From Gordonia sihwensis NBRC 108236 (GTDB taxonomy: Bacteria; Actinomycetota; Actinomycetes; Mycobacteriales; Mycobacteriaceae), in assembly GCF_000333035.1 (NCBI RefSeq), contig NZ_BANU01000016.1, forward strand, positions 1 through 64,000: a stretch of 64,000 bases of DNA. The letters are read 5' to 3'. The notes under the pieces are model-generated. The model worked only from the letters and a program-made list of their open reading frames with translations. It ran no database searches and was not told where the DNA came from. Below, piece by piece: positions 1 through 64,000 of this stretch; position 1 is the first letter of the stretch; the number at the start of each line of letters is the position of its first letter. A program made the translations under genes and the position numbers.

Positions 1-1097
1 GGAGCGACCTACACTCACACCACGACGACCGCGCCCGCGACCGTGTAACCACGGAACGAAACCCAGGGCGCTTCACGTTGACGGCTCGCCATTTCACTTG
101 TGCGGCTTCGATGAGCTTGTAGGCCATCGCCAGTCCCGCGGCTCGGGAGCCGGGTCCCTTGGTCACCTTGGTCCGTAACCGCACGGTGGCGAAGGTCAAC
201 TCGATCGGGTTGGTCGTGCGCAGGTGGGTCCAGTGCTCGGCCGGGTAGTGGTAGAACTCCAGCAGCACATCAGCGTCGTCGACGATCTTGGCGACCGCTT
301 TGGGATACTTCGCCCCGTAGGTCTTCTCGAAGGCGGCGATGGCCTTACGGGCGTAGCCGATGTCCTCGGCGTTGTAGATCTCCTGCATCGCTTTGATCGC
401 ATTCGGATGGGCCGACTTGGGCAGTGCGGCAAGCACATTGCCCTGTTTATGAAACCAGCACCGCTGCTCTCGGGTGTCCGGGAACACCTCGCGCAGCGCA
501 GCCCAGAACCCCAGCGCCCCGTCCCCGACGGCCAGGTTCGGGGCCGCCATGCCGCGGCGTCGGCACGACCGCAATAGATCGGCCCATGATTCGGTGGATT
601 CGCGGTACCCATCGGCCAGGGCGACGAGCTCTTTACGGCCGTCGGCACGCACGCCGATCATCACCAGCAGACACAGCTTCTCCTGCTCGAGCCGGACTTT
701 GAGGTGGATGCCGTCGACCCAGAGGTAGACATAATCGCTGGTGATGTCGCGGTCGTCGAAGGCGGCCGCTTCCTTCTGCCACTGGCTGGCCAGTCGAGTG
801 ATCGTGGCCGCCGATAACCCCGCACCCGAGCCAAGAAACTGCTCCAGCGCCGGCCCAAAATCTCCCGACGACAACCCGTGCAGGTACAGCAGCGGCAACA
901 CCGCGCTGACCTCGGGGCTTTTACGTGCCCAGGCCGGGATGATCCCCGACGAGAACCGTTGGCGTTCACCAGTTTCAGGGTCGACCCGTTTGTCGTTGAC
1001 CCTTGGTGCCCGCACCGGAACCGCACCGGCGGCGGTCATCACCTCCCGCGGGTTGTGGTAGCCGTTACGCACCACCAGCCGGCGCCCATCCTCATCG
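1..1097 (-). pseudogene. IS256-family (mutator) transposase, truncated at both ends
   Basis: Reading the minus strand from 1097 gives one continuous frame typical of IS256 transposases. It begins inside the N-terminal region (DEDGRRLVVRNGYHNPREV) and runs through the DDE core. The first Asp is in YLWVDGIHLKVR, the second in VGDGALGFW, and the Glu in NPIELTFATVR, where this family usually has NPIES. The frame is still open at the left window edge, so the C terminus is not seen. About the first 60-80 codons are missing because an IS3-family left end starts at exactly 1098. The product cannot be a complete transposase from this copy. Confidence 0.85.
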
Positions 1098-1416
1098 TGA
1101 ATCGCCCCGGCGTGTCCGGAGACTCTGTTCGTTGGGAAGGATGGAGTCATGTCAGGAAGTGGGACGAAGAGGTACCCGGCCGAGATGCGTGAGCGGGCGA
1201 TCCGGATGGTCGCTGAGATTCGGGCTGAGGATGACTCGGAGTGGGCAGCGATGGGCAAGGTCGCTGAGCTACTCGGGATAGGTACGCCAGAAACGGTCCG
1301 CAAGTGGTGTCGTCGGGCCGAGGTCGATGCTGGCCAGCGGCCGGGAACAACGACTGAGGAATCGGCCGAACTCAAGCGACTCAGACGCGAGAACACTGAA
1401 TTGAAGCGGGCTAACG
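1098..1416 (+). mobile_element. IS3-family element remnant, left end only
   Basis: The fragment begins with TGAATCGCCCCGG, the same terminal sequence as the complete IS3-family element at 6728-8044. It has landed inside the IS256 transposase gene. It keeps the left inverted repeat and most of orfA, then stops where the next element begins at 1417. Its orfB and right end are not present in the window. Confidence 0.75.
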
Positions 1417-1445
1417 GGACTGCTGCACGTATAGGTGACATCTGA
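1149..1445 (+). pseudogene. IS3-family transposase OrfA, 3'-truncated
   Basis: The first ~88 residues form a helix-turn-helix OrfA (KRYPAEMRERAIRMVAEI, then GTPETVRKWCRRAEVDAGQ and a leucine-zipper-like RLRRENTELKRAN). They resemble OrfA of the element at 6728-8044. After LKRAN the reading frame enters the inverted repeat of the next element and ends within a few codons (GTAARIGDI). The normal C-terminal segment and all of OrfB are missing, so the copy is dead. Confidence 0.75.
1417..1440 (+). repeat. Left inverted repeat of the IS3-family element
   Basis: GGACTGCTGCACG, four variable bases and AGGTGACA match the reverse complement of 2661-2683. The exact outer boundary could be 1417 or 1421, because IS3-family ends often begin with TG. 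Confidence 0.7.
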
Positions 1446-1475
1446 TCTGGCTTGCCCGAGGGTGGGCCTGGAAGG

Positions 1476-1793
1476 ATGACTATCGTGCCTAAGCCTTATC
1501 CGCAGGAGTTCCGCGACGATGTGGTCCGGGTAGCCCGAGACCGTGAACCTGGCGTGACACTCGCGCAGGTCGCGAAAGACTTCGGGATCCATGAGATGAC
1601 CCTGGCCAAGTGGATGCGCCGCGTCGCCATCGACGACGGACACAAGCCTGGAACAACGTCGACCGAATCTGCCGAACTGAGAGAGCTTCGGAAGCGGAAT
1701 CGGTTGTTGGAGCAGGAGAACGAGGTCCTGCGACGGGCTGCGGCATATCTGTCGCAGGCGAACCTTCCGGGAAAAGGCTCTACCCGCTCGTGA
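1476..1793 (+). CDS. IS3-family transposase OrfA
   Basis: This ~105-residue DNA-binding subunit has an N-terminal helix-turn-helix (YPQEFRDDVVRVARDREPG, then IHEMTLAKWMRR) and a heptad-like ELRELRKRNRLLEQENEVLRR segment for dimerisation. The ATG at 1476 directly abuts the GGAAGG Shine-Dalgarno-like sequence. The in-frame GTG at 1485 has better spacing (9 nt) and may be the real start. Near its end is AAAAG at 1772-1776, the A4G type of slippery site known in IS3 elements. A -1 slip there fuses OrfA to OrfB. Confidence 0.8.
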   Translation: MTIVPKPYPQEFRDDVVRVARDREPGVTLAQVAKDFGIHEMTLAKWMRRVAIDDGHKPGTTSTESAELRELRKRNRLLEQENEVLRRAAAYLSQANLPGKGSTRS

Positions 1794-2650
1794 AAGAGCT
1801 CGCCGCCGACGGAATCCCCGTCACGGTGACGTGCCGGGTACTCAAGCTCTCCAGACAGCCCTACTACCGGTGGCTCAGGGACGCGGTCACCGCGGCAGAC
1901 TGGGTCGAAGCGGAGCGGGCGAACGCCCTGTTCGACGCGCATCGTGATGACCCGGAATTCGGGTACCGCTTCCTCGCCGATGAAGCCGAAGCTGCTGGTC
2001 AGCCGATGAGCGGGCGGACGGCATGGCGGATCTGCTCGGCCAACCAGTGGTGGTCGAGCTTCGGCAAGAAACGTGGGAAGAACGGTAAGAAGCCGGGCCC
2101 GCCTGTGCACGACGACCTGGTCGAACGCGACTTCACCGCCGACACACCGGACCAAGTGTGGCTCACTGATATCACCGAGCATTGGACCGACGAGGGCAAG
2201 CTCTACCTCTGCGCGATCAAAGACGCCTGCTCGGGGCGGATCGTCGGCTACAGCATCGACTCCAGGATGAAGTCCCGTCTCGCCGTGACCGCTCTGGACA
2301 ACGCTGTTGCCCGCCGAGAGGACGATGTTTCGGGTTGTATTGTCCATTCGGACAGGGGCTCTCAATTCCGGTCGCGGAAGTTCGTGTCCGCGCTCAACCG
2401 ACACGGCCTGGTTGGGTCCATGGGCAGAGTCGGTGCCGCCGGCGACAACGCAGCGATGGAATCGTTCTTCGCGCTCCTCCAGAAGGACGTCCTGGACCGG
2501 CACCGCTGGAGCACCCGCGAGCAGTTGCGGATCGCGATCGTCACCTGGATCGAACGGACCTACCACCGACGCCGTCGTCAGGCCCGCCTCGGCCGGTTGA
2601 CCCCGATCGAATACGAGACGATCATCAACACAGCCGCCTCAGCGGCATGA
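1775..2650 (+). CDS. IS3-family transposase OrfB (DDE integrase domain, via -1 frameshift)
   Basis: This rve-type catalytic subunit is read in the -1 frame relative to OrfA, entering after the AAAAG site and continuing RLYPLVKEL. An N-terminal HTH_21-like segment is followed by the catalytic core: Asp in VWLTDITEHW, Asp in IVHSDRGSQF and Glu in NAAMESFFALLQ. The C-terminal HRRRRQARLGRLTPIEYE is typical. The open frame extends upstream to 1610, but the upstream part is only the shadow of OrfA. All catalytic residues are present, so the element may still be active. Confidence 0.85.
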   Translation, partial: RLYPLVKELAADGIPVTVTCRVLKLSRQPYYRWLRDAVTAADWVEAERANALFDAHRDDPEFGYRFLADEAEAAGQPMSGRTAWRICSANQWWSSFGKKRGKNGKKPGPPVHDDLVERDFTADTPDQVWLTDITEHWTDEGKLYLCAIKDACSGRIVGYSIDSRMKSRLAVTALDNAVARREDDVSGCIVHSDRGSQFRSRKFVSALNRHGLVGSMGRVGAAGDNAAMESFFALLQKDVLDRHRWSTREQLRIAIVTWIERTYHRRRRQARLGRLTPIEYETIINTAASAA

Positions 2651-2660
2651 CACCGAAACT

Positions 2661-2683
2661 GTCACCTGGTCGTGCAGCAGTCC
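2661..2683 (-). repeat. Right inverted repeat of the IS3-family element
   Basis: The reverse complement reads GGACTGCTGCACGACCAGGT plus GAC and pairs with 1417-1440. It ends 7 bp before the mmpL stop codon. Confidence 0.7.
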
Positions 2684-2690
2684 CCCGGCT

Positions 2691-5600
2691 TTATGTTTGC
2701 TTTGCGGGGTGGGGTCGGTGGCGGCGTTGGGTGGGAGGGGTCGTTGGCTTTTGGGGCCACCAGCTTGCGTTGCCGAGGAGTGTGGCGATGGCTGGTACCA
2801 CGATGGTGCGGACGATGAAGGTGTCGATGAGAAGGCCTACGCCGATGATGAGTCCGACTTGGGTCATGATGCCGATGGAACCGGCGATGAGGCCGAACAT
2901 GCTGGCGGCGAAGATGAGGCCTGCTGAGGTGATAACTGAGCCGGTGTTGGTGACGGTGCGGAGCACTCCGACTCGGACGTTGTGATGTGATTCTTCGCGC
3001 AATCGTGAGACCAGCAGCATGTTGTAGTCGGCGCCGACGGCTACCAGGACGATGAACGCTAATAGGGGCACAGGCCAAGCGATGTCGGTGTGGAGTATGT
3101 GCTGAAAGATCAGGACGCCTATGCCCAATGCTGCGGTGTAGTTGAGTACGACGGTGCCGAGTAGGTAGATGGGTGCGACCAGTGAGCGCAGCAGGATGAT
3201 CAGGATGATGCCGACGATGGCCAGGGTGGCCAGGGCCAGGAGGCGGAAGTCGTTGGTGAGCAGTCGTTGCAGGTCGGCGTTGATAGCGGGGAAGCCGGCG
3301 ACGGAGACGGTGGAGTCGGTCAGGGTGGTGTTGGGTTTTGCGTCGTTGGCGACGGTGGCGATGGTGCTGGCCAGGCGCATGGCGTCCGCGCTGTAGGGGT
3401 CGAAGCTTGTCTGGACGGCGTAGCGCACGGTGTGTCCGTCCGGGGAGATGAATTGGCGCGCAACGTCGGCGAATTGCTGGTCAGCGAAAGCATCTTTGGG
3501 TAAGTAGAAGCCGGTGGCCGAGTCCGAGCCGCGGGTTTCGCGCGCGGTGGTCTGTAGTTGGGCGGCGAGCGTGGCCATGCCGGCGAGTTGTTGAAGGTTG
3601 CTGTCGACGAGTGCAGATACGCCTTCGGCGAGTGTTCGCGAGCCGGCGGCGAGTTGGGAGACCCCGGTCTGCAGTTGGGCGAGTTTGGTTGGCAGGTCTT
3701 GGGCCCCGATGGTTCCCAGCGTGGTCTCGAGGGTGGCGACGGTGGCGTTGAGTTGGTTGGTGACCGCGGTGAGGGGGGTGTCCATCTGCGCGAGCTGGGT
3801 GGACAGTGTCGTGATCTGGGTGAAGAACCCGCTGTCGCGGAGTGCGGCGAGATCGCGGGCTTGTTGGCGCAGGGTGCTGCATTGGGGTAGTTGAGTGCAC
3901 AGCGCTGAGTTATCCAGTAACGGGAGCACTGAGGTGATTGTGGCTATGGCGGCTGATGACTGTTCGGCCAGGGCTGCTAGCTGAGGGGCGTTCTGCGCGG
4001 CTTGGTCGAGTTGGGGTGCGGCGGCGGTCAGTGTTTGTAGAAGTGGTTGGTATTGACCTATTTCGGCCCCGATGGTGGTGACTTGGTTAAGAATGCCAGC
4101 CAGTGGGGTGAGATTGGTGCGGATCTGTATGTCGAGTTGTTCGAGGCCGTCGGCGAGTTGGTCTGCACCAGAACGCAATTGTTCGAGGTCACCTTTGCGG
4201 GCTTGGCCCTCACCCACTGAGCCGGCCACCCGATCGCCGATCTGCCCGTTCTGCCAGGAGAGTTGGGCTTGTTCGAGTTTGGCTCCGGTCGGGCGAGTGA
4301 CACCGACCACACGGGTGACGCCGGGGATCTGCGCAATCCGAGCTGCCATCTGATCAAGGTCGGCAAGTCCGTTGGTTGTTCTCAGATCGGTGGGCGAATC
4401 CACGACGACAAATTCCGCGATGGTGATGTCTTGCGGGAAGTGCCGGTTGAGCAGTGCGTAACCTTCGTTGCTGTCGGTGGTTGTGGGTTGACCGTCTCGG
4501 TCGTCGTAGGTGATCTGAATGCCCAGCGCGGTGACGCTCAGGATCGTCAATCCGACGAGGCTGACGGCCAGCAACGGCGCCGGGCGGCGTACGACGAGGA
4601 CCGCGATGCGGTTCCAGTAGCGCCGCGTGAGGTCTTTGCGCGGGGCACCCCACCCCCATCGCGCAGCCCACAGCAGCACTGGCGGCAACAACGTGACGGT
4701 GGCGAGGAATCCGATGAGGATCGCCACTGCGCAGGCGGGGCCGAGGGTGGCGAAGACGCTGAGCTGCCCGAAGACCATGGCTAAGAACGCGAGAGCAACA
4801 GTGCTTGCCGACGCAAGGATCACCCGTCCGATGGTGGCGGTGGCATCGATGAGAGCGTCGGACGCGGCGGCGCCTTGGCGCAGCCTTTCGTGGTATCTGC
4901 TGATCACAAAGACCGAATAGTCCACACCGGCGCCGAGCAAGATGACGGTCATGAACGCAACGGTGAATTGCGAGACTGGCATGCCCAGTTCGCCTAACGC
5001 AGACATGACTCCGCGGGCTACGGCGAGACTGATACCGATGACCAGAAGCGGTAGCAACGCAGTGAACACCGACCGATAGACGATCAGCAAGATTATGGCG
5101 ATCAGCACGACGGTGGCGATGGTGATGACCACCAGATCCTTTTCAGCGGTGACGATTTGGTCGCTGAAGGTCGCTGTTGGTCCGGTCACGTGGACTGTCG
5201 TGCTGGTGCCGGTAAAGACCTCTGCTGCGGTCTCGCGGATCGATTCCACAGCGTGGGCCGCCGTCGGCCCGCCGAGGCTGCCGCTGACCCCGACGGGCAA
5301 GTACCAGGCTTTGCCGTCTTCGCTGAGCGCTTGTCGGGCAGTGATCGGGTCGGCGAGCAGGTCGCGTACGGCCTGCACATCATCGCGGTCGGCGCGGAGC
5401 CGGACCACGAGGTCGTCATAGCGTTGGCGGGCGGGCTCGGTGAGTCCGGCCGGATCTTCCATTGCCACGAACACCGTGGTCTTCGCGCCCTTTTCGTCGA
5501 ACGCCTCGCCCATGCGATCGAGCGCCTGAAACGACGGCACGCCCTTAGGAATTGGGTCCACCGATTGCTGGCGCACAACTGTTTCCAACTGGGGAAACAG

Positions 5601-5732
5601 CACAGCCAACACCACGGCAACAGCCACCCAGACGCCCGCTACCAGCGCTTTGTGCGACAAGACGAAGCGTCCCACCTGCCCCAGCGACCGGCTGTACTCA
5701 CCGCGACCGGTCGATCGCCGAAGCTTCACCAC
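2691..5732 (-). CDS. MmpL-family RND transporter
   Basis: This 1013-residue inner-membrane protein has the two-half RND layout of MmpL proteins, which export lipids or drugs using the proton gradient. Helix 1 is at ~28-47. A first periplasmic domain is followed by helices from ~200. The second periplasmic insert is long and Gln/Leu-rich (about 470-720), probably a coiled coil. The conserved Asp-Tyr proton-relay pairs are visible as GAGVDYSVF (D271/Y272) and VGADYNMLL (D902/Y903). The GTG start is the upstream member of GTG GTG AAG. A TetR gene lies 121 bp upstream in the same direction, with a palindrome in the gap, so repression by that TetR is likely. The substrate is unknown. The stop lies only 7 bp from an IS end, but the C terminus looks complete. 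Confidence 0.9.
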   Translation of the reverse strand: MVKLRRSTGRGEYSRSLGQVGRFVLSHKALVAGVWVAVAVVLAVLFPQLETVVRQQSVDPIPKGVPSFQALDRMGEAFDEKGAKTTVFVAMEDPAGLTEPARQRYDDLVVRLRADRDDVQAVRDLLADPITARQALSEDGKAWYLPVGVSGSLGGPTAAHAVESIRETAAEVFTGTSTTVHVTGPTATFSDQIVTAEKDLVVITIATVVLIAIILLIVYRSVFTALLPLLVIGISLAVARGVMSALGELGMPVSQFTVAFMTVILLGAGVDYSVFVISRYHERLRQGAAASDALIDATATIGRVILASASTVALAFLAMVFGQLSVFATLGPACAVAILIGFLATVTLLPPVLLWAARWGWGAPRKDLTRRYWNRIAVLVVRRPAPLLAVSLVGLTILSVTALGIQITYDDRDGQPTTTDSNEGYALLNRHFPQDITIAEFVVVDSPTDLRTTNGLADLDQMAARIAQIPGVTRVVGVTRPTGAKLEQAQLSWQNGQIGDRVAGSVGEGQARKGDLEQLRSGADQLADGLEQLDIQIRTNLTPLAGILNQVTTIGAEIGQYQPLLQTLTAAAPQLDQAAQNAPQLAALAEQSSAAIATITSVLPLLDNSALCTQLPQCSTLRQQARDLAALRDSGFFTQITTLSTQLAQMDTPLTAVTNQLNATVATLETTLGTIGAQDLPTKLAQLQTGVSQLAAGSRTLAEGVSALVDSNLQQLAGMATLAAQLQTTARETRGSDSATGFYLPKDAFADQQFADVARQFISPDGHTVRYAVQTSFDPYSADAMRLASTIATVANDAKPNTTLTDSTVSVAGFPAINADLQRLLTNDFRLLALATLAIVGIILIILLRSLVAPIYLLGTVVLNYTAALGIGVLIFQHILHTDIAWPVPLLAFIVLVAVGADYNMLLVSRLREESHHNVRVGVLRTVTNTGSVITSAGLIFAASMFGLIAGSIGIMTQVGLIIGVGLLIDTFIVRTIVVPAIATLLGNASWWPQKPTTPPTQRRHRPHPAKQT

Positions 5733-5799
5733 TGCTCACGCATCCATCGCTGCGTTGGCATCGCACACCCTTCGACAAATGAATCAATCGGTATCACTA

Positions 5800-5816
5800 C
5801 GCTACAGCATGTAGCG
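5800..5816. promoter_or_regulatory. Putative TetR operator upstream of mmpL
   Basis: CGCTACAGCATGTAGCG is a perfect 7-bp inverted repeat around GCA. It begins 68 bp upstream of the mmpL start. It is followed by AAAG, and a closely related sequence lies 67 bp upstream of tetR (6544-6564). The pair is best explained as binding sites for the TetR protein encoded between them. Confidence 0.65.
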
Positions 5817-5853
5817 AAAGGAATGTATTGTTCGGCGACGCGGGACTATCGGA

Positions 5854-6477
5854 TCAGCGGCGGTGGGCGGCGAGAAAGTCGTCGACAAGCTGTTCGCAGT
5901 CCGCGCCACTCATCGAGCGAAGGCCGGACAGCCGCGCGAAGACCAGCGGGCCCACGAGCTGGGTGATGGCCACGCCGGGATCGAACTCGTCGAGTTCCTT
6001 CTGGGCGGCGGCGCTCTGCAACACCTGATCGAACGGTTCCCGGTACTGCGCGATGACACGAGCGCGCAGCGGCGCGAGGGTGTTCTGCTGCTCCCCGGGC
6101 TCCTCCGGCACCATCGCCAGCCACGCCAAGGCGGTCAATTGCAGTGGCGCCTGCTCGATCAACGCAGCCTGAGCACGGACCAACCGCACCAAACTGTCGC
6201 GGATTGGTCCGTGCGCGTCAGGGACGTCGGCGTGGGGCAACAATCGTTCGAACGCCGCAGCCAACAAATCGGTGGTGCCGTCGAAATGCCGGTAAAACGT
6301 CGTTCGAGCCACCCGCGACATCCGGGAGACCGCCCCGACCGTGACCGCATCAACCCCGCCGGTCTTCAACAGGGCAGATGCCGCATCAACCAACCGGTTG
6401 CGTGAACGAACCAAACGCGGGTCTTTGTCATCCATCACGTCCTTGGACCGAGGACCCGCGCCGCGCCTGGCCGCCAT
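5854..6477 (-). CDS. TetR/AcrR-family regulator of the mmpL gene
   Basis: This 207-residue repressor has an N-terminal TetR helix-turn-helix (DAVTVGAVSRMSRVARTTFYRHF) and a helical C-terminal ligand domain. The open frame runs on to 6789, but the extension enters an unrelated insertion sequence. ATG 6477 is chosen because the HTH then sits at the usual place and because the operator-like repeat is then 67 bp upstream, matching the spacing at mmpL. ATG at residue 14 (MDDKDP) is a possible alternative. The gene points at mmpL and probably controls both itself and mmpL. Confidence 0.85.
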   Translation of the reverse strand: MAARRGAGPRSKDVMDDKDPRLVRSRNRLVDAASALLKTGGVDAVTVGAVSRMSRVARTTFYRHFDGTTDLLAAAFERLLPHADVPDAHGPIRDSLVRLVRAQAALIEQAPLQLTALAWLAMVPEEPGEQQNTLAPLRARVIAQYREPFDQVLQSAAAQKELDEFDPGVAITQLVGPLVFARLSGLRSMSGADCEQLVDDFLAAHRR

Positions 6478-6543
6478 CACCGCACCCACACTCCCATCCC
6501 CGAGACTGCTCTCGGGCGCCTGGCGATCTTGGTTCGCACGAAG

Positions 6544-6564
6544 TGCTACTGATAATAGCGAAAG
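6544..6564. promoter_or_regulatory. Putative TetR operator upstream of tetR
   Basis: GCTACTGATAATAGCGAAAG shares its outer bases with the mmpL-upstream site: both read GCTACnG, a variable centre, then TAGCGAAAG. On the minus strand it contains TATTAT, a -10-like hexamer, so a bound repressor would block the tetR promoter. It starts 67 bp from the tetR ATG. Confidence 0.6.
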
Positions 6565-6779
6565 TCGAGGAGTGTCCGCCGGGCTAGTCGTGCAATTCAC
6601 CTGTTCGACACCCCGACCCGGCAGGAAGGTCGGCGCCACGGTGCCCGCCTCCGGGGTACCTTCGGCGAAGGGTTGGTAGATCAATTCGGGGCTTGGCGGC
6701 AGGGCTGGGGTGGGTACTGCTGAAGGGTGAATCGCCCCGGGTCTGGTGGAGGCTCTGAATCCACGGGAGGATGAGGAGC

Positions 6780-8026
<1,247 letters not shown>

Positions 8027-8041
8027 CAAACCCGGGGCGAT

Positions 8042-8443
8042 TCAGTCTTGATCGACCCGCTTGGGTTCGACACCGGAATCCATCTCTGACTCCGCACACC
8101 GGAGCACAACGGCCAAGACCTCTGCGACAGCGGGGCCGCTCTGCGCGCTGGCGGGCGGCGAGACGCCCGCCGGGGCGAACGGCAACGTCATCATGCGAAT
8201 GGCCTCAAGCGTTCCCAGAGGGTCGTAGCCAGCGAACCCCTCGACGAACTGCGTCGCCGCATCATCGATGCGCCGCTCAACCTCCGCTGCAGGGTCGGTC
8301 GCTTTCGAGACGTCTGAAAGCAACCCAGCAGTATCGAAGGCGCGCTCCAGCACTACCTGAACGTGTTGGTCGGCGTGCCCGGCTTTAGTAGCGTCCTGGC
8401 GGCGCTTCTTGTTCCGCCGTTTTCGGGAGGACTTGGATGCCAT
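8042..8443 (-). pseudogene. Hypothetical gene translated with the SNF2 helicase, cut by an IS3 end
   Basis: The frame starts MASKSSRKRRNKKRRQ, a strongly basic N terminus. It continues with a helical segment and an Ala/Pro-rich stretch, and no known domain is recognised. The ATG overlaps the helicase stop as TGATG, so the two are translationally coupled. The stop codon is supplied by the IS inverted repeat at 8042-8044, so the natural C terminus is missing. The original partner function cannot be deduced. Confidence 0.6.
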
Positions 8444-11400
8444 CAAAACGGCGCCTTCCCTTTTGCCCACTGCTTGGACCAATCGCCTCGGATGCCGGTG
8501 GCGTTGAAGTCACCGAGGTCGGTGGTGGCGAATGGGTTGTCGAGGTAGCGGACCTCGTCGTGCTGGGCGCCACGCGGGTCGACGCGGACGAGAGCGAGGC
8601 GGTAACGCGGGGCGGCGTTCTTACCAACCATCACCTCGTTGTGGGTGACGAAGAAGTCGGTCGCTCCTTCGATACGCGCTTTGACCTCGATGCGGTAGGT
8701 GTCGCCTTTGGCGTCTGTGGAGAGGATGTCGAAACCGGGATTGTTGAAGGCCTGCTCGACGGGCTTGCGTCCGAGTTCACGTTCACGGGCCATCACCAAG
8801 TCGACACCGCGGCGTTCGACCTCTTTGGTCTCCTTCGCGTGGATGGGCGCGGTCGCGGGTAGGTCGGTCTCCAGTATCCCGACGGGGAGCACCAGTGCTG
8901 CGGTGACGATGCGTGGTGGCTTGGTCGACATAAGCTGCTGGTGGTCAAGCAGTGCGAGCCTCTTGCGTAGACGGGCGTCGAGTTCGACGGCTTTACGATT
9001 CAGGCTCTCCGATGATTCTTTCGGTTTCTCACCGGCGCGTTCCTTTTCCGCCGCGACGGCGGCATCGAGGATGAGGCGGTCGCGTTCACCTTCGAGCCGC
9101 TTGATGACCAGGTCACGTGCCTTACTCAACTCCGCGAGGCGCCTCGGCTGAACGTCGTCGAGGTAGTCGGGGAGTTGGTTGGCGATAATCCAGCTCGTGG
9201 TTTTGTCTTCAGCACCTGCCAGCCACGGGAGGGTGCGGGCTGTATCGGTGACAGCGTTCTCGGGTGCCGCCACGCAGTCCAGGTAGGGCGCGGGGCCGGC
9301 AGGCGTCACGGTGCCGAAGCTGTCGACGTATGCGTAGCCGAAGCGGCGTGCGACGGACTCTCCGGTCGCGTCGGCGACCTCTTCGATCACGCCGACGAGC
9401 AGGTGTGTCTCCTCCAGCGTCGAGGAAACCAAGATCGTGCCTCGGTTGAGGGAACCACCGAACTGTCGCACGGACTCGTCCATGACCGCGTCGTGCAGCG
9501 GATGATCCGGGGCGAGAAGGTCGGCGCGGCTGAGTTCGTCGGCGTGGACCTTGCCAAGATCGAACGTGACTCGGTCGTACTTGGTTGCGATCGGCCCTGT
9601 GCCTGCGGCGCGTATTTGCTGGGGCACGTTCGCGATCTCGTAGCGACCCTGTTCGCGCCTCACGATGCGGCCGCCGAGGCGGGCGAAGGCGGCCTTGAAT
9701 GCCATCTCGATGTAGTGCGGTTGAAGGCGGCGGGCGCGTGCTTCGTCCATTGCCGCGCGCAGTGCATGCAGGTCGGCCTCGGCCAGGTTCTCCGACGCCA
9801 ATGCCCGTTCGTCGAGGAGATCCTTGAGTCCATCCCCGACCGACGCGTCGATGACCTCATGCATTTTAGCCTTGACGTCGGGGCGCTCGCCGTGCTGGAT
9901 GGCATCGAGCAGGAGGTTGCGCAGCGGGGTCTCGGTGAACGCCTCGCCGAGGACGTCGAAGACTTTGCCACCGTATGTCTGACGCATCTGGTCGAGCTTC
10001 TCCAGCAGGCGGGTGAAGACTTCACCCTCGCGGGTGTTGGAGGCTACGAGGTTCCAGAGTCGGCAGACCTCTTCTTGGCCGATGCGGTGGATGCGGCCGA
10101 AGCGTTGCTCGATGCGGTTGGGGTTCCACGGCAGGTCGTAGTTGACCATCAGGTGCGCGGCCTGAAGGTTAAGCCCCTCTCCAGCGGCGTCGGTTGCGAT
10201 GAGGATTTGGACGTCGCGGTTCTTGGTGAACTCCTCGGTGATCACGCGCCGCTCACCTCTGCGGACGCCACCGTGGATCGCCTTGACCGAGTCGGGCTTG
10301 CCGAGCAAAGAGCCGATCTTGGACTGGAGATAGTCAAGGGTGTCGCGGTGCTCGGTGAAGATGATGAACTTCCGTGGCCAACCGTTCGAATCGGTGACCA
10401 GCGCATTGTCCTGGAGGATCGTGGAGAGTTCGGTCCACTTGCGGTCGGTGCCAGCCTCGCGGACCTTCTTGGCGGTCGCAATCAGATCGGCGAGTTCGAC
10501 AAGTTCTGCGTTGAGCTCCTCGACGGTCTGGGCGGCGGTGGCCGCGTCCATCACGTCTTCCTCAAGCTGCTCCAGTTCTTCGGCGTTGTATTCATCTTCG
10601 TCGAAGTCGCCCGAGCCGATGACGTCGTCGGGTTCCTTGTAGGTGCCGTTGAGGATCTCGGTCTTCTTGCGCTCCAGCCGTTCGGTGCGGCGGACGAGGC
10701 TCTTGTAGATCGCCTCAGGGCTGGAGGCGAGTCTGCGCTGAAGGACAGTCAGGGCGAATCCGACAGTGTTCTTACGCTTGCCGCCAAGCCTGTCGGCACG
10801 GTTCATGCCCTCGCGGACGTAGCGAGTGACGTCCTCGTAGAGGCCCTTCTCCCGCTCGGTCAACTCGTAGGGCACAGTTTCGGCGATGCGTTCAGGGAAG
10901 AGCTTCTTACCTTCGAACGTCAGCAGGTCTTCCTTGACCATGCGCCGCATGATTCCGGTGACGTCGACAGACTTCTTCTGCTTGCCCTCGAACCGATCGC
11001 GGTCGAGCAAAGTGAGGAAGAGCTGAAAGTCCTCTTCCTTGCCCGAGTGTGGAGTCGCGGTCATCAGCAGGAGGTGGCGGGTAATTTGGCCGAGCAGCTC
11101 CCCCAGCAGGAAGCGTTTGGTCTTCTCCAGCTTCCCGCCGAAGTAGTGCGCTCCCATTCTGTGTGCCTCGTCGACGATGATCAGATCCCACTCCGTCTCC
11201 TTCAGTTGGGCCTGGAGTGCCTCGTTGCGGGAGAGCTGATCCATGCGTGCGATCACGAGTGGGTTCGTTTCGAAGACGTTGAGGTTGATGTTGGCATCGA
11301 TGAGCTGGTTGGTCAGCAGGTCGAACCGCAGCCCAAACTTGAAGAACAGTTCGTCCTGCCACTGCTCGACCAGTCCACCGGGAGCGATGATCAGGCACTG

Positions 11401-11853
11401 CTTGACGTCGTCGCGGAGCAGCAGCTCCTTGATGTAGAGGCCGGCCATGATCGTCTTGCCGGCACCGGGGTCGTCGGCGAGAAGGAACCGAAGCGGGGTC
11501 CGCGGTAGGAGTTCGCCGTACACCGCGCGAATCTGGTGCGGCAGCGGCTGCACGTCGCTCGTGGCGACGGCCAGCATTGGATCGAAAAGGCCGGCCAGCG
11601 AGATACGTTGGGCCTCGGCGACGAGCTTGAAGTCGCTGGCGGTGGCGTCAAACGCGCGGCTACCGCTGGTGGCGACGCTGAGGTTGTCCTGGTCCTTGCG
11701 GAACACAACCTGTTGGCCAAGTCCACCTGAGCCGTTCTGGTAAGTGAGTGCGAGTGCGTCCGTGCCATGCCATTGAGCAGCGATGACAGTGATCACCTCT
11801 GCGGGAATGAGACCCTCGACTCGCAGACCGGGCTTCAACTCTTCAAGCTGCAC
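8443..11853 (-). CDS. SNF2-type DEAH helicase with C-terminal DUF3883 domain
   Basis: This 1136-residue protein is an ATP-driven DNA translocase or remodeller. Walker A is ADDPGAGKT (126-134), the DEAH box is IIVDEAHRMG (228-231), motif III is MTATPHSG, and motif VI is QRFGRIHRIGQ. The last ~100 residues match DUF3883, a nuclease-like fold, with GFDILS, YRIEVKARI and a late Asn-Glu. The GTG start has AGGAGG 7 nt upstream. The same architecture is known in DrmD of DISARM and in solitary defence-island helicases (family knowledge). No drmA, drmB, drmC or methylase gene is in the window. The neighbouring transposition genes suggest it is cargo, and its downstream partner is broken by an IS. Confidence 0.85.
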   Translation of the reverse strand: MQLEELKPGLRVEGLIPAEVITVIAAQWHGTDALALTYQNGSGGLGQQVVFRKDQDNLSVATSGSRAFDATASDFKLVAEAQRISLAGLFDPMLAVATSDVQPLPHQIRAVYGELLPRTPLRFLLADDPGAGKTIMAGLYIKELLLRDDVKQCLIIAPGGLVEQWQDELFFKFGLRFDLLTNQLIDANINLNVFETNPLVIARMDQLSRNEALQAQLKETEWDLIIVDEAHRMGAHYFGGKLEKTKRFLLGELLGQITRHLLLMTATPHSGKEEDFQLFLTLLDRDRFEGKQKKSVDVTGIMRRMVKEDLLTFEGKKLFPERIAETVPYELTEREKGLYEDVTRYVREGMNRADRLGGKRKNTVGFALTVLQRRLASSPEAIYKSLVRRTERLERKKTEILNGTYKEPDDVIGSGDFDEDEYNAEELEQLEEDVMDAATAAQTVEELNAELVELADLIATAKKVREAGTDRKWTELSTILQDNALVTDSNGWPRKFIIFTEHRDTLDYLQSKIGSLLGKPDSVKAIHGGVRRGERRVITEEFTKNRDVQILIATDAAGEGLNLQAAHLMVNYDLPWNPNRIEQRFGRIHRIGQEEVCRLWNLVASNTREGEVFTRLLEKLDQMRQTYGGKVFDVLGEAFTETPLRNLLLDAIQHGERPDVKAKMHEVIDASVGDGLKDLLDERALASENLAEADLHALRAAMDEARARRLQPHYIEMAFKAAFARLGGRIVRREQGRYEIANVPQQIRAAGTGPIATKYDRVTFDLGKVHADELSRADLLAPDHPLHDAVMDESVRQFGGSLNRGTILVSSTLEETHLLVGVIEEVADATGESVARRFGYAYVDSFGTVTPAGPAPYLDCVAAPENAVTDTARTLPWLAGAEDKTTSWIIANQLPDYLDDVQPRRLAELSKARDLVIKRLEGERDRLILDAAVAAEKERAGEKPKESSESLNRKAVELDARLRKRLALLDHQQLMSTKPPRIVTAALVLPVGILETDLPATAPIHAKETKEVERRGVDLVMARERELGRKPVEQAFNNPGFDILSTDAKGDTYRIEVKARIEGATDFFVTHNEVMVGKNAAPRYRLALVRVDPRGAQHDEVRYLDNPFATTDLGDFNATGIRGDWSKQWAKGKAPF

Positions 11854-11867
11854 GCGTGGACCTCCTC

Positions 11868-11967
11868 ATTGCCAGCCCTCGAACGCTACCCGCCGATACT
11901 GACAGGTTCGCCATCGCCAGGAATTCAACGAGACCAAGCCGAGTGGCATTGCCAGGCCTTCGAACGC
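11868..11967. repeat. Pair of ~20-bp direct repeats upstream of the helicase gene
   Basis: ATTGCCAGCCCTCGAACGCT (11868-11887) recurs as ATTGCCAGGCCTTCGAACGC plus T (11948-11968) with one substitution and one extra base. They lie in the gap between the helicase start and the tniQ stop. They may be regulator-binding sites or transposon-related repeats; the sequence does not decide. Confidence 0.4.
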
Positions 11968-12015
11968 TTGCTGAGAAGCTGTCGAAGACTTCGCTGAGGT
12001 GCCGCCCGACGCCCG

Positions 12016-13674
12016 TCACCTCGAGTTCCCATCGGCGAGTTCGCGCAATGCTCGCCCCAACTCCTCCGGAAGCGTGTCACGAAACACCCGATAAGCCGCC
12101 TTCGATTGTCGGGTCACCGGCGGCGGCCACGCCGGGCTGGTGTCCAACCCCCCCTGAGCAACCTCGCACCACATCCATGTCACCGCGTACGGGAGTGCGG
12201 CCGCGCGCCTCCTCGGACTCGCCGACCGCGCCCAATCGGTGAACCACGTGTCGGGCGTACTCGCGAGCTCGATGACTCGTCGCTCGAGCGCCCGAAAATC
12301 CCGTCGACGCGATAGTTCCCTCGCTGCCGCGCTGGCGGCTGCCGCGATCTCTGAAGGACTCGCGGCCAGTCGCGTGCTCGCCGCTCGCGATGTCCGTCTG
12401 CCAATGTCCGGGTCGAGTTCGATACTCGCTGCAGCAGTGGACCACGTCGACCCTGGCCGTTGTGCGCGCGCAATACACAGGGAGGCGTACAGCCGCCCCG
12501 TGCTTTCCTGCGTTGTCAGCATCCCAGCGAAATGACGACGGTAGGTGTGCTCATCGAGGAGTTGAGGGATCGCAGACAGCGGCAGATCGATCAACGCGTC
12601 GTGATGATCGATCTGCAGGCCGACATGGCGGCGGGCTGAAAGCACCTGGACCACCAGCCAGCTCAACACCGGACTCTTTGCCGCGCGATTGACGATCCAT
12701 CCTCTCGGGCCGCCCGGGACGTCCGGGATCAGATCGAACCACTCGGCCAACCGTGCGACGGCGTCCGCACTCTCCGGACTGGACAGAATCCCATCCGCCT
12801 CCGCCAGTGCTTCACCGCGGGTGACTGCACTTGTCGGCGGCTGAATACCCCACCGAGGCCCTCGAAGCTCAGTTGTGCGACCAGCGGCTTCGGCTTGGAG
12901 ATCTCCGGCCCATTCGACGAAACCCCTTGCGCGAGACCGGGATGCGAGGTGAAGTAGAAGAGTGGTTAAGTTTCGGACTTCTGCGAGGTACGCGGGGGGC
13001 GCGAGAGCGCCATCGAGAACGCTCGTTTCTTCGCCTTGGATAGCGGCCGTAACCCGTGTTGCGGTCCGAATTGCACCTTCGGATGCAGCCGTCGGTTTCT
13101 CTCTCAGGATGGAGTGTCGGCAGGGAGCCGAGAATCCGAGCGGATTCCCGCACGGCTGGTGTTCATCGAGCCGAGGACGCAGCGGACTGTGGTGTCGCGT
13201 TCGAAAGCGCCGGCTACATCTTGAACACTCAGCGACCAGGTAGACGCCGTGGTCGGGACACACTGTCGACACCGGTAGCTTCCACGACAGCTGCCAGATT
13301 CCGTCGTGCGATAGGCAGAGTGGGCATAGTTGCGTCCCATGCTGCGGGAACCACCCCTGGCAAACGATGGCGCGGTAGCTCGCCCGATCGAGCGGGTCGA
13401 AGCCGTCGAGGTTGAGTGGCGCGCCTCCGTCGTAACGCAACAAGGTCGAATTCTCGACGGCCGATGCCCCCAGCCCAGTGAGATCCACTATTCGGCCGAC
13501 GAGCTCATCGCTAGGCCGGACCAGCATGAAAGCCGTCGAGACCGACGATCCGTCCCGGTTCTCCTTGAGCATGCGGACAAGACTCTTGGTCGTCAGATCG
13601 TTCACAAGTGCAATCCGCTCGAGGTACGAATCAAGCGACTCGCGTGGATCGATTGCAACTCGAGCGGGGAGCAT
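12016..13674 (-). CDS. tniQ: TniQ-family target-selection protein
   Basis: This 552-residue protein carries the TniQ signature. The N-terminal ARVAIDPRESLDSYLERIA is followed by a zinc finger CPLCL (C117/C120), CPDHGVYL (C139/H142) and CSRC (C150/C153). TniQ and TnsD proteins recognise the insertion site and recruit the ATPase (family knowledge). It is the last gene of the transposition module, 63 bp after the second TniQ-like gene. The long C-terminal part is helical and presumably gives DNA specificity. The sequence specificity is not predictable here. Confidence 0.8.
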   Translation of the reverse strand: MLPARVAIDPRESLDSYLERIALVNDLTTKSLVRMLKENRDGSSVSTAFMLVRPSDELVGRIVDLTGLGASAVENSTLLRYDGGAPLNLDGFDPLDRASYRAIVCQGWFPQHGTQLCPLCLSHDGIWQLSWKLPVSTVCPDHGVYLVAECSRCSRRFRTRHHSPLRPRLDEHQPCGNPLGFSAPCRHSILREKPTAASEGAIRTATRVTAAIQGEETSVLDGALAPPAYLAEVRNLTTLLLHLASRSRARGFVEWAGDLQAEAAGRTTELRGPRWGIQPPTSAVTRGEALAEADGILSSPESADAVARLAEWFDLIPDVPGGPRGWIVNRAAKSPVLSWLVVQVLSARRHVGLQIDHHDALIDLPLSAIPQLLDEHTYRRHFAGMLTTQESTGRLYASLCIARAQRPGSTWSTAAASIELDPDIGRRTSRAASTRLAASPSEIAAAASAAARELSRRRDFRALERRVIELASTPDTWFTDWARSASPRRRAAALPYAVTWMWCEVAQGGLDTSPAWPPPVTRQSKAAYRVFRDTLPEELGRALRELADGNSR

Positions 13675-13737
13675 TAGCTCAGAGGCTCCATCGCCGTCGC
13701 GGTTTGGTAGCGCCCGCAGTGGGCGAGCGACTGGAAG

Positions 13738-15267
13738 TCACGCGCCCACACGAGTCCGGTCCTCTTCTGAGACTCGGTCCGAATCCACCACACCGAAGTC
13801 TCCACTCCCAACCTGACGCACAAGATCTTCGTCGGCGACGCAGATCGCTTCGGCGGCACTGCGGAGGATGAGACGGCCTTCGGGGTTGAGCGCAGCGTCA
13901 AATGCTTTCAGGTGTTCGGCGTCTGGCCATGTACGCGGGCTATCACAGGTTGCATCGAACCACATCCAAGATGCGGCGAGCCGGGCGCAGCCATCGAAGT
14001 TCCGGGCGGCTGCGGGCAGGGTGCCGACCAGGTCCGGCGGGGCGGCTTCAATCCGTCTTAACGCGTCGCGGCGCTCACGGTAGTTGACGAGCTCGTCGAG
14101 GCATAGAGCTCGCGCCAGATTCATCGCATGGGCAATGTCGCTCTCGCGGTGGAAGATCGGAGTCCATTTCGGCCACGCCCCTATGCAAATCGAGTAGCTA
14201 CCAGCTTTCGTCAGACGGTAGGTCGGCTCGTCGGCAAGGCTCCAATGATCGCGCAACCGAACACATTGACTGAGAAGTAGCGCGACTCTGGAACGCCACA
14301 ACCACTGGGCGGGGTCGAGCACGAACGGTTCGCCTTCTTGCCGGTAGATCCCTGGGATGTGGTCAAGCGTCAATTGCGTATGGCCAAGCGCCAGCCGCAT
14401 CAGATCTTCGCCGCGTGGATGGCGGACTGAGCTCTTCGGTAACCGCATGGTCTTGACAGTCTTCGCGCCTGTGCGGAGTACCCGTCGAGTGAAGACCTGC
14501 GAATCGGGTATTTCAGAATTCTCTGGTCGGACAGGAGTGGGACGTGGATGTGGAGATACTCGTGGTGTCAGCCACGTTCGCTGTTCTTCCCAGGCCATTG
14601 CGATGGCCAGTGCACGAACGGCAGGAGATCGCGGTAGCTCTTCCTCGGACTCGTGACTCGTCGCAAGATCTGCCGTCGCAGTGGTCACCAACTGAGCATC
14701 AGCTGGGATCCAGTGTGCAGATCCTCGACTGAGCCGACGAGCCACCGAGGGTAGTTCCGCACGGAGACACTCAAGTCGGTCGAGTGCATCGAAGTCAGTC
14801 GTAGATCTGTGTGCAGCGGACGAGACCTCCTTGCAGACCGACAGAATCCGATTGGGAACTCTGGTCAACTGCGCAGTGCCACTACCGGGCATCCCGATGA
14901 GGTGCCCGCAGTAGAAGCAGACCGGAGACAGAGCCAAAGCCCACTCTCGCCGTGCCACTCCGTTTGGGGCGCAACGGCAATGCTGACCCCACTCACTTGC
15001 CAGCCAGCCTTCCTTCGCGAGCACTCGACTATGGCAGTCATCAAGGGTCATCGCCGAAATGCGCGAGAATGGCTGGCGCGTCAGCGTGGCCAGGTGCCGC
15101 AGAATCGGCTCGTAGTCAGACGCTGATCGCGATAACTGACTTCGACCAAGGATCTTGGTGACGGTGGTGCAATTCGCCGTCGCCGCGCGCAATACGAAGG
15201 ACTCCAGCGATTCATCGTCGGCTGGAATCGGTCGAGCAGGCAGATAGCCGATACGAGGCTCTCGCAT
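13738..15267 (-). CDS. Second TniQ-like protein
   Basis: This 509-residue protein begins PRIGYLPARPIPADDESLES, the usual TniQ start. It has a modified zinc-binding patch (WGQHCRC, then SPVCFYCGHLIG) in place of the classic three-pair finger. The rest is helical. ATG 15267 is chosen because AAGGGGG lies 6 nt upstream. ATG 15300 or GTG 15303, overlapping the ATPase stop, are alternatives that would couple translation. Two TniQ paralogues in one module suggest two targeting routes or a heteromeric target complex. Confidence 0.7.
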   Translation of the reverse strand: MREPRIGYLPARPIPADDESLESFVLRAATANCTTVTKILGRSQLSRSASDYEPILRHLATLTRQPFSRISAMTLDDCHSRVLAKEGWLASEWGQHCRCAPNGVARREWALALSPVCFYCGHLIGMPGSGTAQLTRVPNRILSVCKEVSSAAHRSTTDFDALDRLECLRAELPSVARRLSRGSAHWIPADAQLVTTATADLATSHESEEELPRSPAVRALAIAMAWEEQRTWLTPRVSPHPRPTPVRPENSEIPDSQVFTRRVLRTGAKTVKTMRLPKSSVRHPRGEDLMRLALGHTQLTLDHIPGIYRQEGEPFVLDPAQWLWRSRVALLLSQCVRLRDHWSLADEPTYRLTKAGSYSICIGAWPKWTPIFHRESDIAHAMNLARALCLDELVNYRERRDALRRIEAAPPDLVGTLPAAARNFDGCARLAASWMWFDATCDSPRTWPDAEHLKAFDAALNPEGRLILRSAAEAICVADEDLVRQVGSGDFGVVDSDRVSEEDRTRVGA

Positions 15268-15299
15268 GGATAGCCCCCTTCCGTTGTCTGCCGGTGACA

Positions 15300-16355
15300 T
15301 CACACCCTGCTCTGCTTGCTGCGGCGCCGAAGATCGATTTCCGCCTCTGCTGCGTGCGCTCGTTTACTGAGGCGGACTTCCTTCAGGTGTTCTGGGTTGA
15401 TCGTGTGCGTGCCGTCGGCGATCGCTGCAAGTGTCGCAATGCGGAGGAGGCGTGTCGCGTCACCGACGTAGCCCTGAGATCGCTTCCAGATGGGCCCCGC
15501 GAGCTGTGAAGTGAGAAGCCCTTCGCTTGCCCGAGGGAGATGCGGAAGGAGATAACCTTCCAGCCCGTAGAGCAGTTGCTGCCACGCGTGTTGCTCCTCC
15601 GAAGTCTCGATTCCGTAAGGACTGAAGCTCATTGGCTGGAGGCGGCCGATAAGCTGGGCATCGCTCATGGCTTCACTGGATTCGAGGTCTGTCCCAACCA
15701 GAATTAAGCTGGCGTTGAATTCGCCGAGCTCGGTGTTCATGTACTTCACGTGATCGAGGACCTCCCGGCCGCCCTTCCAGTTGGTACGCAGTAGATGGAA
15801 GTCGTCGATGAGAAGGGTGCGCACGCCGTGGCGTGCCAATGCCCTGACCGCGGCGGTTGACGTCTGGTGGGCGGCGCCGCTGGCGGATAAGCGGAAGAAG
15901 TCAAGGACTTGGGAGTTGAATCCTTTGACCATCGAGCCAGATTGCAGGTTGACCCAAACGACGGGGCATAGGTCTGCGTCGATCGTTGGCTGAGGGTTCC
16001 ACGTGGGCAGTTCTGCAGGGCCTTTCGGTGCGCCTACGATCCATTCCACGTATTTCCTTGTGGCCCAGCGGCGGACCGCCGTGCTCTTCCCGAGCGTGCT
16101 TGCGCCTGTGACCGACGCTATTGCCTTCGCACCGGGGCCCGTTTCAGAATTCTCCTGCACGATCTCAGTGAGTCGGTCTGCGACTGCGCGGGTCTCGGCC
16201 GTTTCGACGTAGAGTCCATTCATCCATTGACGCAGCGCATCGACCGCCCGCGAGCGGTCCTCGGATGTCATCCTGTCCCAACCAGCCGACGTGTACAGAG
16301 GTGGTTCTGGCAACTCCGTTTTGGTGCAAGCCAAATGCCAAGCGAGAGAGTCCAT
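15300..16355 (-). CDS. tniB: TniB/TnsC-type AAA ATPase
   Basis: This 351-residue transposition regulator has Walker A VTGASTLGKST (84-92) and Walker B TLLIDDFHLL (Asp184/Asp185). Such ATPases bind target DNA as filaments and activate the transposase once TniQ has chosen a site. The ATG overlaps the stop of the transposase gene as TGATG. The open frame upstream of 16355 only reads through the transposase C terminus. Confidence 0.85.
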   Translation of the reverse strand: MDSLAWHLACTKTELPEPPLYTSAGWDRMTSEDRSRAVDALRQWMNGLYVETAETRAVADRLTEIVQENSETGPGAKAIASVTGASTLGKSTAVRRWATRKYVEWIVGAPKGPAELPTWNPQPTIDADLCPVVWVNLQSGSMVKGFNSQVLDFFRLSASGAAHQTSTAAVRALARHGVRTLLIDDFHLLRTNWKGGREVLDHVKYMNTELGEFNASLILVGTDLESSEAMSDAQLIGRLQPMSFSPYGIETSEEQHAWQQLLYGLEGYLLPHLPRASEGLLTSQLAGPIWKRSQGYVGDATRLLRIATLAAIADGTHTINPEHLKEVRLSKRAHAAEAEIDLRRRSKQSRV

Positions 16356-18547
16356 CAGGAGTCGGCCCGCATCGTCGGCCACGGGACGTCGAGGATGTCC
16401 AAGGGAACGTCGTCCTGGGGTGAATCGGTATGGGGCGTCTTGGTGCGTGCTTCGTTGCCGCCCGACTGAGTGGCTTCGTCGCGGGTTGCACCTTGGGCTG
16501 CCTGAGCTTCTTCGTGGTCTTTGCGCGATTGTTCAACTCTGCGGTGCGCGGCTGACAGTTTGGCAGTCCAGTCAGTTGGAACGGGCCCAGAGGTGAGTTC
16601 CGTGAGCTCGTCGAGGATCTGCCGCTGCGCTGAGCCCCGACTCAGAATGTGGTTGCCGCCGCGTTCGCGGACGCGCCGCCTAACAGCCTGAACGATCGTA
16701 TCGGTCATCGGCGCGTCAGTGAAGAAAGATCCTCGCCACGCAACGGGGCGTACACGGCCGGTCTCGGGGTGCGGGAACCAGATGCTCGACAAGTCGTGCG
16801 GGTCGACAAGAAAGGGAACCTTGTTGTCGTCGTCCCTGAACTGGCCCCGTGCGACATTCCGAAAATCATCGAGCAGCTTGCCGTCGTAGACCATCTCAGC
16901 AAACTCGACACCTGCGACTCCGACTGTGCCCCACTTGACCGGAAGCATCTGATAGATCATGTCTGCACGCTGCGGTACGTCGATACGGCCGGTGACGTCG
17001 AGCATGATGTCCCAGAGCTCCAAAGGACTGGTGCGAGCGGTGGGCTCACCACCGATAACCAAGCCTGTGTGCCACGACCGGTGGTAGTCCAAGGCGACGA
17101 ATCGCCGAAGGTGTTCTTCCAGTTCGGCGGCCGTGACCAATGCCTCCTCGGCGACCAATCGACCGCGCTCCGAGGTATTGCGACCTTTGTAGCCGGGGAG
17201 CTGTTGAACGGCCCGTTGTAGCGTCTCGTGCCAGCGTTCAACGTGGGGGTTGTCCGTTGGCTTCTTCCCGCGACTGAGCAACAAGTCAATCCCGAAGTCG
17301 CGCAGAATCGCGCGGAAGTGATCGGACACGAAGATCGAACCGTGGTCGGCGCGGATCGCGTCCGGCATGACGCCAGGGATGTGGTGCTCTCCTTGAAGCG
17401 TAGTGAAATCGGGTGCAACACTTCTGCGCCCAACGTTGACCGCGACATCAGAAGCGTCGACGACTTGGGGCAAACCGGCCCAGCGCCAGTGACTGATGGT
17501 GGTGCCCTCCACCATCATCGAGAACGGGCGGCAGATGTCGTAGAGAAGTAGCCCGGCATCGATTCCATCGGCGCTCTTCGGCACCACGCGCAGTGCGAGG
17601 ACCACTCTGGTGGCGACGTCGATTGCAGTGAGGATTTCGACGCTGAAGGGTCGCCCGAGAAGCGGGTCGTATACGAGGTTGTCCGCCCTCGTGGCGTCGA
17701 TGGCGACTATTTGCCCAGGCCTGATTGCGGGGAAGTGCTCTTTGCCCGACACGCGCTGTAGCGACCGGCTTCTCTGGGTGCGGGTTGTTGCGCCCGCGCC
17801 CCGTTTGAGGTGCGCGAGATACTCTGCCGTCAGACGCTGCGGCGTGGAGACATCCACGTGCCCTGCACGCTTGAGCTCAACCTTGATCCGCCGATCAAGC
17901 TCGCTGATGTTGGCGTCCGCCCGATCTCCGTCCAGGGTGGCGAAGACCAACTCAGCAACAGTCCGATAGCGCTCATCGATTCGCTCCCACGTCTGTTCGC
18001 GACGCAGGGATCTGGCATCGAGGAGCCCGAGTAGTCCGTCGCGTTTCCATGCACGCACCCAGTTGCGGATGGTGCTGTCGACCGGAGCCGATCGCTTGAT
18101 CTCACCGTTCGCGATGCGGCGTTGTAGGGCACGATCTCCCACAGCTTCTTGCTGCAACGCGACCGCCATCGCGCGACAGCGCGCCGCCTCGGAGACGCCG
18201 AAGCCTTCGCCGAAGGGTGGGCGCGGTTCGCCATCGCGCGCGAGTTCGGCGTGACCGTCCCGGTAGCCGGTCAGTATCTCATGCACGATTTCAAGTTTGT
18301 CGAGGGCGGCTCGGCGCGTTTCCTCAGACAGGCCATCCCAGTACGGGCGGAGCGCCGGTCTGATTGGCGCTACATCGCCATCGACCACGACTCGCACCTC
18401 TGCGAGTTCGGGCCAATCGACGTGCAAGGAATCGCCGACGCTGGTGCGGAGGTCTACGCCGGCCGCTGATACCGCTGTCACCAGACCGGTTCCCCACTCA
18501 GTCAGAAGTCGGCCACCGACCTCAACCACTGTGCGACTTGTGTCCAC
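16355..18547 (-). CDS. tniA: TniA/TnsB-type DDE transposase
   Basis: This 730-residue Mu/TnsB-class transposase has an N-terminal HTH region (IRNWVRAWKRDGLLGLLDAR, ~160-180). The RNase H-like core has Asp284 (IVAIDATRAD), Asp401 (AIRADHGSIF) and Glu437 (NPHVERWHE), a D-D-35-E spacing. A Mu-type beta-barrel domain follows. The charged, disordered C-terminal tail (from ~650) probably contacts the ATPase. The GTG start shares one base with the tnsA-like stop, indicating coupled translation. All catalytic residues are intact. Confidence 0.9.
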   Translation of the reverse strand: MDTSRTVVEVGGRLLTEWGTGLVTAVSAAGVDLRTSVGDSLHVDWPELAEVRVVVDGDVAPIRPALRPYWDGLSEETRRAALDKLEIVHEILTGYRDGHAELARDGEPRPPFGEGFGVSEAARCRAMAVALQQEAVGDRALQRRIANGEIKRSAPVDSTIRNWVRAWKRDGLLGLLDARSLRREQTWERIDERYRTVAELVFATLDGDRADANISELDRRIKVELKRAGHVDVSTPQRLTAEYLAHLKRGAGATTRTQRSRSLQRVSGKEHFPAIRPGQIVAIDATRADNLVYDPLLGRPFSVEILTAIDVATRVVLALRVVPKSADGIDAGLLLYDICRPFSMMVEGTTISHWRWAGLPQVVDASDVAVNVGRRSVAPDFTTLQGEHHIPGVMPDAIRADHGSIFVSDHFRAILRDFGIDLLLSRGKKPTDNPHVERWHETLQRAVQQLPGYKGRNTSERGRLVAEEALVTAAELEEHLRRFVALDYHRSWHTGLVIGGEPTARTSPLELWDIMLDVTGRIDVPQRADMIYQMLPVKWGTVGVAGVEFAEMVYDGKLLDDFRNVARGQFRDDDNKVPFLVDPHDLSSIWFPHPETGRVRPVAWRGSFFTDAPMTDTIVQAVRRRVRERGGNHILSRGSAQRQILDELTELTSGPVPTDWTAKLSAAHRRVEQSRKDHEEAQAAQGATRDEATQSGGNEARTKTPHTDSPQDDVPLDILDVPWPTMRADS

Positions 18548-19275
18548 TACGCCACCAGTCCCGCGCGCACTGGCGTTTCCATCGTCAATCGCTTCGAGAG
18601 GTTGGTATCCAGCTCACCGGACCAGACCATGTGCCAGACCACGGCGATGGCCTCCCCGTTTCCGGTATCCAGACGAAATAGGGAGCCCAGAGTCGCGGCG
18701 TCGTTACTTGCTTCCTTCCCGATCTCGCCAGCCACCTGGTCATACCAGGAAGGCCTTCGGCGGTAGCCGTGCAGCCACAGAAGGTTTAGGCGTTCTACGC
18801 GGTCGAGTCCGTTGAATACCTCGTGACGCCATCCCACATTCGCGCAGGCGGCCTCGACCATTGCGACCTGAAGCTTGAATTTGTCGTCCATCTTGTGCGG
18901 CAGGCGTGCATTCCAGAGCGTTACCGCCCCGGTGTCGTCAAGGCTGAGTAAGTCGGGCGTGTTTTTCGCCGAGGACGATCCGCCCCGCTTCAGCTGACAC
19001 GGTTGCGGTATCAGCGCGACGATATCGTTGAGCCGGTCCAGGCGTCGCAAGAGGTCATGCTCGAGGCCCGACTCGAGTTCTAGGTGGTCGCGCATGGTCA
19101 GTGAATACGCAGTGACAGGTATGTGCCGGTGACGTTCCGAGGATCGAGGCTTGCGAATCGGAACTACACGTGCGAGATCCGGCGGACCGTCGGACCGCCA
19201 GTTCAACACGCGGGACACCTTGTCGCCAGCGAATCGGAACCGCCACGTCACCGCCGCGCGGGAACTCTCGGTCAA
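18547..19275 (-). CDS. tnsA: TnsA-like endonuclease homologue with an altered active site
   Basis: This 242-residue protein lies directly upstream of the transposase, where TnsA is found in Tn7-type elements. TnsA normally cuts the 5' ends. Here HLELESGLEHDLL supplies candidate Glu residues (E68/E72), and LIPQPCQLKR and NTPDLLSLDD (D108) follow as in TnsA. The expected catalytic lysine is not seen; the strand reads VTLWNARLP, with Arg124 near that place. The TTG start is supported by GGAGG 6 nt upstream. It may be a divergent nuclease or a structural subunit only, in which case transposition would be replicative. Confidence 0.65.
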   Translation of the reverse strand: MTESSRAAVTWRFRFAGDKVSRVLNWRSDGPPDLARVVPIRKPRSSERHRHIPVTAYSLTMRDHLELESGLEHDLLRRLDRLNDIVALIPQPCQLKRGGSSSAKNTPDLLSLDDTGAVTLWNARLPHKMDDKFKLQVAMVEAACANVGWRHEVFNGLDRVERLNLLWLHGYRRRPSWYDQVAGEIGKEASNDAATLGSLFRLDTGNGEAIAVVWHMVWSGELDTNLSKRLTMETPVRAGLVA

Positions 19276-19300
19276 GTGACACCTCCGCTTCCGCAGGAAT

Positions 19301-19324
19301 TAGCACCAAATCTAGCAAGAAATC
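19301..19324 (+). repeat. Two tandem TAGCANNAAATC repeats upstream of tnsA
   Basis: TAGCACCAAATC is followed directly by TAGCAAGAAATC. A third copy lies at 20391-20402 in the same orientation. Short same-orientation repeats near tnsA are typical of transposase-binding sites in a Tn7-like right end, and they may also regulate the tnsA promoter. Confidence 0.55.
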
Positions 19325-19447
19325 GAGGTCGAAGGGCTACTAAGGGAGCAAGTCGACAATCGGTCAGCGAGGCATTTCGGGTGATAGGCCGACGTCTCCT
19401 TCGCCCCATCAGCGGTCCGTGTCGGAAGGCTGCGATAGGTTGCTCCC

Positions 19448-20266
19448 ATGGCCAAAGGCAATCAGGTCGCTCCGTCGACGAAGTTCGAGCAGACGCTGCA
19501 GGCATCGGCTCAGCTGCCGGGTGTGCAGATCAACCGGGAGGCCTTCCTCCGCAGAGAGCTGAAGCGATACTGCACCGACGAGCAGATCAAACTCGCTATC
19601 GCCACAACACCGGCCGAAGCAGGCGTAACACCTCAAGTGATCGACAAGATCGCCAACAGCGTGATCAAGTTCGAGACCGGCAAGGTGACGACACTTTCCA
19701 CGGCAGCCGGCATCCCTGGAGGCCTCGCAGCGATCGGCACGGTCCCGGCTGATATCGCGCAGTACTATGGGCACCTTCTTCGCGTCGTCCAGAAGCTCGC
19801 CTACATCTACAGCTGGCCGGAGCTCTTCGACGACAGCGCCGACGGAATGGACTCCGCGACCGAAAGCATGCTCACGCTGTTCATCGGCGTGATGTTTGGC
19901 GTGAACGCGGCCCAGGCCGGCGTGGCGCAAGTCTCGAAGTTGATCGCAAGTGAAGTGGCCAGGAAGCTGCCGCAGAAGGCTCTCACCAAGGGTGCGATAT
20001 ATCCGGTGGTCAAGAAGGTTGCAGGGCTCCTGGGCATTCAGATGACCAAGCAGGTCTTCGCCAAGAGCGCAGCCAAGGTCGTGCCGCTGGTAGGCGCGGT
20101 TGTCTCGGGAAGCCTGACCTTCGTCACGTTCATGCCGATGTCGAAGCGGCTCCAGAAGCACCTCGCAACCCTTCCGCTGACCAAGCCCGGTCACGGAGTC
20201 ACCGAGCAAGCGTCGAATCCGCCGAGCACATCCCCAAAACCAGCACCAACGTCATCTGCGAATTAG
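19448..20266 (+). CDS. EcsC-like protein of unknown function
   Basis: This 272-residue protein has hydrophobic helices such as LSTAAGIPGGLAAIGTVPAD and AAKVVPLVGAVVSGSLTFVT, plus an IAQYYGHLLRVVQKLAYIY segment that resembles EcsC-family proteins. The tail is Pro/Ser/Thr-rich. It is divergent from tnsA and lies between the TAGCANNAAATC repeats, so it may ride within the transposon end. EcsC-like proteins are membrane-associated, but their reaction is unclear. The family call rests on pattern only. Confidence 0.5.
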   Translation: MAKGNQVAPSTKFEQTLQASAQLPGVQINREAFLRRELKRYCTDEQIKLAIATTPAEAGVTPQVIDKIANSVIKFETGKVTTLSTAAGIPGGLAAIGTVPADIAQYYGHLLRVVQKLAYIYSWPELFDDSADGMDSATESMLTLFIGVMFGVNAAQAGVAQVSKLIASEVARKLPQKALTKGAIYPVVKKVAGLLGIQMTKQVFAKSAAKVVPLVGAVVSGSLTFVTFMPMSKRLQKHLATLPLTKPGHGVTEQASNPPSTSPKPAPTSSAN

Positions 20267-20390
20267 ACGAGCTCATCCCACAAGCCAATCGCCGATAGCC
20301 TGCCGCCAGCCGCCGGTCACTTCAGCCCCTTCGTCGCCCGGTTTCACCCGCGCACTCGGCGATTTCCAGGAATAGATTCCCCGGCAAAAT

Positions 20391-20402
20391 TAGCAGGAAA
20401 TC
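20391..20402 (+). repeat. Third TAGCANNAAATC repeat, near the dnaB 3' end
   Basis: TAGCAGGAAATC matches the tandem pair at 19301-19324 and is likewise followed by a GAA and then GGGCTAC. The flanking similarity suggests a duplicated transposon-end segment about 50 bp long. Confidence 0.5.
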
Positions 20403-20480
20403 ATACCGAAACGCGGGCTACGGGCAACGCTCGCCTGACCATGTTTGCCCTAGTCAGGGCGATTCTTACGCCGTGATCAG

Positions 20481-20495
20481 GCTTGTTAAACAAGC
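20481..20495. repeat. Perfect palindrome between the transposon-end repeat and dnaB
   Basis: GCTTGTTAAACAAGC has 7-bp arms around one base. It contains the candidate terminal ACA. It could be the transposon tip, an operator or a weak hairpin; it is too AT-rich and lacks a T-run to be a convincing terminator. Confidence 0.35.
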
Positions 20496-20532
20496 GGGAC
20501 CACCTTGCTAATCTTCGCTGCATCTCGACAGC

Positions 20533-22746
20533 TCAGCCCCGCGCCATGTCGACGAACCGAGACAGGTGCAACTGGTGCGCCACCGTGATCGTCGCAGTGG
20601 GACCGTTGCGGTGCTTACCGACGATGATGTCCGCTTCACCCGCGCGCGGGTCGTCGCGTTCGGTCGAGTCGGGACGGTGCAGCAGGATGACCATGTCGGC
20701 ATCCTGCTCCAGCGATCCCGATTCGCGCAGGTCGGAGACCTGGGGACGCTTGTCGGTCCGCTGTTCGGGGCCACGGTTCAGCTGGCTGATCGCCACCACC
20801 GGCACCTCGAGCTCCTTGGCGAGCAGCTTGATCGATCGCGAGAACTCCGAGACCTCTTGCTGACGTGATTCGACCTTCTTGCCCGACGTCATCAGCTGCA
20901 TGTAGTCGATGACGACGAGCTTGAGATCGTGCTTCTGCTTCAGCCGTCGGGCCTTGGCCCGGATCTCCATCATGGTGAGGTTCGGCGAGTCGTCGATGAA
21001 CAGCGGCGCCTCGGTGATCTCGCCCATGCGGCGCGCCAGCCGGCTCCAGTCGTCGTCGCTCATGTTGCCCGACCGCATGTCGCCGAGCTTCACCTTCGCC
21101 TCGGCCGACAGCAGTCGCATGACAATCTCCGTCTTGCTCATCTCCAGCGAGAACATGGCCGAGGTGAGCCCGTGATGAATCGACGCCGAACGGAGCCAGT
21201 CCATGGCGAGGGTGGAGTTGTGAGTCGGCACCATCGCCTCACCCGCCAGGTACAGGTGGCTCATGTTGTCGACTTCGACGCACCGCACCGGGACACTCGG
21301 CACCGAGCGCACCGACACCACCCGCCGCGCCCGCACGCTGCTGCGCAGTTCCTTGTGTCGCTGGGCCTTCTCGAAGACGGTGAACACGTCGTCGGGCGCG
21401 TTGAGCCGGATCCAGCCGCTGCTGGCCCGGCGGAAGGTGTAGCCGAGGCCGGCGGCGAGATCCCCGACCACGGAAGACATGTGGTTGGTGGCCGCGGGCA
21501 CGGTGATCCAGCCGTCGTCGTCCACACGCGCGCGGGAGTCCAGGATGCCCGCCAGCAGCGCGCGCCGCTGCGGCACCGAACCGCGCAGGTACTCGTGCGG
21601 GATGCGGCCGCCCAGATCCGTCATCAACGTCATGACGTCGACCGGACCCTCGGCCTCGATCCGCGCGCCGATCTCCGGGTCGTCATACGCCATTCCGGCC
21701 AGCGCGCCGACGGTGTACGGGCCGTAGGCCAGCGGGCGGTACGGCAGTTCGAGCGGCGCAGCGTTGGCGATGCTGGCGCGGCCGCCGTAGATCTGGAGCT
21801 GTTCGGTGGTCAGCAGCCGGTCCTCGCCGTCGACCTCCACGGCCCACTGATGCTGTTCATCGGCGACGATCACACCGCCGTCGTCGAACTCCACCGCATA
21901 GCAGGGCCGGCGGGTCATCACCTCTGTCGCGGCGACGACGGTGGTCGGACGACCGTCGGCCCCCAGGAGCAGGTCACCCTTCGCGACCCGGCCCATCGTG
22001 GTCCACCCGCTCGGAGTCGGCAGCGGCGTGTCGAGCGCCAGCGCCTTGCCGACGCCCGGACGCGCCGCCACGATGATCATCTGACCGGGATGAAGACCGT
22101 TCGTCAGCTTGTCGAGGTCGGCGAAACCGGTGGGCACGCCCAACGACAGTCCGCCCCGCGACGCGATCGAATCGAGCTCGTCGAGCGTGGGCTGGAGCAG
22201 TTCCTCCAGCGGCACGTAATCCTCGGTGGTGCGACGCTCGGTGACCTCGTAGATCTCCGCCTGCGCTCGGTCGACCACCTCGGCCACGTCCTGGCCGTCG
22301 GCCCCGGCGTAGCCGTACTGCACGATGCGGGTACCCGCCTCCACGAGCCTGCGCAGAATCGACTTCTCGCCGACGATCTCGGCGTAGTAGCCGGCGTTCG
22401 CCGCGGTGGGGACTGTCGAGATCAGCGTGTGCAGGTACGGCGCGCCGCCGACCTTGCGCAGTTCGCCCTTGCGCTCCAACTCGGCGGCGACGGTGACGGC
22501 GTCGGCGGGTTCGCCGCGGCCGTACAACTCGAGGATCGCGTCGTACACGGCCTGGTGAGCGGGCTTGTAGAAGTCGCCGGGACGGATCCGTTCGAGCACG
22601 TCGGCGATCGCGTCCTTCGACAGCATCATGCCGCCCAGAACCGACTGCTCGGCCTGCTGATCCTGCGGTGGCTGTCGTCCGAACTCCTCCGTCGGAGGTT
22701 CTGGCGGGAGATCGGGCTCGCGCCCGAGGTCGGCCTCAATAGCCAC
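20533..22746 (-). CDS. dnaB: Replicative DNA helicase DnaB, intein-containing precursor
   Basis: This 737-residue precursor unwinds DNA at the replication fork after splicing to a 461-residue helicase. The N-terminal domain starts near PPQDQQAEQSVLGGM. The RecA-like core is split after AARPGVGK (residue 234) by an intein and resumes at STLAMDWLRSAS (511). Walker B lies in KLVVIDYMQLM, and the arginine-rich region RGPEQRTDKRPQVSDLRESG is present. The start is GTG; no better ATG is near. The gene lies downstream of rplI, as in other Mycobacteriales. Its 3' end abuts a transposon-like region. Confidence 0.97.
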   Translation of the reverse strand: MAIEADLGREPDLPPEPPTEEFGRQPPQDQQAEQSVLGGMMLSKDAIADVLERIRPGDFYKPAHQAVYDAILELYGRGEPADAVTVAAELERKGELRKVGGAPYLHTLISTVPTAANAGYYAEIVGEKSILRRLVEAGTRIVQYGYAGADGQDVAEVVDRAQAEIYEVTERRTTEDYVPLEELLQPTLDELDSIASRGGLSLGVPTGFADLDKLTNGLHPGQMIIVAARPGVGKALALDTPLPTPSGWTTMGRVAKGDLLLGADGRPTTVVAATEVMTRRPCYAVEFDDGGVIVADEQHQWAVEVDGEDRLLTTEQLQIYGGRASIANAAPLELPYRPLAYGPYTVGALAGMAYDDPEIGARIEAEGPVDVMTLMTDLGGRIPHEYLRGSVPQRRALLAGILDSRARVDDDGWITVPAATNHMSSVVGDLAAGLGYTFRRASSGWIRLNAPDDVFTVFEKAQRHKELRSSVRARRVVSVRSVPSVPVRCVEVDNMSHLYLAGEAMVPTHNSTLAMDWLRSASIHHGLTSAMFSLEMSKTEIVMRLLSAEAKVKLGDMRSGNMSDDDWSRLARRMGEITEAPLFIDDSPNLTMMEIRAKARRLKQKHDLKLVVIDYMQLMTSGKKVESRQQEVSEFSRSIKLLAKELEVPVVAISQLNRGPEQRTDKRPQVSDLRESGSLEQDADMVILLHRPDSTERDDPRAGEADIIVGKHRNGPTATITVAHQLHLSRFVDMARG
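21217..22044 (-). other. DnaB intein (class 3 features) with degenerate LAGLIDADG endonuclease
   Basis: The insertion spans residues 235-510 (276 aa), inside the Walker A loop between GVGK and ST. It starts with Ala (ALALDTPLPTPSG), not Cys or Ser. The class 3 W-C-T set is visible: Trp301 (intein residue 67, in DEQHQW), Cys489 (RCVEVDNMSHLYL) and Thr508 (VPTHN). The endonuclease motifs are eroded: LLAGILDSRA has Arg where the catalytic acid should be, and VGALAGMAY lacks the acid of the first motif. It should splice but not home. Confidence 0.88.
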
Positions 22747-22850
22747 TCACACACCCCCTGGTACAGCAACGACAACCGGTGATTTCCGCAAGGGAAACCG
22801 AACACTTCAGAAAGGTTAGGGCCAGGGGCGCGATGCTGCCAACCACCCCC

Positions 22851-22990
22851 TGTGGACAGGGCTGTGGAGCCCGTGTGGACAACTGTGGACGTTGCAGGAA
22901 GACATGTGCACAACCCTGTGGAGCAGGTGGGGAAATGTCGTGGAATTCACGTCGTAACCCCAGGTCAGAGCTTGTTGACGAAATCCACAG
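22851..22990. promoter_or_regulatory. Cluster of DnaA-box-like sites upstream of dnaB
   Basis: Seven TGTGGA- or TGTGCA-type sites occur at 22851, 22863, 22874, 22884, 22905, 22917 and (reversed) 22981. TGTGGACAA at 22874-22882 is the exact complement of TTGTCCACA, the strong actinobacterial DnaA box. The rest are near matches. The 397-bp gap 22747-23143 otherwise holds only the dnaB and secreted-protein promoters. DnaA control of dnaB or a DnaA-titration site is possible. Confidence 0.6.
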
Positions 22991-23143
22991 AACCCGGCTG
23001 CGGAATCACCGGCGTGTCGGCTTGCGCCACGCCGAAACACCGTCCAGCAGCACTTCAGGTGATCCACCGTGCACCCGAATCCGCGGTCGCGCACCCGGTG
23101 CGATCCGCCCGATTCCGCGCGCCGGACGGGCTGTCGTGCTCAA

Positions 23144-23722
23144 ATGGGAAACGTGCGTGTGTCCCATCCTGCGCGAGCGAGCATCCGGGCGACTGTCGTC
23201 GCCGTGATCGCGCTGCTGGCCGCGTCGGTCCCCGCGATCGCACACGCGGCACCGCGGGCGTCGGACTTCGACTTCTCGCCGTACCGCTCGGTGAACGCCG
23301 ACGACTACCGCTCGGTGGCCTACGTCGACAACGGACGCCACTACTTCACCGCGGGCGGCTGGCGCTGCCAGATCGGTCCGCAGGCGAATGCGATGGCCTG
23401 CCGGGGACGCCCCGCCACCGCGCCGCCCGGGACGATCGGCGTGGCGGTCAGCGGCGAGAGCCAGGGTCCGTACTGGGTGCGCAAGGGAACGTCGTTCCAG
23501 CTGGGCCCGGTGAGCGGCTACCGGCCCCGCGTGCTCCCGGTAGGCAGCCGGATCACGGTCGCGAACGTCACCTGCGCGGCGCCTCGTGCCGGGGTCGTCG
23601 CATGCCGGAACTGGAATCGCGGATTCCTCCTCAGCCGCGCCGGCCATCGGTTCCTGTACCCCGCCGGCGATACCGCGCACTCCGCGAACCCGAAACGTCA
23701 CCCGCAACCCGCACGTCGGTGA
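23144..23722 (+). CDS. Secreted protein of unknown function
   Basis: This 192-residue protein has a basic start, a hydrophobic stretch ATVVAVIALLAASVPAIA and a likely signal-peptidase site after AHA. The mature part has paired cysteines (GWRCQIG, MACRGR, NVTCAA, VACRNW) that probably form disulfides. It has no domain I can name. The start may be ATG 23144 or GTG 23153. It is divergent from dnaB across the DnaA-box cluster and is followed by a strong hairpin shared with rplI. Confidence 0.7.
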   Translation: MGNVRVSHPARASIRATVVAVIALLAASVPAIAHAAPRASDFDFSPYRSVNADDYRSVAYVDNGRHYFTAGGWRCQIGPQANAMACRGRPATAPPGTIGVAVSGESQGPYWVRKGTSFQLGPVSGYRPRVLPVGSRITVANVTCAAPRAGVVACRNWNRGFLLSRAGHRFLYPAGDTAHSANPKRHPQPARR

Positions 23723-23762
23723 CGACGGTGTCGGATGCGAGCGGCGCACCGGACCGACGTCA

Positions 23763-23794
23763 GAGGCCGGCCACCCCGTGGGGTGACCGGCCTC
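23763..23794. terminator. Bidirectional terminator between the secreted-protein gene and rplI
   Basis: GAGGCCGGCCACCCC pairs with GGGGTGACCGGCCTC across a 2-nt loop, with one mismatch in 15. It lies between two converging genes ending at 23722 and 23810, so it serves both. Confidence 0.8.
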
Positions 23795-23809
23795 CTTCGA
23801 TGCTCTACG

Positions 23810-24259
23810 TCAGCTGACGACGGCGAGGCTCAGCTTGGCCTCCACCTTCGGGTGCAGCTTGACGACGACGGGGTACTCGCCCAGAGCCTTGATGTGGCCC
23901 TTCGGCAGCTCCAGGCTGCGCTTGTCGACGACGGGGCCGCCCGCAGCGCGGATGGCGCCCGCGACGTCCGACGCCGAGACGGAGCCGAACAGCTTGCCCG
24001 AGTCGTGGGTCTTGACGGTCAGCGAGACGTTGTCGAGGCCCTCGAGAGCCTGCTTGATCTCGTTGGCGTGGTCGAGGTCGCGCACCGCGCGAGCCTCCTG
24101 CGAGCGGCGGATGCCCTCGACCTGCTTCAGCGCACCGCGGGTGGCGACGATCGCCAGTCCGCGAGGCAGCAGGTAGTTGCGGCCGTAGCCGTCACGCACC
24201 TCGACGGTGTCACCGGCCTCGCCCAGATTCTCAACCGATGCGGTCAGGATCAGCTTCAT
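23810..24259 (-). CDS. rplI: 50S ribosomal protein L9
   Basis: This 149-residue protein has the L9 signature [19 protein letters not shown] and [13 protein letters not shown], a connecting helix and a C-terminal 23S-binding domain ([14 protein letters not shown]). It is the last gene of the rpsF-ssb-rpsR-rplI operon, 20 bp after rpsR, and ends at a strong hairpin. The length is normal. Confidence 0.98.
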
Positions 24260-24279
24260 TGTCTTCTGTCCTTTCCCGC

Positions 24280-24534
24280 TCAGCGTCCGGTCGACGTGAA
24301 CGGCAGCAACGCCACCTCACGCGAGTTCTTCACGGCCACAGCGACATCGCGCTGGTGCTGCACGCAGTTGCCGGTGACGCGACGCGAACGGATCTTGCCG
24401 CGGTCAGAGAGGAAACGACGCAGCAGCGCGGTGTCCTTGTAGTCGATGACGGTCTTCTTGTCCTTGCAGAAGGTGCAGGCCTTGGCCTTCGTGACCTTCT
24501 CCACGCGGGGCTTGCGGCCCTTTTGCTTTGCCAT
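24280..24534 (-). CDS. rpsR: 30S ribosomal protein S18
   Basis: This 84-residue protein has the S18 core [27 protein letters not shown] and [22 protein letters not shown]. It also has CTFCKDK near the N terminus, so this is the cysteine-containing, probably zinc-binding form. It sits between ssb and rplI, the usual place for rpsR1. Confidence 0.98.
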
Positions 24535-24574
24535 GTATTGCTCCAGTCAATGGTCTCCGGGTGGCGGCCCGGAA

Positions 24575-25129
24575 TCAGAAAGGTGGTTCGTCGTCCCCGC
24601 CACCGAAGCCGCCGCCCGCTGCGGGCGCACTGCCCCACGGGTCGTCGGCCGGCTGGCTCGCGGCCTGCTGGGGGCGTCCGCCCTGCGGTGCGCCGAAGCC
24701 ACCGCCTGCGTTTCCGCCACCCTGATTGCCGCCGTATCCGCCGCCACCGCCGTAGTTGCCGCCACCACGCTGGGTGCGGTTGACCTTGGCGGTCGCGTAA
24801 CGGAGCGAGGGACCGATCTCATCCACTTCGAGCTCGACGACGGTGCGACGTTCCCCTTCACGGGTCTCGTACGACCGCTGCTTGAGCTTGCCCTGCACGA
24901 TCACTCGGGTGCCCTTGGTGAGGGACTCGGTCACGTTCTCGGCGGCGTCGCGCCAGATGCTGCAGCGGAGGAACAGCGCTTCGCCGTCTTTCCACTCGTT
25001 CGTCTGACGGTCGAACGTCCGCGGAGTGGAGGCCACCGTGAAATTGGCGACCGGCGCACCGGAAGCGGTGAACCGCAGTTCCGGATCGGCGGTCAGATTT
25101 CCGACGACCGTGATGACCGTGTCCGTCAT
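24575..25129 (-). CDS. ssb: Single-stranded DNA-binding protein
   Basis: This 184-residue protein has an OB fold (about 1-115: [18 protein letters not shown], then [15 protein letters not shown]). A Gly/Gln-rich linker follows, and the acidic tip DDEPPF binds partner proteins such as repair enzymes. It lies between rpsF and rpsR. It is the main replication SSB, judged by this operon position. Confidence 0.98.
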
Positions 25130-25239
25130 GAGACTCCCCTAATCGTGTCGAAGAACGCTGACTGGCGCGCCCTGTGAAGTGGTTGACACCACCCTAGAGG
25201 CGGGCACCGACAATGTCAGCGTGCTCCGCAGGCTGTGGA

Positions 25240-25521
25240 TTACTTGCGCAGGACCTTGGTGCGGAGCACCGACTCGTTCAGCTTCAGCTGACGATCGAGC
25301 TCGCTCACGGTCGCCGGAGTCGCGTTCAGCTGAACGACGGCGTAGATGCCCTCGTTGTGCTTCGCGATCTCGTAGGCCAGGCGGCGCTTGCCCCAGATCT
25401 CGACGTCGTCCACCTTGCCGCCTTCGTTGCGAACAACGTTGAGGAAGGTATCCAGGGATGGGGCGACGGTGCGCTCGTCCAGGCTCGGATCGAGGATCAC
25501 CATCAGTTCGTAATGACGCAT
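25240..25521 (-). CDS. rpsF: 30S ribosomal protein S6
   Basis: This 93-residue protein begins [16 protein letters not shown] and contains [18 protein letters not shown], the S6 signature. A near-ideal Shine-Dalgarno sequence AGGAGGTGAT precedes the ATG. It is the first gene of the ribosomal/ssb operon. The leader contains a palindrome that may be a regulatory hairpin. Confidence 0.98.
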
Positions 25522-25551
25522 AAGACCACATCACCTCCTATGGGCTTTCGG

Positions 25552-25568
25552 CCACGGACGGTCCGTGG
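25552..25568 (-). promoter_or_regulatory. Palindromic hairpin in the rpsF leader
   Basis: CCACGGACGGTCCGTGG is a perfect 8+1+8 palindrome 31-47 nt upstream of the rpsF ATG. It could be part of an S6:S18-type autoregulatory leader RNA, known in many rpsF operons, or an operator for the divergent gene at 25683. The structure was not computed. Confidence 0.4.
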
Positions 25569-25682
25569 CAGGAGGGTCGCCTGCGTCGGCAACCTGTCAA
25601 AGATACATGAGAGCGGACTGACCTGCGAAATCACCGCCGGGCCGCACCGGCGGACGTCACCGGGCTGCACTAGGCTCATCGC

Positions 25683-27686
25683 ATGCCATCGGCCCGCAAT
25701 GCCTTCGCCGCCAAGCGGCTTCACTTCGGTGAGACCGCCGTGATCCTCGTGACCGCGATGCTGTTCACCGCCGCGTCGGCCGCGGCCTCTTATGCGACGA
25801 AGGTGCGCTGCACCACCCCGACGTCGGGCGCCAAACGCGAATGGCTCTACGGCAGCCCGTACGACGTCGTCCCCTGCTACTCGGATCTGATGACGATGTG
25901 GCACGGCCGCGGCCTGGCCGACCACGTCTTCCCGTACATCCACGGCGGGATCACGCCGAGCGGCGAACTGTTCGGCGGCGTCGTCGAGTACCCGGTGCTG
26001 TCGGGACTGATCATGTGGTTCAGTTCGCTCGGCGCCCACACCGACCGCGAGTTCCTCTGGCACAGCCTCGTCATTCTGTTGCCCTTCGCCTTCATCACGA
26101 CGATCCTCCTGGCGCTGATGACGCGCTGGTGGGTGCTGCTCTGGGCCGCGACCCCGCCGCTGATGCTCTACGCCCTGCACAACTGGGAACTCCCGGTGGT
26201 CTGCGCCGCGGTAGCCGGTGTGGCCGTCATGGCCTGGGGCGGCTCCGCGGATCCCGCGACCGGCCTGCGACGCTGGTCGGTGCGGACCACAGCGATCGTG
26301 GCGGCGATCCCGCTCGGGGTGGGGTTCTCCCTGAAGATCTATCCCGGACTCTTCGTTCTGCCGTTGATGCTCTACGTCCTCACCCGTGGAGAGAAGACCG
26401 ATCGCAGGCCGCGGGGGCTCGACTGGGCCGGTGCGGCCTATGTGGCGCTGTCGGCCGTGGTGACGGTCGCGGTGACGCAGGTCCCGTTCATGATCGCCGG
26501 CTACGAGGGATGGAAGGCCGCAATCGACTTCCAGAGCAAGCGCGAGGCGAATCTCTCCACCAACTCGATCTGGTACTGGGGGCTGCGTTTCCTGACCGGC
26601 GGTGAGACCTCGACCTACAACAGCATCGTCGACGTCGCGTCACCCCTGCTGATCATCGGCTCGTTCGCCCTCGCCTGCTGGCTCGGGTGGCGCGTCTATC
26701 GGCGCGACGGCGTGTTCCCGTGGCTGGGCGTCAGCGCCGCGATGCTCGCCGGATTCATGGTCTTCCACAAGGTTCACTCGCCGCAGTACACCCTCTGGAT
26801 CCTCCCGTTCTTCGTGCTGCAGCGGGTCCGCTGGTGGCTGATCGCGCTGTACCTGGTGGCCGACGCGGCCCTCGATCTGACGATCTTCCACCTCCTGATG
26901 AACTACTCGGCGACCACACGCGCCTGGGTCCTCGCCGGAGTCAACTTCGGCGTCTGGACCCACGCCGTCCTGCTCGTGGCGCTCATCTTCGTGTTCGTCA
27001 GAGCCCGGCCCCGCGAGCCGCTCGCCTCGTATCTGACCGGCGGTGTGCCGCCGAAGGGACCGCTCACCCGACTCGCCGTCGCCGATGCGGCCGGCGCCCG
27101 CAGCTGGCTCGGCGCGCCGACGCTGGCCAACCGGCACGTGACCCTTCGACCGCTCGTGCCCGCGGACGCCGAAGCGCTCGGCAGGGTTGCCGGCGATCCC
27201 GAACTGTACAAATGGACCGGCGACCTGCCGCGCGACACGGCAGCTGCCGCGGCCTGGATCACCGCGGCGCTCTCGGATCCGCGGCGCATACCGTTCGCCG
27301 TCCTCGACGCGCAGGGACGGCTCGTCGGCACCACGAGCTTCTACGACGTCGACTCCGCGAACCGGTCCCTCGCGATCGGCTACACCTATTACGGCCCCGC
27401 GGCGATGGGAACCGCGGTCAATCCGGCGGCCAAACTCCTGCTCTGCGAGTACGCGTTCACCGTGTGCGACGCGGTGCGGATCGTGTGGCACACCCACGCC
27501 GAGAACGCCCGTTCGCGCGCCGCGATCACCAGACTCGGCGCGGTTCCGGAGGGCGAGCTGGGAAAGCACCGCCGATTCCGCGGCGGATGGCGGACCACCG
27601 CCCAGTTCGCGATCGTCGACGACGACTGGCCGGCCTCGCGGGATCTGCTCGCGGCGCGGCTCGGAGCTCGATCAGACGCTCGGTGA
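25683..27686 (+). CDS. GT-C-type membrane glycosyltransferase fused to a GNAT acetyltransferase
   Basis: This 667-residue protein has about ten membrane helices in residues 15-455 and resembles GT87/DUF2029-type mannosyltransferases (for example FSLKIYPGLFVLPLMLYVL and MVFHKVHSPQYTLWILPFF). From ~480 it becomes a soluble RimJ/RimL-like GNAT domain (RHVTLRPLVPADAEALGRVA, TSFYDVDSANRSLAIGYTYY, HAENARSRAAITRLGAVPEG). It probably transfers a sugar from a polyprenyl donor and acetylates a linked substrate, but that is inference. It is divergent from rpsF and overlaps the end of the opposing gene by 15 bp. Confidence 0.8.
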   Translation: MPSARNAFAAKRLHFGETAVILVTAMLFTAASAAASYATKVRCTTPTSGAKREWLYGSPYDVVPCYSDLMTMWHGRGLADHVFPYIHGGITPSGELFGGVVEYPVLSGLIMWFSSLGAHTDREFLWHSLVILLPFAFITTILLALMTRWWVLLWAATPPLMLYALHNWELPVVCAAVAGVAVMAWGGSADPATGLRRWSVRTTAIVAAIPLGVGFSLKIYPGLFVLPLMLYVLTRGEKTDRRPRGLDWAGAAYVALSAVVTVAVTQVPFMIAGYEGWKAAIDFQSKREANLSTNSIWYWGLRFLTGGETSTYNSIVDVASPLLIIGSFALACWLGWRVYRRDGVFPWLGVSAAMLAGFMVFHKVHSPQYTLWILPFFVLQRVRWWLIALYLVADAALDLTIFHLLMNYSATTRAWVLAGVNFGVWTHAVLLVALIFVFVRARPREPLASYLTGGVPPKGPLTRLAVADAAGARSWLGAPTLANRHVTLRPLVPADAEALGRVAGDPELYKWTGDLPRDTAAAAAWITAALSDPRRIPFAVLDAQGRLVGTTSFYDVDSANRSLAIGYTYYGPAAMGTAVNPAAKLLLCEYAFTVCDAVRIVWHTHAENARSRAAITRLGAVPEGELGKHRRFRGGWRTTAQFAIVDDDWPASRDLLAARLGARSDAR

Positions 27687-29180
27687 CCCGGTCGCGGCTT
27701 CGCCTGCGACCGGCGAACGCATCAGCCGGGACGATGAGGGTTCGTCGTCGTCGACGCGGAGCAGCTGCCACACGACCACCGCGCACAAGCCGACCAGAAC
27801 CGCACCGCGAAGCGTGTTGACGGCGTAGAAGACGTCCGGCGGAAGCCATTTGCGGCTCGGGTCCAGGAACAGGCCCATCCGCGGAATCCAGACGAGCGCG
27901 TCGAAGGTCATCCACGCCAGCACCGCGCTCGGGTACGGGACCGCCAGCACGGCGAGCGGGACCAGCCACAGCGACGACTGCGGTGTCCATTCCTTTCCGA
28001 ACAGCAGGAAGCCGGCCACCAGCAGGAACATCAGCTGCGCCAGGGTCGGTTCGCCGCTCGCGCGCAGCCCGATGTATGCGACGGCGGCGACCACGGCGAT
28101 CAGCAGCAGCAGGACGATGCCGTTGAGCAGGGCCGTCGACGGGTTCCATCCGGTCGCCATCGATATCAGGCGGTACAGGGTGTCCGGTTCCACGCCGCGG
28201 TCGCGCCAGACACGGAAAGCCTGGCTCCATCCCGTCGGGTACAGGATCATCAGCGGCAGATTGATCGCCAGCCAACTCGCCGCCGCCGCTCCGACGACGA
28301 CCGCCAGCCTGCGGAGCTCTCGCTGCCGGACGCACAGGACCGCGATCGCGGGCAGAAGCAGAAGCGGATACACCGCCGCGGCCGCGCCGAGGCCGGCGAA
28401 GACACCCGTACAGCCGGGGCGGCCGCGCGTCCAGCACAGCATCGCCACGGCGACCATCGCGATGGCGATGACGTCGGTCGAGGTGAAGGCGTGGAAGAAC
28501 AGCAGGGGCGAGAGCGCCATCAGCGCGCCGAGCCACAGTCGGCGGCGGTCGGTCATCATCGTGGCCCACACCGCGAGCAGCCAGAACAGCGACAGCAGCA
28601 CAGCGCTGATGTTGAAGTAGTTCACCACGTCGAGCGTCTTCGGCAGCCCCAGGGTGTCGGCCAACAGGCCCCAGCCCCGCGCGGCCTGGGCGCTGACGTA
28701 CATGAACAGCCCAGTCAGCGCCGGCTCGGCGAGATAAGCCTTGGTCTGGGCGCCGTCGCCGTCGCTCTGCGTCCAGTGGGTGCGGTACGGGAAGGCGCCC
28801 TTGGCCAGGTCGGCGGGAGTCAGCTTGTCCTGCTCGTACGACGCGACCAGATCGGAGTAGCACAGGCCGACGAACTGCCGCTGGTTGTCCCAGTTCAGAC
28901 GCACCTGACCGGGTGCGTCCCGGACGGGCGCCTGCTGGATGCAGCCGGCTTTGCCGAACCAGCTGATCGACAGCCCCACCAGGGCGAGCAGGAGGACCAC
29001 CCGCACCGGCGTCCAGGTCCGACTGCGACCGACGGCGGCGTGCAGTCCGACAGGCCCGCCGATCGAGTCGCTGGCCGCCGCCAACTGGGGGCTCGACCAC
29101 GACGGCACCACACGCTCGGTCTCCACCCGCAGATCATCTGCGAGCGGTTCCGGCGAGTCCCACGTCGGCTGCTGCGTCAC
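27672..29180 (-). CDS. Polytopic membrane protein, GT87-like glycosyltransferase (Rv0051-like position)
   Basis: This 502-residue protein has a ~55-residue cytoplasmic N terminus and about ten membrane helices. It contains LCYSDLVASYEQDKL and FPYRTHWTQSDGDG in the first external loop and GKEWTPQSSLWLVPLAVLAV near the C terminus, both features of GT-C envelope glycosyltransferases. The GTG start overlaps the ponA stop by one base, so it is made with PonA. This gene pair is conserved in Mycobacteriales. The substrate is unknown; a cell-wall role is likely from context. Confidence 0.8.
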   Translation of the reverse strand: MTQQPTWDSPEPLADDLRVETERVVPSWSSPQLAAASDSIGGPVGLHAAVGRSRTWTPVRVVLLLALVGLSISWFGKAGCIQQAPVRDAPGQVRLNWDNQRQFVGLCYSDLVASYEQDKLTPADLAKGAFPYRTHWTQSDGDGAQTKAYLAEPALTGLFMYVSAQAARGWGLLADTLGLPKTLDVVNYFNISAVLLSLFWLLAVWATMMTDRRRLWLGALMALSPLLFFHAFTSTDVIAIAMVAVAMLCWTRGRPGCTGVFAGLGAAAAVYPLLLLPAIAVLCVRQRELRRLAVVVGAAAASWLAINLPLMILYPTGWSQAFRVWRDRGVEPDTLYRLISMATGWNPSTALLNGIVLLLLIAVVAAVAYIGLRASGEPTLAQLMFLLVAGFLLFGKEWTPQSSLWLVPLAVLAVPYPSAVLAWMTFDALVWIPRMGLFLDPSRKWLPPDVFYAVNTLRGAVLVGLCAVVVWQLLRVDDDEPSSSRLMRSPVAGEAATGSPSV

Positions 29181-31438
29181 TACGTCGCGGGCACCGGTGC
29201 TGCTGGAGCGAGTTGCTGATCGGTCGGATTGCGGCCGCGATTGTTGTTCGCGGTCCCGTTGCCGTTGCCGGTTCCGTTGCCCGGACCTGTTCCGGTTCCG
29301 TCGTCACCGCCGGTGCCCGGCTCCTGGGTGGGCGACTCATCGTCACCGCCGCCGATCGGGATCGTGACGCCCGGAGCGATCACCACGTCGCCGTTCTCGT
29401 TCTGCCCGGGCAGACGCGGAAGTCGAGGACGCTCGCGGGTGGTCTGAGTCTCGGTCGGGGTGTAGGTGGTGGGCGGCGGCTCATACGGGACGCCCGCCTG
29501 TCCGCCGACCGCCTCGGGGGTCGGGAACTGCTCGATCGGCTCGCCCTCCAGGGCGGCGTCCATCGAGGCCTTCCAGATCTGAGCGGGCAGTCCGCTGCCG
29601 TAGATCGACGATCCGGAGTAGTTGCGCAGCGGCGCGCCCTTGTCCGTGCCGACCCAGGTGGCCGTCGACAGCTGCGGCGTGTAGCCGGCCATCCACGCGT
29701 CCTTGTTGTATCCCGTGTCGCCGAGCTGGGCGGTACCGGTCTTGGCCGCCGACGGCCGCGGCCCGTAGGTCGAGTCGTACAGCGAGTTGCCGTTGGAGTA
29801 GGCCGCGATCGGCATCATCGCCGAGGTCACGTTGTCCGCGACGGCCTCCGAGACCACGCGCTTGCCCTTGTCCTTCTGGCGTTCGAAGAGCACGTCGCCG
29901 GTCGAGGTCTCGACCTTCTGGACGAAGAACGGGTCGCGGTGGATGCCCGACGCGGCGAGCGTCGCGTAGGCCGAGGCCATGTCGAGCACGCGGGACGGGT
30001 ACTGGCCCAGGACCACGCCGCCTTCACTGTGGCCGTTCTTCTCCTGCAGGGTGTGCTGGATGTCGCCGAAGCTCTCGGCGATGCCGAGCCGGTGCGCCGT
30101 GTCGGCGACCGCGTCGGCCTGACCGTTCAGGTCCATCATGAGCCGGTAGTAGACGGTGTTCAGCGACATCTTCAGCGCGGTGGCCAGGTTGCAGCTGCCG
30201 CAGCTCTCGCCGTCGGAGTTCTGGACCACCAGGCCGCCGGGCGCCTCGTACGGCGCCGAGCTGTAGTACTTCGAGAGCGGGATGTCCTGCTCCAGGGCCG
30301 CGACCAGCGCGAAGACCTTGAAGATCGAACCGGTCTGCAGGCCGGCCGAGGCGTAGTCCCAGCCCTGTCCGTCCTCGCCGCCGTAGTAGCCCTGGATGCC
30401 GCCGGTCGCGGGATCGATGGACACCGACGCGGTGCGCAGGTTCTTCGGCTCGCCGTCGAGCTTGTTGCGCGCGGCGGAGACCAGCGCCTTCTGCACCTTC
30501 GGATCGATCGAGGTGGTGATCTTCAGACCGGAGGTCTGCACCTGCTGCTCGGTGATGCCGAGCTTCTCGAGTTCGGCCAGCACCTGCCGCTTGATCAGGC
30601 CGTTGGGTCCTTCGTTGGCCTCGGCCGTCTGGTCCTTGACCTTCGCGACCTTCGGGAACTTCTGCGCGTCGCGGTCAGACTTGCTGAGTGCGCCGATCGA
30701 GACCATGCCGTCGAGCACGTAGTTCCAGCGGCTGACCGCCAGATCCGGGTTCACCGCGGGATCGTAGATCGACGGACCGCGGATGATGCCCGCGAGCAGC
30801 GCCGACTCCGACGGGGTGAGTTTCTTGAGCGGCTTGTTGAAGTACGCGCGCGCGGCGGCGTCGACGCCGTAGGCGCCGCGGCCGAAGTAGATGGTGTTCA
30901 GATACGCCGCCATGATCTCTTCCTTGGACCACTGGCGGGACATCTTGGTGGCGATCGCGAGTTCTTTGAACTTGCGCTTGTAGCTGACCTCGTCACCGAC
31001 GATCGCGTTCTTCACGTACTGCTGGGTGATGGTGGAGCCGCCGCCCGCACCGGACTTGCCGAAGGCCTTGCCCAGCACGGCCCGGGTGAAGCCGGAGGTC
31101 GAGAAACCCGCGTTCGAGTCGAAGTCTCGGTCCTCGGCGGCCTTCACCGCGTCGACCATGGACTGCGGGATGTCCTCGTACTTGACGTCGGTCCGGTTGC
31201 CCTCGGGTGGCACGATCTTGGCGATCGTCCCGCCCTTGCTGTCGGTGATGGTGGCGACCTGGTTCTGCTTGATGTCGCCCGGCGACGGCACGTCCACCGT
31301 CAAGTAGGTGAACAGGAAGGCCACCACCAGGAAGACGGCGACCAGCGGCACTGCTCCGGCAAGAATGCCCAGCGTCCACGCCGTGGCCTTCACCGCCGTC
31401 GATTTCTCCGACGTCGCAGCACCTTTACCGCTGGTCAT
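29180..31438 (-). CDS. ponA: Class A penicillin-binding protein
   Basis: This 752-residue bifunctional enzyme polymerises and cross-links peptidoglycan. A cytoplasmic tail and membrane helix (about 20-47) are followed by the GT51 glycosyltransferase with EDRDF (102-106) and GGSTITQQ (133-140). The transpeptidase has Ser371-x-x-Lys374 (GSIFKV), SLN (425-427) and KTGTAQ (~565). The tail is Pro/Thr- and Gly/Asn-rich with no PASTA domain. It sits where ponA1 is found in mycobacteria and shares its stop with the next gene. Confidence 0.95.
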   Translation of the reverse strand: MTSGKGAATSEKSTAVKATAWTLGILAGAVPLVAVFLVVAFLFTYLTVDVPSPGDIKQNQVATITDSKGGTIAKIVPPEGNRTDVKYEDIPQSMVDAVKAAEDRDFDSNAGFSTSGFTRAVLGKAFGKSGAGGGSTITQQYVKNAIVGDEVSYKRKFKELAIATKMSRQWSKEEIMAAYLNTIYFGRGAYGVDAAARAYFNKPLKKLTPSESALLAGIIRGPSIYDPAVNPDLAVSRWNYVLDGMVSIGALSKSDRDAQKFPKVAKVKDQTAEANEGPNGLIKRQVLAELEKLGITEQQVQTSGLKITTSIDPKVQKALVSAARNKLDGEPKNLRTASVSIDPATGGIQGYYGGEDGQGWDYASAGLQTGSIFKVFALVAALEQDIPLSKYYSSAPYEAPGGLVVQNSDGESCGSCNLATALKMSLNTVYYRLMMDLNGQADAVADTAHRLGIAESFGDIQHTLQEKNGHSEGGVVLGQYPSRVLDMASAYATLAASGIHRDPFFVQKVETSTGDVLFERQKDKGKRVVSEAVADNVTSAMMPIAAYSNGNSLYDSTYGPRPSAAKTGTAQLGDTGYNKDAWMAGYTPQLSTATWVGTDKGAPLRNYSGSSIYGSGLPAQIWKASMDAALEGEPIEQFPTPEAVGGQAGVPYEPPPTTYTPTETQTTRERPRLPRLPGQNENGDVVIAPGVTIPIGGGDDESPTQEPGTGGDDGTGTGPGNGTGNGNGTANNNRGRNPTDQQLAPAAPVPAT

Positions 31439-31527
31439 CGCTCACCCACTTCTCTGCGCTGTTGCGCGGACGAAACTAACACTCTCAACTGTGACGTATG
31501 GCTGCGGCTGCGCCAACTCCGGTCACA

Positions 31528-31920
31528 TCACTTGGCGACCCGGCGACGCCGTCGACCGGCGCCCTCGGGCAATCCGGCAACGTACGACTGCACGAGATAG
31601 TTCCACCGGCAGGTTCGGCAGACTTCGACGACGTGAACCGTGAAGGCGCCGGCGCTCCCGTCGAGGGCCTCGATCTCGCCCGCCGAACGAGCCGAGCCGT
31701 GGATGTGTCCGAGGTGCTCTCCGAACACCCAGGACACCACCGTGACCTGCTCTTTCCGGCACACGGGACAGACCTCGTCGGTCGGCTTTCCGTGGAACTT
31801 GGCCGCCCGCAAGAGGTAGGGGTCGGCGTCGCACACCTGGGACAGAGCCGTGCGGCCCGTCCGCACACGCGCTAGGCACTCGCGTCGCGCGAGTGCGTAG
31901 TCCACGATCTGCCGGTGCAC
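31528..31920 (-). CDS. DUF5318 family protein
   Basis: This 130-residue actinobacterial protein has two Cys pairs (CPVCRKEQVTVVSWVFGEHLGH and CRTCRWNYLVQSY) that likely bind zinc, and a very basic C terminus. It matches the Rv0049-type protein found just before ponA1. Its molecular role is not known. It is divergent from the PadR gene. Confidence 0.85.
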   Translation of the reverse strand: MHRQIVDYALARRECLARVRTGRTALSQVCDADPYLLRAAKFHGKPTDEVCPVCRKEQVTVVSWVFGEHLGHIHGSARSAGEIEALDGSAGAFTVHVVEVCRTCRWNYLVQSYVAGLPEGAGRRRRRVAK

Positions 31921-32006
31921 GTTCCCAAGCCTAGACGCGAGCCCGCCACGACTGCCCTGTGATGCAGATCAAGCCGCTGCCGTACTCGCAACTTCACTGC
32001 GAGTTA

Positions 32007-32055
32007 TATCGATGCGATACATTAGATGCTGCATCAAGGCGCGATAACGCATCGA
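32007..32055. promoter_or_regulatory. Palindrome cluster at the PadR-ino1 promoter
   Basis: Three nested symmetric elements lie just upstream of the PadR start: TATCGATGCGATA (32007-32019), GATGCTGCATC (32025-32035), and TCGATGCG at 32009 paired with CGCATCGA at 32048-32055. TACATT in the same stretch could be a -10 box. This is the expected form of a PadR autoregulatory operator. Confidence 0.5.
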
Positions 32056-32069
32056 AAGGGGGCCGAGTC

Positions 32070-32723
32070 ATGCTCGAAATGGCGATTCTCGGCCTGCTGC
32101 TCGAATCGCCCATGCACGGGTACGAACTGCGCAAGCGGCTCACCGGGCTGCTCGGCGCGTTCCGCGCGTTCTCGTACGGCTCGCTGTATCCGACCCTGCG
32201 CCGCATGCAGGCCGACGGGCTGATCGCCGAAGACGAGCCCGAGACCTCCACGGGAACCAAGGTCCGCCGGGCACGCCGCGTGTACCGGCTCACTCCGGCG
32301 GGCGAGTCGCGCTTCACCGAGTTGGTCGCGGACACCGGCCCGCAGAACTACACCGACGACGGCTTCGGTGTGCACCTGGCCTTCTTCAGCAGGACGCCCG
32401 CGGTGGCTCGCATGCGCATCCTCGAGGGCCGCCGCAGGCAGGTCGAGGAACGCCGCGAGGGTCTGCGCGATCTGCTCGGCCGTGCGACGCGCTCGAACGA
32501 TCACTACACGCGCCAGATGCACGAGCTCAGCCTGGAGACCTCCGAGCGCGAGGTCCAGTGGCTCAACAAATTGATCGCCGACGAGGCCTCCGGGTCTGTC
32601 GGCACCCCGGATTTTCGTTCCTCGTCGTCGGAGACGACGACGCAGGACGAAGTAGGAAAGAACTCGGCGGCACAGCATTCCGCCGTACCGCTGCAACAAG
32701 AAGGAGATCCCGACCATGGGTGA
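32070..32723 (+). CDS. PadR-family transcriptional regulator
   Basis: This 217-residue regulator has a winged-helix PadR domain ([23 protein letters not shown], then [13 protein letters not shown]) and a C-terminal helical dimerisation part. ATG 32070 has AAAGGGGG upstream; the longer frame from 31959 runs through the operator and is unlikely. The stop overlaps the ino1 start by 8 bp, so both genes are on one message, as in the Rv0047c-ino1 pair. It probably represses this operon. Confidence 0.92.
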
Positions 32724-33810
32724 AACCAACAAAGTGCGCGTGGCCATCGTTGGCGTGGGTAACTGCGCCTCATCCTTGGTTCAGGGCGTTCAGTACTACC
32801 GCGACGCCGATGAGAACGCGACCGTCCCCGGTCTGATGCACGTCAAGTTCGGCGATTACCACGTCCGTGACGTCGAGTTCGTCGCCGCTTTCGACGTCGA
32901 CGCCAAGAAGGTCGGCTTCGACCTCTCCGAGGCGATCGTCAACAGCGAGAACAACACCATCAAGATCGCCGACGTCCCGCCGTTGAACGTGACCGTCCAG
33001 CGCGGCCACACCCTCGACGGTCTCGGCAAGTACTACCGCGAGACCATCACCGAGGCCGACGGCGAAGGCGTCGACATCGTGAAGGCCCTCAAGGACAACG
33101 ACGTCGACGTCCTGGTCAGCTACCTGCCGGTCGGTTCCGAGCAGGCCGACAAGTTCTACGCTCAGTGCGCCATCGACGCCGGCGTGGCCTTCGTCAACGC
33201 CCTGCCCGTGTTCATCGCCTCCGACCCCGAGTGGGCCGAGAAGTTCCGCGCCGCGGGCGTCCCGATCGTCGGCGACGACATCAAGAGCCAGGTCGGCGCG
33301 ACCATCACCCACCGCGTCATGGCGAAGCTGTTCGAGGATCGCGGTGTGGAGCTCGACCGCACCTACCAGCTGAACGTCGGCGGCAACATGGACTTCAAGA
33401 ACATGCTCGAGCGTGAGCGTCTGGAGTCGAAGAAGGTCAGCAAGACGCAGGCCGTCACCTCGATCCTCGACGGCCCGCTCGCCGGCAAGGTCTACGACAA
33501 GAACGTGCACATCGGCCCGTCGGACTACGTCCAGTGGCTCGACGACCGCAAGTGGGCCTACGTCCGTCTCGAGGGCCGTGCCTTCGGCGACGTGCCGCTG
33601 AACCTGGAGTACAAGCTCGAGGTCTGGGACTCCCCCAACTCGGCAGGCATCATCATCGACGCCGTCCGTGCCGCCAAGATCGCCAAGGACCGCGGCCTCG
33701 GCGGCCCGATCCTCCCGGCCTCGGCCTACCTGATGAAGAGCCCGCCCGAGCAGATCGCCGACGACAAGGCGCGCGCGCAGCTCGAGGCGTTCATCATCGG
33801 CGCCGAGTAG
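32716..33810 (+). CDS. ino1: Inositol-1-phosphate synthase
   Basis: This 364-residue NAD-dependent enzyme converts glucose-6-phosphate to inositol-phosphate, the first step to phosphatidylinositol, mycothiol and lipoarabinomannan. The NAD-binding motif is [16 protein letters not shown]. The conserved [31 protein letters not shown] and [13 protein letters not shown] are present. A perfect AAGGAGAT Shine-Dalgarno lies within the PadR 3' end. A strong hairpin follows. Confidence 0.97.
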
Positions 33811-33830
33811 GACGTCGGTACTGACGAATC

Positions 33831-33867
33831 GAAGGCCCGGCACTCCCCCTCGGAGTGCCGGGCCTTC
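33831..33867 (+). terminator. Rho-independent-type hairpin after ino1
   Basis: GAAGGCCCGGCACTCC pairs perfectly with GGAGTGCCGGGCCTTC across a 5-nt loop, 21 bp after the ino1 stop. There is no clear T-run, as is common in actinobacteria. The rest of the gap to 34039 shows nothing recognisable. Confidence 0.85.
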
Positions 33868-34039
33868 GTCGTCTTCCGGGCCGTCGGGTACTACGGTGAC
33901 GGTGTTCGATTCCTTCCTCTGGGGTCTATGTGCGACCTGCGCGGACTTGTCCGGTCTGGACTGCGGCGATCGTGAAGGAGCGGACAGGATCCCGGATCCG
34001 CGGCGTGCGGAGATGGCTTCGCGACGTGAATCTCGCCCC

Positions 34040-34312
34040 TCAGTTCAGCGATTCGAGGTGCCGCGCAAACTCTTCGGCGGCCTTCTTGGTGTTGTGCAGG
34101 TTCACTGACAGCCTGTCGATGTCCTGGTTCGCCTGATCGAGCGCGTACGAGAGTTGTCCGATCGGCCCAGAACCGCCGCGGCCGAGGACCGCATGAACCT
34201 GTCTGATGTTGCGGTTCAGGGACTGCTTCAGACCGGCGGCCTGCCGATTCGCGTCCTCCGACTTCCGTGCCAGCTGTTTCACCTGGCGGGTGAGTTCCTC
34301 GTGTTTCGACAT
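34040..34312 (-). CDS. Small helical protein, last gene of the chaperone-FtsK operon
   Basis: This 90-residue protein is predicted as two helices separated by a glycine turn: HEELTRQVKQLARKSEDANR, then GRGGSGPIG, then SYALDQANQDIDRLSVNL. The size and helix-turn-helix hairpin shape recall WXG100-type secreted proteins, but there is no WXG motif. The ATG overlaps the previous stop as TGATG. No family is recognised. It may form a hetero-hairpin with the preceding product. Confidence 0.7.
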   Translation of the reverse strand: MSKHEELTRQVKQLARKSEDANRQAAGLKQSLNRNIRQVHAVLGRGGSGPIGQLSYALDQANQDIDRLSVNLHNTKKAAEEFARHLESLN

Positions 34313-34572
34313 CAGAGCCTCCTGGCGATGTCTTCGGCCTGCCGCATCGCAGCGGCGATGCGCTGCTGCAATGCATCCAGGCTCACCGAACTGGCCTGCA
34401 GAGCATTGACCATCCGGTCGTCGGCCTTGGTCGAGGTCGAACCGGCGACCCTGCGGACCTCGCTCGACAGGTTCCGGACTTCCCCGTGCTGGCTGCGAAT
34501 CAGCCGTTCTAACTGCTGCAACGTCGAAACCGCCTGCATGACCGCCTGTCGTTCAGCCTGTACTTCACTCAT
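34312..34572 (-). CDS. Small coiled-coil protein in the chaperone-FtsK operon
   Basis: This 86-residue, almost wholly helical protein has heptad repeats (QAVMQAVSTLQQLERLIRS; VNALQASSVSLDALQQRIAA). It has no signal peptide, no cysteine and no known domain. It lies 16 nt after the tail-anchored coiled-coil gene and overlaps the next gene. Pairing with the 90-residue neighbour is likely from size and coupling. Confidence 0.7.
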   Translation of the reverse strand: MSEVQAERQAVMQAVSTLQQLERLIRSQHGEVRNLSSEVRRVAGSTSTKADDRMVNALQASSVSLDALQQRIAAAMRQAEDIARRL

Positions 34573-34588
34573 GAAGCCTCCATTGTCT

Positions 34589-35206
34589 CTAAAGAATCAG
34601 GACCAGCACGATGATGAGAACGATGAGCGTCCCGACCGCGCCCGCCACGATCGCACCCGTACGGCTCGGTGCCGGCGGTGCGGGCAGCGGATCGGTGGCC
34701 ACCGGCTTCGCCACGCGGGTCGGCTCGTGCCGTCTACGCTCGTCGACCGCACGTTCCCGTGCCTCGGCGAGCTTTCGCTCGCGCTCGGCCTGTTTCGCCG
34801 TGAGTTCTTCACGTCGCGCCGCCCGGTCGGCCTCGTCTCGCGCGATTCGCTTCTTCGCGCGCTCGTACCCCTCCACGACCGACGCGTGCTTCTGGAGGCG
34901 GCCGACGACGAGTTCGAGGTCGGCCAGCACCACGTGCGCGTGTCTGGCCTGCTGTGGAACGGCCGCGGCCGGCACCCGATCGAGCCCGATCGTCCGCGCC
35001 GCCGCATCCAGCTGCTCGGACAGTGCGTCGCGCCGCCCGTCGAGCCCGGCAAGGCACTGTTCGCGGTCTGCAGCCTCCACCGCCACGTTCCGTTCCCGTT
35101 CCTGGAAGAGGTGATCCGACCTCCGCCGCTCGTCGATCAGCTCTCCGTCGATCGCCGCGAGATCGTTCACCGCCCCCAGATACCGGTCCCATGCCGTGTC
35201 CGTCAT
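34589..35206 (-). CDS. Tail-anchored coiled-coil protein in the chaperone-FtsK operon
   Basis: This 205-residue protein has a long charged coiled coil (about 20-155, with KRIARDEADRAARREELTAK) and a Pro-rich hinge. It ends in one C-terminal membrane helix (TGAIVAGAVGTLIVLIIVLV). Such topology places the coiled coil in the cytoplasm with its tail in the membrane. The ATG overlaps the FtsK-like stop as ATGA. It may dock the ATPase or chaperones at the membrane. Confidence 0.75.
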   Translation of the reverse strand: MTDTAWDRYLGAVNDLAAIDGELIDERRRSDHLFQERERNVAVEAADREQCLAGLDGRRDALSEQLDAAARTIGLDRVPAAAVPQQARHAHVVLADLELVVGRLQKHASVVEGYERAKKRIARDEADRAARREELTAKQAERERKLAEARERAVDERRRHEPTRVAKPVATDPLPAPPAPSRTGAIVAGAVGTLIVLIIVLVLIL

Positions 35207-37935
35207 ATCGGGATGCTCACCTCCGTCTTCTCGATACCGTTCTGCGGCAACGCAGCCGGATCGAACGGAACCAACAGATCCTGCCGACCGCTGCTCCTGT
35301 CGACGACGACGACGCGCGGTCCGCTGAAGTCCATGCGCCCGGTGCCCGGCGCCAGCAGGTCGGTCTGCGATCCCGGTTCGGTCAGGACGATCGTCCGGAA
35401 GCCGTCGCGAAGTTCGCCCGCCGTCCTCGCGTCGTATGAGCTCATCGAGCGGAACCTGATCACGAAGAGCATGCCGCAGGCAATCGATCGCTTGATGAAG
35501 CGCTCCACCGCCTCGATCGGACGCGGGTATTCGTCTGAATCGACCAGCGACGCGATGTCGTCGGGGTCGTCGAGGATGATCACCCGCTCGATGCGGCTGC
35601 TCGGCACCGCCGTCCGCGCTGTCAGGGTACGCAGGAAGCTATCCGCCTCTTCCGCTGAGATCCGCTGGATTCCCGCTTCGTTCGCCCACGGACCGACGTC
35701 ATCGAGCCCAACGCCCGAGCTGTCGATGACGGTCCACTGCGCGGAGGCGAGATCGGACGCGCGAATGGATGCGTGGATCGACGACAGCACCGCCCTGGTG
35801 CGGTCGAGGTCGTCGCCGATCAGCGCGACGTTGCCGAGTCGGCCGCGCTTCAGCGAGAATCCCTGCGCGGTTCCACCGACGCTGATCGGGACTCCGACCG
35901 TGGCGATCTCTCGATCGTCAGCTGGGATCCACTCGGCGTAGGCGGAACTCACGAAGGTGCTGGGACGCCGGGGAGTGAAGCCATCCGCCATCGCCCGGCT
36001 GAACAGTTCCGTCTGCAGCCGGTCCAGGTAGGCGGGATCGGCCCACACCACCGAACCGATCCGATTGGCCGCCAGATGTCCGAGATCATCGTTGAACACC
36101 GCCTGACCACGCCCGTGCAGATCTCCCGCGGCGAGGTTCCCCGCACCGAGGATCGTCTCCGACTCGTGTTCGGTGTTCCGCAGCGAGATCCGGTTGTGGA
36201 ACTGACCGAAGATGGCGTCACGCTTGAGCGCGAGCGCTTGAATACCAGACAGCGTCTGCGATGCGAGCACCAGGTGGACCCCGTAGGCGCGGCCCTTCCG
36301 AGCGAGGTGTTCGATCAGCTGCACCGCTCGTTGCGCGACATCGTCGTCCGGTTCGAAGAGCACCTGAAACTCGTCGGCCACCAACACCAGCCGCGGCATG
36401 TCCCGACCTGTCAGCGCCCGATAGTCCGCGAGCGAAGACGCGCCCGCCGACTTGAAAGCGTCCGCCCTGCGGTCGAACTCGGAGGCGAGATGCTCCAAAA
36501 CCGCCACGCCGTACGCTCGATCGCTCTCCAGGCCGAGGGAGTCGACGTGCGGCAACCAGGTCTCGTCGCCGGTCGGTGCGAGCCGCGCGAACTCGACGCC
36601 CTCTTTGAAATCCAACAGGTGAAAACGAACGTCCCGCGGCGAGTACCGGCTCGCGAGACCATAGATCAAGCAGAGCAGCAGGTTCGACTTTCCCGTGCCG
36701 ACGGCGCCGCCGATGAGCGCGTTCGGCGCGGGCGGATTCGCACTCCGGAGTTCCAGGCCGCCGAGTCCGCCGGGCATTCTCGCGAAGATGCCCGATAGCC
36801 CGTCGTCGCCGCGATCGGACCATCCGGCATCGATCTCGGCGAGGACCGCCTCCAAGGTCATCGTCCCCTGCGCCGCGGCCTCGATCGCTTCGGCCCTCGC
36901 GTGGATCAAGTTGTTCCGCGCCGCTGGGGTGGGCGACGGATCAGCCCGAACCGACAATCCGGGCACGGCCGCGAACGAATCCGACCGGATCTCGCCGGCC
37001 GCGTCGACCCGGACCAGCCCGCGGTCGACGTCGACCTGTGCCCGATCACCCACGCGGATCGGGCCATCGACGTACCCCGGGCTCGCGATCAGCAGAAACA
37101 CGCCGCGCCCGGCCGCCGATTCGACGATCCTATTGAGATCGTCAGCGGCGGTCTCGGTGACTCCGCTCGGTGCGTCGAGCAGGACCGCGAGTTCGAGACG
37201 CCCCGCCTGCGACAGCGGCAGGTCCCGATGATCGGCCGCACCCGCCGTGCTCATCGTCTCCGCAGCCCGGCCGATTCTGTCGATGAGCCCGGACAACAGC
37301 CTCCGCAACCCGTCCTCGGTCTGGATCGCGGGCGGGTACCCGATCGGATCGGTGTCGCGGAACAACGACGTGAAGCCGAGGATCCCACGGAGCCTGGGAT
37401 CGAACACCGAGACCCGCAGGGACTCCGGCGGCGCCGACAGCGCCAGTCTGAGCACGGTGTCCGCGATCAACTGCTCGGCACCGCTGCCACCGACGACCCA
37501 CCCCGAGACGCCGATCAACGGAAGAAGCGCCGGCGCACCACCCGGGAGGGTGCCGACCCGGACCGCCGACGGTACCGCCCGCGCCGGCTGCGGCACGCTC
37601 AGCGCCCGCGCAGCCCATCCGGCACCGGCCGCACCGGGCGCGAGTTCCTCGGCTGCGGCCCGCAGCGCCGCCCCAACAGCCCGCGTCCGCCGCACGGCAT
37701 CAGCCTGCAGCTTCGCCTCCGCCTCTTCCTTCTCGCGCCGGAGTCGCCGCCGCTGCGCCGCCAGCTCGTCGTCGAGCGTTGTCCGCGTGATCGACAGCGC
37801 GATGTCGATCTCCCCGAGGAGCCTGCCGGCTTCGGCTGTGAGGCCGCCGGCCTCGGCCATCGTCGCGGCCATCGCGTCGGTGAGGCGGCGACGAGCGTCC
37901 TGCTGATCGTCACGGCCGGTACCGCCACTAGTCAT
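35203..37935 (-). CDS. FtsK/SpoIIIE-type ATPase
   Basis: This 910-residue protein has an N-terminal coiled coil (about 15-90), a middle region including VSVFDPRLRGILGF, and one FtsK/HerA-type motor. Walker A is GGAVGTGKSN (409-418), a FHLLDFKEGVEF motif lies near 441-450, and Walker B is RLVLVADEFQ (Asp521-Glu522). A second degenerate nucleotide-binding fold may follow at the C terminus. No membrane helix is evident, so membrane contact would need its tail-anchored partner. ATG 37935 is chosen because it overlaps the GrpE stop by 8 bp. It may move DNA or protein; type VII-like secretion is one possibility. Confidence 0.85.
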   Translation of the reverse strand: MTSGGTGRDDQQDARRRLTDAMAATMAEAGGLTAEAGRLLGEIDIALSITRTTLDDELAAQRRRLRREKEEAEAKLQADAVRRTRAVGAALRAAAEELAPGAAGAGWAARALSVPQPARAVPSAVRVGTLPGGAPALLPLIGVSGWVVGGSGAEQLIADTVLRLALSAPPESLRVSVFDPRLRGILGFTSLFRDTDPIGYPPAIQTEDGLRRLLSGLIDRIGRAAETMSTAGAADHRDLPLSQAGRLELAVLLDAPSGVTETAADDLNRIVESAAGRGVFLLIASPGYVDGPIRVGDRAQVDVDRGLVRVDAAGEIRSDSFAAVPGLSVRADPSPTPAARNNLIHARAEAIEAAAQGTMTLEAVLAEIDAGWSDRGDDGLSGIFARMPGGLGGLELRSANPPAPNALIGGAVGTGKSNLLLCLIYGLASRYSPRDVRFHLLDFKEGVEFARLAPTGDETWLPHVDSLGLESDRAYGVAVLEHLASEFDRRADAFKSAGASSLADYRALTGRDMPRLVLVADEFQVLFEPDDDVAQRAVQLIEHLARKGRAYGVHLVLASQTLSGIQALALKRDAIFGQFHNRISLRNTEHESETILGAGNLAAGDLHGRGQAVFNDDLGHLAANRIGSVVWADPAYLDRLQTELFSRAMADGFTPRRPSTFVSSAYAEWIPADDREIATVGVPISVGGTAQGFSLKRGRLGNVALIGDDLDRTRAVLSSIHASIRASDLASAQWTVIDSSGVGLDDVGPWANEAGIQRISAEEADSFLRTLTARTAVPSSRIERVIILDDPDDIASLVDSDEYPRPIEAVERFIKRSIACGMLFVIRFRSMSSYDARTAGELRDGFRTIVLTEPGSQTDLLAPGTGRMDFSGPRVVVVDRSSGRQDLLVPFDPAALPQNGIEKTEVSIPI

Positions 37936-38422
37936 CCGCCGCGCCGTTCTGTCCAGGAGCCCTCGGTCCCGCGGCCACGACCACGCCCGCCGGGCGCAGC
38001 ACGCGACCGTCCAGTTCGAAACCGCGGACGGTGCGTCCGGTGATAGCGCCTTCGGGGGCGTCGGCGACAACGACCGACTCGATGCGATGTCTCCGCGGGT
38101 CGACATCTCCGTCGACGCCGATCTGCTCGACCCCGAAGTCCTCCAGGATCTGGATCACCTCGTCTCGAACGGACTCTGCGAGCGGGTCCGCCTCACCGTC
38201 CCAGTTGTCGACACGGTCGATGACATTCATCAGCCGGGTGGCGACGGGCCGGAGCACTCGCCCTACCAGCAGGGTCTCGTCGAGCGCCGACTTGGCCCGC
38301 AGCTCCCCGAGCAACTCCTGGCCACGGTTGTCGTTGAGGAGCCGTCTCCGGAAGAGCTCCGTGAGGTCGTCGAGCCGCTTCGAGACATCGGCGAGCGTCT
38401 GATCCACCGGTTCTCCGATCAT
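37928..38422 (-). CDS. GrpE-like nucleotide exchange factor
   Basis: This 164-residue protein has a helical N terminus with LGELRAKSALDETLLVGRVL. Its GrpE-type beta head reads DPRRHRIESVVVADAPEGAITGRTV and GFELDGRVLRPAGVVVA. It should exchange nucleotide on the Hsp70 encoded just upstream, whose stop it overlaps as ATGA. The sequence is too divergent to be the housekeeping GrpE, and the context says it is dedicated to this operon. Confidence 0.8.
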   Translation of the reverse strand: MIGEPVDQTLADVSKRLDDLTELFRRRLLNDNRGQELLGELRAKSALDETLLVGRVLRPVATRLMNVIDRVDNWDGEADPLAESVRDEVIQILEDFGVEQIGVDGDVDPRRHRIESVVVADAPEGAITGRTVRGFELDGRVLRPAGVVVAAGPRAPGQNGAADD

Positions 38423-39945
38423 GTGAACTGCGCGGACGCGACCAACTCGCGCGCTTGCGCCATCCGCTTGGGATCCATCTCGCCGGGACGCTTCACTTCC
38501 ATCTCGCCGAGGTTGATCCCTTCGGTCAGATCGATGACCTGGACGTGAATGATCCCGTCGATGTCCGCCGAGAAGATCACCCGCACGCCACTGCCCGCTG
38601 CACGGCCCGGCGGAACCTTCAGCATGCTCTCACCGAGACTCTTGACCTGCGCTTCAAGCACCCCGTCGACGTCATGCGACACGATCTGCAGCCTGATCTC
38701 CTGCTGATTCTCGACGGGTAGGCCGAAATCATGCTCCGCCTGAGCCGGAATGGACGTCTGCGGCGGGATCAACTGGGTGTAGGCAAGCTGTGAGGCGGCG
38801 TTGAGCGCCAGCACCCCGACACCTTGCGAGATGACATCTGAGAAGTCGATGCTGCCACCGGCCGGCATGTCCGGCGCCGCTCCGGCCCTGTCCGCCGACA
38901 CCTTGTCGGCGACGATCGCCGCACCGAGCGCCACCGCCTGATCCGGGTGGACCGACTTGTCCGGAGTCTGACCGGTCAACCGTTCCACCAGATTCTGGAC
39001 CATCGGCATACGAGTGGATCCGCCGACCAGAAGGACCTTGTCGATCGCCGAGTACGAGACCCCCGCCGTCTCGACCGATTCGTCGACCAGGAACTCCGTC
39101 GTCTTGAGCAGGAACGACGCCGCCGACTCGAACTCCTGCCGTGTCACCTGAACTTTCACGTTCTGACCCAGGGCCGAGATGAAGACGGTCGCCTTCTCCG
39201 CCTGCGACAACCGGCGCTTGGTGTCTTCGACGGCATCCATGACCTGCAGATACTGGTCGGTGGGAATCGGCTGACCGGTCTGCTCCTTGAACTTCTCGTT
39301 CACCACACCGAACAGGGCGTTGTTGAAGTCGAAACCACCGAGGTTGCGGTCGCCGAGCGAGGCCAGGACGGTGAAGTCATTGTTCTGGCAGCGCAGCACC
39401 GTGACGTCGAAAGTGCCGCCGCCGAGGTCGTAGACGAGGAGGGTTCCGGAGAATCCCGAACCGACTCCGAAGCTCAGAGCCGCTGCGGTCGGCTCGTTGA
39501 TCAACTGCAGCACGGTGAGGCCGGCGATCTCCGCGGCCGTCCGCGTCGCGTTGCGGTGTTCGTCCTCGAAGTACGCGGGCACCGTGATGACCACGTCGGT
39601 GATCTCCTCGCCCAGGACGTTCTCGGCGCTGGCGACCAACTTGGTGAGGATCAGAGCGGACAGGTCCTCCGCGCGGTACTCGTTGTCGTTGCTGTCCGGA
39701 ACGAAGACGAAGTCGGTGTTGCCCATCTGGCGCTTTATGAGCGACGCCACATCGCCTTCCGCCTTCGCCCGCATGTTCTCAGCGCAGACGCCGAGGGAGA
39801 CCTCCTCGCCGTCGAAGTACAGCACCGACGGCGTCGTGTAGTCGCCGTCGTCGTTCCGGATCACCTCCGGCGCCCCAGCCTCGATGGCTGCCACCGCGGA
39901 GTACGTCGTCCCGAGGTCGATTCCAACGGCTCTACCCATGTCCAT
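38419..39945 (-). CDS. Hsp70 (DnaK-like) chaperone without a full lid
   Basis: This 508-residue protein has intact ATPase motifs GIDLGTTYSAV, VYDLGGGTFDVTV and LLVGGSTRMPMV. A beta substrate-binding domain ends near IDGIIHVQVIDLTEG. Only a short helix (PKRMAQARELVASAQFT) follows. The ~100-residue helical lid and EEVD-like tail of DnaK are missing. It lies between the J-like and GrpE-like genes, so the three form a complete but specialised chaperone set. Confidence 0.9.
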   Translation of the reverse strand: MDMGRAVGIDLGTTYSAVAAIEAGAPEVIRNDDGDYTTPSVLYFDGEEVSLGVCAENMRAKAEGDVASLIKRQMGNTDFVFVPDSNDNEYRAEDLSALILTKLVASAENVLGEEITDVVITVPAYFEDEHRNATRTAAEIAGLTVLQLINEPTAAALSFGVGSGFSGTLLVYDLGGGTFDVTVLRCQNNDFTVLASLGDRNLGGFDFNNALFGVVNEKFKEQTGQPIPTDQYLQVMDAVEDTKRRLSQAEKATVFISALGQNVKVQVTRQEFESAASFLLKTTEFLVDESVETAGVSYSAIDKVLLVGGSTRMPMVQNLVERLTGQTPDKSVHPDQAVALGAAIVADKVSADRAGAAPDMPAGGSIDFSDVISQGVGVLALNAASQLAYTQLIPPQTSIPAQAEHDFGLPVENQQEIRLQIVSHDVDGVLEAQVKSLGESMLKVPPGRAAGSGVRVIFSADIDGIIHVQVIDLTEGINLGEMEVKRPGEMDPKRMAQARELVASAQFT

Positions 39946-39981
39946 GAACCTTTCGTCGCAGTCGGTACCCAGCCGGCCAGG

Positions 39982-41097
39982 TCAGCCGATGTATCCCTGC
40001 AGGTAGCCCTTGCGCAGGTCGTCACGGTCGTTGGCCTTGTATCGCGGCACCCAGCAGGTGAAGTAGATGCCCGCACCGGCCGCGACAGCGAGGAGCACAC
40101 CGATCACCGTGAGGCCGATGATCGCGCCGATGACGATGCACAGGATCGGGGAGGCGAGGATCAGCGCCTTCTGACCCCATCCGTCGCCGGGGACGCTGAA
40201 GACCTGCTCCTCGCTGGTATCGAGGAAGCGGCTGATCTTGTCCAGTTCCTTCGCCATCTCCGGATCTCGGTTGTGCGCCATCGCCTCGGCGATCAACGGT
40301 CGCATCTGCTCGATCTCGGACTTCGACGTGATCATGTACTGACCGCGCCCGTTGTATCGCGGGATGCTCTCCGCCTTGAGTGCGAGGAGGGTTGCGTAGT
40401 AGTCGAAGACGATCTGCGCGCCCTGGAAGCGCTGCAGGTGCTGCCGGATGAAGTCGAGCGCATCGTCGAGCTGCCCGTTGTCGGACATGACGTTGGCGAC
40501 CGCCACCATGTACTGCGGCGCGGAAGGATCCAGCTGCATCGACACTTGGTATGCGTTGATCGCATCCTGGAACTGCGCCAACTTCTCGAAGATCATGCCC
40601 AGCTGGAAGTGGTACTCCGGGTTGTTGGCCTCGATGGTGGTCGCCTGGCGTGCCTCGTACAGAGCGTCCTGAAGGTTTCCCAGACCGGCATTGGCGCGAG
40701 AGCGGAGACCCCACGACTCCGCGCTGTTGCCGATCGAGTGAGTGGCCTCGCGAGCCGAGTACGCCGCAGAGTGGTAATCGCCTCGGCCGAGCTCCTCCCG
40801 CGCCCGAGCCACCCAGTCCGTGCCCTCGCCCGCCGCCTGCTGCGTCTGCGGCTGCGCGACGCCGGCGGTCTGCAGTTCGCGGTCATAGGCCGCGCGGCGC
40901 TGCGGATCGAGCAGCGTGTCGCTGGCCTCACGAAGCCGCGCCATCCACGTCTCCGCCTCCTGCCGAGTACTGAGGTCCGGAGAGTTCGTCGCTTTGCGCC
41001 ACAACCGCAGTTTCGATTTCAAAGCCGCATTGATGGTGTCATCGTCGGCATCGCGCGCGATCTCGAGCACGGCATAGAAGTCAACACTGACTGCCAT
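39982..41097 (-). CDS. J-like domain/TPR membrane protein, first gene of the chaperone-FtsK operon
   Basis: This 371-residue protein starts with a J-domain-like fold (VDFYAVLEIARDADDDTINA, ending DTLLDPQRRAAYDREL). The usual HPD loop reads SPD (ATNSPDLST), so the key His is missing. TPR-like helices follow (~95-260: SAESWGLRSRANAGLG, NPEYHFQLGMIFEKLAQFQD). A hydrophobic hairpin (ALILASPILCIVIGAIIGLT) lies near the C terminus. ATG 41097 has GAGGAGA upstream; the longer frame crosses the terminator at 41288. It probably links the Hsp70 to clients at the membrane. Confidence 0.82.
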   Translation of the reverse strand: MAVSVDFYAVLEIARDADDDTINAALKSKLRLWRKATNSPDLSTRQEAETWMARLREASDTLLDPQRRAAYDRELQTAGVAQPQTQQAAGEGTDWVARAREELGRGDYHSAAYSAREATHSIGNSAESWGLRSRANAGLGNLQDALYEARQATTIEANNPEYHFQLGMIFEKLAQFQDAINAYQVSMQLDPSAPQYMVAVANVMSDNGQLDDALDFIRQHLQRFQGAQIVFDYYATLLALKAESIPRYNGRGQYMITSKSEIEQMRPLIAEAMAHNRDPEMAKELDKISRFLDTSEEQVFSVPGDGWGQKALILASPILCIVIGAIIGLTVIGVLLAVAAGAGIYFTCWVPRYKANDRDDLRKGYLQGYIG

Positions 41098-41287
41098 CAG
41101 GAAATTCTCCTCAAATTCGAGATACGACTTCCGGTTCGCATGGAGAATCCGGTAAATCAGATACGCGGTCGATGGTATTCGGCCATCCCAGACCGTGTCA
41201 GTCGTCCATTGCGAGTAACCGTTTCTGGTGGACCGAACCGCGTGTCCCATTTCTGGGGTCAGACGTTCAATCCAACTGCCAGGTAAA

Positions 41288-41325
41288 ATGGGCGGGTGTA
41301 GACCATTCGGTCGACACCCGCCCAT
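41288..41325 (-). terminator. Terminator after the small zinc-ribbon gene
   Basis: ATGGGCGGGTGT pairs with ACACCCGCCCAT, with an inner GACC/GGTC stem. On the minus strand it is followed by a T-run. It separates the small-gene unit from the chaperone operon, whose promoter must then lie in 41098-41287. Confidence 0.85.
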
Positions 41326-41337
41326 TCTTCCGATTCG

Positions 41338-41478
41338 TCAGTTCCCCGCGCCGCAGTGCGGACAGTTCACCGTGACCCGGTTCCACGACCGCTTACCCCA
41401 GAAAGCTCGGCTGCAACTCCGGCATCTGTGCGGTTCCGTGAAATCGCCTGACCGCGACGATGATCCAGTCTCTGCCAT
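41338..41478 (-). CDS. Small zinc-ribbon protein
   Basis: This 46-residue protein has two Cys pairs (CRSCSRAF and CPHCGAGN) separated by ~18 residues, a one-domain zinc ribbon. ATG 41478 lies 5 nt after the stop of the Cys-rich peptide gene; an upstream start at 41526 is possible. A good terminator begins 13 bp after its stop. Both points support a real gene. Function unknown. Confidence 0.55.
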   Translation of the reverse strand: MAETGSSSRSGDFTEPHRCRSCSRAFWGKRSWNRVTVNCPHCGAGN

Positions 41479-41483
41479 GGTCG

Positions 41484-41594
41484 TCAGCTCTTGGACGCAA
41501 CCGAACAGCGCGGCAAGTTCTTGCACTGATGCACGCTCCGGTCGTTCACATTAGCCTCTTTGCAGTATGCACAACTGCAGTTGCACTGAGCCAT
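41484..41594 (-). CDS. Cysteine-rich 36-residue peptide
   Basis: The peptide starts MAQCNCSCAYCKEAN and has six cysteines, the last two in HQCKNLPRC, so it could bind metal. AAGGAG lies about 8 nt before ATG 41594. The frame extends upstream to 41684 (MHGKKLIALADAIF), so a 66-residue form is an alternative. It is followed closely by the zinc-ribbon gene. No family is recognised. Confidence 0.5.
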   Translation of the reverse strand: MAQCNCSCAYCKEANVNDRSVHQCKNLPRCSVASKS

Positions 41595-41665
41595 TCTCAA
41601 TTCTCCTTCTTCGGTGTCAGACAAGCATATTTTGAAAGCTCGGAAGATTGCGTCGGCCAAAGCAA

Positions 41666-41734
41666 TTAATTTCTTACCATGCATGCCATCGCGTGTCCGA
41701 GCCCGATTGCTGGACTGAGTGCCGCAAGTTTCAT
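41666..41734 (-). CDS. Possible 22-residue leader peptide
   Basis: MKLAALSPAIGLGHAMACMV plus two residues is preceded by an AGGAGG Shine-Dalgarno 5 nt from the ATG. It lies in an unusually AT-rich stretch before the Cys-rich and zinc-ribbon genes. It may be a leader peptide or the start of a frameshifted longer protein. The case rests mainly on the ribosome-binding site. Confidence 0.3.
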   Translation of the reverse strand: MKLAALSPAIGLGHAMACMVRN

Positions 41735-41861
41735 GAGTGCCTCCTGACTCGAACTGTCAGTCAGTTCCCGTTTCCCCACGGCCTGGCCGGCTCGCCTCCG
41801 GGAAGCGCCAGCGACGCCTCGCCCGGGTACCGTTGCCTGTCATGAAGGTTGGGATCCCCGC

Positions 41862-42917
41862 GTGACGCTTCGCATCTTCGGGATGTCGTTCGTCGTCTCG
41901 ATCGCGGCGCTGGTCGCCGCGTTCCTGTACGGCGGTTCGACGGCCGTACTGCTCACCCTGGTCCTGGGTGTGCTGGAGGTCTCGCTCTCCTTCGACAACG
42001 CCGTCATCAATGCCACGGTCCTGCAGCGGATGAGCGACTTCTGGCAGCGGATGTTCCTCACGATCGGTGTCATCATCGCCGTGTTCGGCATGCGCCTGGC
42101 CTTCCCGCTGGGGATCGTCTGGCTCACCGCGGGCCTCGACCCGGTCGACGCGCTTCACCTCGCGCTCAACCCGCCGACGGACGGCTCGCCGACCTACGAG
42201 AGCATCGTGACCGCGGCGCACCCGCAGATCGCCTCGTTCGGCGGAATGTTCCTCCTGATGCTGTTCCTCGGGTTCCTGTTCGAGGACAAGGAGCTCACCT
42301 GGCTGTCGTGGATCGAGCGGCCCCTGCTGCGCATCGGCCGGCTCCGCGAGGCACCGGTGGTGGTGGCGTTGACGATCTTGGTGCTGGCGGCCACGCTCGT
42401 CGCGCCGGACCACGATACATCGACGGTGATGGTTGCCGGCGTCCTCGGCGTGATCACCTACATCGTGGTCAACGGGCTCGGCCGTCTCTTCCACATCGAG
42501 ACCGAGTCGGGGGACGGCCCGACCGCACTCGCCAAGGCGACGGGGCGCGCGGGCTTCTTCCTGTTCCTCTATCTGGAGGTGCTGGACGCGTCGTTCTCGT
42601 TCGACGGCGTGATCGGGGCCTTCGCCATCACGGCGGACCCGATCATCATCGCTCTGGGTCTGGGCCTCATCGGCGCGATGTTCGTGCGGTCGCTGACGAT
42701 CTACCTCGTTCACCGGGGAACCCTGTCTGAGTACGTCTTCCTCGAACACGGCGCCCACTGGGCGATCGGCGCGCTGGCGCTGCTTCTGCTGTACTCACTC
42801 GGCACCGAGGTCCCCGAGACGGTGACCGGTCTCATCGGCCTGGTGCTGATCCTCGCCTCCCTGGCGACCAGCATCGTGTACCGCCGACGGAACCACACCG
42901 AAGGTGTCCACATCTGA
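41862..42917 (+). CDS. TerC-superfamily (DUF475) membrane protein
   Basis: This 351-residue polytopic protein has the TerC-type acidic membrane motifs EVSLSFDNAVINATV and EVLDASFSFDGVIGAF. In related proteins such Asp residues help export metals such as manganese during translation of membrane proteins (family knowledge). The GTG start at 41862 is the only one that gives a complete first helix. The neighbour is a cation/proton antiporter. The substrate is not predictable. Confidence 0.88.
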   Translation: MTLRIFGMSFVVSIAALVAAFLYGGSTAVLLTLVLGVLEVSLSFDNAVINATVLQRMSDFWQRMFLTIGVIIAVFGMRLAFPLGIVWLTAGLDPVDALHLALNPPTDGSPTYESIVTAAHPQIASFGGMFLLMLFLGFLFEDKELTWLSWIERPLLRIGRLREAPVVVALTILVLAATLVAPDHDTSTVMVAGVLGVITYIVVNGLGRLFHIETESGDGPTALAKATGRAGFFLFLYLEVLDASFSFDGVIGAFAITADPIIIALGLGLIGAMFVRSLTIYLVHRGTLSEYVFLEHGAHWAIGALALLLLYSLGTEVPETVTGLIGLVLILASLATSIVYRRRNHTEGVHI

Positions 42918-42975
42918 GACCACCGCAGACGCCGCACCGTCTCCCGCGCGTGTCACCGCGTTCTAGAATCAGCCG

Positions 42976-44175
42976 GTGAGCCCCACCGCGACCACCGTGC
43001 TCGTCGTTCCCCTCCTGGTCTTCGCAGCGCCGCTCCTGGCGAGATCCGTCTCTCGTTGGGCAGCGGTTCCGGTGGTCGTCTTCGAACTCGGCCTCGGCAT
43101 CGTGGCCGGCCCCGCGCTGCTGGGCTGGGTCGGTGAATCGGAACTGTTCGGCCGGCTCTCCGACTTCGGTGTCAACCTGCTGTTCTTCATCGCAGGAACC
43201 GAGATCACCCGGTCGGCGGTTCGCGGACGCACGGCTCGGCGCGCCTGGCTCGGCTGGCTGATCAGCATCGCGGTCGGGATCGCGGCGGGCTTCGCTGTCT
43301 CACCCGGATTGGGCGCGGTGATCATCGGGATCAGTCTGGCGTCGACGGCTCTGGGAACCTTGCTGCCGATCCTCCGCGACTCCGGTGACCTCGCCACACC
43401 GTTCGGCGTCGCCGTCGGAGCGATCGGCGCCGCGGGCGAGTTCGGGCCGATCATCGCCATCTCGCTATTCCTCGGCGGCCGCTCGTTCGGTACGGCGAGC
43501 GTGGTGCTCTTGGTCTTCGGCGTCATCGCGGCGGCCGCCGTGATCCGGGCGCGCCGCACCTCTCATCGCCGCCTGCACGCCTTCGTCGAATCGACCCTGC
43601 ACACGTCGGCGCAGTTCGCCGTCCGCACCGTGCTGGCCATTCTGGCCGTGATGATCTTCCTGACCGTCCAGCTCGGCATCGACATGCTGCTGGGCGCATT
43701 CACCGCGGGGATCGTCTGGAAGCTCCTCATCCGAGATGCCGACGAACAGACGCAGCGGTCGGTGGAGGCCAAGATCGACGCCGTCGCGTTCGGCTTCCTC
43801 GTCCCGATCTTCTTCGTCTACACGGGTGTGAAGTTCGATCTGCAGTCGCTGCTCGATCATCCGCTCGCCTTCGCCTGGATCCCCGTCGTCCTGGTGGCTC
43901 TGCTCCTGGTCCGCGGGCTGCCCTCGATGCTCGCCGCACCCGAGGGCGCCGGCCGCCGCGAGCGAATCGCCACCGGGCTCTACGGCGCCACCGGCCTTCC
44001 GATCATCGCGGTCGCCACCGACATCGGTGTCCGCCAAGACGTCTTGACCGGCACGCAGGCAGCGGTCCTCGTCGGCGCCGGCGTGCTGTCGGTGCTCCTG
44101 TTCCCGCTCGCCGCGAGCGCACTGCGCCCGGGGTCGGTCGAACGGAGTCCGGCGGCGTCGGTGGTCGAAGAGTGA
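42976..44175 (+). CDS. CPA2-family cation/proton antiporter
   Basis: This 399-residue protein has about 12 membrane helices typical of Na+(K+)/H+ exchangers (VFELGLGIVAGPALLGWV, GVNLLFFIAGTEI, GLYGATGLPIIAVATDIG). No RCK/TrkA domain follows. It starts at GTG 42976, 58 bp after the TerC-like gene and in the same direction, so the two may form a small ion-homeostasis unit. Confidence 0.88.
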   Translation: MSPTATTVLVVPLLVFAAPLLARSVSRWAAVPVVVFELGLGIVAGPALLGWVGESELFGRLSDFGVNLLFFIAGTEITRSAVRGRTARRAWLGWLISIAVGIAAGFAVSPGLGAVIIGISLASTALGTLLPILRDSGDLATPFGVAVGAIGAAGEFGPIIAISLFLGGRSFGTASVVLLVFGVIAAAAVIRARRTSHRRLHAFVESTLHTSAQFAVRTVLAILAVMIFLTVQLGIDMLLGAFTAGIVWKLLIRDADEQTQRSVEAKIDAVAFGFLVPIFFVYTGVKFDLQSLLDHPLAFAWIPVVLVALLLVRGLPSMLAAPEGAGRRERIATGLYGATGLPIIAVATDIGVRQDVLTGTQAAVLVGAGVLSVLLFPLAASALRPGSVERSPAASVVEE

Positions 44176-44259
44176 GACGCCGCTAGTCGCGGGGGTGCCT
44201 GACGCCGCCCGTCGGTCATCGAGCCCGTCGGCTCTTCACTCCAAGCCGAGGCCCGCCCC

Positions 44260-44886
44260 TCACGCCACCTCGATCGCGGACGTCGTCGGCTCCGATTCGG
44301 GAAGCACGCCGTCGAGCTGAATCCAACCGTCGGCGACCATCCGCAACAACAGGTGGGTCTTGTTCGCCACCGGCAGCCCGGCGTCGTCGTACCTGGCCGA
44401 GACGCGCCGATAGTGAGTGCGAACCGTGCTGGCGGCGACGAAATGCCGGGTCGCGGTCTCCTCGACGGTCGCACCCATCACATACGTGGTCAGGATCTCC
44501 CGTTCCCGCGCCGACATCGGAGTCCGGCCGGACGTCGGGCCCAGCGCTCTGGTCAGCAGGAGGTTAAGACGGTGGTCGATGTCTGGGCCTTCAGTGACAT
44601 GATGAACGCCGGAGCGGATATCGGCCTTCTCGACCGTACCGCCGACGACGATGACGCGTCCGGCCATTGAGCGGCCGAACCGACGCAGCGCGAGACGATC
44701 GCCGGCTCCGACCACCACGACGCGCGTCGCCCCCGCCAGGAGTCCGGCCGTGTCGACAGCGACCACCGGATACCCGAACCGATTCATCCACACCATGAGC
44801 ACTTCCCGCTGCCACGGATTCTCACTCCACACCCCGACCGACTGGCCTGTCCCCGACTGCCGCGCCACTGCCCCGGAGCCCGTCAT
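44260..44886 (-). CDS. LuxR-type regulator with receiver-like N terminus
   Basis: This 208-residue protein has a C-terminal LuxR helix-turn-helix (SAREREILTTYVMGATVEET, then ASTVRTHYRRVSARY). The N-terminal half resembles a response-regulator fold (VWSENPWQREVLMVWMNRFG, TRVVVVGAGDR) but lacks a clear phospho-acceptor pattern. ATG 44886 is used; the frame continues to 44970. It is next to a two-component cluster and may be another output of it. Confidence 0.75.
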   Translation of the reverse strand: MTGSGAVARQSGTGQSVGVWSENPWQREVLMVWMNRFGYPVVAVDTAGLLAGATRVVVVGAGDRLALRRFGRSMAGRVIVVGGTVEKADIRSGVHHVTEGPDIDHRLNLLLTRALGPTSGRTPMSAREREILTTYVMGATVEETATRHFVAASTVRTHYRRVSARYDDAGLPVANKTHLLLRMVADGWIQLDGVLPESEPTTSAIEVA

Positions 44887-45018
44887 TCTCCTCGCCTCCT
44901 CGCCGATGTCCCGCCGCCATGCCTTCCCTTCGGACGGTATGGCGACATCGGCGCACGAGAAAGACCCCAATTCCTCTGTCCTCCTAAGAGGCGACAGAGG
45001 TCAGGCCTGCTCCCGGGG

Positions 45019-46071
45019 TCAGTCGCTGCCGACCAGACGACCTTCGCCGTCGTACTCCTCGCGGACGACGACGTCGCCGGCGACCTGCAGAACAGTCGCC
45101 ACCACGCGACGCCGCGGCGGCAGGATGCGAATCGTGACGGTCCCCGCACGAGCCGCGGCGAGCGCGGTGACGGCACCGCCGATCACCCGCTCGCGGACGT
45201 CATCGTCCGCACCGACGAGCCCGTGATCGTCGAGCAAGATCACCTCCACCCCTCGACGTCGTGCCTGCCGCGCCGCGTCGGCAACACTGCGGACGTCGAA
45301 TGTCGGCGCCCGCAGCGAATCACGCAACCGCGCCTCGACCAGACTGCACTCATCGCGTTCGTCCGCCGAGAGCGGCGCCGCGTCGACGAGCCGCTCGAGC
45401 AAGGGGCGCGCTTGGTCGTCGAGTCGGCCGAGTTGCCGGTCGCGTTCGTCGAGGACCGCGCGCCGCGCGGCCTCCGCAGCCGCGGCCTCGGTGCCGGCCC
45501 CCTGCATCAGAAAGATCTCGCGCGCCGCCGGCCGGATCGTGATGGCGAAGAAGGACGACATCACAAGCGGCGCCAGGTTGATCAGCGAGATCGAGATCCC
45601 GTACCCGGCGCCTTCGCCGATGCCGACGGCCCACAGTGCGGTCGCGCCGATCGCCACCAGCATCGAGAGCCACGCGACGCCTGTGCGGCCGCGTACACAG
45701 AGGTAGGTGCACAGCGCCGTTGTCGCCGACAAAGGCCAGAAGGTCAGGATGCGCACCCCCGGATCGTCGACCACCAGCAGCACCGACACCGTGGCCACCG
45801 GGCCGGCGGCGGCGACGACTGCCGTCACCGACCGCCGTAACGGATCTCCCGGCACCTGGATCAGTGCGACTGCCGCAGCGCTCGTCACCCCCCAGGCGAC
45901 GATCTCCGCCAGCCATCCGGCCACCCCGCTCCCTGCGGGGCGCGTCATCACTCCCACCAGCGCAAACGTTCCGATGAAGACCGCCACGAGCGCCTTCGCG
46001 GCGGCGGTCCGCAGGCCCATCAGATCACCGATATCACCGCCGGCCGGAAGTTGCTCCATCAGCGTGTCCAT
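45019..46071 (-). CDS. Membrane protein with degenerate kinase-like C terminus
   Basis: This 350-residue protein has six to eight N-terminal membrane helices (VAVFIGTFALVGVMTRP onward), a helical linker (RRAVLDERDRQLGRLDDQAR) and a C-terminal domain with VEVILLDDHGLVGADDDVRE. That resembles a kinase ATPase fold lacking the N and G boxes. It overlaps the end of the kinase gene; ATG 46059 (TGATG) is an alternative start. It may be a partner or regulator of that kinase. Confidence 0.65.
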   Translation of the reverse strand: MDTLMEQLPAGGDIGDLMGLRTAAAKALVAVFIGTFALVGVMTRPAGSGVAGWLAEIVAWGVTSAAAVALIQVPGDPLRRSVTAVVAAAGPVATVSVLLVVDDPGVRILTFWPLSATTALCTYLCVRGRTGVAWLSMLVAIGATALWAVGIGEGAGYGISISLINLAPLVMSSFFAITIRPAAREIFLMQGAGTEAAAAEAARRAVLDERDRQLGRLDDQARPLLERLVDAAPLSADERDECSLVEARLRDSLRAPTFDVRSVADAARQARRRGVEVILLDDHGLVGADDDVRERVIGGAVTALAAARAGTVTIRILPPRRRVVATVLQVAGDVVVREEYDGEGRLVGSD

Positions 46072-47264
46072 CCCAGTCGGACGGTGGTTCCGGCGCCGGG
46101 CGACGACTCGATGGCGGTCGAACCTCCCGGGACCCGGTCCATCCGGGCCCGGATGCTGACCGCGATGCCGAGTCGATGGGCCGATACCGCACCCGGGTCG
46201 AAACCGACGCCGTCGTCGGTCGCCGCGATCCTGATCGAATCGGCGTCCACTCGGCCACGCACGGTGCACCGCGCATCGGCCCCGGCGTGTCGGCGACTGT
46301 TGCGCAGGGCTTCGGCCAGTGCCGCGCTCACCGCACGCACCGCCTCGCTCGGCAGCTCCGCCTGTGCGGCATCAGAATCGGCAGCGGGTGCGTCGACGGC
46401 GAACTCCGCCCTCGGGTCTGCCTCGGTAGTGGTCGCACGCAGGTGCACCACGGCGGCCTCGAGGCCGAACGGACGGTCGGTGGGCAGTCCCGAACGGATC
46501 TCGTCGAGTTCGGCGAGGGTGGCGGCCGCCAGCCGCGGCACGTGCTCCTGCGCCCCGCCCCGGGAGGCGGTCAGCAGGGTGGACATCACGCTGTCGTGAA
46601 TCAGCGCGTCGAAGCGTTCGCGTTCGGTGTCGCGGGCCCGCTCGGCTGCGGCGGTCGCGGCCGCCGCATGGGCACGATCGGTGGTCTCGTCCAGAATCCT
46701 CCCGGTGCGCAGCGCCATCACGGCCGCACCGACGAATAAGCTGCAGAACATGATTGCGAAGGCGATCTCGGGAGCGAGCTGTCCCGGATCCACTTCGCCG
46801 CGGATCACGAAGTTGATGAGCTGCACGCAGACGCAGCCGAACACCATGTGCGCAAAGGCCGCCCAGGCCGGCCACGCCAGCACCGCGGCGATGCTGGCGA
46901 GCCCGGGAAACGCCGCCAGCCATACGCCGTCGCCGGCCGGGACGGTGGTGCCGTCCCAGGCGATCGGCCAGGTGAGGACCGCGACGAAGAAGCTGAGGGC
47001 GGCGACGGCCGCCGTCGCCCGCGTCCAGCGCGGCACGCCGATCAGAGCGGTCACTCCCAGCGTCAGGCCGGGGACGAAGACGATCGCGCACATCGCCGGC
47101 GTCCACCAGGAGCTCATCAGCGGTGCGAGCTGGAGGATCGCCGGCAACAGGAGGATCAAGTACCCCACGTAACCGACCGCCGCGAACAACGCGAACATCC
47201 GCCTGATCCGGTCCAGGTTGTCGTGCCGCCGCTCGGGAGCGGCGTATCTGACGGCGCCGCTCAC
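46059..47264 (-). CDS. NarL-class sensor histidine kinase
   Basis: This 401-residue kinase has about six membrane helices, a dimerisation helix with the phospho-His in RFDALIHDSVMSTLLTAS, and an ATPase domain with EALRNSRRHAG (N box) and ATDDGVGFDPG (G1 box). The GTG start overlaps the response-regulator stop as GTGA. It should phosphorylate the regulator encoded immediately upstream. The signal is unknown. Confidence 0.85.
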   Translation of the reverse strand: MSGAVRYAAPERRHDNLDRIRRMFALFAAVGYVGYLILLLPAILQLAPLMSSWWTPAMCAIVFVPGLTLGVTALIGVPRWTRATAAVAALSFFVAVLTWPIAWDGTTVPAGDGVWLAAFPGLASIAAVLAWPAWAAFAHMVFGCVCVQLINFVIRGEVDPGQLAPEIAFAIMFCSLFVGAAVMALRTGRILDETTDRAHAAAATAAAERARDTERERFDALIHDSVMSTLLTASRGGAQEHVPRLAAATLAELDEIRSGLPTDRPFGLEAAVVHLRATTTEADPRAEFAVDAPAADSDAAQAELPSEAVRAVSAALAEALRNSRRHAGADARCTVRGRVDADSIRIAATDDGVGFDPGAVSAHRLGIAVSIRARMDRVPGGSTAIESSPGAGTTVRLGWTR

Positions 47265-47908
47265 TGGTCGCGCTCGGGGATCGGCAGCAGTCCGTCCTCG
47301 ACGGCCCGCTGATAGAGATCCACCTTGGTGCCTGCGGGCCGACCGGCTGCGGCGTACTTCGCCCGGATCCGCGCGACGTAGTCGTTGACCGTCTCCGTCG
47401 ACAACCCCAGCATGCGCCCCACCCGGTCGGCCTTCTCCCCCGAGGCGTACAGCGAGAGCACCTCCTGCTGCCGAGGACTCAGGCCGGTGGCATCGAGGTC
47501 GGGGTCGCCGTCGACGGCCGCCGCCCACTCGGTGGTGATGACCGGGTTGCCCTCCGCAGCCGTGGCGATCGCCTCGACGACCCGCTCCACCCGGGCGGAT
47601 TTACGCACGATGCCGAGCACCCCCGCCTTCGCCGCCAGACGGACCAGGTACGGGTTCTCCGCACCGGTGTAGACAAGGACCGATAGACCCGCGTCGTGCA
47701 AGGCCTCGATGTTGGCCGTCGGCGACGACCCGTCGGCCAGCCGCAGATCCAGCAGCACCAGGTCCAGGCAGACCTGCTGCGCGAGCAGCCCTTCGACGGT
47801 GTCCGACGACGCCATCAGCGACAGGCCGACGTGGCCGTCGAGCATCGCCCGGACCCCCAGCACCATCGACTCGTGATCTTCGACGATCCCGATCCGTTTG
47901 GCGGCCAT
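47261..47908 (-). CDS. NarL/LuxR-type response regulator
   Basis: This 215-residue regulator has a receiver domain (GIVEDHESMVLGVRAML, phospho-Asp in LDLVLLDLRLADG, Lys in GIVRKSARVE). Its LuxR helix-turn-helix reads GLSPRQQEVLSLYASGEKAD and LGLSTETVNDYVARIR. The start is 5 nt after the argG stop, so it may be cotranscribed with argG, an unusual partnership. Confidence 0.92.
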   Translation of the reverse strand: MAAKRIGIVEDHESMVLGVRAMLDGHVGLSLMASSDTVEGLLAQQVCLDLVLLDLRLADGSSPTANIEALHDAGLSVLVYTGAENPYLVRLAAKAGVLGIVRKSARVERVVEAIATAAEGNPVITTEWAAAVDGDPDLDATGLSPRQQEVLSLYASGEKADRVGRMLGLSTETVNDYVARIRAKYAAAGRPAGTKVDLYQRAVEDGLLPIPERDQ

Positions 47909-47913
47909 GAGCG

Positions 47914-49338
<1,425 letters not shown>

Positions 49339-49590
49339 TTAAACAGTACTTCGGCCGCAGTCACAACCCGGTCCCCTTCGGTGGTCGAGGCAAGCGCAGC
49401 GATTCGAAAACCGCAAGAACGAGCTGGGATCGGCGCCCCGGTGATCCGCCGGAAGGCGAAGCTGTCGCGATGACCTGTCCACCGTTGATGCGCAGGATCG
49501 CTTGTGGGCGGTCTGAGACAACGAACGGGATGTGGGCATAGCGCACCGGCAGCACGCATACCGAGACCGCTGTGCCAAGTTCAGGACGCA

Positions 49591-49629
49591 GACGGGCCTT
49601 CGAGGGAACATTGCCCTCGAAGGCCCGTC
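49591..49629 (-). terminator. Terminator after gnd
   Basis: GACGGGCCTTCGAGGG pairs perfectly with CCCTCGAAGGCCCGTC around a 7-nt loop, 21 bp from the gnd stop. The remaining gap to argG (49330-49590) shows no supported gene. Confidence 0.9.
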
Positions 49630-49650
49630 TAGTGACTGATCTTGGAAGCG

Positions 49651-51099
49651 CTACGCCTCGACCTCGCTGCGATCACCGCTCCAGAGCGTGTGGAACGAGC
49701 CGGGCTTGTCGACGCGCAGGTAGGTGTGCGCACCGAAGTAATCCCGCAGCCCCTGGGTCAGAGCGGCCGGCAGCCGCTCGGCCCGCAGCGCGTCGTAGTA
49801 CGACAGCGACGACGCGAAGGCCGGCACCGGGACACCCATCGCAGTCGCGGTGACGATGACCCGCCGCCAGCTCTCCACCGAGTCCTCGACCGCGTCGCGG
49901 AAGTACGGAGCCAGCAGCAGCGCGGGAAGCTCCGGATTCTCGGCGTAGGCCTCCCGGATGCGGTCCAGGAACTTGGCCCGGATGATGCATCCTCCACGCC
50001 AGATGGTGGCGAGCTTGCCCGGATCCACGCTCCAGCCGTACTCGGCGCTTCCCGCCGCGATCTGGTCGAAGCCCTGCGAGTACGCCACGACCTTCGACGC
50101 GTACAGCGCCTTCCGGATGTCTTCGACGAAAGCCGCCTTGTCGGCCGGGGCCTGCGCGCCGGTGGTGCCCGCGACGAGCCCTCGCGCGCTCTCGCGCTGG
50201 GACGTCGAACTCGAGAGGGCGCGCGCGAAGACGGCTTCGGCGATGCCGGTGGTCGGGATGCCGAGGTCGAGTGCCGACTTCACCGTCCAGCGGCCGGTGC
50301 CCTTCTGGCCCGCGGCGTCGACGATCACGTCGACGAGCGGCTTGCCGGTCTCGGCGTCCACCTGCGACAGCACCTCGGCGGTGATCTCGATCAGGTAGCT
50401 GTCGAGGGTGCCGGTGTTCCATTCGCGGAATACGTCGGCGATCTCGGCGACCTCCATGCCGAGCACGTTGCGCATGAGGTCGTACGCCTCGCCGATGAGC
50501 TGCATGTCGGCGTACTCGATGCCGTTGTGCACCATCTTGACGAAGTGGCCCGAACCGTCGGGACCGATGTGCGTGCAGCACGGGACGCCGTCGACGTGCG
50601 CCGAGATCGATTCCAGCAGCGGACCGAGCGACTCGTACGACTCGGCGGGTCCGCCGGGCATGATCGAGGGACCGTTGAGAGCGCCCTCCTCGCCGCCGGA
50701 GATGCCCGCGCCGACGAAGTTCAGGTTCCGCGCGGCCATCGCCGCCTCGCGGCGGATCGTGTCGGTGTACAGCGAGTTACCACCGTCGATGATGATGTCG
50801 CCGGGCTCCATCAGGTTCGCGAGTTCTTCGATCACGGCGTCGGTCGGGTCGCCGGCCTTGACCATGATGAGGACGCGGCGCGGCCGCTCGAGCGCGCCGA
50901 CGAACTCCTCCATGGTCTCCGTGCGGATGAAATCGCCCTCGTCGCCGTGCGCCTCGATGAGCGCATCGGTCTTCGCGATGCTGCGGTTGTGCAGCGCGAC
51001 GGTGTGCCCGTGCCGCGCGAAGTTGCGGGCGATGTTGGAGCCCATCACCGCGAGCCCGGTGACGCCGATCTGCGCCAGACGCTGTCCTGTTTCGACCAT
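49651..51099 (-). CDS. gnd: 6-phosphogluconate dehydrogenase (decarboxylating)
   Basis: This 482-residue enzyme of the pentose phosphate pathway makes ribulose-5-phosphate and NADPH. The dinucleotide motif is IGVTGLAVMGSNIARNFARH. Substrate residues lie in NFVGAGISGGEEGAL and GSGHFVKMVHNGIEYADMQL. The C-terminal domain is full length (GTGRWTVKSALDLGIPTTGI), as in E. coli-type enzymes. It stands alone with its own terminator. Confidence 0.97.
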   Translation of the reverse strand: MVETGQRLAQIGVTGLAVMGSNIARNFARHGHTVALHNRSIAKTDALIEAHGDEGDFIRTETMEEFVGALERPRRVLIMVKAGDPTDAVIEELANLMEPGDIIIDGGNSLYTDTIRREAAMAARNLNFVGAGISGGEEGALNGPSIMPGGPAESYESLGPLLESISAHVDGVPCCTHIGPDGSGHFVKMVHNGIEYADMQLIGEAYDLMRNVLGMEVAEIADVFREWNTGTLDSYLIEITAEVLSQVDAETGKPLVDVIVDAAGQKGTGRWTVKSALDLGIPTTGIAEAVFARALSSSTSQRESARGLVAGTTGAQAPADKAAFVEDIRKALYASKVVAYSQGFDQIAAGSAEYGWSVDPGKLATIWRGGCIIRAKFLDRIREAYAENPELPALLLAPYFRDAVEDSVESWRRVIVTATAMGVPVPAFASSLSYYDALRAERLPAALTQGLRDYFGAHTYLRVDKPGSFHTLWSGDRSEVEA

Positions 51100-51225
51100 G
51101 AAGTTCCTTCTCTGTCTCCCGGTCGCGCCGTGCGGCGACCCGGCAATTCCACCACTCTCAGTACTACCGTCCCGATTGTCTCAGCATTCGTCGAACCGCA
51201 GGAGTCGGGACGCGCACGGACCGCA

Positions 51226-51264
51226 TCGGGCCCGCCCGTCCGGATCCGGAACCGGCGGGCCCGA
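51226..51264 (-). terminator. Terminator after trpB2
   Basis: TCGGGCCCGCC pairs perfectly with GGCGGGCCCGA, 7 bp beyond the gene's stop. Confidence 0.8.
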
Positions 51265-51270
51265 CAGCCG

Positions 51271-52572
51271 TCAGAAGGAGCCGTTCAAGAACTCCGCGTA
51301 GGCGGGCAGATCGAGCTGACCGTGCCCGGAGAGCCCGATCACGACGACCTCCTCCTTGTCGCTGTTCGCCACGTGCTCGGCGCACGCGGCGATGGCGTGG
51401 GTCGACTCCGGGGCGGGCACGATGCCCTGGGTGCGCGCAAACGTGATGCCCGCGCTGAAGGCGGCGCGCTGGTCGATCGCGACGCCCTCCACCAGACCCA
51501 GCTCCACCGTGTGGCTGAGCGCGGGCGCCATGCCGTGATAGCGCAGACCGCCGGCGTGGATGGGGTCCGGGACGAAGTCCATACCGAGCGTGTGCATCTT
51601 CAGCAGCGGCGTGAGGCCCGCGACGTCGCCGTGGTCGTAGCGGTACTCACCCTGAGTCAGAGACGGACAGGCCGACGGCTCGGCCGCGACGATCCGCGGA
51701 TCGGAACGGCCGTGCAGCTTCTCGCGCAGGAACGGGAAGGACAGGCCCGCGAGGTTCGATCCGCCGCCCGCGCAACCGAAGACGACGTCGGCGCCGCCGG
51801 GCTCCACCGCGTTCAGCTGGTCGACGGCCTCGAGGCCGATCACGCTCTGGTGCAGCACGACGTGGTTCAGCACGCTGCCGAGCGCGTAGCGGGTGTCATC
51901 ATTCGCGGCCGCCACCTCCACCGCCTCCGACACCGCCATGCCGAGGCTGCCGGTGGTGTCGGGGTCCTTCGCCAGCATCGCGCGTCCGGCCTCGGTGAGG
52001 TCGGAGGGACTCGGGTGCAGCGTGCCGCCGTAGGTGCGGATGAGAAAGCCCCGGTACGGCTTGGAGTCGTACGACGCCCGCACCTGCCACACCTCCACGT
52101 CGAGACCGAACTGCGCGCCCGCGAACGAGAGAGCGCTGCCCCACTGACCTGCGCCGGTCTCGGTGGTGAGCTTCTTGACCCCGTCGATGCTGTTGTAATA
52201 CGCCTGCGCGACAGCCGAGTTCGTCTTGTGGCTGCCGACCGGGCTGACGCCCTCGTACTTGACGTAGATCCGCGCCTTCGTGTTCAGCGCCTCCTCGAAT
52301 CTGCGGGCGCGGAACAGCGGCGACGGCCGCCACATCTGGTAGATCTCACGAACCGGCTCAGGGATCTCGATGTAGGCCTCGGTGGAGACCTCCTGGGCGA
52401 TCAGACCGGCGGGGAAGAGCGCGGCCAGATCGTCGGGCCCGACCGGTTCCTTGGTTCCGGGGTGCAGGTGCGGCGGAATCGGCTCGTCGAGCTCCGCGGC
52501 GAGGTTGTACCAGTGGGTGGGCACGTCCACTGTGACCAGATCGGGGTTGGACGCGTCAACATTGCTTGTCAT
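51271..52572 (-). CDS. trpB2: TrpB2-type tryptophan synthase beta chain
   Basis: This 433-residue PLP enzyme has Lys116 in PVGSHKTNSAVAQAY and a phosphate-binding loop in FGCAGGGSNLAGLSFPF. The ~45-residue extra N terminus and the RFEEALNTKARIYVKYEGVSP pattern mark the TrpB2 group, which often lacks a TrpA partner. No trp genes are nearby, so it may salvage indole or act on another substrate. ATG 52572 is the real start; the longer frame to 53094 is antisense to the next gene. Confidence 0.9.
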   Translation of the reverse strand: MTSNVDASNPDLVTVDVPTHWYNLAAELDEPIPPHLHPGTKEPVGPDDLAALFPAGLIAQEVSTEAYIEIPEPVREIYQMWRPSPLFRARRFEEALNTKARIYVKYEGVSPVGSHKTNSAVAQAYYNSIDGVKKLTTETGAGQWGSALSFAGAQFGLDVEVWQVRASYDSKPYRGFLIRTYGGTLHPSPSDLTEAGRAMLAKDPDTTGSLGMAVSEAVEVAAANDDTRYALGSVLNHVVLHQSVIGLEAVDQLNAVEPGGADVVFGCAGGGSNLAGLSFPFLREKLHGRSDPRIVAAEPSACPSLTQGEYRYDHGDVAGLTPLLKMHTLGMDFVPDPIHAGGLRYHGMAPALSHTVELGLVEGVAIDQRAAFSAGITFARTQGIVPAPESTHAIAACAEHVANSDKEEVVVIGLSGHGQLDLPAYAEFLNGSF

Positions 52573-52608
52573 GCAGGTCACCATAATGTGCGCAGTAGGC
52601 TGCACGTC

Positions 52609-53547
52609 ATGACGGGCATCAGGTGGGTGGCGGACGGCTTCGGCGGGCTCGACGACTTCCGGGCCGTCGCCTGCGAACCCGCAGCTCCCGGCCCCGGACA
52701 GCTCACCGTCCGCGTCACGGCCGCCGGAGTGAATCCCGCCGACCTCAAGCACACGCTCAGGGCCTCCGACCCCGCTCTCCTGCCGCTGCCGATCGGCTAC
52801 GAGATCGCGGGGGTGGTGACCGCCATGGGACCGCGGACCCGCGCCGGGTCCGGGGCGGTGTCGGTGGGCGATCGCGTCGCGGCCTTCCGCGTGCACGGCG
52901 GCTACGCGTCGGCGATCACCATCCCCGCCGAGAAGGCCTTCGTCCTGGCGGATGCGGTGCCCGACGACCAGGCCGCGGGGCTGCTTCTCGCGGGGTGCAC
53001 GGCGGCCGAGCTGCTGTCGCGGTCCGGTGCGGTGTCCGGCGAGACGGTGCTCCTGCACGGCGCCTCGGGCGCAGTCGGCGCCGTCTTCCTGCAATTGGCG
53101 CGTCGAGCCGGGGTCACCGTCGTCGGCACGGCCGGTCCCGGTCGGTCGGACGCGGTCGCACGGTTCGGCGGTATTCCGGTGACCTACGGTCCCGAACTGG
53201 CTCGGCGCGTCCGCGACGCCGCACCCGGTCCGGTGGTCGCAGCGCTCGACGCGGCCGGAGGCCCAGAGGCGACGGCCGCGTCACTGGAACTGGTGGCCGA
53301 TCGCGATCGGATCCTCACCGTCGTCGACCGCGAAGCCGCGCGCGAGTACGGCTTCGACGCGCTCTCGGGCGCCGACCCCGCCAGCGCGGCGTTCCGGGAC
53401 GGTGTGCGCGGCGAACTCCTCGATCTGCTCGCGGCCGGCGAGCTGACGGTGCCGATCGCGCGCACCTTCCCGCTCGATCGTGCGGTCGAGGCGCTGCGGC
53501 TGGTGGCCGCCGGGCACGCCGGCGGCAAAGTGGTCTTGATTCCGTGA
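52609..53547 (+). CDS. Zinc-free MDR/quinone oxidoreductase-like protein
   Basis: This 312-residue NAD(P)H-dependent oxidoreductase has a GroES-like N domain (VTAAGVNPADLKHTLRA, IGYEIAGVVTAMG) and a Rossmann domain with LLHGASGAVGAVFLQLARRA. The catalytic zinc ligands of alcohol dehydrogenases are absent. Divergent from trpB2. The very long frame upstream (from 49642) is antisense to gnd and trpB2. Confidence 0.9.
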   Translation: MTGIRWVADGFGGLDDFRAVACEPAAPGPGQLTVRVTAAGVNPADLKHTLRASDPALLPLPIGYEIAGVVTAMGPRTRAGSGAVSVGDRVAAFRVHGGYASAITIPAEKAFVLADAVPDDQAAGLLLAGCTAAELLSRSGAVSGETVLLHGASGAVGAVFLQLARRAGVTVVGTAGPGRSDAVARFGGIPVTYGPELARRVRDAAPGPVVAALDAAGGPEATAASLELVADRDRILTVVDREAAREYGFDALSGADPASAAFRDGVRGELLDLLAAGELTVPIARTFPLDRAVEALRLVAAGHAGGKVVLIP

Positions 53548-53582
53548 ACCCATCAGACCGTGACCCCCAGACCGGGGCGCCG

Positions 53583-54794
53583 TCAATCCGGCAGCATCGG
53601 GCTCTCGGGCAGATGTGGACGACCCACTAGCACTCCCCGCGTCACCGCACCCTTCCCGAATCTCGACCGCAGCGAGTCGATGGCCAGGTCGAGGTCGCCG
53701 GCGTGGTCGGCGCCGTCGAGCGGTAACGCGAGCTGAACGGCGCCGTGATCGGCGAGGTTGGTCAGCGACAGCCCGATCAGCGTGCAGCCGCGCTCACGAA
53801 TCAGCGGCATCGCCTCGTCGAGCAGACCCCGCGCCACCGCGAGAACGATATCGGTGCGGTCGGTCGGTTCGGATAGCGTCCGCGACCGCGTCACTCGCTC
53901 GAAGTCGTGGAAGCGCAGACGCAGCACCACCGTTCGCACGAGCCGCTGCGCCGACCGGAGACGGCGGCCCAGGCCGTCGACGATCGCGACGAGTGTTGCT
54001 TCTATATCCGCCTCCGACCGCCACCGACGACCCAGCGCCCGTTGAGCCCCGATGGAACGTCTGCGTCTGCCTGTCTGAACGCGCCGTGGATCGCGAGCCA
54101 TCGACAGTGCGTACAGGTGCCTGCCCGGGCCGCGACCCAGGAGCATCGACAGCCGTTCCTCGCCCAGCGACGCGATCTGGCCCACGGTCTCGATCCCGGC
54201 CTCGGCCAGGCGTTGCTCGGTCTTGGCGCCCACGCCCCACAGCCGTCGCACGGGCAACGGGTGAAGGAAGTCGAGTTCGCCTCCCGCGGGGACCTCGAGC
54301 AGACCGTCCGGCTTGCCCACCGCGCTCGCCACCTTGGCCACGAACTTGGTGCTCGCGACCCCGACAGTGATGGGCAGGCCCACCTCGCGGCGCACCCGCT
54401 CCCGCAGCCGTGCCGCGAGCTGAACGGGCGATCCGGCGATCGCGTGCATGCCGCCGACGTCGAGGAAGGCCTCGTCCACGGAGATGCCCTCGATAAACGG
54501 CGAGAAGTCGGAGAAGATAGCGAAGACCGCGCGGCTGGCCTCGGTGTACGCCTCGAACCGAGGGTGCACCATCACCGCGCGAGGACAGAGCGCTCGGGCT
54601 TCACGACCGGCCATCGGCGAGCGGACACCCATCGCCTTGGCCTCGTAGCTCGCCGCCACCACCACCCCGCCACCGACCAGCACCGGACGGCCGCGCAGTG
54701 ACGGGTCGTCGCGCTGCTCCACGGACGCGTAGAAGGAGTCGAGGTCGGCGTGCAGGATCGATGCCTGCTTGCGTGTGCCCGCGTCCACTCTCAT
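53583..54794 (-). CDS. dinB: DNA polymerase IV
   Basis: This 403-residue Y-family translesion polymerase has catalytic acids in ILHADLDSFYASVEQRDD (Asp17/Asp19) and EGISVDEAFLDVGG. VVVAASYEAKAMGVRSPM and the little-finger domain are present. It ends QLALPLDGADHAGDLDLAID. It lacks the usual QxSLF-type clamp motif, but QLALPL may serve. It converges with the oxidoreductase gene. Confidence 0.95.
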   Translation of the reverse strand: MRVDAGTRKQASILHADLDSFYASVEQRDDPSLRGRPVLVGGGVVVAASYEAKAMGVRSPMAGREARALCPRAVMVHPRFEAYTEASRAVFAIFSDFSPFIEGISVDEAFLDVGGMHAIAGSPVQLAARLRERVRREVGLPITVGVASTKFVAKVASAVGKPDGLLEVPAGGELDFLHPLPVRRLWGVGAKTEQRLAEAGIETVGQIASLGEERLSMLLGRGPGRHLYALSMARDPRRVQTGRRRRSIGAQRALGRRWRSEADIEATLVAIVDGLGRRLRSAQRLVRTVVLRLRFHDFERVTRSRTLSEPTDRTDIVLAVARGLLDEAMPLIRERGCTLIGLSLTNLADHGAVQLALPLDGADHAGDLDLAIDSLRSRFGKGAVTRGVLVGRPHLPESPMLPD

Positions 54795-54857
54795 ACCGCG
54801 AGGGTCTCACCGGGGTCCGACATCTCCCAGCCGCGGCACCACCGACCGGCGGAAAGC

Positions 54858-55484
54858 TCAGACCCGGCGCATACGGAGGACCACATCCCGCACATGATGG
54901 CCGCCGCCCGCCGGGATGCCGCGGTCGCGCGCCTCGTCGGTCACCACTTCCCAGCCCTCGCCCAGCAGACGTACCATGTCGCGGGGCCAGAGGAACCCGT
55001 CCGGGCTCCGCCCGTGCGCGCGCATCCCCTCGGGGTCGTGCATCACCACGAGCAGCGTGCCGCCGGGCCCCACGGCATCGGCGATCTTCTGCAGGACCGC
55101 GACGTCGTCGCTCGCGATGTGGAAATAGCTCAGGGCCACCAGGTCGTACGTGCGGTCGAACTGATCTGCGGTGACGTCGAACGGCAGCCAGGTGATTGTT
55201 TCACGTGAATCAGTCGCGGCCGCACGCTTGAGAGCCACGGTGGAGATGTCTGCTCCCACCACCGTCCAGCCGTGGTCGGCGAGCCACCGGGCGTCGGCGC
55301 CTTCGCCGCACCCGAGGTCGAATGCCGAACCGGCAGGCAGATCACCGACTTCCGCGATGAGCGCGGGGTTCACGTTGGTGGTCCACAGCCGGTCCGACGA
55401 CTCGTAGAGTTCGTCCCACTCGGCCGCGGAGACGGGATGACGGGGAGCCTGCTGCTGATCGTGGTCGTGCTGATGTTCACTCAC
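54858..55484 (-). CDS. SAM-dependent methyltransferase
   Basis: This 208-residue class I methyltransferase has the SAM motif [20 protein letters not shown], then VVGADIS, and [11 protein letters not shown]. The N terminus is His/Gln-rich ([11 protein letters not shown]). GTG 55484 is preferred over the longer 55502 start. The substrate is unknown; it is similar to small-molecule methyltransferases of the TehB type. Confidence 0.85.
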
Positions 55485-55580
55485 TCCTCGACGCTCCCAC
55501 AATCACCGGCCACGCCGCGACGCGGCTTGCGCGCGCGGCAAGAACCGGCGCCGCGGCGGACCGCACGGCACACTGGAGCC

Positions 55581-56375
55581 ATGAGTCACCCCATCCGAAT
55601 CGGCGTCCAGCTCCAGCCCCAGCACTCACCGGAGTACTCCCTCATCCGGGACGCAGTGATGCGTGCCGAAGACGCGGGAGTCGACATCGTCTTCAACTGG
55701 GACCACTTCTTCCCGCTGTCGGGCGACCCCGACGGCGCCCACTTCGAATGCTGGACCATGCTCGGCGCCTGGGCCGAGCAGACCTCCCGCGTCGAGCTCG
55801 GCGCTCTCGTCACCTGTAACAGCTACCGGAATCCGGAGCTGCTGGCCGACATGGCGCGCACCGTCGACCACATCAGCGGCGGTCGTCTCATCCTCGGCAT
55901 CGGCAGCGGCTGGTTCCAGCGCGACTACACCGAGTACGGATACGACTTCGGCACCAAGGGCAGCCGACTCGACGCCCTCGGTGCCTCCCTGCCGCGACTC
56001 ACCGAACGGCTCGCGAAGCTGAATCCCGCACCCACGCGCCATATTCCGCTGCTGATCGGCGGCAGCGGCGAGAAGAAGACACTGCGGCTCATCGCCGAAC
56101 ACGCCGATCTCTGGCACGGGTTCGTCGACGTCGAGTCCTATCGCCACAAGTCTGGTGTCCTGGCTCGGCACTGCGCCGACGTGGGACGCGATCCGGCCGA
56201 GATCGAGCGGTCGGCGGAGGTCCGCTTCGACGGCGACGTCGGCGCCATGCTTCGGTTCGCCGACGACATCACGGCCGAGGGCGTCACCCTCCTCACGGTC
56301 GCCACCGGCGGACCCGACTACGACCTGACGGCGGTCCGGGAACTGGTGCGCTGGCGGGATTCGCGCACCGCATAA
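55581..56375 (+). CDS. LLM-class F420-dependent oxidoreductase
   Basis: This 264-residue luciferase-like TIM-barrel protein has [40 protein letters not shown] and [20 protein letters not shown]. These patterns typify F420-using members in Mycobacteriales. The ATG is 6 nt after GGAG. The substrate is not predictable. Confidence 0.9.
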
Positions 56376-56439
56376 TCGGTGCCGGCCCGATGGGCCGAAG
56401 CGGACACCGCCCGGGACGCGCCCGATATAGTCCGGATTC

Positions 56440-58092
56440 ATGACCCGACCCCGGAACCGACTCTCCCGAATCCGTCTGGCGACGGCGCTCTCCGGCATCG
56501 TCATGACGATCGTTCTGCCACTGTCCGGCGCCCCGGCCGCGCACGCCGGACCGGCGTCGTGTGTTCCCTTCGGCACCGCACAGATTCCGCCGGGCGTTCC
56601 GTCCACCGGTGATCGCACCGGACTGACGACCTTCGCCGAGTACACGGGCAAGCAGGCGCCGTCACGCGTGGACCTGCGGACCGAGAAGACTCAGTTCAAT
56701 CGATTCTGGGAGTTCGCACTCACCGACGCCGGCACGCTGGTGACCCGGCCGCGTCCCCCGCGGTCAGCAGCGGACAGCCGCTGGCGGACGGTCCCCCTGC
56801 CGTCCTGCCTGCGCGGACGGCTCGTCGCGATCTCACTGGACGACGACGAACTGGTCGGCGTGGATCGAGAAGGCTGGATCTACACCATGGACAACGTGAC
56901 CCAGTCCCCTCTGCTGTGGAACTGGACCTCCGCGTGGGGCGCCATGCTGTGGACGGGGCCCGGCCGCAAGCTGCCGGACGACCGCCGCGGCGGCTGGGCG
57001 CTCAGCGTGACCTCGCCGTCGGACAACCGGGCGTACCTGGATATCGCCGGCCGCGTCCACCCCTCCGGTCAGGCGAAGATGACGATGATCCCGGCGCTCA
57101 CCGGCGACGGCAGCCGGATCACCTACGCCGATCCGTGGCTGCCCAACGACGACAGCTACGAGATCGGCAGCCCGCTCGGCGGCCGGTTTCAGTCCGTGGC
57201 CCTCTCGGCCGCCGGATCCACCACCTTCGTCGTCAACCGGTACGGCGACATGTTCACGCGCACTTTTGATTTCGACTCTTCCGGATCGGATTCGGTGTTC
57301 TTCCGCTACAGCTGGGACCCGCAGACCGGGAAGCCCAGCGCCACCAACCTGACGGTCGAGGCCTTCGATCGGTCGACCGCCGCGGTCCAGCTCCCCGCAC
57401 CCGACTGGACACGCCAGCCCAAGATTCCCGGCGAGATCACCTCCGCGATCACCGTGATCTCCACCGGTCCTGGCCCCGAGAAGCGCGAGCTCCGGGTGGA
57501 AGGCCGGAGCAATGGCCGAACGGGCTTCTGGCACAAGGACCTTCACGCCTCGACATGGACGTTCACCCCGACCGGCAGCACGCTGCAGGGCCGGCTCCTG
57601 GAGAACTCGCCCGGCGATCGGTCCGCGGAGACGCTCGCCCCCGAGAAGCCGTGGAATCTGTCGGCGTCCCTCCCCTCCCGCTCCGCGCTCGTCGACGGGC
57701 AGACACTCATCGATATCGGTATCCCGTACAGCGTCATCGACCCGCGGATGCTCGACGAGGTGGGACTCACCGCGGCGCCGTCCGGCTACCGACTGTCGGT
57801 GTCGAGTTTCGATCCCGCGGTCACCACTCGGCCGGCCACCGTCACCACTCCCGACGGCCATCGGATTCCGGTGCTCCTGCACACCGCCGACGGTATGCGG
57901 ATGACGCCCGGGCACGTCGGCCTCACCCGCACCCCGCGCCATCTGGTCGGCGCCGTGGAGATCCCCCGCGAGGCCTTCGCGAATCGCGACCGGGACCCGG
58001 AGCTGCGCCGCTTCGTCGACACGTGGATGCGAGGCAAGTCGATCGCCCCGATCACGCTGAGCGCCACCACCACCGACCTGGTGGTGCGCTGA
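56440..58092 (+). CDS. Secreted protein of unknown function
   Basis: This 550-residue protein has a basic N terminus, a hydrophobic LATALSGIVMTIVLPLSG and a likely cleavage site at AHAGP. The mature part is beta-rich with repeated blade-like strands (FWEFALTDAGTLVTRP, LDDDELVGVDREGWIYTMDN, VNRYGDMFTRTFDF), suggesting a beta-propeller. No catalytic motif is seen. It stands alone between two unrelated genes. Confidence 0.75.
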   Translation: MTRPRNRLSRIRLATALSGIVMTIVLPLSGAPAAHAGPASCVPFGTAQIPPGVPSTGDRTGLTTFAEYTGKQAPSRVDLRTEKTQFNRFWEFALTDAGTLVTRPRPPRSAADSRWRTVPLPSCLRGRLVAISLDDDELVGVDREGWIYTMDNVTQSPLLWNWTSAWGAMLWTGPGRKLPDDRRGGWALSVTSPSDNRAYLDIAGRVHPSGQAKMTMIPALTGDGSRITYADPWLPNDDSYEIGSPLGGRFQSVALSAAGSTTFVVNRYGDMFTRTFDFDSSGSDSVFFRYSWDPQTGKPSATNLTVEAFDRSTAAVQLPAPDWTRQPKIPGEITSAITVISTGPGPEKRELRVEGRSNGRTGFWHKDLHASTWTFTPTGSTLQGRLLENSPGDRSAETLAPEKPWNLSASLPSRSALVDGQTLIDIGIPYSVIDPRMLDEVGLTAAPSGYRLSVSSFDPAVTTRPATVTTPDGHRIPVLLHTADGMRMTPGHVGLTRTPRHLVGAVEIPREAFANRDRDPELRRFVDTWMRGKSIAPITLSATTTDLVVR

Positions 58093-58119
58093 GGCATCGC
58101 ACGGGTCCGCGACGCCGGA

Positions 58120-59529
58120 TCAGCCGTCCCGGAGCGCCGTCTTCGCCGCGCGGTAGCCGGACATACCGTGGACACCGCCACCCGGGGCCGTCGCCGACGA
58201 GCACAGGTACACGCCGGGTACCGGAGTCCGATGCGGCCGCGCCGACAGCACCGGTCGTGCCAACAGCTGCCGCAGATTGGCTGCGCCGCAATTGATGTCG
58301 CCTCCGACGCAGTTGGCGTTGTAGTCCTCGTAGCCGGACGCGGTCGTGACGATCCGACCCTCGATCGTGTCGGTGAAACCCGGTGCGCACCGTTCGATCT
58401 CGGCGACGATCCGGTCGGAGACGTCGCTCCCGCAGCCCGCGGGGACGTGGCAGTACGCCCATGCCAGGTGAGTTCCCGCCGGCGCACGCGAGGGATCGAC
58501 CCGCGTGGGTTCGCCGCCGAGCACCCACGGTCGGTCGGGCACCCGGCCGGCCGCGACGTCGGCCTCCGCGCCGCTGATCTGCGCGCGGTCGCGCGCGATG
58601 TGAAAGGTAGCCGTCGACAACAATTCCTCGGCGCCCGCCCCCGACCAGGGAATCGGCTCGCGCAGCAGGAAGTCGACCTTGCAGACACCGCCGCCGTACT
58701 CGAAACGCTCGAGACGCCGGACATACCGGGACGGCAGCCGCTCCCCCATGATCTGCACCAGCGCGCGGGGCGAGACGTCGAAGAAGACCTGCCCGGCGGT
58801 CGGCAATTCGCGAGCCGAGCGCACTCGCCGGCCGGTCTCGATCCGCCCGCCGTTGCCGAGGATGATCGCGGCCAGCGCGTCGACGACGGACTGGGATCCG
58901 CCGGCGGCAACGGGCCAACCCGCCTCGGTCAGCGTTCCCAGCAGAAGTCCGGGGGCGGCCGAACCGAGCGCGTCCGAGGGCCGGATGGCGTGCGCGGCCA
59001 CCGCCGCGAACGCGGTGCGCACCCGTTCGGTACGGAAAGCCCACCGGACCAACGCGTCGACGGGCATCAGGGCCTGCGGACCGAAACGCGCCATTCGCGG
59101 CAGATGCCGGGGAAACGCGGGCATCCGTAACGCGTCATGCGCCGCCCCGGTGCCGAGCGCGACCGTCCGACGCCACGCCCGGGCATCGTCGCCCAGCTCA
59201 CTCGCCCGTCGCACCGGATCGCGGTACACGCCCAGGGCATCACCTCGCGAGAAGATGTGGGCGAAAGAGACTTCCGGCACCAGCCACTCGACCCGGTCCG
59301 CCAGGCCGAGTTCGGCGAACGCCGGCGACGCGTACCCGGTCGGATGGACGGCCGCGCAGACGTCGCGCCGAATTCCGGTTCCGAACGCCTCGTCAGTCCG
59401 CGAACCGCCGCCGATCGTGTCCTCCGATTCGATGACCAGCACCGATCGGCCCGCACGCGCCATCACCGCTCCCGCGGTCAATCCGTTCGGACCGGAACCG
59501 ATCACGATCGCGTCCCATTCGTTACCCAC
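58120..59529 (-). CDS. FAD-dependent oxidoreductase, phytoene-desaturase-like
   Basis: This 469-residue protein begins with an FAD-binding fold (DAIVIGSGPNGLTAGAVMAR, then VIESEDTIGGGSRT) and ends with the typical PGVYLCSSATAPGGGVHGMSG. The middle domain resembles CrtI-type and amine-oxidase-like enzymes. No carotenoid genes are adjacent, so the substrate is open. Convergent with the secreted-protein gene, 27 bp apart. Confidence 0.88.
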   Translation of the reverse strand: MGNEWDAIVIGSGPNGLTAGAVMARAGRSVLVIESEDTIGGGSRTDEAFGTGIRRDVCAAVHPTGYASPAFAELGLADRVEWLVPEVSFAHIFSRGDALGVYRDPVRRASELGDDARAWRRTVALGTGAAHDALRMPAFPRHLPRMARFGPQALMPVDALVRWAFRTERVRTAFAAVAAHAIRPSDALGSAAPGLLLGTLTEAGWPVAAGGSQSVVDALAAIILGNGGRIETGRRVRSARELPTAGQVFFDVSPRALVQIMGERLPSRYVRRLERFEYGGGVCKVDFLLREPIPWSGAGAEELLSTATFHIARDRAQISGAEADVAAGRVPDRPWVLGGEPTRVDPSRAPAGTHLAWAYCHVPAGCGSDVSDRIVAEIERCAPGFTDTIEGRIVTTASGYEDYNANCVGGDINCGAANLRQLLARPVLSARPHRTPVPGVYLCSSATAPGGGVHGMSGYRAAKTALRDG

Positions 59530-59582
59530 CGTGCCCCGTTCACCGACCCAGAACCGTCAGACTCACAAGCTAGATTGAGTCC

Positions 59583-61607
59583 ATGGTTTTCGCGAGCATC
59601 CAGCGTCTGATCCGGGCCCGCCTACTCATGGTGACGGTCTCGGCTCTCGCGGTCCTCGCGGCACTGCTCTTCACCGGGGCCGGCAGCGCTCGGGCTCAGG
59701 CGCCGCTGCGCATGGCCGATCAGGTGGTCGACACCGCCGGCGTCTTCAGTGAGGCCGACCACGACAAGATCGCCTCCGCGATCGACGCTCTCTATAACGA
59801 CCACAAGATCCAGATGTGGGTGGTCTACGTCGACTCCTTCGACGGCATGAAGGCGGCCGACTGGGCCCGCCAGACCGAAGACCTCAGTGATTTCGGCGAC
59901 CGCGACGTACTGCTGGCGGTGGCCACCGGGGACCGCGGCTACCGGCTCACCGCGCCGGCCGCGATCGACGGTCTCACCCAGGACGAGATCAACAGCATCG
60001 CCACCGACACGTTGGTCCCGGATCTGAAGCGGGGACGGTGGGCGGCGTCGGCGCTCGACACCGTCGACGAGATCGACGCGGCGGCGGCCGGCGATGAGTC
60101 CCACGCCGGAGCGATCGCCGCGGGGGTGGTCGGCGGCGCGGCCGTGATCGCGGGCGGCGGCTTCCTCTACCTCCGCAGGCGGCGACGCCGGGCTCACGCC
60201 GCGCACGTGGACGATCTGCGTGAAGCCGGCGACTCGTTGACCGTCGACCAGTTGTCCGAGCAGCCCCTCGAAGTACTCCATGCATGGTCGCGGGAGGTGC
60301 TCACCGACACCGACAATGCCGTCAAGACCAGCGCCGACGAACTCGTCCTCGCGATCGACGAGTTCGGTGAGGCGGACGCCGCGCCGTTCACCGCGGCGCT
60401 CGGCGCCGCCCAGCGCGCGCTGGCGTCGTCGTTCGCGCTCCGTCAGAGATTGGACGATCACATCCCGGAGACCGCCGACGAGCAGCGGTCGATGCTGGTT
60501 CAGATCATCACCTCGTGCTCGGACGCGGATGCGCTGCTGGACGAGCAGGTGGAGAAATTCGACGCCATGCGCAACCTGCTGATCAACGCCGCGGAACGGC
60601 TCGACGAGCTGACACGGCGGATCGTGGAGACCACGGCCCGCCTGCCCCGATCCGAAGCCACCCTGGCCGAGCTGACCGAGCGGCACGGCGGAACCGTGGT
60701 CTCCTCGATCAGCCAGAACGTCGCCCTGGCGCGTGAGCAACTCCGGTTCGCCGAGGACAGCACCGATCAGGGCCGCGAGGCGATCGCCCTGCCCGCCGGA
60801 CAGCAAGGACCCGTCGTGGCCGACATCCGGTCGGCCGAGGGAGCGCTGGAGACCGCCGCCAAACTGCTCGACGCGATCGACTCGGCCGACGCGACCCTGG
60901 CCCGCGCTCGTCACGGCCTGTCGCCGCTGACGGCCGATGTCACGGCCGCGGTGGCGCAGGCCGAGGGACTGCCGGCTCCCCCACCCGATCTCACGGCTGC
61001 GATCGGGAAGGCGAAGGCGGCGCTCGCCACCGCGGACTCGGAGGCCGACACCGACCCGCTGGGCGCCTTCGCTGCCCTCTCGGAGGCCGACGCGGATCTC
61101 GATGCCGCACTGGCCGCCGCACATCGGACCGTCGACGAGACGTCGCGGCGCACCCAGCTGATAACCAATGCGCTCGAGACGGCCGAAGCCAAGACGCAGG
61201 CCGCGGCCGACTTCATCGAGACCCGGCGCGGTGCCGTCGGCTCCGTCGCCCGGACCCGCCTGTCGAGGGCGCAGCAACTCGGCGCCGAAGCGGTTCGGCT
61301 CTCCGACACCGACCCCGACCGGGCTCTGGAGCAGGCGCGGCAGGCGTCCCGGAACGCCGACGAGGCGCTGATGGCGGCACAGAACGACGTCGTCGCCTGG
61401 CAGGACCAGCAACGGGCTGCCGGCGCGGCCGACCGGACCGGTCCTCCGATCGCCGGTGCCGTCCTCACCGGCATCCTCGTCGACAGCGTTCTGCGCGGCA
61501 CGATGCGTCCGGGATCGTTCGGCGGCTACAGCTCCGGCGGACGCAGTCCCGGTTCCTACGGCGGGTCGTCGAGTTCGGGCCGCATCGGGACCGGCGGTCG
61601 CTTCTGA
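59583..61607 (+). CDS. TPM-domain membrane protein with long coiled coil
   Basis: This 674-residue protein has a signal or anchor segment, a TPM domain at ~45-165 (MADQVVDTAGVFSEADHDKI, QTEDLSDFGDRDVLLAVATG) and one membrane helix (~177-197). A ~430-residue mostly helical cytoplasmic part and a Gly/Ser-rich tail follow. TPM domains act in membrane-protein quality control or as weak phosphatases. The architecture matches mycobacterial TPM proteins. Function unproven. Confidence 0.85.
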   Translation: MVFASIQRLIRARLLMVTVSALAVLAALLFTGAGSARAQAPLRMADQVVDTAGVFSEADHDKIASAIDALYNDHKIQMWVVYVDSFDGMKAADWARQTEDLSDFGDRDVLLAVATGDRGYRLTAPAAIDGLTQDEINSIATDTLVPDLKRGRWAASALDTVDEIDAAAAGDESHAGAIAAGVVGGAAVIAGGGFLYLRRRRRRAHAAHVDDLREAGDSLTVDQLSEQPLEVLHAWSREVLTDTDNAVKTSADELVLAIDEFGEADAAPFTAALGAAQRALASSFALRQRLDDHIPETADEQRSMLVQIITSCSDADALLDEQVEKFDAMRNLLINAAERLDELTRRIVETTARLPRSEATLAELTERHGGTVVSSISQNVALAREQLRFAEDSTDQGREAIALPAGQQGPVVADIRSAEGALETAAKLLDAIDSADATLARARHGLSPLTADVTAAVAQAEGLPAPPPDLTAAIGKAKAALATADSEADTDPLGAFAALSEADADLDAALAAAHRTVDETSRRTQLITNALETAEAKTQAAADFIETRRGAVGSVARTRLSRAQQLGAEAVRLSDTDPDRALEQARQASRNADEALMAAQNDVVAWQDQQRAAGAADRTGPPIAGAVLTGILVDSVLRGTMRPGSFGGYSSGGRSPGSYGGSSSSGRIGTGGRF

Positions 61608-61683
61608 CCGGCGTCGGTCCGTCTCACTCCGGTGGTCGAGGTATCCCGGACGTGTGACGTTCCCCATTTTCCTGACGTGAACT

Positions 61684-61697
61684 CCCTGTTCACAGGG
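61684..61697. promoter_or_regulatory. Palindrome upstream of the MarR gene
   Basis: CCCTGTTCACAGGG is a perfect 6+2+6 palindrome, partly overlapped by TGAAC/GTTCA. It lies 58 bp before the MarR start and may be an operator or a short terminator for the TPM gene. Confidence 0.35.
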
Positions 61698-61723
61698 CGA
61701 TCGATGGCTCCGCGGTCCTTTAT

Positions 61724-61755
61724 TTAGGCTTACGAAGTATTAGGCTTACGAAGTA
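61724..61755 (+). repeat. Exact 16-bp tandem repeat overlapping the MarR start
   Basis: TTAGGCTTACGAAGTA occurs twice without a gap, and the second copy ends on the first base of the MarR ATG. Each copy contains CTTACGAAG, which is nearly palindromic. The position suggests a MarR autorepression site covering the start of the marR-MFS message. Confidence 0.7.
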
Positions 61756-62195
61756 TGACCGATGAGAACGCCCCCGACCTCGCCTCAGGACTGCGGCACA
61801 CGGTGACGCGGTTGTACCTGACCCTGCGACGCAACTCGCCCATCAGTGAGCTCAGCGCCGCCCAGGCCTCGGGACTGGCCTCGCTCGAGGACTACGGCCC
61901 GATGAGGATGGGCGAGTTCGCCGAACGCGAATCGATCCGGATGCCGACCGCGACCGCACTGATCGACGGCCTGCACCGGGGCGGATACGTATCCCGCGAA
62001 CCCGATCCCGACGACCGCCGGGCAGTGATCATCGCAGCCACCGACACCGGCTCCGAGATCGTCAGCGACATCCGGACCCGTCGAGACGACAGTGTCACGC
62101 GCGCACTGCAGACCCTGTCCGACGATCACCGCGCAGCCCTGGCAGCCGCCCTGCCCGCCCTGCGTGAACTGCAGACTCGAATGGAGCTTTCATGA
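61755..62195 (+). CDS. MarR-family regulator of an efflux gene
   Basis: This 146-residue regulator has a winged helix (MGEFAERESIRMPTATALID, then GYVSREPDPDDRRAVII) flanked by dimerisation helices. There is no good ribosome-binding site, so the message may be leaderless. Its stop overlaps the MFS start as ATGA, so the two are coupled. It should repress both by binding the tandem repeats at its start. Confidence 0.92.
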   Translation: MTDENAPDLASGLRHTVTRLYLTLRRNSPISELSAAQASGLASLEDYGPMRMGEFAERESIRMPTATALIDGLHRGGYVSREPDPDDRRAVIIAATDTGSEIVSDIRTRRDDSVTRALQTLSDDHRAALAAALPALRELQTRMELS

Positions 62196-63430
62196 GCACT
62201 GACTCCCACTCCCTCACCGCGGCCTTCAAAGGGCAACCGCGGACCGTCTGGGTGACCGCGTTCGCCGCGGTCATCGCGTTCATGGGGATCGGCCTCGTCG
62301 ACCCCATCCTCAACACCATCCGCGAGGCGCTCGGCGCGCCCGAGACCAAGCTCACGCTGCTGTTCGGCGTCTACATGGGCGTCCAGGTGGTGGCCATGCT
62401 GCTGACCGGATGGTCGGCGTACCGGTTCGGCCCCAAGCGGACCCTGACCACCGGACTGGTGTGCATCGTCATCGCGGCCGGCCTGTCGACCTTCGCCGGA
62501 AACATCGACCAACTCATCGCCCTGCGCGTCATCTGGGGTCTGGGCAACGCACTGTTCATCGCCACCGCGCTCGCCTTCATCGTCGGACAGGCCACAGGCG
62601 GCCAGCAGGGAGCGATCCTGCTGTACGAGGCCGCACTGGGAGCGGGACTGGCCGTCGGTCCGCTGCTCGGCGCCGTCCTCGGCGAGTGGACGTGGCGCGC
62701 ACCGTTCGCCGGCACCGCACTGCTCATGCTCGCGGGCGCCGTCCTGTGCGCCGTCATGCTCCCCGCCGACGGACCTCGTGAACAGCGGCAACCAGTCAAA
62801 CTACTCGATCCGATCAAGGCGCTGAAGAACCGCAGCCTGCTCATCAACTCGATCGGCTCGGCCTTCTACACCGGCGCACTGTTCACCGTCATCGCCTGGG
62901 CACCGATCGCGATGGGCCTGCGCCCCATCTACGCCGGAATGGTCTTCTTCGGATGGGGTCTGCTGACCGCGCTCTCCGGCGTCTTCGTCGGGCCGCGCAT
63001 CGCCTCGGCCATCGGTGCTCGCGGCGGCGTCCTCTCCGCCATCGGCGCCTACCTGGTGACGATGGTGCTCGCCGCGATCGGCGTCGTCGATCATCACGTG
63101 TGGCTGATCGGTCTGGCCGTGGTGCTCTCGGGCATTCCCTCCGGTGTGCTGAACACGCTGTTCACCGGCGTCGCGATGTCGGCCGCCGACGACTCCACCC
63201 CGCGGTCGGTGGCCAGCGCCGGATACAGCTTCCTGCGCTGGATGGGCGCCGCCGCCTCTGCGGTGATGGTCGCCTACCTCGCCGAGTGGTTCGGCATGGC
63301 CGCCCCGTTCTGGTTCGCCGCAGGCTACTGCGCGGTGGCCGTGGCCGCCCTGGTGCTCGCGGGAGGCAGCAAGCCCGACGAGCACACGGTGGACCCGGAG
63401 GCCGTCCTGGTCGGCGCCGAGGAGTACTGA
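62192..63430 (+). CDS. MFS efflux transporter
   Basis: This 412-residue protein has 12 predicted membrane helices and is a drug:H+ antiporter-type MFS member. MFS signatures are GVYMGVQVVAMLLTGWSAYR with RFGPKR after helix 2, and GAGLAVGPLLGAVLGEWTWR in helix 5. It is translated together with a MarR repressor, a common arrangement for inducible drug efflux. The substrate is unknown. Confidence 0.92.
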   Translation: MSTDSHSLTAAFKGQPRTVWVTAFAAVIAFMGIGLVDPILNTIREALGAPETKLTLLFGVYMGVQVVAMLLTGWSAYRFGPKRTLTTGLVCIVIAAGLSTFAGNIDQLIALRVIWGLGNALFIATALAFIVGQATGGQQGAILLYEAALGAGLAVGPLLGAVLGEWTWRAPFAGTALLMLAGAVLCAVMLPADGPREQRQPVKLLDPIKALKNRSLLINSIGSAFYTGALFTVIAWAPIAMGLRPIYAGMVFFGWGLLTALSGVFVGPRIASAIGARGGVLSAIGAYLVTMVLAAIGVVDHHVWLIGLAVVLSGIPSGVLNTLFTGVAMSAADDSTPRSVASAGYSFLRWMGAAASAVMVAYLAEWFGMAAPFWFAAGYCAVAVAALVLAGGSKPDEHTVDPEAVLVGAEEY

Positions 63431-63475
63431 GCCGAGAGACGTCATGCAGAGCCGGCATTCAATAGGATCGACGGT

Positions 63476-64000
63476 ATGCCTACCGCTTTGATCACCGGTG
63501 CCAGTCGTGGGGTCGGTGCGCAGATCGCGAAAGCGCTCGCACCGACCCACGACTTGATTCTGGGCGGCCGCGGGTCGGCCGAACTCGACCGTGTAGCAAC
63601 GGAATTGGACGGCGCCGTGACTCTTCCGGTGGACCTCACCGATTACGCCGCCCTGGAAACCGCTCTGGAGACCGTCGCCCGTCTCGATGTGCTCATTCAC
63701 AGCGCGGGAGTCGCGAGCAGCCTCGAGGCCGTCGCCGACACGCCCGTCGAGGAATGGCGGCAGGTGATGGATGTCAACGTGATCGCGGCCGCCGAGGTCA
63801 CTCGACTGCTGCTCCCGGCGTTGCGGGCCGCCGACGGGCACGTCGTCTTCCTCAACTCCGGCGCGGGAATGAACGTGCGGGCCAATTGGACGCCCTATGC
63901 CGCAAGCAAATTCGCGCTCCGGGCCCTGGCCGACGGGCTGCGCGCCGAAGAACCCGCACTCCGGGTCACGTCCATCTTCCCCGGACGCATAGACACCGAT
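63476..64000 (+). CDS. Short-chain dehydrogenase/reductase, 3' end outside the window
   Basis: The first 175 residues show the SDR cofactor motif ITGASRGVGAQIA, then IHSAGVAS, and the catalytic Ser in VFLNSGAG with YAASK following. About 50 residues are missing at the window edge. The ATG lies 45 bp after the MFS stop, so it may be in the same transcript. The substrate is unknown. Confidence 0.9.
   Translation, partial: MPTALITGASRGVGAQIAKALAPTHDLILGGRGSAELDRVATELDGAVTLPVDLTDYAALETALETVARLDVLIHSAGVASSLEAVADTPVEEWRQVMDVNVIAAAEVTRLLLPALRAADGHVVFLNSGAGMNVRANWTPYAASKFALRALADGLRAEEPALRVTSIFPGRIDTD

What the first reader, a model, noticed from the sequence alone, without database searches (positions are those of the whole stretch)
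34040..41097. Dedicated Hsp70/J/GrpE chaperone set joined to an FtsK-type ATPase and small helical proteins
Seven leftward genes, five of the six junctions overlapping or within 16 nt, encode a J-like/TPR membrane protein, an Hsp70, a GrpE-like factor, an FtsK/SpoIIIE-type ATPase, a tail-anchored coiled-coil protein and two ~90-residue helical proteins. Seen: the gene order, TGATG/ATGA junctions and motifs. Known: FtsK/SpoIIIE ATPases with small helical proteins occur in type VII-like secretion. Inferred: a membrane machine in which the chaperones prepare or remodel clients for the motor. I do not recognise it as a described system.
Basis: partly seen in the sequence, partly recalled or inferred. 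Interest (0 to 1): 0.85.

Follow-up and report, generated by a model that had tools for sequence, protein, structure and literature searches.

The report
Chaperone-equipped type VII-like toxin exporter
Seven closely packed genes in an actinobacterium encode a type VII secretion-like ATPase together with its own altered Hsp70 chaperone team and two small proteins predicted to be helical; because six related clusters also carry larger, toxin-like proteins that begin with the same small-protein module, it is likely a self-contained machine that would export antibacterial proteins.

Summary
The operon is real. Its 'FtsK' is an EccC/EssC-type (type VII secretion) ATPase: the family profile hits EccC at 5e-39 and FtsK at 4e-11; it has no predicted membrane helix and one intact Walker A, in the middle domain. 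Hsp70 plus the J-like/TPR protein mark one ATPase lineage: 19 of 22 rows of that branch and 0 of 55 other rows have both. The chaperones are altered: no lid in 13 of 13 aligned Hsp70s, no HPD in 11 of 11 J-like proteins. The two small proteins are paralogues. In six relatives their ~90-residue domain heads larger proteins, three with Pfam toxin domains; one cluster is on a plasmid. Most likely: a type VII-like toxin exporter with built-in chaperones. Export is inferred; no EccD-type channel and no toxin gene was found in the window. Such ATPases with WXG proteins are published as mobile type VII-like units; in nine searches I found no paper that joins the Hsp70/J/GrpE triad to one. New variant of a known kind.

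The parts
39982..41097 (-). J-like domain (no HPD; reads N-S-P-D) + TPR repeats + predicted C-terminal membrane helix, 371 aa
   Evidence: Pfam DnaJ and TPR over cut-off; HPD absent in 11 of 11 aligned homologues; membrane segment 318-336
38419..39945 (-). Hsp70 without the C-terminal lid, 508 aa; nucleotide-binding motifs kept
   Evidence: Pfam HSP70 353.2 bits; alignment with the genome's own DnaK
37928..38422 (-). GrpE-like factor; only the C-terminal part of the GrpE profile matches (95-164 of 165), 164 aa
   Evidence: Pfam GrpE 35.3 bits, cut-off 25.8
35203..37935 (-). EccC/EssC-type ATPase, 910 aa: predicted N-terminal coiled coil (11-98), EccC 'DUF'-like domain (about 105-353), active ATPase domain (about 356-650, Walker A 410-418), degenerate C-terminal ATPase-like domain (about 660-894); no predicted membrane helix
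34589..35206 (-). coiled-coil protein with a predicted C-terminal membrane anchor, 205 aa
   Evidence: one C-terminal segment also in L113, L114, L115, L033, L215, L168, L170, but 2 to 7 segments in L037, L038, L041
34312..34572 (-). small protein F, 86 aa; predicted hairpin, helices 2-43 and 49-85
   Evidence: family profile E 1.7e-24 (the profile was trained with it); model pLDDT 90.4
34040..34312 (-). small protein G, 90 aa, paralogue of F
   Evidence: family profile E 1.2e-28 (the profile was trained with it); alignment A4

Best explanation
The operon encodes an EccC/EssC-type ATPase without predicted membrane helices, a lidless Hsp70, a J-like TPR protein and a coiled-coil protein each with a predicted membrane anchor, a GrpE-like factor and two paralogous small proteins predicted to be helical, and it likely works as a chaperone-fed, type VII-like machine that would export the small proteins and, in relatives, toxins headed by the same module. 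Shown: gene content, conservation, ATPase kinship, loss of lid and HPD, and the module shared by small proteins and toxin-like proteins. Inferred, step by step: (1) the coiled-coil protein supplies in trans the membrane anchor and stalk that EccC has in cis, pairing with the ATPase's N-terminal coiled coil; (2) the J-like/TPR protein recruits the lidless Hsp70 to the membrane; (3) the Hsp70, reset by the GrpE-like factor, holds the helical module or a partly unfolded toxin in an export-ready state; (4) the module docks on the ATPase, whose single active ring drives passage across the membrane through a pore not yet identified (in L037, L038 and L041 the coiled-coil protein has several membrane segments and is a candidate); (5) a neighbouring partner gene protects the producer.
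Confidence: 0.55

Rival explanations
1. Intracellular conflict system: the Hsp70/J/GrpE set and ATPase act as a sensor that keeps toxin-module proteins silent and releases them inside the own cell on infection or damage. Nothing is exported.
For: HSP70+GrpE with DnaJ or TPR proteins is reported in predicted conflict systems of actinobacteria, most of which show no sign of effector secretion (PMC7159879). No EccD-like channel in the locus. EssC-like ATPases without membrane helices occur inside CoCoNuT type III-A operons that also hold Hsp70-like domains (PMC11090510). Plasmid and variable-site locations fit defence as well as offence.
Against: In L114, L115 and L215 the toxin-length gene is followed by a small partner gene, homologous between L115 and L215, as in secreted polymorphic toxins; none was seen behind the L042 toxin on its strand. 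Two components with predicted membrane anchors; ATPase nearest to protein-secretion ATPases. PADLOC matches are confined to the ATPase core (SspH, mad8, HerA), a TPR stretch and weak coiled-coil hits.
Confidence: 0.22
2. Housekeeping or envelope-stress unit: a membrane chaperone-ATPase complex that remodels envelope or cytoskeletal clients; the toxins in relatives are chance or later additions.
For: Five of five genomes of family f12 carry the ATPase; the four with uncut contigs have Hsp70+J and no toxin carrier nearby. Window, L113 and L033 have no toxin carrier nearby.
Against: Patchy presence in the own family (at least 6 Hsp70-type among 401 genomes), a plasmid copy and a site without the operon in five same-genus genomes do not look like housekeeping. 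The module match between small proteins and toxins is far above controls.
Confidence: 0.13
3. DNA translocase or plasmid-maintenance module.
Against: By whole-chain sequence profile and Foldseek E-value EccC is far ahead; the Gordonia iterans and Dietzia copies lie on contigs of 4.0 and 3.9 Mb; by eye no relaxase or partition gene recurs in the maps.
Confidence: 0.04

Closest known systems
[quoted passage not shown] PMC11090510, section 10 read, which cites Anantharaman et al. 2012, not seen)
   Same: Three-domain ATPase with one active middle domain (both papers); no membrane helix, N-terminal coiled coil, two small WXG100-type proteins (PMC11090510); mobile-looking distribution
   Different: Here the unit has its own Hsp70, J-like/TPR, GrpE-like and tail-anchored genes, is found almost only in actinobacteria in this sample, the small proteins lack WxG, and relatives carry toxins with the small-protein module
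Canonical type VII secretion (ESX/T7SSa, T7SSb)
   Same: EccC/EssC-type ATPase; ~90-aa helical proteins; polymorphic toxins with a helical N-terminal module (LXG layout, recalled and in abstracts)
   Different: No EccD in the locus; ATPase without membrane helices; chaperone is Hsp70 instead of EspG or LXG-specific partners (recalled)
GAP1-N2 GTPase systems, HSP70 theme (PMC7159879, section 29 read)
   Same: HSP70, GrpE, DnaJ or TPR protein together in actinobacteria
   Different: Built on GTPases and FNIII proteins; no EccC-like ATPase is mentioned in the section read
CoCoNuT type III-A extended operons (PMC11090510, passages and section 10 read)
   Same: EssC-like ATPase without membrane helices, two WXG100-type proteins and an Hsp70-like domain in one operon
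   Different: Core there is an McrBC-type GTPase with nucleases; its Hsp70-like domains are reported with degenerate Walker A-like motifs, whereas the nucleotide-binding motifs here are intact

Membership tests
EccC/EssC ATPase family | Sequence and fold nearest to EccC/EssC rather than FtsK translocase | tested here: met
   5.3e-39 against 4.1e-11; 4nh0 first Foldseek row over 896 columns, though TM 0.37; by Z the FtsK motor domain leads for the central domain
EccC/EssC ATPase family | N-terminal membrane helices | tested here: not met
   no hydrophobic segment in the ATPases of the window, L113, L039, L168; one marginal (1.64) in L037
Canonical type VII secretion system | EccD channel protein in the cluster | tested here: not met
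   the EccD model matches the own genome at two places only, at the starts of contigs C26 (98.1 bits, over cut-off) and C44 (84.9, under); none on C49
Canonical type VII secretion system | WXG100 substrates with WxG motif | tested here: not met
   no WxG in F or G; GG[ST]-like turn in many homologues instead
WXG100/Esx fold | ~90-aa helical hairpin homologous to ESAT-6 | tested here: inconclusive
   hairpin predicted, pLDDT 90.4; ESAT-6 1wa8_B at E 0.0017, fourth after designed coiled coils; Foldseek best E 0.14; hhalign 23.1, equal to a reversed control; JGI names many homologues YukE
Mobile type VII-like unit (middle-active ATPase + solo small proteins) | Three ATPase-like domains, only the middle active, no membrane helix, coiled-coil N-terminus | tested here: met
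   absence of Walker A in the outer domains read by eye
Polymorphic toxin system | Constant trafficking module + variable C-terminal toxin + adjacent immunity gene | tested here: inconclusive
   module and varied C-terminal domains in six relatives; partner genes adjacent in L114, L115, L215, immunity not shown; none found in the window or its genome
Canonical DnaK/DnaJ/GrpE | HPD triad in the J domain | tested here: not met
   absent in 11 of 11 (three of these keep H-P without the D) and in 18 of 18 (a choice from the best homologues, some overlapping)
Canonical DnaK/DnaJ/GrpE | Hsp70 lid and hydrophobic linker (VLLL) | tested here: not met
   13 of the 19 loci aligned: lid absent in 13 of 13; exact VLLL in 0 of 13, though a few keep two or three hydrophobic residues there, such as L187 and L114
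Canonical DnaK/DnaJ/GrpE | Intact nucleotide-binding motifs in Hsp70 | tested here: met
   GIDLGTT, DLGGGTFD and VGGS kept in 13 of 13
GAP1-N2 HSP70-theme conflict system | GAP1/GTPase and FNIII genes | tested here: inconclusive
   none named in the annotated plasmid region; no profile search was run for them

The most novel reading that the evidence does not exclude
An Hsp70-driven protein exporter: a type VII-like motor that has traded its built-in membrane anchor and its usual dedicated chaperones for a tail-anchored stalk protein and a stripped-down Hsp70 / J-like / GrpE-like relay, in which coupling by HPD and interdomain linker has been lost together and replaced by membrane tethering through TPRs, and which fires antibacterial toxins, in one case from a plasmid.
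Probability: 0.35. Interest if true: 0.88.

Novelty: new variant of a known kind. Interest (0 to 1): 0.72.

Why it matters
Type VII systems are known for special chaperones of their own (recalled); an Hsp70 team built into the operon would be a new way to ready cargo for export and a rare case of a lidless Hsp70 with one narrow client. The losses (lid, linker, HPD) come as a set, which makes a natural test of what an Hsp70 relay needs at minimum. The locus also gives a compact, transferable toxin-export candidate in actinobacteria, with named strains in which it can be tested.

Tried and rejected
FtsK as DNA translocase: rejected (the central domain alone does align best with FtsK). Small proteins as proven WXG100: not supported above the reversed control; structure searches with a helical hairpin are uninformative. 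A toxin in the window's own genome: profile searches gave nothing convincing besides F and G. PADLOC: matches only to the ATPase core, a TPR stretch and weak coiled-coil hits. Hsp70 in phages: 36 records with Hsp70s under 60% identity, not followed. Plasmids with the ATPase at 1e-30: 3 records; the one opened has the full set, the other two were not opened.

Limits of counts: the tree used 77 of 124 loci; 47 were dropped for short flanks or low score. The genome searches with A3 used a 1e-60 limit and only some of their hits were fetched. Of 161 of 397 order genomes with a hit, 9 scored above 650 bits and 8 of these were seen to have Hsp70+J (the ninth, G249, is on a cut contig); most others look like a sister branch, of which 23 loci were examined (L172-L185, L191-L199), 0 of 23 with Hsp70 nearby. 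Of the 8 of 396 phylum hits three are of the Hsp70 type (G000, G717, G844). In the family search two of the 13 hits (G945, G089) were not fetched with flanks. L034 and L186 are the same contig, as are L037/L166 and L033/L214; each was counted once. L041 and L043 are near-identical. L039 is a contig of a Saccharibacteria MAG whose GC falls from about 0.65 to 0.45 towards 15-16 kb, so it may be an island or a chimera.

Papers: PMC11090510 passages and section 10; PMC7159879 passages and section 29; PMC3482391 passages only; all others as listings. That I found no paper joining the Hsp70/J/GrpE triad to an EccC-like ATPase rests on searches; most subscription papers are not held.

Full report
What is there. 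The seven genes exist as described. The window lies on contig C49 of a 4.14 Mb genome. It is in the same genus group as G192, whose contig of 4,006,485 bases equals that of a protein named for Gordonia iterans, so the window is most likely Gordonia. The genome has a separate ordinary DnaK. Pfam names J, TPR, Hsp70, GrpE and FtsK-type domains above cut-off; NCBIfam and PADLOC give the same picture without reaching NCBIfam's cut-offs.

The motor. NCBIfam's nearest models are the type VII ATPases EccCa (7.6e-27), EssC and EccCb. A profile of 11 relatives reaches solved EccC at 5.3e-39 and FtsK at 4.1e-11. The predicted model (mean pLDDT 78.3) has the EccC cytoplasmic part as its first Foldseek row, with loose overall superposition (TM 0.37); residues 90-353 align to the EccC5 DUF domain, while the central domain aligns best with FtsK motor domains. 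The Walker A lysine (416) and the D521/E522 pair are invariant in 28 of 28 aligned rows; the first and third domains show no Walker A by eye. No membrane helix is predicted. 'Three domains, only the middle active' is what PMC3482391 and PMC11090510 describe for mobile type VII-like units.

The chaperones. All 13 aligned Hsp70s (of 19 loci, window included) end before the lid of the genome's own DnaK, keep the nucleotide-binding motifs and lack the exact VLLL linker. None of 11 aligned J-like proteins has HPD, though three keep H-P, nor any of 18 further sequences, some overlapping. The GrpE-like protein matches only the C-terminal part of the GrpE profile. By general knowledge (recalled) HPD and linker are the coupling points between J proteins and Hsp70, so their joint loss suggests a changed relay rather than a dead one.

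Conservation. A branch of 22 ATPases (support 90) holds all 19 loci with Hsp70 and J-like genes near by; the other 55 rows of the tree hold none with both, two of them a lone Hsp70. The label needs 3 changes against a shuffled mean of 17.0; two can be read as losses (L035/L036 and L038). Identity of the window ATPase to aligned members of the branch is 23-43%, so the association is old. A GrpE-like match was found in 13 of the 19 and not in L168, L169, L216, L217, L170, L171. Distribution is patchy: at 1e-60, 13 of 401 family genomes match, at least 6 of them of the Hsp70 type (G000, G192, G001, G150, G989, G987); 8 of 396 in the phylum sample, three of the Hsp70 type; 5 of 5 in family f12; 2 of 112 in family f16, one of the Hsp70 type.

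Place in the genome. Five same-genus genomes keep the left flank up to the inositol-phosphate synthase gene in order, and none of the five stretches has a match to any of the seven operon proteins. In G1140 the matches to that gene and to the antiporter gene at window 42976-44175 lie about 340 bases apart, in G008 about 2 kb, so the block between is absent there; the right flank is otherwise variable. The Rhodococcus pseudokoreensis copy is on a 102 kb plasmid near genes annotated as TniB, TniQ, an integrase/transposase and a recombinase.

Cargo. The two small window proteins belong to one family found in most of these loci. F is predicted as a two-helix hairpin. In six of the 19 loci seven larger proteins begin with a domain of this family: ADP-ribosyltransferase (L039), EndoU RNase (L042), glutamine deamidase (L114, same genus as the window), a C-terminal part without Pfam match shared by L115 and L215, and two proteins without a Pfam toxin match in L037. 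A Blastococcus protein with a glutamine deamidase domain came up in the protein database with the same query (P0004); that search returned only four proteins. The module match is far above reversed and shuffled controls, and 5 of 6 survive leave-one-out at about 1e-5. In the 105 loci without Hsp70+J the module profile gave three weak matches, none heading a longer protein. Partner genes follow the toxin-like genes in L114, L115 and L215; that they give immunity is inferred, and none was seen behind the L042 gene.

Mechanism. I favour export: the ATPase's kin are secretion motors, the cargo module is shared by small proteins and toxins as in LXG systems (recalled), and two components have predicted membrane anchors. 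The missing channel is the main gap. In L037, L038 and L041 the coiled-coil protein has 2, 4 and 7 predicted membrane segments and might form it; the genome also has parts of an EccD on other contigs. The intracellular-conflict rival remains open, since Hsp70/GrpE/DnaJ modules and EssC-like ATPases both occur in predicted defence or conflict systems.

Novelty. The motor type with small proteins is known in passing; the Hsp70/J/GrpE module is known in another setting. Their stable union in one lineage, the shared loss of lid, linker and HPD, and the toxin-borne module are what I did not find in print in the searches listed. Hence: new variant of a known kind.

Noticed in passing
window 7058-7186: Rfam ALIL pseudoknot (70.4 bits), by recall the frameshift element of IS3-type insertion sequences, so an insertion sequence probably lies here.
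   Followed up: no
window 41339-41594: Two short cysteine-rich reading frames upstream of the operon, one like a zinc ribbon by eye; L114:16632-16763 has a similar small frame beside its toxin-like gene.
   Followed up: no
L184:8642-12668, L192:8707-12731: Sister system without chaperones in family f15: 86-aa small protein, ~360-aa protein, ATPase; most genomes of genus g45 listed have two matches, so perhaps a core function there.
   Followed up: partly
L116:6042-7862: Sister locus (G031) with WRD-containing small proteins next to a TerD-domain protein (PF02342, 8.5e-80).
   Followed up: no
L039:1-16000: High-GC stretch of about 15 kb with integrase- and MT-A70-like frames (by eye) and the full system in a Saccharibacteria MAG contig of lower GC: transfer or chimera.
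   Followed up: partly
L037:2574-5106: The Modestobacter locus appears to hold two module-bearing proteins each followed by a small partner frame, divergent from the system.
   Followed up: partly
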